A stretch of 32,442 nucleotides of DNA from an uncultured Verrucomicrobiota bacterium. Its GTDB lineage: Bacteria; Verrucomicrobiota; Kiritimatiellia; Kiritimatiellales; Tichowtungiaceae. The stretch lies in contig CAIKGD010000030.1 in assembly GCA_903826865.1 (NCBI GenBank), positions 1-32,442 of the forward strand, given 5' to 3'. A program made the translations under genes and the position numbers. This document shows positions 1 through 32,442 of the stretch, piece by piece (the first letter of the stretch is position 1; every line of letters begins with the position of its first letter). The notes under the pieces were generated by a model. The model was not told the origin of the DNA. It saw only the letters and a program-made list of their open reading frames with translations, and searched no databases.

Positions 1-518
1 AGTACCAGATGCTTGATTCCGGATGATCCGCAGAACCGGCGGAGCGGTTCTTCCTGCCAGTAGTCAATATTGGCGCTTACGGCGGCCGGAACCAGACCGC
101 GTTTTTGCAGCGTTTCAAACAGTCCCGTCAGCAGTTCCTGTCCCTTATTCCAGCAGGGGTGGTTCCGGTGCTGTTCATCCGGAAGGCAGGCAGTTTGAAT
201 TTTGCAGATTTCCGGTGTCCATCCGGCAATCAGCCGTCCCAGGTGTCCGCTGCGCCAGGGAATAAAATTGATTCCGGTGCGCAGTGCGATTTGTTCGATA
301 TCTTTGGATAGAAGTTCTCGGTTGACCGCCAGAACGTTCACACAGTCCGGTTTGACATACGGAGCGAGGAATCGTCCGACCAGCCGCCCGCAGGTTCTCG
401 GCGGCAGCAGGGAAATCAGGCGGGATACAAGGTTGCTGTGAAACATCATCCGCAAGAAAGGACAGCTGTATAAAGCCCATGGCGCGGCGGCGTAGCTGCT
501 GTCATTTTTCATTTTCAT
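1..518 (-). CDS. Hypothetical protein, 5' part only (runs off the window)
   Basis: An open frame on the minus strand starts with ATG at 518 (MKMKNDSSYAAAPW) and stays open for 172 codons to the window edge, where it is cut. A second ATG two codons in (512) is an equally possible start; neither has a clear Shine-Dalgarno sequence. I do not recognise the family. The fragment has a hydrophobic/basic stretch near residues 30-60 and ends with SANIDYWQEEPLRRFC followed by GIKHLVL, which looks like an alpha/beta Rossmann-type segment. It is transcribed divergently from the capsule-synthesis-type gene at 600 with 81 bp between them, so a role in surface carbohydrate synthesis is plausible by position only. 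The shorter ORFs overlapping it in other frames are shadows. Confidence 0.6.
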   Translation of the reverse strand, partial: MKMKNDSSYAAAPWALYSCPFLRMMFHSNLVSRLISLLPPRTCGRLVGRFLAPYVKPDCVNVLAVNRELLSKDIEQIALRTGINFIPWRSGHLGRLIAGWTPEICKIQTACLPDEQHRNHPCWNKGQELLTGLFETLQKRGLVPAAVSANIDYWQEEPLRRFCGSSGIKHLV

Positions 519-599
519 TGGTTTACTAATATGGATAGTCTAATACTTCGAATCAAGCCAATATCCCTTGATGGGTTGCAATAGGAGCCGTTTAGCGCC
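519..599. promoter_or_regulatory. Divergent intergenic region, probable start of the polysaccharide operon
   Basis: This 81-bp AT-rich gap separates two divergent coding regions and should hold promoters for both. On the plus strand a weak pair can be drawn: TTGGTT at 518-523, 17 bp, then TAATAC at 541-546. AGGAG at 583-587 lies 12 bp before the ATG at 600, a somewhat long spacing for a ribosome binding site. No strong operator is evident. Confidence 0.3.
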
Positions 600-2147
600 A
601 TGAGACTTTATTTCGGATTCAATTTACAGACACATACGTTGCTTTGTCACGAGGTTGCTAAAAAAATCCTTGCAACAGATCCGGATTCACGGTTTGCCGG
701 GATTATGTCGGTCAAAGACGGTGTGCATGAGCAGTGGCTTAAAAAACAAACCGACGTTTCCTATGAACAACTCGACACGACCGACGAGATTGAAAAGCAG
801 GCTCTGACCTATACTGTACCGGACGGCCGGATCGCAGAGTGGGAGCGCCGGTTTGACCGTCCGCTTTTCGATCTGATTATCGCCGACCGCGATGCAGGGC
901 ATCGGTTCGTTTCCGGCGGACGGCTGATCCGCACGGACATGATGGCGCATGACAGCCATGAAAAGTTACAAAGGTTTGTCTGCTGTTTTCTGGATACCTA
1001 TGAAGACCGGTTACGCCGCTTCAAGCCAGACCTTGTATTTATCGTTTGCATTGCCGCGTTGCCGGCGCTGGCGCTGGCTCGCGTCTGCGAGTGGATGGGT
1101 ATTCCTTTTGTCGTATTGCGCTCTGCCCGCATCGGCAACCGGTTTGTCCTCTCACTTAACGACGCCACCGAGCGATTTTATCAAATTGAGGAAGCCTTCG
1201 AGCAGGCGTGCGCACAAGGCGGGCCGTTGCCGCAACTTCCGGAGCCGTTTCAACGCTATCTGGATTCCTACCGGACGGATAGTCCGGAGGCTCCGGTCTG
1301 GGCGGCCACCTGTAACCAGACCATTGAAAAAATTAAAAAAACCAATTTGGTTCGATTCTACGGGGAGCTGGGTCTGCGTTTCGGTCTGGCCTGCAAACGC
1401 AAACTCTTTCCGCCGCCGGAGCGTGACTTGCGCTGGAAGCATCCATTCTCGACCTTTAGTTTCCAGCTCCGCCAGAAAATGGCTATCCGCCATTTCCGGC
1501 CGGAGACGTTCGACGAGCCGCGCGACGGCGAACCCTATATCTACTTTCCGCTGCACCTGACTCCGGAGGCCTCCACCATGGTGCTCTCACCCGCGTTTAC
1601 CGACCAGAATGCGCTGATTGACCTGCTGGCGGCGAACATTCCTCTTTCGCACAAACTTTATGTAAAAGAACATCCCACGATGATCGGTTTGCGGCCGCCC
1701 AGGTTTTATGAGCGCGTCCGCCGCCATGTCAATGTGCGGTTGATCAATCCGCTGGCCGATTCCATGGCACTGACGCGCCGGTCAGATATGATTGCCTCTA
1801 TCACAGGAACCGTTGCGTGGGAAGCCATTCTCATGGAGCGTCCCGTCCTTATGTTCGGCGAAAGCTTCTTTTCGCATCTCGGCTTCTGCCACCGGGCCGG
1901 CGATCCGGCCGAGTTGGGTCGGCTTATTAAAGAAATCCTTTTCCACGGACGGAAGCCTGCGCGCGGCGCAAACGAACTGGTTCGCTATCTGCAATGCCTC
2001 TACGACGGTTCGTTTGAACTGCCTGATGGTATTCAAGTGCTCTGGGGCGGACTGCTTAAACCCGGCAGGACGGGCGAACGGGAAACGCTCTTCGCAAGTG
2101 TGCTTGCCGCACAAATTTTAGACATGGAGAACGGTTTACGGAAATGA
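600..2147 (+). CDS. Capsule-synthesis-type (PF05159-like) glycosyltransferase
   Basis: This 515-residue protein probably adds a sugar or Kdo-like residue during surface polysaccharide assembly in the cytoplasm; the donor cannot be read from sequence. The N-terminal half is poorly conserved. A basic linker leads to a C-terminal GT-B-like half (about residues 305-510) with the hallmarks of the capsule polysaccharide biosynthesis family (KpsS/LipB-like): YIYFPLHLTPEAS near 313, LYVKEHP near 353, then NVRLINPLADS and ITGTVAWEAILMERPVLMFG near 400-420. No signal peptide or transmembrane segment is apparent. It is the first plus-strand gene of the run, 22 bp before a GT4 gene. Such proteins are typical of ABC-dependent capsule systems, so its presence beside wzx/wzy is slightly unusual. 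The family is fairly sure; the precise activity is not. Confidence 0.75.
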   Translation: MRLYFGFNLQTHTLLCHEVAKKILATDPDSRFAGIMSVKDGVHEQWLKKQTDVSYEQLDTTDEIEKQALTYTVPDGRIAEWERRFDRPLFDLIIADRDAGHRFVSGGRLIRTDMMAHDSHEKLQRFVCCFLDTYEDRLRRFKPDLVFIVCIAALPALALARVCEWMGIPFVVLRSARIGNRFVLSLNDATERFYQIEEAFEQACAQGGPLPQLPEPFQRYLDSYRTDSPEAPVWAATCNQTIEKIKKTNLVRFYGELGLRFGLACKRKLFPPPERDLRWKHPFSTFSFQLRQKMAIRHFRPETFDEPRDGEPYIYFPLHLTPEASTMVLSPAFTDQNALIDLLAANIPLSHKLYVKEHPTMIGLRPPRFYERVRRHVNVRLINPLADSMALTRRSDMIASITGTVAWEAILMERPVLMFGESFFSHLGFCHRAGDPAELGRLIKEILFHGRKPARGANELVRYLQCLYDGSFELPDGIQVLWGGLLKPGRTGERETLFASVLAAQILDMENGLRK

Positions 2148-2169
2148 TGTTTTTCCTGAAACGTGAGTA

Positions 2170-3357
2170 ATGGGACAAGCGAAGACAGTTTTATTTTTGG
2201 AGACCGGGACGCAGAACGGCGGCTCCTTCGTTGTTCTAATGACACTGCTCCGGCAGATGAACCGTGAGTTGTTCCGTCCGGTGGTTTGCTGCTTCAACCG
2301 TCCGCGTTGTTTAGATGAGTTGGAAAAACTCGGGGTTCCCGTTGTTGTTCTGTCTGATCCTCTGTTCAGTTGCCGACCGGCCGTCCGTTATTTTTTAATG
2401 CGCTTGATTCAGCGGGGCGTCGTGCAGTTTTTTCCGGCCATCCGCCCGTGGTATGAACCGCTGATTCATGCGGGTGCCACCCGTGCGGTGAAGAAAATTA
2501 TCCGGCAGGAATCGGTGGATTTGCTGGTACTCAATACTCAGGTCAATCGGGATATTTTCGCGGTTTTTCTGGCGGAAAAATGCGGTTTGCCGGTGGTGGC
2601 TCATCTCCAATCCTGTATCGGGCGCGGACTGACCCAGCGACTGGCCGGCCGGGTGAACCGCCGGGTGAGCCGAATGATTGCCAATTCGGAGGCGTGCCGG
2701 GCGTACTGGGTGAGCCGGGGACTGGAACGGATTGATGTGCTGTATCATGCGATGACCACACCGGATGTTCTTCCTGCCGATTTAACCGGGTTATTCGGCC
2801 TGCCTAAGGGGATTCCGGTGGTCTGTTGTGTCGGGCGTCTGATTCATATTAAGGGACAGGATGTCCTTCTGCGGGCATTTGCCCAACTCGATCCCCGTTA
2901 TTCAAATGCGGTGCTGTTGCTGGTGGGCGATGGCAAGCTTCGGAAGAAGCTTGAACGGTTGGCTCGCAGCCTTGGTGTTGAATCGCGCGTGATCTTTACC
3001 GGATGGCGGGCCGATGCCTGTGCGCTGATTGCCGCGTCGGATATTCTGGTTCTCCCTTCGCGCGAAGAGCCGTTGGGTCTCACGCTGTTAGAGGGAATGT
3101 CGGTCGGAACGCCGGTGATCGGTTGCCGGACGGGCGGCATAGTGGAAATTGTGGAGCCGGGGAAAAACGGGTTGCTGGTTGAATCCGGTGATCCGGACGG
3201 GTTGGCGGCGGCGATGGAGCAGCTGCTTTCGAATTGTGAATTAAGAGAGCGCCTTGTTTCCGCAGGGTACAAGACAGTTCGGGAAAAGTTCAACCCGGTC
3301 TCTTTTGTGAAACAGGTGACGGATCTGTATTTCCAAACATTGGAAAAAACGAAATGA
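2170..3357 (+). CDS. GT4-family glycosyltransferase
   Basis: This 395-residue retaining GT-B glycosyltransferase is presumed to transfer a nucleotide-activated sugar to the lipid-linked repeat unit at the inner face of the cytoplasmic membrane. It starts with TQNGGSFVVLMTLL, the acceptor-side glycine motif of GT4 enzymes. The C-terminal GT1/GT4 domain begins with VCCVGRLIHIKGQDVLL near residue 217, followed by LLLVGDGKL, VIFTGW and the nucleotide-sugar E-x7-E motif in REEPLGLTLLEGM near 297-309. The ATG at 2170 is used because the upstream frame closes. Its stop overlaps the next gene's start as ATGA (3354-3357), so the two GT4 genes are probably translationally coupled. Substrate and linkage are unknown. 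Confidence 0.85.
   Translation: MGQAKTVLFLETGTQNGGSFVVLMTLLRQMNRELFRPVVCCFNRPRCLDELEKLGVPVVVLSDPLFSCRPAVRYFLMRLIQRGVVQFFPAIRPWYEPLIHAGATRAVKKIIRQESVDLLVLNTQVNRDIFAVFLAEKCGLPVVAHLQSCIGRGLTQRLAGRVNRRVSRMIANSEACRAYWVSRGLERIDVLYHAMTTPDVLPADLTGLFGLPKGIPVVCCVGRLIHIKGQDVLLRAFAQLDPRYSNAVLLLVGDGKLRKKLERLARSLGVESRVIFTGWRADACALIAASDILVLPSREEPLGLTLLEGMSVGTPVIGCRTGGIVEIVEPGKNGLLVESGDPDGLAAAMEQLLSNCELRERLVSAGYKTVREKFNPVSFVKQVTDLYFQTLEKTK
3331..3345. repeat. Perfect palindrome, copy 1 (also at 24908)
   Basis: TTCCAAACATTGGAA is a perfect 6-bp inverted repeat around ACA, followed by a run of A. It lies inside the last codons of the GT4 gene (encoding YFQTLEK). The same 18 bases TTCCAAACATTGGAAAAA recur at 24908-24925 in the lpxC/murJ intergenic region. 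Confidence 0.7.
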
Positions 3358-4472
3358 CCCGAATCGCATACATTGTATCCGCCCTGAAACGCTGCGGACC
3401 GAACAGCCAGCTTCGCAGTATCATCCGGCATCTGGACCGGACACAGTTTGAGCCGCTGGTAATTACCCTGTCGCCGGAACCGGAAGATTCCGTCCGTCCG
3501 CTTTTTGAGCAGGACGGAATTCCGGTGGTCAGCCTGAATCTTTCTCGTGTGCAGGGAATTTTTTCAGCCCGGCGGCTACTGCGGAAGCTGCTGAAAGAAA
3601 AACAGGCCGGCCTGCTGCACACACAAGGGATACGTGCGGATTCGCTGGCGGCATCACTGCGCAGCGAATGGCCTGCCGTTTGCAGTGTGCGGAATTTCCC
3701 GCAACTGGATTATCCAATGACGTATGGAAAATGGTATGGAGCCTGGATGGCCCGCTCGCATCTGCAGGCATTGGGGCGTATTGCCGCGCCCGTCGGAGTT
3801 TCCGCTGCCGTCAGCGAAAATCTAAAAAAACAGGCCGGTATTGCAGTCCGAACCGTCCGTAACGGCGTTGACACGGACGTCTGGACTCCTGCCGCCGAAT
3901 CGGAGCGGGCGAACCTTCGGTGCAAACTGGGCTTGGCGCAGGAGGGTGCCGTCTGGGTCAGTGTCGGTCATCTATCGGAACGGAAAGACCCGATGACGGT
4001 TATTCGCGCTTTTCAGCGGGCGGATATTAAAAATTCGCAGCTCGTTTTTCTGGGCAGCGGCCCGCAGGAAGCGGCCTGCCGTGCGGCGGCGGAGGGGTGT
4101 ACACAGATTCAGTTTGCCGGCAGAGTGAATAATGTGGCGGATTATCTGCACGCTGCCGACGGCTTTGTTTCGGCATCGCACGCCGAAGGGTTTCCGAACG
4201 CCGTGCTGGAAGCGATGGCTTGCGGCCTGCCGTGTGTATTGTCAAACATTCCGCCGCATCTCGAAATTGCCGAACAGGCCGGAGAATGTGTCAGACTTTT
4301 TCCGGCGGGAGACTCAGCGGATTTGAGTGTGATGCTCAAGCAATTTGAAATCACTGATGCCATTTATGCCGAAGCGCGATCTGTCGCGCAAAAAAGTTTT
4401 TCAGCCATATCCATGTCAGAGCAGTATCAGGCGATTTACCGTGAGCTTTCCGAAAGAATTCATCATGCATGA
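3354..4472 (+). CDS. GT4-family glycosyltransferase
   Basis: This 372-residue second GT4 enzyme starts at the ATG overlapping the upstream stop by 4 bp. The N-terminal acceptor domain opens MTRIAYIVSALKRCGPNSQL and includes LLHTQGIRADSLAASL near residue 85. The donor domain has VWVSVGHLSERKDPMTVIRAF near 200, LVFLGSGPQE, IQFAGRVNNVADYLHAADGFVSAS, and the E-x7-E motif HAEGFPNAVLEAMACGLP near residues 274-290. There are no membrane spans, so it is expected to be cytoplasmic or peripheral. Its 3' end overlaps the next gene by 8 bp. It most likely adds one sugar of the repeat unit; which one cannot be told. Confidence 0.85.
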   Translation: MTRIAYIVSALKRCGPNSQLRSIIRHLDRTQFEPLVITLSPEPEDSVRPLFEQDGIPVVSLNLSRVQGIFSARRLLRKLLKEKQAGLLHTQGIRADSLAASLRSEWPAVCSVRNFPQLDYPMTYGKWYGAWMARSHLQALGRIAAPVGVSAAVSENLKKQAGIAVRTVRNGVDTDVWTPAAESERANLRCKLGLAQEGAVWVSVGHLSERKDPMTVIRAFQRADIKNSQLVFLGSGPQEAACRAAAEGCTQIQFAGRVNNVADYLHAADGFVSASHAEGFPNAVLEAMACGLPCVLSNIPPHLEIAEQAGECVRLFPAGDSADLSVMLKQFEITDAIYAEARSVAQKSFSAISMSEQYQAIYRELSERIHHA

Positions 4473-5292
4473 TGCGGCTTTTATCATGAGTGTGTATGCG
4501 GGCGACCGGCCGGATTGGCTGGGCGAGGCGCTGGAGTCAATGTTCGGCCAGACAGTCCCTCAGGAAAACATTCACGTTTATATCTGCGCCGACGGCCCGC
4601 TTACGCCGGAACTGGACAGCTGTCTTGAACAGTTTGGCGGGCGGATTCACCGGCTGGTCCGCAATTCGGAAAACCGGGGACTTGCTTTTGCACTCAACCG
4701 GCTCATTGATTCTCTCGAAGATGAGGCCTTCATTTTTCGCATGGATTCGGATGACATCTGTCTGCCGAACCGAGTGGCTCTTCAGATTGGTTTTATGGAG
4801 CAGCATCCGAAGATCATGGTTTGCGGCGGGAGTATCCAGGAGTTCCGCAATCATCCGGAAAGTCGCGGTCTGTTGCGCACCTATCCTGCGGATACGGCGG
4901 CGATGCGGCGGTATATTGTCAAAGCCAACCCGTTTGCCCACTCAACCGTTTGCTTCCGCCGCGAATTTTTCAGCCGGATTGGGAAATATAATGAACATTT
5001 GGCGTTGCGGCAGGATATTGAACTCTGGTTCAGGGCGGTGGAACAACACATCCCGATGACCAACCTTCGTGAACCGGTACTGCTTTTCCGGGTATCGGAT
5101 GAACTGGTCCGGCGGCGCAATTTATCGGTGGGGCTGGTTGAGTTCCGGATTTTTATGAAGGGCATCTATCGGCTTTGCGGCGTTCATCCGGCCATGATCT
5201 GGCCTTTTCTGCGGCTGGCGGTGCGCATTCTGCCATCCTGGATGACGGCTTTGATTTACCGGCGCAATGTAAGAAAAGTTCTGAACTCATGA
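4465..5292 (+). CDS. GT2-family glycosyltransferase
   Basis: Inverting GT-A glycosyltransferase of 275 residues. I place the start at ATG 4465 (MHDAAFIMSVYAGDRP) instead of the longer frame from 4345. The family's first beta strand follows directly, and the extra 40 codons would lie wholly inside the previous gene. Visible features are SMFGQTVPQENIHVYICADGP near 27-47, NSENRGLAFALNRLI near 70, and the metal/nucleotide-binding DSDD at residues 94-97. A PFAHSTVCFRREFF segment and RQDIELWFRAV follow, as in GT2 enzymes related to hyaluronan/rhamnosyl transferases. It overlaps the upstream GT4 by 8 bp and rfbD by 4 bp. Directly preceding the rhamnose genes, it could be a rhamnosyltransferase, but that is only positional. 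Confidence 0.85.
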   Translation: MHDAAFIMSVYAGDRPDWLGEALESMFGQTVPQENIHVYICADGPLTPELDSCLEQFGGRIHRLVRNSENRGLAFALNRLIDSLEDEAFIFRMDSDDICLPNRVALQIGFMEQHPKIMVCGGSIQEFRNHPESRGLLRTYPADTAAMRRYIVKANPFAHSTVCFRREFFSRIGKYNEHLALRQDIELWFRAVEQHIPMTNLREPVLLFRVSDELVRRRNLSVGLVEFRIFMKGIYRLCGVHPAMIWPFLRLAVRILPSWMTALIYRRNVRKVLNS

Positions 5293-6170
5293 TAAAGGGA
5301 ACGCTGATTCTTGGTTCAAGCGGTCAGCTGGGTACAGACTGTATGTCTGTTTTACCTGAGGCGAAGGGTATGGATTTGCCGGAGATTGACATCGCGAACC
5401 GTGCCCAATGTTTGGGGAAGCTCGATTCTCTTCAACCCGCTGTGATTGTGAATTGCGCGGCCTATACAGCGGTTGATGCGTGCGAGTCCGATCCGGTCTG
5501 CTGGAAAGTGAATGCAGAAGGGCCGAAGCATCTGGCCGAATGGGCGGCAGCCACCGGCGCATTCCTTGTTCATATTTCAACCGATTATGTTTTTGACGGG
5601 AACAAACCGCTGTTTGAGGCCTATACCGAGACTGATAAACCAGCGCCGCTTTCCGAATACGGGAAATCCAAGCTGGCAGGGGAGGTGGCCGTTCTTGGCG
5701 GCGGGACAGCCGCAGCTGTTCTGCGGACGGCGTGGCTTTATGGCGCGCAGGGGAAAAATTTTCTAAAAACGATGCTTCGTCTGGCATTGCAGAATCCGGA
5801 GCGCGAGATCCGTGTAGTGAACGACCAGTTCGGTTCGCCGACCTGGTCGCTTACGCTGGCGCGGCAGGTTGCGGCGGTGATTGATGCGCGGGCGACCGGA
5901 ATTTTTCATGCGACATCCGAAAAATATTGTTCCTGGTTTGATCTCGCCTCGCGGTTTCTGGAACGGATGCAGATTCCTCACCGGATTTCACCCTGTACAA
6001 CGGCGGAATATCCGGTGCCGGCCCGCCGCCCGCAGAATTCCATTCTGGAAAATGCGGCGCTCAAGCGGCATAGTCTGAACCTGTTCGGCGATTGGGAGGC
6101 GGAACTTGATGCTTTCGTCGAGAAACACAGAGATTCAGTAATGATCGAAGTGAAAAGGCTGCTGAAATGA
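5289..6170 (+). CDS. rfbD: dTDP-4-dehydrorhamnose reductase (RmlD/RfbD)
   Basis: Final step of dTDP-L-rhamnose synthesis: NAD(P)H-dependent reduction of dTDP-4-keto-L-rhamnose in the cytoplasm. The 293-residue length matches the family. The start is ATG 5289, overlapping the upstream stop by 4 bp; the longer frame from 5175 adds 38 residues lying inside the previous gene. The SDR nucleotide-binding loop is LGSSGQLG (residues 8-15), then [14 protein letters not shown] near 55-68, [11 protein letters not shown] near 97, and the catalytic Y124-x3-K128 in [17 protein letters not shown] and [10 protein letters not shown] are further family signatures. The ATGA overlap with rfbB (6167-6170) supports one operon. 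In many bacteria the order is rfbB-D-A-C; here D precedes B. Confidence 0.95.
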
Positions 6171-7216
6171 AAAATCTGATGGTGACAGGCGGCTGCGGAT
6201 TCATCGGCAGTAATTTTATCCGCTATGTATTAACGGAAACCGGTTTTGACGGACGTATCATTAATGTGGACAAACTGACCTACGCCGGGAATCCGGAAAG
6301 TCTGGTTGACGTCGCCGAAAAGTTTCCTGACCGGTATGTGTTTGAACAGGTTGATATCTGTGACGCAAAAGGCATCGGCCGTGTTTTTGATGAATACAGA
6401 GTGACTGCCGTTGCACATTTCGCGGCAGAGTCGCACGTTGACCGGTCCATTTCCGGACCGGGGGAGTTTATTCAGACGAACCTGATTGGCACCTACACCT
6501 TGCTGGAAGCGGTGCGGGCCAGACTCGAAACTGTTGAGTTGTTTCATCATGTGAGCACAGACGAAGTGTTTGGATCGCTGGGCGCGACAGGCGCATTTAC
6601 CGAGAACACCCCGTATCAGCCCAACAGTCCGTATTCGGCGAGTAAAGCAGGATCTGATCATCTGGTGCGCGCCTATCACGAAACATTCAGACTGCCGACT
6701 ACGATGTCCAACTGTTCCAACAACTACGGACCCTATCATTTTCCGGAAAAGCTGATTCCGCTGGTTATTCTTAACGCGCAGGCGGGAAAACTGCTTCCGG
6801 TATATGGAGACGGTATGCAGGTGCGTGACTGGCTCTACGTTCGTGATCATGCTGCTGCCATCTGGAATGTCATGCAAAAAGGGAATCGCGGAGATACATA
6901 TAACGTCGGAGGGCGGTGCGAACTGCCCAACCTGCGTGTTGTTGAAATGATTTGCGATCTACTGGATGAAATGGCCGGATCGATTTCCGGGCATGGTTCG
7001 CGCCGCGAACTGATTACATTTGTAACAGACCGGCCCGGTCACGATCGGCGCTATGCCATTGATTGTTCCAAGATTCAGAGGGAACTGGGGTGGAAGCCCG
7101 AGGAAACCTTTCAAACCGGGTTGCGCAAAACTGTCCGGTGGTATCTGGACAACGAAGGGTGGTGGGGCCCTCTGCGCACGCAACGCTGCGCAGGAGAGCG
7201 TTTAGGCAAAGTCTAA
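6167..7216 (+). CDS. rfbB: dTDP-glucose 4,6-dehydratase (RmlB/RfbB)
   Basis: Second step of the dTDP-L-rhamnose pathway, converting dTDP-glucose to dTDP-4-keto-6-deoxyglucose with bound NAD+. The 349 residues are typical. The Rossmann loop is GGCGFIG (residues 8-14). [12 protein letters not shown] follows near 84-95. The catalytic T131-D132-E133 sits in STDEVFG and Y156-x3-K160 in [27 protein letters not shown] and [15 protein letters not shown] are hallmark segments. The last residues ([12 protein letters not shown]) look non-conserved and run into a repeat array that begins at the stop codon. It overlaps rfbD by 4 bp. The next rhamnose gene, rfbA, is separated from it by an inserted four-helix-bundle gene. 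Confidence 0.96.
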
Positions 7217-7250
7217 GCGCTCTAAGTGTTAAGATTTATGTTTTAAGCAT
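7214..7250 (+). repeat. Degenerate heptanucleotide array (TAAGTTT-like), left flank of the four-helix-bundle gene
   Basis: Starting at the rfbB stop codon the sequence reads as period-7 units: TAAGCGC (7214-7220), two spacer bases, then TAAGTGT, TAAGATT, TATGTTT and TAAGCAT (7223-7250). The rough consensus is TAAGTTT. It ends 10 bp before the next start codon. The array on the other side of the gene (7601-7628) has the reverse-complement type. Confidence 0.6.
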
Positions 7251-7260
7251 CAGGTGAATA

Positions 7261-7617
7261 ATGGCGTATCAATCATATGAAGATTTGGAAGTTTGGAGAA
7301 AGTCGGTTGAGCTGAGCGTTCAGCTCTATCGAGTCTTGAGTGATTGCCGCGATTACGGATTCAAAGATCAGGTATGTCGGGCTGCTGTCTCTGTTCCGTC
7401 GAATATTGCCGAGGGAATGGAACGTGACTCGAAAAGAGAAACCGCGCACTTCTTGCACATAGCAAAAGGATCCTGTGCCGAAGTCCGGACGCAATTGCTT
7501 ATTGCCTCAAAGATCGGCTATGTAAAAGAAGCAGATTTTAAAGTGCTGACGAGTGATGCGGAATTTATTTCCCGCATGTTGCATGGATTAATCAAATCCT
7601 TAACCCCTAAAACTTAA
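7261..7617 (+). CDS. Four-helix-bundle protein (23S rRNA IVS-protein / Avd-like family)
   Basis: A 118-residue all-alpha protein of the four-helix-bundle family TIGR02436/PF05635. These are known from intervening sequences in 23S rRNA genes, and the accessory protein Avd of diversity-generating retroelements is related. Family hallmarks are [18 protein letters not shown] at residues 5-22, then [24 protein letters not shown] near 38-61, and [24 protein letters not shown] near 64-87. The molecular role is unknown; relatives form pentameric, positively charged rings. The start is ATG 7261 with AGGTGA just upstream. It sits between rfbB and rfbA, has no metabolic link to rhamnose, and is flanked by inverted heptanucleotide arrays. 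Its last codons (LTPKT) are themselves part of the right-hand array. It looks like an inserted unit. Confidence 0.92.
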
Positions 7618-7628
7618 TTACTTAAAAC
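7601..7628 (-). repeat. Degenerate heptanucleotide array (TAAAACT-like), right flank of the four-helix-bundle gene
   Basis: Four period-7 units, TAACCCC, TAAAACT, TAATTAC and TTAAAAC, span the end of the four-helix-bundle gene and its stop codon (7615-7617). The unit TAAAACT is the reverse complement of a rotation of TAAGTTT, so this array is inverted relative to the one at 7214-7250. It ends about 10 bp before the rfbA ribosome binding site. Confidence 0.6.
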
Positions 7629-7645
7629 TGGAAGTGAGGAATGAA

Positions 7646-8524
7646 ATGACGAAGCGAAAGGGTATAATTCTGGCTGGCGGATCCGGGACACGGCTGCATC
7701 CGCTGACGCGGGTTGTCAGTAAGCAGCTGCTTCCGGTTTATGATAAGCCGATGATCTATTATCCTCTTTCCGTACTGATGCTGGCGGATATCAGGGAAAT
7801 TCTGGTCATCAGCACTCCGCACGACCTGCCGATGTTCCGTGAACTTCTCGGAAGCGGGGAGCAGTGGGGTCTTTCGTTCAGCTATGCCGAACAGCCAAAA
7901 CCCGAAGGACTGGCCCAGGCATTTTTGATCGGTGAAAAATTTATCGGCAGTGATGCGGTATGTATGGTTCTAGGCGACAATATTTTCTACGGGCATGGGT
8001 TCAGCGGTATGCTTAAAAATGCCGATAAGCGCAAAGCAGGCGGCACCGTCTTTGCCTATCCTGTGCGTGATCCGGAGCGTTATGGCGTAATAGACTTTGA
8101 CAAAAACGGCAAAGCGCTTTCGATCGAGGAAAAACCCGTGAAACCGAAATCGAACTATGCGGTGCCGGGGCTTTATTTTTATGACAATCGCGTGATTGGT
8201 TTTGTTAAAGATCAAAAACCTTCAGCACGCGGTGAACTCGAAATTACCTGCGTGAACCGGAAATATCTGGAAATGGGCGAATTGCAGGTCGAGGTGCTCG
8301 GACGGGGATTCGCCTGGCTGGATACCGGCACCCACGAGTCTTTGCAGCAGGCGGGCAGTTATGTTGAAACCATCGAGACGCGACAGGGATTGAAAATAGC
8401 CTGCGTTGAAGAAATCGCCTGGCGCAAAGGATTTATTGATTCGCTGCAAATGGAAAAACTGGGCCGGGAGTTGGCGAAAAACCAATATGGGCAATATCTT
8501 CTCCGCTTGCTGGCGGAGAAATAG
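7646..8524 (+). CDS. rfbA: Glucose-1-phosphate thymidylyltransferase (RmlA/RfbA)
   Basis: First enzyme of dTDP-L-rhamnose synthesis, joining dTTP and glucose-1-phosphate. The start is ATG 7646 ([12 protein letters not shown]), 5 bp after the strong site GTGAGGA; an in-frame GTG at 7634 would place the start inside that ribosome binding site. That gives 292 residues, matching the family. The nucleotide-binding loop [13 protein letters not shown] is at residues 9-21. [21 protein letters not shown] follows. [11 protein letters not shown] contains the metal-binding D111, and [21 protein letters not shown] and [15 protein letters not shown] are further signatures. It is separated from rfbB by the four-helix-bundle gene and followed by rfbC. 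Confidence 0.96.
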
Positions 8525-8547
8525 TTGATAGGTTGATACGTTAATCA
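8524..8547 (+). repeat. Three-unit octanucleotide repeat at the rfbA stop
   Basis: GTTGATAG, GTTGATAC and GTTAATCA follow each other without a gap, starting on the last base of the rfbA stop codon. The downstream ATCAAC (8551-8556) is complementary to GTTGAT, so a weak hairpin could form, but no T-run follows. It is similar in kind to the heptamer arrays elsewhere in the window. Confidence 0.5.
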
Positions 8548-8570
8548 TTCATCAACGTGAGAACTGGAAA

Positions 8571-9128
8571 ATGAACGTAGAGAGTTTAGTAATCCCTGAA
8601 GTAAAGCTGATTGAACCCAGAGTTTTTCCGGACGAACGCGGTTTTTTTCAGCAAACCTATCATGAGCGGCAATATCAAGAGGCCGGGATCAATGTCCGGT
8701 TTGTTCAGGACAACTGGTCCCGCTCCGCCAAAGGCATTCTGCGCGGGTTGCATTACCAGCTGGCGAACGCGCAATCAAAACTGGTGACCGTGGTTCGAGG
8801 CGAAGTATTTGATGTGGCGGTGGACATCCGTCGCGGATCGCCGACTTTCGGGCAGTGGATCGGCGAGATATTGTCCGGCGAAAATCATCATCAGCTCTTT
8901 GTTCCCAAGGGATTTGCGCACGGGTTTTGCGTACTGAGCGATGAAGTTGATTTGCTTTACAAGTGTGATGATTTTTATGCCCCTGGGGATGAGTTTTCTG
9001 TTTGCTGGTGTGATCCGGATATCGGGATCGAATGGCCTGCAATGGATTTTTGTCTTTCTGCGAAGGATCAGATTGCACCATGTTTAAAGAAAATCCCTGC
9101 TGGGAATCTGCCTCTTTATCGGCTCTAA
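8571..9128 (+). CDS. rfbC: dTDP-4-dehydrorhamnose 3,5-epimerase (RmlC/RfbC)
   Basis: Third step of dTDP-L-rhamnose synthesis, epimerising C3 and C5 of the 4-keto-6-deoxy sugar. The 185-residue cupin has FPDERGFFQQTYHERQYQ near 18-35, FVQDNWSRSAKGILRGLHYQ with the catalytic histidine at residue 61, VFDVAVDIRRGSPTFGQW near 80-97, and LFVPKGFAHGFCVLSD near 107-122. YKCDDFYAPGDEF is the conserved region with the active-site tyrosine. The start is ATG 8571. It lies 46 bp after rfbA and 19 bp before the O-antigen ligase-type gene. Together with rfbA, rfbB and rfbD it completes the pathway, so the polysaccharide very probably contains rhamnose or a derivative. Confidence 0.95.
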   Translation: MNVESLVIPEVKLIEPRVFPDERGFFQQTYHERQYQEAGINVRFVQDNWSRSAKGILRGLHYQLANAQSKLVTVVRGEVFDVAVDIRRGSPTFGQWIGEILSGENHHQLFVPKGFAHGFCVLSDEVDLLYKCDDFYAPGDEFSVCWCDPDIGIEWPAMDFCLSAKDQIAPCLKKIPAGNLPLYRL

Positions 9129-9147
9129 ATACATCTGATTAGGAACT

Positions 9148-10479
9148 ATGAAAATGGAAACTATAATTTATAAAATCAGAAAATTGCTTCAAGGGTACAG
9201 TCCGTTAGCCCTGGTTTTTTTGACAGCCCCTTTTTTTCTGCCGGTTGATAAACATCTGCATCGCAACATTCTGCTGCTTTTTTGTGCATTTCCTGGCATT
9301 TTGTTGACGCTTGTGAATCCATCCTGCTGGAAGAGAGCAGGGCTTATATACATCCTGCTGTTTGTTGTCTTTTATGAAGGTCAGGAATTAAGAGGCATAT
9401 CTCATTGGACACTTAGTAATGTGAGAATGATCGGTATGCAGGCGTTGATGATTTTATTTCCCGCTATTATAATTTCCCATTCCACATCAAACCGGAGACT
9501 CTATTCAGTCGCAATATGTATAATTCTGTTTATCGCTGTAATCAGTTCGATCTGCTCTATGGTCACGTATTATTCTGAGGCTCCATTTCCGGAAGCGCGG
9601 TTTGAATTTACGGTCAGACGGTCCGGGAATCCGATTCCGGATTCATGGAGGAGCGCCTTCGCAGCTGTGCTTGCTGGCGCATTTTTTATCCAAACCGGCC
9701 CGCAACTTAAGCGTCTAGACTGGTTTCCACTGGTATGTTTCCCGATATTGCTTTTGACCGCGTTTTATTCTCACTCCCGTAGTACGGCCTTGGCACTGAT
9801 GGCTGCGCTTGCTGTTTCTATACTCGGCGTAAAGAAACAGATTAAGAAAACGCTGTTATTATTCGCCGTGACAAGCGCTGCGCTTTTAATCTATGCGGGA
9901 TCCCTGTATTTTGCGCCCCGACAGCCCGGCATAGTCGAGTCCGCTTCTGCTCCTTCGCTTACACTTGCTGATTCGCAAGAGCCCACTATATTTCCAACAC
10001 GTTCCGGCGGGTTCCTGGTAGCGGGTGAAGGCGGGCGCATTGCCGCCGCTGGCCGACTCGCTATATGGAGAGATCACTTTTCACGAATGACCAGTGCAAA
10101 AGTATGGCTTGTTGGACACGGCCTCGGAAAAAACTGTTTTGTTGCAAACATGGATTCTGATGCAAAGAGCTGTTACAATGTAAAAGATAATGTTTATCAG
10201 TTGCATGCACACAGTGGATATATTTGGGCGCTATATCACGGAGGGTTGATTGGTTTAGGACTTTTGCTGGTTTTGATATGTACAGCAGGATGGAATGCTT
10301 TGCGCGGCGGATACGCGGGATATGTTTCAGGAGCTTTGGTTGTATTTAGCGGAACTATTCTGCTTGTGGAAACTCAGAGACTTCTGGTCGGGGTAGGAAG
10401 TCTGGAATATCTGATCTTCTGGATTCCTTTGGCTCTGGCCGCAGGAATCCCGTCGCGGAATCAGAACTCTTGCACCTGA
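9148..10479 (+). CDS. O-antigen ligase-type (WaaL/Wzy_C) membrane protein
   Basis: This 443-residue polytopic inner-membrane protein probably transfers the finished polymer from undecaprenyl diphosphate to lipid A-core, or polymerises it. Roughly ten to twelve hydrophobic segments are visible, e.g. LALVFLTAPFFL, ILLLFCAFPGILLTLV, AICIILFIAVISSICSM and GLLLVLICTAGW. A large periplasmic loop (about residues 255-350) contains GRLAIWRDHF near 302, GHGLGKN, and the ligase signature H353-A-H355-SGYIWALYHGG. An arginine-rich FYSHSRSTAL motif near 208 also matches the PF04932 family. The lower GC than the rhamnose genes suggests a separate origin for this section. Ligase is favoured because a better Wzy candidate lies at 12015, but the two roles are hard to separate by sequence. 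Confidence 0.75.
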   Translation: MKMETIIYKIRKLLQGYSPLALVFLTAPFFLPVDKHLHRNILLLFCAFPGILLTLVNPSCWKRAGLIYILLFVVFYEGQELRGISHWTLSNVRMIGMQALMILFPAIIISHSTSNRRLYSVAICIILFIAVISSICSMVTYYSEAPFPEARFEFTVRRSGNPIPDSWRSAFAAVLAGAFFIQTGPQLKRLDWFPLVCFPILLLTAFYSHSRSTALALMAALAVSILGVKKQIKKTLLLFAVTSAALLIYAGSLYFAPRQPGIVESASAPSLTLADSQEPTIFPTRSGGFLVAGEGGRIAAAGRLAIWRDHFSRMTSAKVWLVGHGLGKNCFVANMDSDAKSCYNVKDNVYQLHAHSGYIWALYHGGLIGLGLLLVLICTAGWNALRGGYAGYVSGALVVFSGTILLVETQRLLVGVGSLEYLIFWIPLALAAGIPSRNQNSCT

Positions 10480-10480
10480 A

Positions 10481-10514
10481 CTTTCTGTGCAACTTCGAAA
10501 CTACCTGCAGAAAG
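10481..10514 (+). other. Imperfect hairpin after the ligase-type gene
   Basis: CTTTCTGTGCA (10481-10491) pairs with TGCAGAAAG (10506-10514) except for one bulged T, leaving a 14-base loop. It begins two bases after the ligase stop codon in the 115-bp gap before wzx. No T-run follows, so it is not a classical intrinsic terminator; it could be an RNA-stabilising or attenuating structure. Confidence 0.4.
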
Positions 10515-10594
10515 CGAGATTACGGCATGTATTTATCGAGCTGTTTAGTTCAGATTGAAATGTTAAAAATAACCTGTGTTAGATGAAAATTTAA

Positions 10595-12022
10595 ATGGGC
10601 ACTGCTGTGAGCGGAACGATATTAGAATTCTTTACCGGTACTAAAGGTCGGCTGACGCTGAACTTTGGCGCAAATATTTACTCTCTGCTTGTAACCGTTT
10701 TGTATCATCTGGCCACAGTTCCCCTGTTTTTAAGTGTTTGGCCGAAGGAACTTTATGGCGAATGGCTTGTTCTTTGGACAGTGCCGGGCTACATAGCACT
10801 TTCGAACGTGGGGCTTAGTAGTGTTCTCGGCAACAACATGACCATTGCCATGGGGGCAGGAAACACTCAGCGGGCAAAAGAATATCTGCACACAATTTGG
10901 GGTGCTCAGTTGTTTATCAACCTTGTTGTTGCAGGCTTGCTATGCATCTTCGTCATCCGAACGGATTTGTCTGCGATTCTAAAATTCAACAGCTGTGATA
11001 AGGCGACAGCATCTCTGGCATTTTGTTTGCTGGCTTTGTTAGCCATGATAAATCTTCAGATTACGGTTCTCGCTCAAGTGTACCGTGCTGTCGGATTGAA
11101 TGCGCGTGGAGTCGTTGCTTTAAACAGCGTCCGTTTAATGTGCTTACTGTTTGTTGCCGGCGGGTTAGCTGCTGGTGTGAGGCAGTTGGTTGGTGTTGCG
11201 GCTCTATTGCTGATTGCCCAGATCATCGGGTCATTATTCATCTATTTTGATACAGCGCGGGTTGCTCCGTCGTTGCGTCCCGGGGTTGCATTTTTCAGAT
11301 GGTTTTTGTTTAAGCAGGATATCCGTCACGGACTTGCATTTATGGCCTATCCAATAGGGTATTCCTTTACAAATCAAGGGTTGCTTTTGGTTGTAAACAG
11401 TATTTCGGGTGCTGGAATGGTGGTGATTGTGTCCTCATTACAAACGGTAGTCAGGCTGGCATTTCAGTACAATCAGATGATCAGCCAGTCAACCTGGCCC
11501 GAGTTTTCGCGTCTCTATGGGGAGAAAAATATAACGGCTGTTCGAAAACTGTTTTGTATCGCAACCGGAGCCGGGATGTGGGGCTGTTTGGGGTGTTCAG
11601 CCGTCTTGATGATTTTTGGAACAACTATTTTGAGGGTATGGACTCGCGGTGCTGTTGATGTATCTCGCGGTGTATTGGGGCTGTTTCTCGTTCCAATGGT
11701 TTTTAACGGGATATGGTATACGGCATCAACGGTATTGAACTCAACCAACCGGCATCATCGGATCGCCGTGTGCTTCCTTCTCGGAGCTGCTCTTGTGCCG
11801 GTGATAGTTTTATCGTTGCATTACTTGTTCGGCTGGGACCTTTTTGCTGCGGGTCTTGGGTTGATGATTTTTGAGCTGGTCATGGTGGTGGCTGTAATAC
11901 CGCTGGCATTGCCGCTGGTCAGTATATCGCTGACCGGCTGGATGAGGCAGGTGTTTTTAATGCCCGCATGGGTTGCGGGACGTTTTTTTTATTTTTTAAA
12001 AGAAAGATCGGGTAATGAGTAA
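10595..12022 (+). CDS. Wzx-type polysaccharide flippase (MOP superfamily)
   Basis: This 475-residue protein with about 12-14 hydrophobic helices is expected to flip lipid-linked repeat units across the inner membrane. The N-terminus GRLTLNFGANIYSLLVTVLY followed by LFLSVWPKELYGEWLVLWTVPGYIALSNVGL (residues 44-74) is the characteristic opening of the polysaccharide-synthase/Wzx family. Later parts keep the paired-helix pattern (LFLVPMVFNGIWYTASTVLNSTNRHH near 365-390). The start is ATG 10595, though no strong Shine-Dalgarno is visible. The gene ends ATGAGTAA, overlapping wzy by 8 bp, which strongly suggests coupled translation. As is usual for Wzx, sequence conservation is low and substrate specificity cannot be read. 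Confidence 0.85.
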   Translation: MGTAVSGTILEFFTGTKGRLTLNFGANIYSLLVTVLYHLATVPLFLSVWPKELYGEWLVLWTVPGYIALSNVGLSSVLGNNMTIAMGAGNTQRAKEYLHTIWGAQLFINLVVAGLLCIFVIRTDLSAILKFNSCDKATASLAFCLLALLAMINLQITVLAQVYRAVGLNARGVVALNSVRLMCLLFVAGGLAAGVRQLVGVAALLLIAQIIGSLFIYFDTARVAPSLRPGVAFFRWFLFKQDIRHGLAFMAYPIGYSFTNQGLLLVVNSISGAGMVVIVSSLQTVVRLAFQYNQMISQSTWPEFSRLYGEKNITAVRKLFCIATGAGMWGCLGCSAVLMIFGTTILRVWTRGAVDVSRGVLGLFLVPMVFNGIWYTASTVLNSTNRHHRIAVCFLLGAALVPVIVLSLHYLFGWDLFAAGLGLMIFELVMVVAVIPLALPLVSISLTGWMRQVFLMPAWVAGRFFYFLKERSGNE

Positions 12023-13454
12023 CCTGACGTATGAGTTTTGGGCGTGGCTTGTTTTCGGAACGCTATGCCTGATCTGGAGCATGTTCGATTCAAGAGAAGC
12101 AGGGCTGTTTTCTTTGCGTACCATCGCCATCGGAGCTATATGGGCAGGAATTTTCGCCAGCCCCCTTTTATCTCTATTTGATGGAGAATATGAGTGCCGG
12201 ATCAATGAAAATGTTTCTTATCTTGTGCATGAACAGATCCCTTATGTTTTGCGGTATGGCTTTTTATGCATGTGCATGATCAGTTTCGGCTGGGGTTTTG
12301 TTTTCCGGAGGCATGCGGTTCGAGTTGTTACTGAAAAAGTAAGCCGCGAGGAATCTCCGGATCGCTACCAACGCTGGTATGTTCCGGTTTTGATGTTGAT
12401 GATAGCGGCCGGGATCGTCCTGTTTATTTATTCGATTGGCGGGCTGGAGAATCTCGTTGAAAGCTCGCGGGTTCGCGGCGAGGGTCAATGGGATGAAAAG
12501 ACGATGGCTGTCAGGGTTCGGGATACAGTAAATGCTTTTCAATCTACAATTTTTGTTGGGATTTGTTTGTTTGGTGCCATTTTGTTTTCAAAAAAAAATA
12601 GCTCTATAACGGCACGGGCGTTAGCGGTTGGCGCGATGTTGGTCGGATCGCTGCCGGGGCTGCACAGCCTGTCTCGTGCGTCGGGAATCGCCTTTGCTTT
12701 TTTGGGACTGGCCGGACTGTTGCAGCGAGGCCGTCGCTTTATTGCGGCGGCATCGGGGTGTTTCCTTGTGTGTTTTTTAATGTCGCAGATCGGACTGACT
12801 GCACGGGGTAATTACGTTCCGGGCTTGGGTAGTTATTTTCAAGGGGCAACTGATTACATCGGGTCAGGTATCAGTAATGAAAAAGACACGGCCGGCAAAA
12901 AGTCCCCTAAAGATAACGATAAGCGTGATTTGTCCAACCGGAAATTGGCCGCCATGAATCCGTTAGACCAAATGCCGCCGGCAACGCAACTGTTCCGGGC
13001 GCGTGAAGAAACCAGAATGCCTCTAGCCGAGGCCGCGTTGGGGTTGCTTACAAGCCTGAACCCTTTGCCGTCACAATTCATTCCTAGGACTCCTTTTGGA
13101 CTCGAAACATTGCATGAACGCATGGGAACCGTTGGCTTGATCGGACTCCCCTCGCCGGTTCTGCCGCAGACGTATAACGCCCTTGGATATAGCGGGTTGA
13201 TTTTATGGCTGTTATTAGGGGGAATTTTGGCGTGGGTTCAGACCATTCACATGCGGGTTCATAGCGCCATTACACTGTGGGCTGTTTTGTTTGCTGTTGT
13301 GGGGCTGGTTATCGGTGTTCAGAACCCGATTCGCGCACTTGTTCGGCCATTAGAGATATCTGCCGTACTCTGCTTGCTGGAATTATTCGGATCGCGGGGT
13401 GAGGTTATTCATGATAGTGACCCATCTTGCTGGAAAAAGGTTAACGATATATAG
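12015..13454 (+). CDS. Probable Wzy oligosaccharide repeat-unit polymerase
   Basis: A 479-residue polytopic membrane protein. Hydrophobic segments run from residue 7 onward (FWAWLVFGTLCLIW, FLCMCMISFGWGFVF, VLMLMIAAGIVLFIYSIGGL), with further helices to about 270. A large hydrophilic loop (about residues 275-385) is rich in charged residues and includes LTSLNPLPSQFIP. Three more helices follow (YSGLILWLLLGGILAWV onward). This topology and the NPLPS loop motif match oligosaccharide repeat-unit polymerases. It overlaps the wzx gene by 8 bp, the usual pairing. It would join repeat units on the periplasmic face of the inner membrane. Wzy proteins are too divergent for certainty without a profile search. 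Confidence 0.75.
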   Translation: MSNLTYEFWAWLVFGTLCLIWSMFDSREAGLFSLRTIAIGAIWAGIFASPLLSLFDGEYECRINENVSYLVHEQIPYVLRYGFLCMCMISFGWGFVFRRHAVRVVTEKVSREESPDRYQRWYVPVLMLMIAAGIVLFIYSIGGLENLVESSRVRGEGQWDEKTMAVRVRDTVNAFQSTIFVGICLFGAILFSKKNSSITARALAVGAMLVGSLPGLHSLSRASGIAFAFLGLAGLLQRGRRFIAAASGCFLVCFLMSQIGLTARGNYVPGLGSYFQGATDYIGSGISNEKDTAGKKSPKDNDKRDLSNRKLAAMNPLDQMPPATQLFRAREETRMPLAEAALGLLTSLNPLPSQFIPRTPFGLETLHERMGTVGLIGLPSPVLPQTYNALGYSGLILWLLLGGILAWVQTIHMRVHSAITLWAVLFAVVGLVIGVQNPIRALVRPLEISAVLCLLELFGSRGEVIHDSDPSCWKKVNDI

Positions 13455-13522
13455 CAAAAAGTATGACCGAGAGGCAGTTTATTGCAGGGAATCTTGCGAT
13501 GCTGATTTGAATGAGGAACTAA

Positions 13523-14671
13523 ATGAAAGTTGTCGTTTTATCTGGAATTTCTCGCAGAGCAGGCGGGCTCTATTATTCTGTGAGCTCTTTATATAAAGTG
13601 CTCGCTGATTTTGACGTTGAGGTTTCTGTTTTTGGTCGCGCAGATTCATTTGTTAATAAGGATTTGAGCCTTTGGTGTCCGCTTGCCGTTTCTCCATATA
13701 CATCATTTGGACCGCTCGGTAACTCTGTTTCATTGCGGCGGTTACTGAAGAATGCCAACGCCGACCTTGTTCATCAGCATGGTCTTTGGAAGGATGATCA
13801 ATGGGCTGCACTTCAATGGCAAAAGCAAGTATCACGGCCGGTAGTAATTTCTCCGCATGGCATGTTGGATCCCTGGGCTCTTCGTAACTCTGAATGGAAA
13901 AAGAAAATAGTCGGACGGTTGTTTGCTAATAAGTCATTGCGGAAAGCGACTTGTATTCATGCACTTTGTCAATCCGAGGCAGAATCGATTCGCGCCTATG
14001 GTTTGAGTAATCCGATTGTCATTATCCCTAATGGAGTTGCTTTGCCAAACGAATCTATGCCGTTGGCAATAAAGAAAAAAAAGGGAAAGCGACTGCTGTT
14101 TTTAGGACGCATACATCCTAAAAAGGGACTGAACGAACTCATCGAGGCGTGGAGTGGCTTTGCTGCGAACGGTACGAAAAAAGATTTTGGTTGGGAGCTG
14201 TTGATAGCAGGGTGGGCCGATGGCGATTATGAGTCCAGACTTAAAAAAAAGGTTGCTGATTCTGGATTGGCAGATTCTGTCCGGTTCCTTGGTTCGAAGT
14301 ATGGAGATGATAAAGACCGGCTTTTTCGTAGCGTTGATGCTTTTGTTCTACCCAGTTTCAGCGAGGGCTTGCCCATGGCAGTTCTGGAGGCATGGTCTTA
14401 CTCTCTTCCGGTTGTGATGACGGATTATTGCAATATTCCTGAAGGGTTTTCGTCCGAGGCAGCTCTGCGTATTTATCCAGATGTGCAATCAGTGGCTTGC
14501 GGGCTTGATCAATTGTTTGCCATGTCGGAAAGCGATAGACAGAATATGGGGCTTAAGGGACGAAAGCTTGTTGAACAGAAATTTTCATGGGAGCAAAGTG
14601 CAAAAAAGCTGGCGGCTACTTACGAATGGTGTCTTGGGGGTGTGCGCCCAGCTTGTATGTATGCAAATTGA
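13523..14671 (+). CDS. GT4-family glycosyltransferase
   Basis: GT-B glycosyltransferase of 382 residues. GAGGA about 5 bp before ATG 13523 supports the start. The acceptor domain has SRRAGGLYYSVSSLYKVL near 9-26, DLVHQHGLWKDDQWAAL near 82-98 and VISPHGMLDPWALRNS near 109-124, typical of the WcaI/RfaG-like GT4 group. The donor domain has IIPNGVALP, LLFLGRIHPKKGLNELIEAW near 192-211, LLIAGWADGDYESRL, and the E-x7-E motif SEGLPMAVLEAW near 280-291. It follows wzy by 68 bp and precedes a methyltransferase. It probably adds one repeat-unit sugar; donor and acceptor are unknown. Confidence 0.85.
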   Translation: MKVVVLSGISRRAGGLYYSVSSLYKVLADFDVEVSVFGRADSFVNKDLSLWCPLAVSPYTSFGPLGNSVSLRRLLKNANADLVHQHGLWKDDQWAALQWQKQVSRPVVISPHGMLDPWALRNSEWKKKIVGRLFANKSLRKATCIHALCQSEAESIRAYGLSNPIVIIPNGVALPNESMPLAIKKKKGKRLLFLGRIHPKKGLNELIEAWSGFAANGTKKDFGWELLIAGWADGDYESRLKKKVADSGLADSVRFLGSKYGDDKDRLFRSVDAFVLPSFSEGLPMAVLEAWSYSLPVVMTDYCNIPEGFSSEAALRIYPDVQSVACGLDQLFAMSESDRQNMGLKGRKLVEQKFSWEQSAKKLAATYEWCLGGVRPACMYAN

Positions 14672-14694
14672 ATCGGCCAGAAACAAAGGGTTTT

Positions 14695-15321
14695 ATGAAT
14701 AATGTTGTGGATGAATACGGATGGGAAACGCAGGAAGCGCCATGCTCGTGTGCATTTATCTCGCCTAAGGTAATTTCGGTTTTGTCGGGATTGAACATAA
14801 AACGGGTGCTTGATATCGGGGCAGGGAACGGCAAACTTTGCTCAGAATTAGCAACGTGCGGGTATCAGGTTGTGGGGTCTGAATATGATCAGAAAGGTGT
14901 CGAAATTGCCCGTGAGAACTATCCGGAAATCCCTTTTTACAACTTCGGCGTTCAAGATGACCCCGCAGAACTGTTAGTCAGGGAGGCTTTGTTTGATGTC
15001 GTGGTATCCACTGAAGTTGTCGAACATCTCTTTTCTCCGCATTTACTCCCTTTGTATGCAAAAGGAGTTTTAAAGGAGGGCGGCTATCTCATGATATCTA
15101 CTCCCTATCATGGATATTTTAAAAACCTGCTGCTTTCGTTGTTTAATAAATGGGATTTCCATCACACGGCCTTATGGCATGGGGGGCATGTAAAGTTTTG
15201 GAGCCGTCGAACCCTGACTCAGTTGCTCGAAGAGAACGGCTTTGCCGTGATCGGTTTTTTCGGGGTTGGCCGTGTTTCCTACCTTTGGAAAAGCATGATT
15301 CTGTTGGCACAAAAGAAGTGA
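14695..15321 (+). CDS. Class I SAM-dependent methyltransferase
   Basis: A 208-residue methyltransferase of the Methyltransf_23/UbiG-like type, probably methylating a sugar of the polysaccharide. I use ATG 14695 (MNNVVDEYGW), which follows AAAGGG by a few bases; the longer frame from 14587 runs 36 codons back into the GT4 gene. The SAM-binding motif I is VLDIGAGNGKL with D40-x-G-x-G-x-G46, followed by VVGSEYDQKGVEIAR (motif II acid), FDVVVSTEVVEHLFSP near 92-108 (motif IV) and LKEGGYLMISTPYHGY near 118-134. There are no membrane spans except a short hydrophobic C-terminus. Context between a GT4 and an acetyltransferase supports a decorating role; the exact position methylated is unknown. Confidence 0.85.
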   Translation: MNNVVDEYGWETQEAPCSCAFISPKVISVLSGLNIKRVLDIGAGNGKLCSELATCGYQVVGSEYDQKGVEIARENYPEIPFYNFGVQDDPAELLVREALFDVVVSTEVVEHLFSPHLLPLYAKGVLKEGGYLMISTPYHGYFKNLLLSLFNKWDFHHTALWHGGHVKFWSRRTLTQLLEENGFAVIGFFGVGRVSYLWKSMILLAQKK

Positions 15322-15386
15322 TGCCATTAGGAATCTAGGTGTAACAATGAGACAAGTCAGGTTTACTTGTGGATGGGGCTTACTTT

Positions 15387-15986
15387 ATGAGGCACGAAAA
15401 AAAACAGTCGGGAGATCGGATATCTCTTCAAATTGACAAAGCGAGGGCCGGTTCAAACTATTCGCTTTCCGTGCAGGTGTTGCGCGTGTTTTGGGCTGTG
15501 GGGCGCGTGGTGTTTCGGTTGATCCCCCGTCCGTTTTATGCCCCGCGGCGGTGGTTGCTCCGCTGTTTCGGTGCCAGAATCGGCAGACATGTCCATATCG
15601 CTAATACAGCGACCATATATTTCCCTTGGAATCTTGAGGTCGGCATCTGGTCGGCAATTGGCGAGGGTGCCTATATCTACAATCTTGGGAATATTACGAT
15701 CGGTGAAAAAACGACGATTTCTCAGCGGGTGCATCTTTGTGCCGGAACACACGATTACACCGACCCCGCGCTTCCGCTGCTGCGTCCGCCGATTGTGGTG
15801 GGTGACCAAGCATGGGTTTGTGCAGATGCTTTTGTCGGCTCAGGGGTGACGATTGGCGCAGGTGCAGTGGTCGGTGCCAGAGCGGTGATAACAAAGGATG
15901 TAGAACCGTGGACGGTTGTTGCCGGGAACCCCTCTAGGTTTATTAAAACTCGTATAATGAAGGCAGGTTTGGATGTATCTGCCTGA
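15387..15986 (+). CDS. WcaF-type sugar O-acetyltransferase (left-handed beta-helix)
   Basis: A 199-residue acyltransferase of the hexapeptide-repeat class, resembling the putative colanic acid acetyltransferase WcaF; it would use acetyl-CoA to acetylate a sugar of the repeat unit. The start is ATG 15387 with GATGGGGC 8 bp upstream; an in-frame GTG at 15369 is an alternative adding six residues. An N-terminal helix pair with PFYAPRRWLLRCFGARIG near 50-67 leads into hexapeptide coils. ICSAGTHDY-like CAGTHDYTDPALPL near 118-131 carries the probable catalytic histidine, and VTIGAGAVVGARAVITKDVEPWTVVAGNPSRFIK closes the domain. It lies 15 bp before a GT2 gene with a strong ribosome binding site. 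Confidence 0.85.
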   Translation: MRHEKKQSGDRISLQIDKARAGSNYSLSVQVLRVFWAVGRVVFRLIPRPFYAPRRWLLRCFGARIGRHVHIANTATIYFPWNLEVGIWSAIGEGAYIYNLGNITIGEKTTISQRVHLCAGTHDYTDPALPLLRPPIVVGDQAWVCADAFVGSGVTIGAGAVVGARAVITKDVEPWTVVAGNPSRFIKTRIMKAGLDVSA

Positions 15987-16001
15987 TCCAAAAGGAGTCT
16001 T

Positions 16002-16832
16002 ATGCCTGAGGTCTCTGTACTTATTTTAACAAAAAACGAAGAAATAAATATTGAACGGTGCATCAGGTCGGTTTCATGGTCGGACGACATTGTGGTGCTT
16101 GATTCCTATTCGGATGACCGGACGGTTGAATTGGCGGAAAGTTTCGGGGCGAGAGTCATTCAGCGAAAGTTTGATAATTATGCAGGGCAACGGAATGCCG
16201 CTCTTCTTCTGGATTTCAAGTACGAATGGATTTTAATGCTCGATGCTGATGAATGTGTTTGTCCAGAGCTTGTATTTGAAATAGGTACCGTACTTAAAGA
16301 TATTCCTGATTCCGTGACGGTATTTCAGATGCGGCGAAAAGATTTTTTCTTTGATTGCTGGATTAAACATGCCTCAGCTTATCCGACTTGGTTTGAACGG
16401 CTGATTCGTAAGGGACGAGGCAACTTCGAGCGTGAAATTAATGAACATTACCACACAGATGGCGATGTCCGCATACTTCAAGGGCATCTTCTGCATTACC
16501 CGTTTTCAAAAGGTATTGCATACTGGTTTGAACGGCACAATCGTTATTCCTCCGTGGAGGCAGATGCCTTAATCGGTGAAGTTTTAGAAAAATTTTTAAT
16601 AAAATCCGTATTTTCGTTTTCACCCCAGATACGACGAAGTGCGCTCAAACAATTGGCTTATCGCCTGTCAGGGCGCCCTGTTTTGGTGTTTCTCTATCTT
16701 TACTTATTCCGACTGGGTTTTCTGGACGGACTGCCAGGTTTCCGCTATTCGGTGATGCGCTCCATGTATGAATATATGATTGATCTGAAAGTGGCCGAGA
16801 AACGATTTAATGCAGATAGTTTGGGTCGATAA
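16002..16832 (+). CDS. GT2 glycosyltransferase, WaaE/KdtX-like
   Basis: A 276-residue GT-A enzyme similar in layout to WaaE/KdtX-type beta-glycosyltransferases of LPS cores. AAAAGGAG lies 6-7 bp before ATG 16002. The opening VSVLILTKNEEINIERCIRSVSWSDDIVVLDSYSDDRT (residues 4-41) is the family hallmark, followed by FDNYAGQRNAAL near 57-68 and the metal-binding D81-A-D83-E84 in LMLDADECV. FFFDCWIKHASAYPTWFERLIRKGRG near 113-138 and HYPFSKGIAYWFERHNRYSSVEA near 168-190 also match. The C-terminus has a short hydrophobic region (PVLVFLYLYLFRLGFLDGL), suggesting membrane association. It is followed by another GT2 gene. Confidence 0.85.
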   Translation: MPEVSVLILTKNEEINIERCIRSVSWSDDIVVLDSYSDDRTVELAESFGARVIQRKFDNYAGQRNAALLLDFKYEWILMLDADECVCPELVFEIGTVLKDIPDSVTVFQMRRKDFFFDCWIKHASAYPTWFERLIRKGRGNFEREINEHYHTDGDVRILQGHLLHYPFSKGIAYWFERHNRYSSVEADALIGEVLEKFLIKSVFSFSPQIRRSALKQLAYRLSGRPVLVFLYLYLFRLGFLDGLPGFRYSVMRSMYEYMIDLKVAEKRFNADSLGR

Positions 16833-16845
16833 CATTCGATTTTAT

Positions 16846-17685
16846 ATGAAACTTTCGCTGATTACTGCTTGTTACAATGCTGAGGAAACCATTGCCTCGT
16901 CCGTGCGTTCCGTGCTGCCTCAGTCCTGTTCTTGTTTAGAACATCTAATCATAGACGGAGCATCAACGGATGGAACCGTAGACAAAGTTGTTAAGTTGCT
17001 GAATGCGGGGCGTTGGGAAGGGATTCCTCAGCGGTCAGAGATCGGAGGTCAAAGGTCGATCAATTTTAAAACTTATCAACTCAATAACCGGATAACCCGT
17101 ATTTTGTCGGAAAAGGACAGCGGTATGTATGACGCAATGAACAAGGGAATCCGCATGGCAACGGGCGATGTGATCGGCCTGCTGAACTCCGACGACATGC
17201 TGGCGGATTCGGATGTCCTGAGAAAAATATCGCAGGCGTTCAATGATCCGTCTGTCGAAGCAGTTTATGGCGATCTGGTGTATGTCGATCGAGATGAGAC
17301 ATCAAAAGTAAGGCGTGTGTGGCGCTCTGGAATATTTACACCCCGCAAACTTTCACGAGGCTGGCATCCGGCTCATCCAACGCTCTACATCCGCCGTTCT
17401 GTGTATGAAAAGTACGGCTTGTTTAATCTGGAATATGACAGCGCTGCCGATGTGGAGTTTATGATGCGCATTTTCCATCGCGGGGTGAATGTCTGCTACA
17501 TTCCAGAGGTCTTTGTGTGCATGAGAACTGGCGGAGTTAGCAACCGTTTTTCAAACCTTTGGAAACAAAACCGGAACGTTCTCCGCGGCATGCGTGAAAA
17601 CGGTATACCCGTTTCGCCTTTTTACTGGCCTGTTAAAATCACAAACCGCACAACGCAGCTTCTTCGGGGATCAATTGCGCAATGA
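16846..17685 (+). CDS. GT2-family glycosyltransferase with an in-frame heptamer-repeat insert
   Basis: A 279-residue GT-A enzyme. I choose ATG 16846 because MKLSLITACYNAEETI is the canonical beginning of this group; ATG 16810 would add 12 residues overlapping the previous gene. IIDGASTDGTVD near 39-50 binds the nucleotide sugar. LSEKDSGMYDAMNKGIRMATGDVIGLLNSDD near 86-116 is diagnostic and contains the DxD-type NSDD; HPTLYIRRSVYEKYG is further along. Between DGTVDKVV and the LSEKDSGMYD strand there are about 25 extra residues (roughly 54-80). They include QRSEIGGQRS, encoded by a period-7 repeat at 17033-17060. The stop is formed by ATGA at 17682-17685, the first bases of the 42-bp repeat that begins the AbiE cassette. 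In the ancestral arrangement it probably ran directly into the reductase gene now at 19235. Confidence 0.85.
   Translation: MKLSLITACYNAEETIASSVRSVLPQSCSCLEHLIIDGASTDGTVDKVVKLLNAGRWEGIPQRSEIGGQRSINFKTYQLNNRITRILSEKDSGMYDAMNKGIRMATGDVIGLLNSDDMLADSDVLRKISQAFNDPSVEAVYGDLVYVDRDETSKVRRVWRSGIFTPRKLSRGWHPAHPTLYIRRSVYEKYGLFNLEYDSAADVEFMMRIFHRGVNVCYIPEVFVCMRTGGVSNRFSNLWKQNRNVLRGMRENGIPVSPFYWPVKITNRTTQLLRGSIAQ
17033..17060 (+). repeat. Heptanucleotide array inside the GT2 coding sequence
   Basis: Four contiguous period-7 units: GGTCAGA, GATCGGA, GGTCAAA and GGTCGAT (consensus GGTCAGA). They encode part of a residue stretch that has no counterpart in the usual GT2 fold at this position. Confidence 0.6.
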
Positions 17686-17722
17686 AAGTACTGGTTACAG
17701 GTTCAAACGGATTTGTCGGCGG
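17681..17722 (+). repeat. 42-bp perfect direct repeat, left copy (AbiE cassette boundary)
   Basis: Begins AATGAAAGTACTGGTTACAG and is identical over 42 bp to 19234-19275, where it is the true start of the downstream reductase/epimerase gene. The next base differs (G here, A at the right copy). The two copies bracket the AbiEi/AbiEii pair. Confidence 0.95.
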
Positions 17723-17786
17723 GAATTTATACCGGCAGGTGGATTGTAAATTTAGTTGTATTAAAAAGCCTCAAATGGCAATTTAA
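17682..17786 (+). pseudogene. Truncated relic of the reductase/epimerase gene start
   Basis: From ATG 17682 the first 13 codons (MKVLVTGSNGFVG) are identical to the intact gene at 19235. The frame then departs (GNLYRQVDCKFS...) and stops with TAA at 17784-17786 after 34 codons. It keeps the 4-bp ATGA overlap with the GT2 gene, so ribosomes may still start here. The stop lies 4 bp before the AbiEi start, so it could act as a short leader peptide feeding AbiEi translation. Confidence 0.75.
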
Positions 17787-17790
17787 TGCT

Positions 17791-18426
17791 ATGAAATTTG
17801 TAGAGTTGCTGAAAATCGCAGGCGATGATCCGGTTTTTTCATCATCGATTCTGCTGACATATGGGCGGAATCCATCCGATGTCCGGCGGCAGCTTTCCCG
17901 CTGGGTGAATGACGGGAAACTGGTTCAGTTGAGACGCTCACTCTATATGCCGACCGAACCCTATCGCAAGAAAACCGCCCATCCTTTTCTGCTGGCCAAT
18001 CGCGTGAAGAGCGCTTCGTATGTCAGTTTGCAGTCTGCGCTGGCTTGGTACGGACTGATTCCTGAATATGTTCCTGTAGTGACCAGTGTAACGACCGGAC
18101 GCCCCGAACAGCTGAATACCCCGTCAGGAACCTTTGTTTTTAAGCACGTCAAAAAAAGTTTCTTTTCGGGATACAATTGCATCGAACTGACAGACGGCCA
18201 AACTGCGTTTATTGCTTCTCCTGAAAAGGCTCTGCTGGATTTGGTTTATTTGACACCGGGCGCGGACGATGCAGATTATTTATCCGGCCTGCGGATTCAG
18301 CATCCGGAACGACTTGATATGCAACGGTTGCGCCGGTTGGCTGCGTCCGGCGGAAGCGCCAAACTGATCCGTGCGGCGGATCGGCTGTCCGTTTTGCTGC
18401 AGGAAGAGGAGTGTGTTGAGTTATGA
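17791..18426 (+). CDS. abiEi: AbiEi-type antitoxin / transcriptional regulator
   Basis: A 211-residue protein that, by family, represses its own promoter and neutralises the AbiEii toxin (type IV toxin-antitoxin). The start is ATG 17791 (MKFVELLKIAGDDPVFSSS); the longer TTG-started frame from 17713 would read through the repeat junction. The N-terminal winged-helix region (residues 1-60) has ILLTYGRNPSDVRRQLSRWVNDGKLVQLRRSLY. A C-terminal domain follows with YVSLQSALAWYGLIPEYVPVVTSVTTGRP near 81-109 and FIASPEKALLDLVYLTPGADDADYL near 142-166, both typical of AbiEi. Its last codons overlap the toxin start (ATGA, 18423-18426). The 68 bp between the repeat and this start is AT-rich and may hold its promoter. 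Confidence 0.88.
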   Translation: MKFVELLKIAGDDPVFSSSILLTYGRNPSDVRRQLSRWVNDGKLVQLRRSLYMPTEPYRKKTAHPFLLANRVKSASYVSLQSALAWYGLIPEYVPVVTSVTTGRPEQLNTPSGTFVFKHVKKSFFSGYNCIELTDGQTAFIASPEKALLDLVYLTPGADDADYLSGLRIQHPERLDMQRLRRLAASGGSAKLIRAADRLSVLLQEEECVEL

Positions 18427-19238
18427 AGGAATTTCTTTATCAGCAGGTGAGTCAAAAAAAAGATCCCCTCCAGAAAACTAATCTGATCCGGGAGTATTTG
18501 CAGGCCCGCGCTCTGCAGGCCTTGCAGGAGCAGGGCGCTTTTCTGAACTGGGCTTTTCTAGGCGGAACGGCGTTGCGCTTTTTATACGGAATCCCGCGTT
18601 ACTCTGAAGATTTGGATTTCTCTCTGATTGATCCGGAACGTCCCTGCTTGTTTGAAGATATCCTGCGAAAGGTCAAGGCGGCATTTGAAAAGGAGAACTA
18701 TACGGTCAGTATCAAGATATCCCGGCAAAAAGCGGTGCGGTCCGCTTTTATCAAATTTCCGGAGCTTCTGTTTGAGACCGGGGTATCCCCGCATCAAAGT
18801 GAATCGCTCTCCATCAAGCTCGAAGTGGATACCCAGCCTCCCGCCGGAGCGAAAACCGCAACGACTCTTTGCCGCCGCTTTGTGACGGTGAATGTGACCC
18901 ACCACGATAAAGCCTCTCTGCTGGCGGGGAAACTTCACGCGGTTTTGACGCGACAATACGCGAAAGGGCGTGATTGGTACGATCTGGTCTGGTACCTTGC
19001 GGATCGCACATGGCCGGTACCGAATTTTATGCTGTTGAATGCCGCTCTGACTCAAACCGGATGGAACGGACCGGTGCTTTCAGCGGAAACGCTGCCTTCG
19101 GTTTTATCCGGGCGGATTGAAAAATTGGACTGGAATGCAGTGCGTGCCGATGTAATACCTTTTCTTGAGCGTCCGGAGGAAGTGAACTTGATTACAAAGG
19201 ACAATTGTATGCGGCTGACAGAGGGACTTTCCAAATGA
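18423..19238 (+). CDS. abiEii: AbiEii-type nucleotidyltransferase toxin
   Basis: A 271-residue protein of the AbiEii/AbiGii family (DUF1814), a nucleotidyltransferase-like toxin of abortive-infection systems that is held in check by AbiEi. The nucleotidyltransferase core is seen in FLGGTALRFLYGIPRYSEDLDFSL: G47-G48-T49, then D63-x-D65. SIKLEVD follows near 128. HDKASLLAGKLHAVLTRQYAKGRDWYDLVWYL near 161-192 is the conserved C-terminal motif. It overlaps AbiEi by 4 bp. Its stop codon TGA (19236-19238) is supplied by the right-hand 42-bp repeat and overlaps the ATG of the downstream reductase. Base composition is like the surroundings. All key motif residues look intact, so it is probably functional. 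Confidence 0.9.
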   Translation: MKEFLYQQVSQKKDPLQKTNLIREYLQARALQALQEQGAFLNWAFLGGTALRFLYGIPRYSEDLDFSLIDPERPCLFEDILRKVKAAFEKENYTVSIKISRQKAVRSAFIKFPELLFETGVSPHQSESLSIKLEVDTQPPAGAKTATTLCRRFVTVNVTHHDKASLLAGKLHAVLTRQYAKGRDWYDLVWYLADRTWPVPNFMLLNAALTQTGWNGPVLSAETLPSVLSGRIEKLDWNAVRADVIPFLERPEEVNLITKDNCMRLTEGLSK

Positions 19239-19275
19239 AAGTACTGGTTACAGGTTCAAACGGATTTGTCGGCGG
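19234..19275 (+). repeat. 42-bp perfect direct repeat, right copy
   Basis: Identical to 17681-17722. Here it forms the AbiEii stop codon and the first 13 codons of the intact reductase/epimerase gene. Confidence 0.95.
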
Positions 19276-20176
19276 ACACTTGTGCAGCACGCTTGAATCG
19301 GCGGGGATTGAAGTGGTGCGGGCTGTCCGCAATCCGCAGCCGGGCGCCACGGCTGTCGGGCCGATCAACGGGAAAACCGGCTGGTCTGCGGCTCTGACCG
19401 GCGTAGAGGTCGTCGTCCATCTGGCGGCCCGTGTTCATATTTTGAAAGATGCTTCTACTGACCCGCTCGATGAATTCCGGAAGGTGAATGTAGCCGGAAC
19501 CTTGAATCTAGCGCGTCAGGCGGCGCAGGCCGGTGTGAGCCGTTTTATTTTTATCAGCTCCATTGCAGTTCACGGCCTTACTTCAGGCAATCATCCATTT
19601 TCGGCGCGGGATATCCCGGCACCGCATGATTCATACGGCCTTTCAAAACTTGAAGCGGAACAGGGGCTGAAGGAAATTTCGGCGGAAACGGGGTTGCAGT
19701 GTGTTGTTGTCCGCCCGCCGCTGGTTTACGGCCCGGGTGTGGGTGCCAATTTTCTGCGCCTGATGAAACTGGCCGAATCCGGCATTCCGCTTCCGCTGGG
19801 CGCGGTACACAACCTGCGCAGCCCGGTTTTCGTCCGCAATCTGTGCGATTTGATTTTGCAGTGTCTGACGCATCCTGCGGCCGCCGGACAGACTTTTCTG
19901 GTGTCGGATGATGGGGATGTTTCAACCCCGGAGCTGTTGCGCATGCTGTCTGCGGCCATGAATAAAAAAGTACGACTGTTTCCAATGTCTGTAAGTATTC
20001 TTCGACTGGCTGGCCGTTTAACCGGTCATGAGGGAGAGATGACGCGCCTTTGCGGTTCTTTGCAGGTGGACATTTCACGCACAAAAGAAGTGCTGGGATG
20101 GGCTCCGCCTTTTACGCTTGAGCAAGGAATCCGGGAAACGGTTAGAGATTACATGTCGGCAGAAAGGAAGAGCTGA
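19235..20176 (+). CDS. WbpV-type NAD-dependent sugar epimerase/reductase (SDR)
   Basis: A 313-residue extended SDR enzyme resembling WbpV/QuiD-type proteins, which reduce the UDP-4-keto-6-deoxy-HexNAc made by WbpM-type dehydratases to UDP-QuiNAc or UDP-FucNAc. The start is ATG 19235 within the 42-bp repeat; the longer frame from 19205 lies in the toxin gene. Seen: G7-x2-G10-x2-G13, VVHLAARVHILKDASTDPLDEFRKVNVAGTLNLA near 63-96, catalytic SSI at 108-110, Y134-x3-K138 in DSYGLSKLEAEQGL, then VVRPPLVYGPGVGANFLRLM and VSDDGDVSTPELLRML. Downstream genes are the initiating transferase and the dehydratase, which fits this assignment. UDP-glucose 4-epimerase activity is the main alternative. Its translation is now coupled to the AbiEii toxin gene. 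Confidence 0.8.
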   Translation: MKVLVTGSNGFVGGHLCSTLESAGIEVVRAVRNPQPGATAVGPINGKTGWSAALTGVEVVVHLAARVHILKDASTDPLDEFRKVNVAGTLNLARQAAQAGVSRFIFISSIAVHGLTSGNHPFSARDIPAPHDSYGLSKLEAEQGLKEISAETGLQCVVVRPPLVYGPGVGANFLRLMKLAESGIPLPLGAVHNLRSPVFVRNLCDLILQCLTHPAAAGQTFLVSDDGDVSTPELLRMLSAAMNKKVRLFPMSVSILRLAGRLTGHEGEMTRLCGSLQVDISRTKEVLGWAPPFTLEQGIRETVRDYMSAERKS

Positions 20177-20257
20177 TTTGTCTTGGGAAAGTGATAATTT
20201 AATGGGGTATTTCGATCTCCGGATTAGTTGTGAAGTGAAAACCAGCAGGTAGATCTC

Positions 20258-20818
20258 ATGAAAAGAATTTTTGATATCACCGTATCCGGTCTGGTGCTTA
20301 TCGTGTTACTGCCCGTCACTCTGGCCGTTGCTCTGGCTGTTAAACTGACGTCAAAGGGTTCTGTTTTTCACATCTCAAACCGGGTTGGGCGCGGCAACCG
20401 GATTTTCCGGATGTTTAAATTCCGTACGATGCGCGTGGATACTCCGCATGTGGCCACCCATCTGATGACCGATCCAGAGAAATATCTGACACCGGTCGGA
20501 GGCTTTTTGCGCAAAACCAGTCTGGATGAGCTGCCCCAGTTGCTGAATGTGCTCACGGGTGACATGTCGCTGGTCGGACCGCGTCCTGCGCTGTTTAATC
20601 AGGATGATCTGGTAGAGTTGCGCACCGGAAAAGGCATCCATCAACTCGTTCCCGGCATTACCGGCTGGGCGCAGATTAATGGCCGGGACGAACTGCCGAT
20701 CCCTGAAAAAGTCGAGCTGGATGCATGGTATCTGGCCAACCGGTCTTTCGCTCTGGATATGCTGATTTTGTTCAGGACGTTTGTAAATGTCATAAAACGG
20801 GACGGAGTGTCGCACTGA
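20258..20818 (+). CDS. Initiating phosphoglycosyl transferase (small, PglC-like; PF02397)
   Basis: A 186-residue monotopic membrane enzyme that transfers a phospho-sugar from a UDP-sugar to undecaprenyl phosphate, beginning repeat-unit assembly on the cytoplasmic face. One N-terminal hydrophobic re-entrant helix (residues 5-28) starts with KRIFDI. MFKFRTM near 49-55, the catalytic D90-E91 dyad in LRKTSLDELPQLLNVLTGDMSLVGPRP, and LVPGITGWAQINGRDELPIPEKVELD complete the family signature. The short length identifies the single-domain PglC type; the large WbaP/WcaJ type has extra helices. It sits between a WbpV-type reductase and a WbpM-type dehydratase, so QuiNAc- or FucNAc-phosphate is the likely first sugar. 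An 81-bp gap precedes it. Confidence 0.92.
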   Translation: MKRIFDITVSGLVLIVLLPVTLAVALAVKLTSKGSVFHISNRVGRGNRIFRMFKFRTMRVDTPHVATHLMTDPEKYLTPVGGFLRKTSLDELPQLLNVLTGDMSLVGPRPALFNQDDLVELRTGKGIHQLVPGITGWAQINGRDELPIPEKVELDAWYLANRSFALDMLILFRTFVNVIKRDGVSH

Positions 20819-20842
20819 CACAGCGGTTCGGGCGAACGGCAA

Positions 20843-20868
20843 TTCAAAAGGCTGTGTTTCCTTTTGAA
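20843..20868. other. Perfect 9-bp hairpin between PGT and WbpM-type genes
   Basis: TTCAAAAGG (20843-20851) and CCTTTTGAA (20860-20868) are perfect inverted repeats with an 8-base loop, within the 91-bp gap. GGTTCGGGCGAAC just upstream is a second small stem. No T-run follows, so a transcript-processing or regulatory stem is as likely as a terminator. Confidence 0.45.
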
Positions 20869-20909
20869 AATCATTGACCGTGAAGAACTAAAGAATAAAT
20901 CTCAGTGAT

Positions 20910-22811
20910 ATGCGGAACCAATTTAAAAATCGGAACTTTTACCTGATGCTGCTGGCCGACGCCGCGAGTGTTGCGCTGGCACTTTGGCTGGCGTTTGCTT
21001 TGCGGTTCGATTTTTTCCAGTCCGTTGATTATTCGCCGGCCTATCGCGAACAGATGGTGCCGTCTTTGCTGGCCTCTATGCTGCTGAAAGTGGCAGTTTT
21101 TTTTATTTTCGGCCTCTATCGCGGTATGTGGCGTTACACCAATCTGCACGATATGCGGAAAATTATGGCCGCCGTGGCGGTTTCTTCACTGCTGCTGGTT
21201 TCGTTTGTGAACCATATTTATAATGTGCAGAAGTTTTCGCGCGGGCTTTATCTGCTGGATGCCTTGCTTACGTTTATTTTTGTGGCGGGACTTCGCATTG
21301 TTGTGCGTGAGTGCTTTACGCTTCGTACGCAGGGACGGGCCGTCAATCCTTTGAAATGGGGACTGGCCATGACCCGTCCGAAACGTACGCGGGCGATTGT
21401 GATCGGAGCCGGTTATTGCGGTGAGCATCTGCTGCGTGAGCTCTCCGTCGAAAAAAACGCCCTCTACGAGGTGGGCTGCTATCTCGATGATGATCCGAAA
21501 AAACAGCACAGATCTTTGCACGGACTTCTGGTTTATGGCGGCCTCGACCGTTTGCCGGCGGCCATTGAAAAATATCGGGCTGAGCTGATCCTGATTGCCA
21601 TCACGCAAATTGACGGCACGAAAATGCGGCGGATTATTGAGGCTTGTGAAGCAAGCGGACTGCCTTTCAAGCGCATACCTTCTCACGGAAGCATTATTGA
21701 CGGACGGGTTTCTCTAAAAGAGCTTCGCGATATCAATTATGAGGATTTGCTGGGCCGTCCTCCGGTCGAGCTGGATGATTCCGCTGTGGCACAGTATCTC
21801 GAAGAAAAGACGGTGCTGATTACGGGAGCGGGCGGATCAATCGGATCGGAACTTTGCCGGCAGGTTTCTGCTTATCACCCTCAACGGCTTATTCTGGTTG
21901 ATGCCGGTGAAGAAAACCTGTTTCGCATCCAGATGCAACTGGCGCACGATCATCGCCATATGAACGTGATTCCGGTGCTCGGTCAGGTGCAGGATCGCCA
22001 GCTCATGCGGCAGCTTTTCGAGCATCACCGTCCGAATGTGGTTTTCCATGCCGCCGCCTATAAGCATGTTCCAATGATCGAAACCAACCCATGGCAGGCC
22101 GTTACAAATAATATGCTTGGGACTTACGTCGCTGCAGAGACATCCGTTGAATTCGGAGTTGAACGGTTTGTGCTGGTTTCGACCGATAAAGCTGTGCGTT
22201 CAACCAACGTAATGGGCGCGTCCAAACGGATGGCCGAGCGGGTGCTGCATGAATTTACCGGCGGCCGGACAAAATTTATGGCTGTCCGTTTCGGAAATGT
22301 CGTTGGCTCATCCGGTTCCGTTGTACCGGCTTTCCGCGAACAGATTCGCAGGGGCGGTCCGGTTACCGTGACGCATCCCGATGTAACCCGTTATTTCATG
22401 ACCATTCCGGAAGCCTCCCGTCTGATCCTGCAGGCCGGGGCGCTGGGCAAGGGCGGAGAAATTTTCATTCTTCACATGGGAACTCCGGTGCGGATTGTGG
22501 ATATGGCCCGGGACTTGATCCGCCTTTCCGGCAAAGAGCCTGATACTGATATCCAAATCGAATTCACCGGGCTGCGCCCCGGCGAAAAGCTTTATGAAGA
22601 ACTGATCAGTGATGAAGACGGGGTTGTAAAAACAAGCCACGAGAAAATCATGGTTCTGCAGCAGGAAAACGGGGCGCTCTCCGGAGCTGTAAAAAAACAG
22701 ATCGACGAATTATTGGCGCTGGCGGCAACCCATCAAGGCGAAGCGATAAAATTGCGTTTGGCTGAATTTATTCCGGACTACACGCCTCAAAAAGCCGGAA
22801 CTGTTCTGTAA
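20910..22811 (+). CDS. WbpM/CapD-type membrane-bound UDP-HexNAc 4,6-dehydratase
   Basis: A 633-residue nucleotide-sugar dehydratase, expected to convert UDP-GlcNAc to UDP-4-keto-6-deoxy-GlcNAc. Four hydrophobic helices lie in residues 10-135. A first Rossmann domain has IVIGAGYCGEHLLREL near 164-179. The catalytic SDR domain starts VLITGAGGSIGSEL near 300. The family's altered triad is present: S424 in LVSTDK, and M435-x3-K439 in STNVMGASKRMAE, where methionine replaces the usual tyrosine as in WbpM (SMK). VRFGNVVGSSGSVVPAFREQI and FTGLRPGEKLYEEL are further signatures. The full length matches large WbpM/CapD proteins. It probably feeds the reductase at 19235. It is the last plus-strand gene of the polysaccharide locus, converging with the lpx pair. 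Confidence 0.93.
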   Translation: MRNQFKNRNFYLMLLADAASVALALWLAFALRFDFFQSVDYSPAYREQMVPSLLASMLLKVAVFFIFGLYRGMWRYTNLHDMRKIMAAVAVSSLLLVSFVNHIYNVQKFSRGLYLLDALLTFIFVAGLRIVVRECFTLRTQGRAVNPLKWGLAMTRPKRTRAIVIGAGYCGEHLLRELSVEKNALYEVGCYLDDDPKKQHRSLHGLLVYGGLDRLPAAIEKYRAELILIAITQIDGTKMRRIIEACEASGLPFKRIPSHGSIIDGRVSLKELRDINYEDLLGRPPVELDDSAVAQYLEEKTVLITGAGGSIGSELCRQVSAYHPQRLILVDAGEENLFRIQMQLAHDHRHMNVIPVLGQVQDRQLMRQLFEHHRPNVVFHAAAYKHVPMIETNPWQAVTNNMLGTYVAAETSVEFGVERFVLVSTDKAVRSTNVMGASKRMAERVLHEFTGGRTKFMAVRFGNVVGSSGSVVPAFREQIRRGGPVTVTHPDVTRYFMTIPEASRLILQAGALGKGGEIFILHMGTPVRIVDMARDLIRLSGKEPDTDIQIEFTGLRPGEKLYEELISDEDGVVKTSHEKIMVLQQENGALSGAVKKQIDELLALAATHQGEAIKLRLAEFIPDYTPQKAGTVL

Positions 22812-22853
22812 AACCGGATAGACCAAAGCAGCTGCATGGCCTGATAATTTTTC

Positions 22854-23810
22854 TCACTTGGTTGCGGCTTTACGTCGCCGGGCCCGGCGGTTCCGGCGGC
22901 GGGTGCCGACATCCATCAGCTTGAACCGGTTGTGCATCCAAAACCACTGATCGGGGTAGGCGCGGACGGTGTCTTCAATAATGGTCTGATAGCGCTGGGT
23001 CAGTTTCTGAATCTGTTCTTCCTGCGGCGAGCCGTCGTTCGTCCATTCAACTGCATCGCCGACCAGCAACTTGTATTGTTTACCGCCGGTTCTGATCATG
23101 AAGACCGGAACGACGAGGGGATTAAAACGGGTTTGTAACGCCGCACAGGAGGCCACGGCGAGGACTTCCCGGTTGAAAAACTGTACCGGAACACCATCTC
23201 TTGGGTTGATTTTCTGGTCGATAAGAAAGGCAACTGCCTCGCCGCGCCGGAGCGATTTCCCCGTAAAAAGCAGGGCATTTTTTTTATACGATATCCTGTT
23301 GCCGTAGCGGGTGCGCAACGGCACAACGATTTTTTCATCAATCAGCCGGTTGGTTCCCTGCCGGGCTACAATGTTAGATTCATACCCGCAGATAGCCGCA
23401 TAGTCGGCGATCAATTCCCAGTTCCCCAGATGTCCGGTCAGGTGGATAACTCCTCTGCCGGCGGCACCTGCGCGCATGGCCTTGTATTTTTCGATTTCCG
23501 CACCGTCCACCATGGCCAGAATCTGTTCGGGGGTCAGCTTCCCGGCCAGAACACGAAAGCTGTCGCCTGTGAAAATGGCCATATTCCGGAATGCCCGCCA
23601 CGCGATGCCGAGCCGCTCGCCGGATGTCTTTTCCGGGAAGGCGATTTTCAGATTGCGCAAAGCCAGATGGCGCCGGCGGAAACTGAGCAGAAAGAACGCG
23701 GCGCCGAAAAGCCGGAAAAAAACTTCAATCAGCCGGTCGGGCAGACGTTTCAGCAGACCCATAAGCCCGTAGAGCAGCATATATTCAGTTTTTTCTCGGA
23801 TCGGATTCAT
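22854..23810 (-). CDS. LpxL/HtrB-type lysophospholipid (lipid A) acyltransferase
   Basis: A 318-residue inner-membrane-associated acyltransferase, predicted to add a secondary acyl chain to a lipid A precursor. An N-terminal hydrophobic helix (about residues 26-44) is followed by RRRHLALRNLKIAFPEKT, the typical LpxL-family opening. The catalytic H127-x4-E132 lies in HLTGHLGNWELIADY. AFLIDQKINPRDGVPVQFFNREV near 197-219 and a late YPDQWFWMHNRFK are conserved too. The C-terminus is strikingly basic (TRRRNRRARRRKAATK). Its ATG overlaps the lpxC-like stop as ATGA (23807-23810), so the two are translationally coupled. It converges with the WbpM-type gene; the 42-bp gap shows no clear terminator. 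Confidence 0.9.
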   Translation of the reverse strand: MNPIREKTEYMLLYGLMGLLKRLPDRLIEVFFRLFGAAFFLLSFRRRHLALRNLKIAFPEKTSGERLGIAWRAFRNMAIFTGDSFRVLAGKLTPEQILAMVDGAEIEKYKAMRAGAAGRGVIHLTGHLGNWELIADYAAICGYESNIVARQGTNRLIDEKIVVPLRTRYGNRISYKKNALLFTGKSLRRGEAVAFLIDQKINPRDGVPVQFFNREVLAVASCAALQTRFNPLVVPVFMIRTGGKQYKLLVGDAVEWTNDGSPQEEQIQKLTQRYQTIIEDTVRAYPDQWFWMHNRFKLMDVGTRRRNRRARRRKAATK

Positions 23811-24838
23811 TCGTTTCCAACCGGGGTCAGCAGATCATTCAGATAAAGCTGCGTGATCATATCGCAGTCAAGGCGGTGACCCGCCTTGTAGGAAGTGATT
23901 TCTCCGGTAAAGCGCGCGTCAGGAATCAATGCGACGGCCGCGAGCAGATCGAGTACGCCGCGATGCCAAACCGCTTCCAGCGATTTGCTGTTGCGGATCA
24001 GCCGCGGTTGATTGTGATAGCGTTTTTTACGCGCAATCAGAATGTTCTGATCGGTGTAGCCGAGATTGCGGATATCGGCGAAAATCTTGCCGATCGTTTT
24101 GCAGTAAAGCATTTTTCCGTAAGGCGTGTTGGTGCGGGCCTCGGCGCCGGTCTGCACGTTGGCAAAGTTGACCGGAAATTTAATGCGTTGCTGTCCGATG
24201 GCGTTGGGAAAATTGACGGCGGCATCAACGGTCAGTTTCGGTACCGTGCCTTTGTGCGGCGCGAGCGTCAGAAACTGTCCGTGATCCCAGCAAAGTGTCA
24301 CCGGCTCTTTTACGGTCACGTATTTTACCGGACGGTTCACAGTCCGCCGTCCGGCGCGCTCCAGCGCTTCAATCAGGTCAAGGCTGCCGCGCACAAAGAG
24401 CGGCGGATCGCCGGAATCGATCTTGATCATCAGATTGTCAATATCCAGCCCCATCCGCAGTGAAATAATATGTTCCACCATGCGCACATAGTTGTGCGTG
24501 CCGCCTGCGCGCAGCACAATATTGCTGACGATGGCACCGGTCGTCCAGACGTTATCAATCGTCACGCGAATCGGCAGTGAGTTCGGCTGATCGGCCCGGT
24601 CCAGCCACCAGCCTTCGCGCTCGGTCGGTTCAAAGGTGATGGTCGTGGTGGATTTTCCGGCAAAAGTGCCCGGCCCCGAGACGCTGACCGGCTCGGCAAT
24701 CGTTTTCTGCTGAGTGCGGGGAGGGTGGCTGGGCTGATCGGTCAGGTCGAGATCCACCGGGATCCGGTTGAACTCCTCATACGAAGCGGAAAATATTTTT
24801 TCATTGCCCGCCAGCAGGCGGCCCGGTTTTTTACTCAT
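23807..24838 (-). CDS. lpxC: LpxC-family UDP-3-O-acyl-GlcNAc deacetylase, divergent
   Basis: A 343-residue member of the zinc deacetylase family that commits UDP-3-O-acyl-GlcNAc to lipid A. Two-domain layout is visible: KTIAEPVSVSGPGTFAGKSTT near 45-65 (usually GLHTG), MVEHIISLRMGLDID with E122-H123, and domain 2 with YGKMLYCKTIGKIFADIRNLGY, LEAVWHRGVLDLL and ITSYKAGHRLD with H321. Compared with E. coli LpxC from memory, the H238-x3-D242 ligand pair appears as H292-x4-D297, the D246 position is alanine, and the MDGSA loop is changed (LFVRGS near 151). About 40 extra residues precede the first domain. It is coupled to the acyltransferase gene. It is clearly of the LpxC family, but activity is less certain than usual. 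Confidence 0.82.
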   Translation of the reverse strand: MSKKPGRLLAGNEKIFSASYEEFNRIPVDLDLTDQPSHPPRTQQKTIAEPVSVSGPGTFAGKSTTTITFEPTEREGWWLDRADQPNSLPIRVTIDNVWTTGAIVSNIVLRAGGTHNYVRMVEHIISLRMGLDIDNLMIKIDSGDPPLFVRGSLDLIEALERAGRRTVNRPVKYVTVKEPVTLCWDHGQFLTLAPHKGTVPKLTVDAAVNFPNAIGQQRIKFPVNFANVQTGAEARTNTPYGKMLYCKTIGKIFADIRNLGYTDQNILIARKKRYHNQPRLIRNSKSLEAVWHRGVLDLLAAVALIPDARFTGEITSYKAGHRLDCDMITQLYLNDLLTPVGNE

Positions 24839-24937
24839 ACATGCAATCCGTGGTTAAATCATGAAATTTCGTGGTCTAAAATACGAAAGCCGCTATAGTG
24901 TTGCGAGTTCCAAACATTGGAAAAACAGATAAACTTT
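24839..24937. promoter_or_regulatory. Divergent lpxC/murJ intergenic region with a palindrome
   Basis: 99 bp between two divergent envelope genes. It contains TTCCAAACATTGGAA at 24908-24922, a perfect 6-bp inverted repeat around ACA, sited 16 bp before the murJ ATG. The placement suits an operator. The palindrome plus its following bases (TTCCAAACATTGGAAAAA) is repeated at 3331-3348. No convincing -35/-10 pair could be fixed for either direction. Confidence 0.45.
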
Positions 24938-26512
24938 ATGGAACACCGCAGATTACTCCGATCCGTTGGAACCGTCAGTATTTTCACCATGCTGAGCCGT
25001 TTACTCGGCCTGTTGCGCGAAACCGTCACCGCCGCCGCGTTCGGCACTAGTGCGGTGATGTCTGATTTTGTCGTGGCATTCCGGATTCCGAATATGTTCC
25101 GCGCGCTGTTCGGCGAAGGAGCGCTCTCTTCCGCCTTTGTTCCTGTTTTTTCAGCAATCCGCGCAAAAGAAGGCGAATCGGCTGCATGGCGGTTCGCCCG
25201 CCGGGTCTCCACCCTGCTGGGTGCGGTACTGGTTGTCATTGTTCTGACCGGCATCGGCATCACTTTTTTCCCGTCGCTTGTCGAAGTTTTTCGCCGGGGA
25301 ACCCAGACCCTGCCGCTCCTGCGCATCATGCTTCCGTACCTCTTTTTCATCTGCCTGACCGCGCTGTCGCAGGGAATTCTTAACAGCTTCGGCAAATTCG
25401 CGCTGGCGGCTTTCACGCCCTGTCTGCTCAATATTACCTGGATCGCCTTCGTACTGTTTGTCTGTCCTCGCATGGGCGCAACGCCCGAAGACCAGATTGC
25501 CGGCGTCGCGCTCGGTGTACTGGTGGCGGGTGCGGTGCAGCTGGCCGCGCAGCTTCCCGCCATGTACCGGCTGGGCTGGCGTCCGGGCGTTGACCTGAAT
25601 GCCCGCGACCCGCAGGTCACCCGTTTTCTCGGCCTGATGGGCCCGTCCGCACTCGGCCAGTCCGTTTCGCAGATAAACATGACCATTAACAGCATCATGG
25701 CGCGCTGGGCTACGCCGTGGGCAGCCGCCACCATGTATTTTGCCGAACGTCTGCTCTATTTTCCTCAAGGTATTCTGGCCACTGCCATGAGTACCGTTCT
25801 GCTGCCGGTCTTTTCCGGCCACGCCGCCGTCGGCGAAGAAGAACGTATTCGCGTAACGATCAACCGCGCCTTGCGCATGCTTCTGTTTGTTATGATACCG
25901 GCGGCGGTCGGCCTGATGGCGCTGGCCCGTCCGGTCACCGAAATGCTGCTGGGGTGGGGCAAATTCGATATCGATTCCGTAGACCGCACGGCGGCGGTGC
26001 TGCGGGTTTATGCGCCGGGCCTTTTCTTCTTCGGGTTGGCCAAAGTGTTTGTTCCGGCTTTCTACGGACTGGGCGACACCTGCACGCCATACCGCAACGG
26101 TCTCTACAGCGTCGGCATCAACTTTTCACTTAACCTGGCGTTTACGATGACGCTTCCAACGGAATATAAAGCCATGAGCCTTGCCGGTTCAGCCGTGGTG
26201 TCGGAAGCTTTCAACGGACTGTCACTCGGCTGGAAACTGGGACGGCGCATCGGATCGCCCGGCTGGCTTTCCGTGCTGGCCGGTGCCGGCCGCGCGCTGA
26301 TCGCTGCGGTCATAATGGGAGTGACGGTGATCTTTGTTCACGGCTGGATTTTTCAGGCGCTGGATAGTCATCTCGCCGCAAAACTGGCGCAGTTTATCTC
26401 CGTCGGCGGTGCCATCGCCATCGGCATGACCGTTTATCTGCTCGCCTCCGTCCTGCTCTGCCGCCGCGAAGCCGCGCAGGTTTTCAACGCCGTTTTGCGC
26501 CGTAAAGGATGA
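24938..26512 (+). CDS. murJ: Lipid II flippase MurJ (MviN)
   Basis: A 524-residue MOP-superfamily membrane protein that flips the peptidoglycan precursor lipid II across the inner membrane. The start is ATG 24938 (MEHRRLLRSVG); a TTG at 24917 would add seven residues. MurJ hallmarks are SRLLGLLRETVTAAAFG with R21, G24 and R27, then D43 and R55 in DFVVAFRIPNMFRALFGEGALSSAFVPVF (residues 43-71). YLFFICLTALSQGILNSF, AERLLYFPQGILATAMSTVLLPVFS and FFFGLAKVFVPAFYGLGDT follow. About 14 hydrophobic helices are seen. It is divergent from lpxC. The last 13 codons (AQVFNAVLRRKG) recur in diverged form at 27591-27629, beyond the following lipoprotein gene. Confidence 0.95.
   Translation: MEHRRLLRSVGTVSIFTMLSRLLGLLRETVTAAAFGTSAVMSDFVVAFRIPNMFRALFGEGALSSAFVPVFSAIRAKEGESAAWRFARRVSTLLGAVLVVIVLTGIGITFFPSLVEVFRRGTQTLPLLRIMLPYLFFICLTALSQGILNSFGKFALAAFTPCLLNITWIAFVLFVCPRMGATPEDQIAGVALGVLVAGAVQLAAQLPAMYRLGWRPGVDLNARDPQVTRFLGLMGPSALGQSVSQINMTINSIMARWATPWAAATMYFAERLLYFPQGILATAMSTVLLPVFSGHAAVGEEERIRVTINRALRMLLFVMIPAAVGLMALARPVTEMLLGWGKFDIDSVDRTAAVLRVYAPGLFFFGLAKVFVPAFYGLGDTCTPYRNGLYSVGINFSLNLAFTMTLPTEYKAMSLAGSAVVSEAFNGLSLGWKLGRRIGSPGWLSVLAGAGRALIAAVIMGVTVIFVHGWIFQALDSHLAAKLAQFISVGGAIAIGMTVYLLASVLLCRREAAQVFNAVLRRKG
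26474..26512 (+). repeat. murJ 3' end, copy 1 of a 39-bp diverged repeat
   Basis: The last 13 codons including the stop of murJ. They match 27591-27629 at 33 of 39 bases, aligned without gaps; most differences are at third codon positions. Confidence 0.7.
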
Positions 26513-26590
26513 GGCGATGGCAGGATATGAGGCAAGAAAAACACTGCATTCCGAGATTCGCCGACCATCCGATTTGTATATTTTTGAAGA

Positions 26591-26619
26591 TTGACCTTCC
26601 TGTCCGTCCTCAGCATATT
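26591..26619 (+). promoter_or_regulatory. Candidate promoter for the lipoprotein gene
   Basis: TTGACC (26591-26596) and CATATT (26614-26619) are spaced by 17 bp, 67 bp before the chosen start codon. The 173-bp gap after murJ is AT-rich compared with both neighbours, consistent with an independent promoter. Confidence 0.3.
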
Positions 26620-26685
26620 GATAAAAATACGAGTATTTGACCGAAACAGTTTTTGTGAAACTTAATAAAAATGCAGAGGAAAAAT

Positions 26686-27387
26686 ATGTTTAGACGGATT
26701 TGCTATGCCGTGATTTCCCTTGTTTGTTGTGTCTTTTTGACAACCGTTACCGGTTGCTATGCGTATAAATTCAAGGGACAGGTTAGTAACCCTCAGCCGG
26801 TGATTTCACCGGCTTCTATTAAGTACAGGCTGAACACTGTCAGTTTTGATAAAAAATCCGGATGTAAATGTCGAAGTAACCCTGCTTTTTCTGTTGCAAA
26901 AACAGGAGGGCCTTTGGCAAGTAAGGATGACATAGAACGTGTATTGGTGCGTCAATATCCGGATTTATTTACCAAATCTTCCGTCGGTGTACCGGTGGAT
27001 GTCGAAATAAAAATTACTGAATCAAAAGATGCTGTGGGGACATGGGGGAGTCTTGTTTCAGGAGCCGCAACAGCATTGGCGCTTATTCCCCCTTACATTG
27101 GTGGAGTGAAAGATGTTTGTGAGATTCGTGTTGGTATAGCAAATAACGATAACAATCAATCGAACAAAGAAATTGTTGGGTTTGCTTCCCGGGCGCAAGT
27201 CTCTCTGACACCACTTGGATTCCTGTTGTCAGACCCGCAAAAAACGTATGTAGGGGCAACTCGTTACGGAAGCGGAGTTAAGCTTATATGGTGTGATGGG
27301 GACATGAGAAAAGCGCAACAAGAAGTTTTTACGGAAGAGGTTGCCAAAGCGGTTGCTTTAGCTGTCACCCGCCGTAAAATTAACTAA
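26686..27387 (+). CDS. Predicted lipoprotein of unknown function
   Basis: A 233-residue protein with a lipoprotein-type signal: MFRRICYAVISLVCCVFLTTVTGC, with a basic n-region, hydrophobic core and lipobox ending at cysteine 24. AGAGGA lies 5 bp before ATG 26686; ATG 26671 would add five residues and lacks such a site. The mature part has VERVLVRQYPDLF-like sequence near 83-95 (DIERVLVRQYPDLFTKSSVGVPVDVEIKI), a glycine/alanine-rich hydrophobic stretch GSLVSGAATALALIPPYIGG near 124-143, and an acidic C-terminal helix. The VPVDVEI beta pattern plus a hydrophobic patch recalls envelope lipoproteins in general, but I recognise no family. Lower GC and more adenine-rich codons than murJ suggest a different origin. 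It is flanked by the two murJ-tail copies. Confidence 0.8.
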   Translation: MFRRICYAVISLVCCVFLTTVTGCYAYKFKGQVSNPQPVISPASIKYRLNTVSFDKKSGCKCRSNPAFSVAKTGGPLASKDDIERVLVRQYPDLFTKSSVGVPVDVEIKITESKDAVGTWGSLVSGAATALALIPPYIGGVKDVCEIRVGIANNDNNQSNKEIVGFASRAQVSLTPLGFLLSDPQKTYVGATRYGSGVKLIWCDGDMRKAQQEVFTEEVAKAVALAVTRRKIN

Positions 27388-27590
27388 AGGCGGTTTCCAA
27401 CGGCAAGCATCCAGCGATAACGGGGTTTAATTTTGATTACTCGTTCAGTTTTAATAGAACTGGTGCAGAATACCTCGCGATTTGTCGCGGGAATGGTCGC
27501 AAATGCCGGGAAAGTCTGGCGGTGAAAAGATCCATCCATCTGATTTAACTGGCATCGTAAATTTGAACTGAAAGCTTCTGTTTGCGCTTC
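27388..27590. other. Non-coding stretch after the lipoprotein gene
   Basis: No convincing gene on either strand. A 7-bp hairpin CTCGCGA-TTTG-TCGCGGG (27474-27491, one G-T pair) is present without a T-run. An 89-codon minus-strand frame (27384-27653) crosses the whole stretch but shows no recognisable domain and overlaps the murJ-tail relic. Confidence 0.4.
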
Positions 27591-27629
27591 ACGCAGGTCT
27601 TCAAAGCCGTCCTGCGCCGTAAAGGATAA
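27591..27629 (+). pseudogene. Second, diverged copy of the murJ C-terminal codons
   Basis: Reads TQVFKAVLRRKG then TAA, against AQVFNAVLRRKG then TGA at the real murJ end. 33 of 39 bases match, with changes mostly at synonymous third positions. Upstream in the same frame is FCLRF, faintly like the CRREA of murJ, then a stop. This looks like the remnant of a homologous gene end, not a recent duplicate. Confidence 0.55.
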
Positions 27630-27659
27630 AACCAAAGAGCATGAACAAAACATTCATTC

Positions 27660-28499
27660 TCATAGCTCTGCGGGAGTTTCATTTTTCTTTTTCGATTCCT
27701 TTTCCTGATGAAGCGCAACACCCTTAACGTACATCGGGCCTAAGACGGCATAAGCAAGACCCAGCAGGAGCAGCGTCACCGCCGCCCAAAGCGAGTGACG
27801 CGCGGGAAGCATCACAAATAGAAAAACCAGAATGGCGCTGGGAATAAAAAGAACTGCCTTCTTGGTCGGTTTCGGATAGCGTACATTTGAAACCTGCAGG
27901 CTGATAAAAACGAGGATGCCAATCAGGAAAATGGCGGCAAACCAGCCCTGCTGGAGTGAGAAATAGTCCAGCGAACAGGGGGATCTCGTCGGTTTCACCT
28001 GACTGATAAATACAAACAAGGCCACCCAGCCCGCATTGGCCGTAATCGGCAGGCCGCCGTAACCGCCCTGACCGCGCAGCGGATCGGCCACCTTAAACCG
28101 GGCCAGCCGCACCACGCCCGAAAGAGCCACGGCCGAAGGCAGCAGCACCCGGATCAAAGGCTCTTTTGCCTCCAGTGTTACTGCGAAAATCAGAATCGCC
28201 GGGGCAATGCCGAACGCCGTCATATCGACATAGGTGTCCAGTTCTGCGCCGAATTCGCTCGTACCCTTCAGCCAGCGCGCCACATTGCCGTCGATGCCGT
28301 CGAGAATCATCGCCAGCATGATCAGCCGCGCCGCGTTCAGGTAATATTCGTTTCTCATCGCGCCGGAATGGAACCCCTGCACCACATACACGATGCTGAG
28401 AAAACCTGCCAGCATCGCACCGAGCGTGATCATCGTCGGCACAACCTGCCGCCAGTTGAGAATCCAGTGTCTTTTCGATCCCTGATCTGCGTTCAACAT
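27660..28499 (-). CDS. pssA: CDP-diacylglycerol-serine O-phosphatidyltransferase (PssA)
   Basis: A 279-residue inner-membrane enzyme making phosphatidylserine from CDP-diacylglycerol and serine. The CDP-alcohol phosphotransferase motif is complete: D67-G68-x-D70-G71-x2-A74-R75-x8-G84-x3-D88-x3-D92. Around it are several hydrophobic helices (MITLGAMLAGFLSIVYVV near 23-40, WFAAIFLIGILVFISL, AVTLLLLGLAYAVLGPMYV). The N-terminal VPTMITLGAMLAGF segment is the usual lead into this family. The start codon shares one base with the psd stop (TGATG), so psd and pssA form a coupled pair, and the PssA product is the Psd substrate. A charged, lysine-rich C-terminus is present. Confidence 0.92.
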   Translation of the reverse strand: MLNADQGSKRHWILNWRQVVPTMITLGAMLAGFLSIVYVVQGFHSGAMRNEYYLNAARLIMLAMILDGIDGNVARWLKGTSEFGAELDTYVDMTAFGIAPAILIFAVTLEAKEPLIRVLLPSAVALSGVVRLARFKVADPLRGQGGYGGLPITANAGWVALFVFISQVKPTRSPCSLDYFSLQQGWFAAIFLIGILVFISLQVSNVRYPKPTKKAVLFIPSAILVFLFVMLPARHSLWAAVTLLLLGLAYAVLGPMYVKGVALHQEKESKKKNETPAEL

Positions 28500-29212
28500 C
28501 AGCGATACCTCCCTATCACGGAAACGCCTGCTGCCACGCGGGCGCCTTCCTTTGCCACCAGTTCTATATCTGCGGCCGGAAAATAAATATCCATCCGCGA
28601 CCCGAATTTCATCATCCCGAAATCATCCCCGGCCTTGATGTCAACCGCCCGGTCGTGATCCAGCCAGTAGATCACCCGGCGGCAGACCGGTCCGACGATC
28701 TGGTTCACCAGACAGCATGTCCGCCGGTTTTCGATCAGAATCGAATTATGCTGGTTTACGTCCGAAGACTTTTCCGTGAACGTAAACAGATGTTTGCCGG
28801 GGAAATAGCCTAGAAAACGGGATTGTCCGCTGATCGGCGACCGGTTGACATGAACATCAAACAGGCTCAGAAAAATGCTGATCCGCAGCACAGTTCCCTC
28901 GCGCAAACCGGCCGTATCTTCCGGTTTCAGTCCGGCCAGCATTCCGATTGATACGAACTGCTCCGGCGTAAACGCCGTGATTTTTGCCACCACGCCGTCC
29001 GCTCCGGAAAGAATTACCTCCGCATCGGCGGGCGGCACCCGCACCGGATTGCGGAAAAACCAGAGCAGATAACCGCTCAGTATAAACAGCAGGCTGACAG
29101 ACGCTGTGCCCGCCACGCCTTGCGGAAAGACCAGCAGCAGCAGACCGAACATCATCAGGGCGATTGCGACTGACACTGCCAGAAATGGAAACACTTCTTT
29201 GCGGAAACGCAT
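28499..29212 (-). CDS. psd: Phosphatidylserine decarboxylase proenzyme (Psd, PSD-A type)
   Basis: A 237-residue proenzyme that decarboxylates phosphatidylserine to phosphatidylethanolamine. Two hydrophobic helices occupy residues 8-55, followed by FFRNPVRVPP. The conserved SGADGVV near 69, SIFLSLFDVHVNRSP near 112-126 and the self-cleavage site G204-S205 in MMKFGSRMDIYFP are seen; cleavage there would create the pyruvoyl prosthetic group on the small alpha chain. The short length and FGSR site indicate the archaeal/Sinorhizobium-like PSD-A group; E. coli Psd has LGST instead. AAAGGAT lies about 6 bp before its ATG on the minus strand. It is the first gene of the psd-pssA pair. Confidence 0.93.
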   Translation of the reverse strand: MRFRKEVFPFLAVSVAIALMMFGLLLLVFPQGVAGTASVSLLFILSGYLLWFFRNPVRVPPADAEVILSGADGVVAKITAFTPEQFVSIGMLAGLKPEDTAGLREGTVLRISIFLSLFDVHVNRSPISGQSRFLGYFPGKHLFTFTEKSSDVNQHNSILIENRRTCCLVNQIVGPVCRRVIYWLDHDRAVDIKAGDDFGMMKFGSRMDIYFPAADIELVAKEGARVAAGVSVIGRYR

Positions 29213-29428
29213 TTTTTATCCTTTGACTTTATCCGGGCATCTGCCCATGAATTTAACACAACGCCGCCAGTCTGTTTGACCATTGTTCCGATGTCAAGAA
29301 TGCTGGAGCTGCCACATATATTCCGGACCGGTCAAAATCAGCGGCAACCCGAAGTCCTTCCGGATAAGGAAAAGGCGGCTGGCGAATTTTTTCGTGTGCA
29401 CACCACGGAGTTCTGCTAGAAGTTTGGT
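29213..29428. promoter_or_regulatory. Divergent psd / DUF47 intergenic region
   Basis: 216 bp without coding potential between divergent transcription units. On the plus strand TTGACC (29276-29281) is a fair -35 box, but the base-pair-correct -10 position (AATGCT) is weak; TATATT occurs further on near 29318. No riboswitch or PHO-box repeat could be made out by eye. Confidence 0.3.
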
Positions 29429-30058
29429 ATGAACTGGTTTAAAAAATTAGTCGGACATGATGAAAAATTCTTCGATCTGCTGGAAGCCAGCGCAAATGAA
29501 GCTCAGAGCAGTGTGGCTCTGCTGGTCAAAATGCTGAAAAGCACGGCCGATATTACTGCCCTTGATGAAATGGCTAAGACCCGCCGGAAAGACAAGCAGA
29601 TCACAGAAGAAATCACAGAACAGTTGTGTAAAACCTTTGTGACTCCCCTGGACCGGGAGGATATCGAAGCACTTTCAACCGCTCTTTACCGGATACCCAA
29701 AATGGTTGAAAAATTCGGTGAAAAGCACCTGCTCTGCCGTCCGTATCTGGAAGGAATCGATTTTTCGCGGCAGACCAATATTCTGGAGCAGACAACCGCC
29801 ACCGTGGCCGAAATGGTTGCGCATCTGCGCAAGCGCACCCACCTTGAGCAGGTGAAGGAGGAGAACGACCAGCTGCATTATCTGGAAGGCGAAGCGGATA
29901 AGCTCATCCTGCAGCTGACTCACGATCTTTACAGCGGACGGCATGATCCGTTGAAAGTGATCATTCATATGGATTTGTACAATATTCTGGAAAAGGTCAT
30001 TGATCGCTGTCGTGACGCAGGCAATATCATCTTTCAGATCGTGCTGAAGTATTCATGA
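29429..30058 (+). CDS. DUF47 (PhoU-like) phosphate-transport accessory protein
   Basis: A 209-residue, almost entirely alpha-helical protein of the TIGR00153/DUF47 family, cytoplasmic and thought to regulate or assist the PiT transporter encoded next to it. It begins MNWFKKLVGHDEKFFDLLEASANEAQSSVALL, the family's usual opening. Later parts have FVTPLDREDIEALSTALYRI near 71-90 and EVMDRCRDAGNII-like sequence near the end (LEKVIDRCRDAGNIIFQIVLKYS). The metal-binding acidic/basic pattern of PhoU domains is plausible but not assigned residue by residue. The ribosome binding site is weak. The PiT gene begins 64 bp downstream, and this pairing is very common. Confidence 0.9.
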   Translation: MNWFKKLVGHDEKFFDLLEASANEAQSSVALLVKMLKSTADITALDEMAKTRRKDKQITEEITEQLCKTFVTPLDREDIEALSTALYRIPKMVEKFGEKHLLCRPYLEGIDFSRQTNILEQTTATVAEMVAHLRKRTHLEQVKEENDQLHYLEGEADKLILQLTHDLYSGRHDPLKVIIHMDLYNILEKVIDRCRDAGNIIFQIVLKYS

Positions 30059-30122
30059 TGAACCGCCGTCCAGATCGTTTCAGGTTCACCCTTTGCAATT
30101 CAAACACGGGCCCGGGTCTTTT

Positions 30123-31199
30123 ATGCTTTATCTAGTACTGCTGGTAATCCTGATCGCCCTGGTGTTTGAATACATCAACGGTTTCCATGACACGGCCAAT
30201 TCGATTGCCACAACCGTATCTACCAAAGTTCTCACGCCCCGCCAGGCCATCGTTCTGACAACGGTATTCAACCTGCTGGGCGCCTTGACCGGCGTAGCGG
30301 TCGCCACCACGATCGGCAAGGGACTGGTTGATACCCATTTTGTTACCATCCAGACGATTGCCAGTGCTTTGCTGGGTGCCACGGTCTGGAATCTGTTAAC
30401 CTGGTGGCTGGGATTGCCGTCCAGTTCAAGTCATGCGCTTGTGGGCGGATTGTGCGGTGCCGCGCTGGCATCGGCGGACGGACGCTGGGAAGTCATACGC
30501 TGGTCCATGGTGAATCAGGTTTCCGGTAAAATGGAAGGCTTGTGGCATAAGGTGATCATTCCGATGTTTGTCTCACCTGCGATCGGAATTTTTGCAGGAT
30601 TCCTTTTGATGGGCGTGCTCACATTTCTTCTGCAAAGAACCCGCCCGCGATTTGTGAACATGGTATTCGGGAAACTGCAGTTATTGAGTGCATCCTGGAT
30701 GAGTTTCAGCCACGGAACAAATGACGCCCAGAAAACCATGGGTATTATCGCCCTGATTCTTTTTACCGCCACCAAATCCGGTGATCTGGACAACATCCCC
30801 GTCTGGCTTAACTTTCTCAGAACCCCCGAATTCGCAGTGGTACTATGGATCAAAATTGTCTGCGCCTTTACGATGGCGGCCGGTACGGCCGTGGGAGGGT
30901 GGCGCATCATCAAAACGCTGGGACACAAACTGGTCAAGCTGCAGCCCATTCATGGATTCGCGGCGCAAACCACCGCCGCTGCCATCATACAGATCGCCAC
31001 TCATTTCGGCATTCCGCTTTCCACCACGCAGGTCATCTCATCCTCGATCATGGGGGTCGGAGCCACTAAGCGGCTGAACGCGGTCAAATGGAGTATCGTG
31101 AGTCAGATGGTATGGGCCTGGACGCTGACTATTCCCGTCACAGCTATTCTGGCTTACGGGATCGAACGGTTAATGAAATTATTCTGTAACACATTTTGA
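30123..31199 (+). CDS. pit: PiT-family inorganic phosphate transporter
   Basis: A 358-residue inner-membrane transporter for low-affinity phosphate (metal-phosphate) uptake driven by ions. The start is ATG 30123 (MLYLVLLVILIALVFEYINGFHD); the TTG-started form from 30093 adds ten hydrophilic residues before the first helix. The two PHO4 repeats each carry the signature: GFHDTANSIATTVSTKVLTPRQA near 19-41, and SHGTNDAQKTMGIIALIL near 197-214. GLPSSSSHALVGGLCGAAL near 97-115 and its mirror GIPLSTTQVISSSIMGVGAT near 296-315 are the conserved SSSH/STTQ segments. About ten hydrophobic helices are present. It follows the DUF47 gene and is probably co-transcribed with it. Confidence 0.95.
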   Translation: MLYLVLLVILIALVFEYINGFHDTANSIATTVSTKVLTPRQAIVLTTVFNLLGALTGVAVATTIGKGLVDTHFVTIQTIASALLGATVWNLLTWWLGLPSSSSHALVGGLCGAALASADGRWEVIRWSMVNQVSGKMEGLWHKVIIPMFVSPAIGIFAGFLLMGVLTFLLQRTRPRFVNMVFGKLQLLSASWMSFSHGTNDAQKTMGIIALILFTATKSGDLDNIPVWLNFLRTPEFAVVLWIKIVCAFTMAAGTAVGGWRIIKTLGHKLVKLQPIHGFAAQTTAAAIIQIATHFGIPLSTTQVISSSIMGVGATKRLNAVKWSIVSQMVWAWTLTIPVTAILAYGIERLMKLFCNTF

Positions 31200-31204
31200 A
31201 ATTA

Positions 31205-31222
31205 ACCGGCATGCGGGCCGGT
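31205..31222 (+). terminator. Possible GC-rich hairpin after pit
   Basis: ACCGGC (31205-31210) and GCCGGT (31217-31222) form a 6-bp stem with a 6-base loop, five bases after the pit stop. No T-run follows, so termination is uncertain; the DedA gene starts 37 bp later and may be partly read through. Confidence 0.3.
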
Positions 31223-31259
31223 ATTCGCTGCAACCTCAACGTAAAACTGGAACTTGATT

Positions 31260-31907
31260 ATGGAAATACTGCACGGCTTTATTGACTGGATCGTAGCGGT
31301 GGTCGGACACTGGGGATATGCCGGGATTTACATCCTGATGACCCTCGAAAGCACGTTCGTGCCGATCCCCAGCGAAATCGTCATGCCGCCTGCCGGATAT
31401 CTGGCGTTCAAAGGCGGGATGAATATCTATCTGGCGGTGCTCATGGGAACGCTCGGCAGTATGACCGGCGCCCTGATCAATTATTATCTGGCCGTATTCC
31501 TCGGTCGTCCTGTCATTCTCAAGTACGGAAAATATGTCCTTTGTCCGCCGCACAAATTTGAAAAGGTGGAAAAGTTTTTCCTCCGGCACGGCGAAGTGGG
31601 AACTTTCACCGGACGACTTATGCTCGGAGTGCGCCACTTCATCTCCGTTCCGGCCGGGCTGGCCCGCATGAATATGCGCCGGTTCCTTGCCTTTACCTGC
31701 GCCGGTTCCGCTATCTGGTGCGGTGTTCTGGCTGTCATCGGCTACTGGATCGGCAAAGCTTCTGAAAACCGGACGGCCGAAGAAATGATGGCGCTTTTCA
31801 AAGCGAACGGAAAAATGGCCGGACTGATCGCCACGGCGGTATGTGCAGTAATTCTGATCTCCTATGTGGCGTGGCACCGCCGCAAAAGCGCCAAGTCCTC
31901 AAATTAG
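31260..31907 (+). CDS. DedA-family membrane protein (VTT domain)
   Basis: A 215-residue inner-membrane protein of the DedA family. Relatives (DedA, UptA, PetA-type) are implicated in recycling undecaprenyl phosphate or translocating phospholipids. The start is ATG 31260; the TTG at 31254 adds two residues. Seen: LESTFVPIPSEIVMPPAGYLAF near 32-53 with the conserved acidic E and PxPSE, GSMTGALINYYLAVFLGR near 68-85, and FTGRLMLGVRHFISVPAGLARMNMRRFLAFTCAGSAIWC near 119-157, which contains the family's R-x-xP-x-R-like and AG-x-x-M motifs. Five to six hydrophobic helices are present. A basic C-tail (WHRRKSAKSSN) follows. A carrier-lipid role would suit a polysaccharide-rich neighbourhood, but that is inference. 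Confidence 0.9.
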   Translation: MEILHGFIDWIVAVVGHWGYAGIYILMTLESTFVPIPSEIVMPPAGYLAFKGGMNIYLAVLMGTLGSMTGALINYYLAVFLGRPVILKYGKYVLCPPHKFEKVEKFFLRHGEVGTFTGRLMLGVRHFISVPAGLARMNMRRFLAFTCAGSAIWCGVLAVIGYWIGKASENRTAEEMMALFKANGKMAGLIATAVCAVILISYVAWHRRKSAKSSN

Positions 31908-31942
31908 TCTTGCCGCCGTTCCAGCGGTCTTGTTCGAAATTC

Positions 31943-31970
31943 TCAAGCCTCAAGCCTCAAGCCTAATGCC
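31943..31970. repeat. Heptanucleotide array TCAAGCC x3 plus one degenerate unit
   Basis: Three perfect contiguous copies of TCAAGCC (31943-31963) and a fourth unit TAATGCC (31964-31970). It fills the gap between the convergent DedA and aspA genes and ends 3 bp from the aspA stop codon. Confidence 0.85.
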
Positions 31971-31973
31971 TTC

Positions 31974-32442
31974 TTACTGTGTCGGTCCGTTGGAACGGGC
32001 GAGCAGAGCGGCGAATTCTTTTGCGGGCATCAGCTTTTTCTCGCGCACCAGTTCGGCCAGCGTCTTGCCGGTGGCCAGTGACTCTTTCACCAGCACGGCG
32101 ACTTTATCATAGCCCAGCACCGGATTCAGAATCGTCGGCAGTCCGGCGCTGTTTTCAAAATATTTCCGGCAGACCGCTTCGTTGGCGGTGATGCCGCTCA
32201 CGCATTTTTTATCCAGCGCATCGCAGACCTTCGTCAGAATCCGCAGCGACTTGACGATATTGGTGCCGACCAGCGGCATGTGCGTATTCAGCTCCAGTTG
32301 CCCGGCCGCGCAGCCCATTGAAACCGCCGCGTCGTTGCCGACCACCTGCAGGCAGGCCATATTGGCGGCTTCGCAGATGCTCGGATTAATCTTGCCCGGC
32401 ATAATCGACGAACCCGGTTCGACCGGCGGCAGATTGATTTCG
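31974..32442 (-). CDS. aspA: Aspartate ammonia-lyase, C-terminal part (gene enters from the window edge)
   Basis: The minus-strand frame is open from the window edge to TAA at 31974-31976, giving about 155 C-terminal residues; the internal ATG at 32402 is not the start. It opens with EINLPPVEPGSSIMPGKINP, containing the fumarate-lyase superfamily signature GSSxMPxKxN that carries the catalytic serine loop. VVGNDAAVSMGCAAGQLELNTHMPL, CVSGITANEAVCRKYFENSAG and NPVLGYDKVAVLVKESLATGKTLAELV match aspartase more closely than class II fumarase. The enzyme would interconvert aspartate with fumarate and ammonia in the cytoplasm. A heptamer repeat array lies directly after its stop. Confidence 0.88.
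   Translation of the reverse strand, partial: EINLPPVEPGSSIMPGKINPSICEAANMACLQVVGNDAAVSMGCAAGQLELNTHMPLVGTNIVKSLRILTKVCDALDKKCVSGITANEAVCRKYFENSAGLPTILNPVLGYDKVAVLVKESLATGKTLAELVREKKLMPAKEFAALLARSNGPTQ

Follow-up and report, generated by a model that had tools for sequence, protein, structure and literature searches.

Accessory genes lodged between duplicated gene ends are of a kind already known from insertion with long target duplication and from minimal mobile elements; what is new in the genus considered here is their frequency, their varied cargo and the fact that the copies have diverged like those of different species. Insertion with long target duplication was found in Helicobacter pylori (Nobusato et al., 2000, as cited in PMC3031569, PMC1643837, and PMC3874152), and the citing papers describe it for restriction-modification units and link it to genome rearrangement. 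The duplications treated below resemble it in that single accessory genes, including toxin and defence types, are enclosed by direct repeats of tens to a few hundred base pairs (a 36-bp core at the lipoprotein gene behind murJ, 35–283 bp elsewhere), neither a transposase nor an integrase being present. They differ from it in their mixed cargo (lipoproteins, Fic, AbiE, YhcG nuclease, ParE, glycosyltransferase) and in that most of the copies have diverged like orthologues of different species and not as copies within a single genome would. Repeats derived from a target are expected to be nearly identical when young and to drift freely when old, which does not describe the pooled diverged cases and applies only to the exact copies at AbiE and YhcG. 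Copies of the murJ type would be better called allele ends than target duplications.

With the minimal mobile elements of Neisseria (Saunders and Snyder, 2002), as PMC3082526 defines them, the duplications would share that whole-gene cassettes, variable between strains at a fixed place, are imported by homologous recombination in conserved genes. In our genus, by contrast, apparently only one flank is homologous and the old gene end is left behind. In minimal mobile elements both flanks reportedly recombine by homology, and no gene end is duplicated. A third relevant process is the homology-facilitated illegitimate recombination of Acinetobacter (de Vries and Wackernagel, 2002, a title cited in PMC8116780). 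It is a laboratory process in a competent bacterium. Foreign DNA that is anchored by homology on one side and sealed by a non-homologous joint on the other would give exactly the scar anatomy described here.

The murJ Locus

The window, by which we mean the whole analyzed stretch of 32,442 nucleotides, is contig C30 of G000, a MAG of 2.64 Mb (98% complete, 88 contigs). The relatives of its murJ include a Pontiellaceae MAG and other Verrucomicrobia/Lentisphaerae MAGs, and in amino acids the gene is 92–93% identical to murJ of G008, G013, and G005. From left to right (murJ with its end Ta, spacer, lipoprotein gene, decayed PLD end, second murJ end Tb, convergent pssA) the parts are as follows.

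24938–26512, plus strand: murJ, lipid II flippase of 524 aa, intact (Pfam MurJ PF03023, E 3.7e-101)
26474–26512, plus strand: Ta, the murJ 3′ end attached to the gene, included in the alignment of the tail family
26513–26569, plus strand: 57-nt spacer, common to the DNA behind the second murJ tail of G008
26671–27387, plus strand: accessory lipoprotein gene, 238 aa
27500–27590, minus strand: decayed 3′ end of a phospholipase-D/cardiolipin-synthase (PLD) gene, truncated at the junction with Tb
27591–27629, plus strand: Tb, the detached second murJ 3′ end with its own stop codon
27660–29212, minus strand: pssA (CDP-alcohol phosphatidyltransferase) and psd (phosphatidylserine decarboxylase), both assigned by Pfam

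The lipoprotein belongs to a rare family, which is present in seven other genomes out of 346 in the class at 22–30% identity, and a scan against Pfam and PADLOC gave no match. Its structure model (pLDDT 68) has TraT as the best PDB match (E 1e-4, TM about 0.34), which hints weakly at a distant likeness to outer-membrane lipoproteins of the TraT/LptE/CsgG type. A sequence-only reading of the window had described the insert as the lipoprotein gene and its flanks; the lipoprotein gene is there, but the PLD remnant at 27500–27590 had escaped notice. This remnant of 91 bp lies directly before Tb and is 80% identical over 74 nt to an intact PLD gene of the same genome (contig C88), where that gene adjoins rho, and 76% identical over 100 nt to the PLD gene of G008. 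The name PLD is one that we presume from the translation rather than from a family scan.

On the other side of Tb, pssA converges on the duplicated end, its stop lying 30 bp from that of Tb. It was sought in the other members of the genus and is absent from them, their pssA-like matches being 32–41% identical, yet the orthologues of the pair pssA-psd in other families are 74–79% identical, and the pair was therefore probably acquired. G000 has two pssA-psd pairs, and the one on contig C37 has relatives in much of the genus.

Two Copies of the murJ 3′ End

The sequence-only reading had reported that 26474–26512 and 27591–27629 match without gaps at 33 of 39 bases and that both end in a stop. 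This is borne out: Ta and Tb end in TGA and TAA, and within the core (26475–26510 and 27592–27627) 32 of 36 bases (89%) are identical, with a Smith-Waterman score of 52. The highest score among 300 and 2000 first-order Markov/dinucleotide shuffles of the region was 29, which excludes a chance match as the origin of the pair. A search of the whole genome with the 63-nt tail of a relative retrieved Ta and Tb, and the remaining matches were at chance level; the worry raised in the earlier reading, that such a match might turn up by chance across the genome, is thereby removed, and the murJ tail is also excluded as a genome-wide repeat, its copies being found only behind murJ. A murJ end resembling the second copy does exist in a relative, as that reading had required for its proposal to stand: the closest to Tb is the second tail of G008, T2, with 33 of 36 bases.

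How the two copies came to differ is less easily read from this locus. When the six differences are placed in frame, three fall in synonymous codons, one exchanges stop for stop and two are non-synonymous (one of them at the edge), and of the four differences in the 36-bp core three are at third positions. It is thus correct, as had been claimed, that the differences are mainly synonymous, but the statement rests on very few sites. In the tail alignment most of the derived synonymous changes are located in Ta, and the pattern is therefore by itself no proof that Tb evolved as coding DNA. At the murJ locus alone the argument from codon-style divergence is weak, 39 bp being insufficient for it.

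murJ in Related Genomes

Upstream, the order lpxL-lpxC-murJ is largely conserved among the relatives. Downstream, the gene behind murJ varies in nearly every close relative examined (rpmJ-rpsM in G013, a lipA-like gene in G012, Fic in G005), except that Fic is common to G005 and G008, and the right-hand neighbour is unconserved as well. G013, G005, and G012 have a single murJ tail each, but a different gene behind each, hence no clean empty site is available for comparison. The names pdxH, lipA, rpmJ, and rpsM are those that we presume from reading the translations and not from a family-library scan.

In G008 three murJ ends are stacked in the order T1, Fic, T2, spacer, small membrane-protein ORF, remnant of a Fic promoter, T3, and PLD, with the PLD gene facing murJ. 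T2 comprises 63 nt (91–92%) and is followed by the same 57-nt spacer as in the window; over 26451–26569 the window matches G008:C3 481605–481721 at 80%, with a score that 0 of 2000 shuffles reached. REP-like palindromes (CAGGCTG(G)AAGCCTGT) occur in G008 after both T1 and T3 (G008:C3 around 481218 and 482729–482860; stretch L160, 180–300 and 1729–1860). Just before T3 lies a CTTGACC repeat that derives from the promoter of Fic and hints that a second Fic copy was once present; as a recombination site near T1 and T3 this repeat was rejected, since it belongs with the Fic promoter.

The order PLD-pdxH-rpsM is found in G005, G006, and G002, and an ancestral order murJ, PLD, pdxH, rpmJ, rpsM, pieced together from G008, G005, G006, G002, and G013, is suggested by these arrangements. 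The position of PLD beside rho in G000 appears to be a derived joint, because rho has another neighbour, shared by G013, G008, G004, and G007. The relocated PLD gene of other genomes has no murJ tail next to it, and none was found behind murJ in the remaining relatives.

Two observations concern exchange at murJ itself. Between G005 and G008, the Fic genes behind murJ are 91.6% identical and the murJ genes 85.3%; cargo that is more alike than its host gene seems to move between species at this place. In G002, murJ is a mosaic (stretch L163 of G002:C6, 2906–4351, minus strand), the body of which is of the second murJ type of the genus (54–70% amino acid identity to that type, about 47–53% to the window's type), while its last approximately 105 nt are 80% identical in DNA to the murJ of the window. 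A body of foreign type joined to a native end shows that recombination does end inside the murJ tail. The G002 gene is also split by a frameshift, either real or derived from the assembly.

Divergence of the Copies

Twelve gene-end duplication pairs from two genomes show differences and can be placed in frame. When they are pooled, third codon positions hold 67 of the 95 differences (71%), synonymous changes outnumber non-synonymous ones by 63 codons to 27, and there are 6 indel columns. The benchmark is murJ compared between species, for which the third-position fraction is 0.76–0.80 over the whole gene and 0.70–0.72 over the last 300 nt. For a copy that drifts in place beside a functional partner a simple model predicts about 0.44, and the excess over this value has a p of 1.6e-7 (1.2e-6 without murJ). 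An internal control is provided by the PLD remnant, in which the differences from the intact gene are evenly spread over the three codon positions (8/5/8) and accompanied by indels, as dead DNA predicts, which indicates that it drifted as non-coding DNA. Given that the pooled fraction is like that of the last 300 nt of murJ between species, the best reading of most second copies is that they are alleles which diverged in separate lineages, as working genes, and were later brought together. The identity of the Ta/Tb core is about the same as that of murJ between species (85–86%). The earlier claim that the copies diverged as coding sequence is weak with the four core differences at murJ, but strong over the 12 loci, and the view that the second copy is not a recent or drifting duplicate is supported.

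Gene-End Duplications in the Genus

The census counted direct repeats in which one copy contained a gene terminus and the other lay on the outer side of the same gene; it ran over genomic stretches covering about 57% of G008 (its size being rounded) and 27% of G000, both of which are MAGs, G008 in 7 contigs. It gave 19 such duplications in 1.96 Mb: G008 contributed 14 pairs from 1.25 Mb and G000 the other 5 from 0.71 Mb. Applied to murJ neighbourhoods from other phyla (70 loci, which are short core regions, 0.88 Mb in all), the same procedure yielded none, and it yielded none in 86 kb from another family of the class. About 14 of the 19 are clear cases, a few of the others being a tRNA half or paralogous gene starts. 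The scarred gene ends include those of murJ, leuS, hisF, dtd, an aspartate and another aminotransferase, two radical-SAM genes and a glycosyltransferase gene; at the gene start the scar is found in an epimerase gene, idi and an amidohydrolase gene. The cargo includes, besides the kinds named at the outset, a DUF4143 ATPase. It should be noted that names such as leuS, hisF, and idi are what we take these genes to be from their translations, and that the mechanical ORF calls may have set wrong boundaries for some of the scarred or inserted genes. Orthologues of dtd and of other scarred genes, as a guide to which copy is foreign, were sought in the sampled stretches of the second genome and not found there.

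The longest clear scar is a copy of the leuS 3′ end (270 bp, 95%) beyond an inserted lipoprotein-like gene (G008:C2 131326–132549; L333, 11326–12549). The 3′ end of dtd (D-Tyr-tRNA deacylase) is repeated (151 bp, 87%) beyond a glycosyltransferase gene and next to a DUF1016 gene (G000:C48 55917–57424; L242, 15917–17424), and in the detached copy the reading frame remains open up to a stop. A ParE-like toxin gene is bracketed by two copies (39 bp, 90%) of the amidohydrolase gene start (G008:C1 36741–37451; L342, 16741–17451). The 5′ half of a putative tRNA is repeated (45 bp, 96%) on both sides of a 5-kb block (G008:C3 573222–578366; L293, 12222–17366) of what appear to be MurQ, a sodium symporter and a hexosaminidase.

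Exact Copies of Gene Starts

Left of murJ the window contains a second bracketed accessory locus.

17681–17722, plus strand: detached exact copy of the epimerase gene start, left of AbiE (42 of 42 bases identical to 19234–19275)
17713–19238, plus strand: AbiEi and AbiEii, a type IV toxin-antitoxin (AbiEii PF08843, E 5e-29; PADLOC AbiEi E 2.8e-53, AbiEii E 1.7e-70)
19234–20176, plus strand: NAD-dependent epimerase with intact start, right of AbiE (PF01370, E 6.3e-33)

That AbiE is a second case of an accessory gene between copies of a gene terminus had been put forward from the sequence and is real, but its form is distinct, the repeat being exact, 42 bp long and taken from the start of the epimerase gene. 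G011 carries the same epimerase gene start at 72%, and the 1.5 kb before it shows no match to AbiE at the DNA level. The same form as AbiE is seen in G008 at a gene for a YhcG/DUF1016 nuclease: idi follows it, and an exact 56-bp copy of the idi start flanks it (G008:C5 130179–131345; L301, 18179–19345).

Origin of the Second murJ End

We consider it fairly probable that the second murJ end is the scar of a gene import by one-sided recombination with a related species. The insert is probably the unit of murJ end, spacer, lipoprotein gene and PLD end from a relative, and the recipient's own murJ end would have been left before pssA. The recipient would originally have had the order murJ-Tb-pssA, and DNA of a related species with the order murJ, spacer, lipoprotein gene, PLD would have entered the cell. 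On one side, homologous recombination inside murJ would have given the gene the donor tail Ta; on the other, non-homologous joining would have cut the donor PLD gene and landed inside the recipient's murJ end, of which Tb would remain. Such an import would be tolerated because murJ stays whole, and the donor order is plausible in view of G008, in which T2 has the same spacer and PLD the same orientation. The same process would account for the stacked tails of G008 and for about a dozen other gene-end scars in the genus. That Ta is the foreign end and Tb the native one, and the mechanism of joining, we infer.

For the import speak the exact stop of the PLD piece at Tb, with the intact gene elsewhere beside rho, and the 30 bp between the stops of Tb and pssA, which is a natural convergent spacing. 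In its favor are also the orthologue-like differences between copies, the agreement of the Ta/Tb identity with that of murJ between species, the apparent movement of Fic at murJ, the recombination that ends inside the tail in G002 and the contrast between the census and its control. Against it, the similarity of G000 murJ to the sampled relatives shows no change point along the gene that would mark a donor tract, and the window's pssA is missing from all sampled members of the genus, so that the recipient order has not been seen. Drift in the PLD remnant is roughly double that in Tb, which is odd if both became non-coding simultaneously, although the numbers are small, and two of the cleanest cases (AbiE, and YhcG/DUF1016 at idi) have identical copies, which also fits plain target duplication. 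The proposal of the sequence-only reading, that a foreign murJ end came in with the lipoprotein gene and the old tail stayed behind, is thus supported in part, by the 12 loci and by the likeness of Tb to T2 of G008.

An insertion within one genome might have copied 36–39 bp of murJ, with the detached copy drifting afterwards. The anatomy is indeed that of long target duplication by restriction-modification units, as PMC3874152 and PMC1643837 describe it, and the exact 42- and 56-bp copies around AbiE and the YhcG nuclease look like fresh duplications; the pooled third-position excess and the near-absence of indels reject non-coding drift for most of the 3′ cases, however, and the PLD remnant is left unexplained, which makes this origin rather unlikely for the murJ tail. 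It is also conceivable that murJ, spacer, lipoprotein gene and PLD are native and that Tb and pssA arrived on the other side, either by a tandem duplication from murJ end to PLD end that joined PLD to Tb, the second copy being replaced later, or with Tb on foreign DNA from a species with murJ beside pssA. An ancestral order with PLD following murJ can be reconstructed, the joint of PLD and rho in G000 is derived, and a tandem duplication alone would put a PLD end directly before a murJ end. But the flank downstream of Tb has no significant homology to the native spacer (p 0.05 and 0.19) and is not demonstrably ancestral, an extra event is needed to bring in pssA-psd, and the stacked tails of G008 require a separate explanation; we regard such a rearrangement as unlikely. 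An inversion between murJ-PLD and rho was rejected as the whole story: it agrees with the orientations, but the window does not contain the gene that was ancestrally next to rho.

Very improbable is that the murJ 3′ end serves a site-specific integrase as attachment site, the tails being attL and attR. Integration that restores a gene at its 3′ end and the repeated use of one site in G008 would agree with it. Yet elements of this type have an integrase gene and a constant core site, and here there is no integrase gene between the tails in either the window or G008, the tails vary in length (36, 55–63, and approximately 35 bp) and in their left edges, and the same scar is seen at many unrelated genes (leuS, hisF, dtd, idi, aminotransferase, radical-SAM), which is beyond the use of one integrase.

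Possibly, although we think it doubtful, accessory genes of the genus travel as recombinase-free cassettes with the ends of housekeeping genes as attachment sites. A circle made of the cargo and one gene end would be released between the two copies and would enter the corresponding end in another species by a single homologous crossover. If true, this would account for the collection of several cassettes at murJ, for the presence of the same Fic gene behind murJ in two species and for the orthologue-like differences between the copies.

Significance

The recurrence of the scar across the genus points to genes being imported frequently through recombination with related species. One-sided recombination leaves a legible trace in duplicated gene ends, from which the entry point of the foreign DNA, its cargo and, with more strains, its source species can be read. 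In this uncultured genus such ends number about ten per megabase, and their cargo includes toxin and defence genes; this suggests that accessory genes move singly, with neither transposase nor integrase, and gene-end duplications offer a simple way to detect such imports in any genome.
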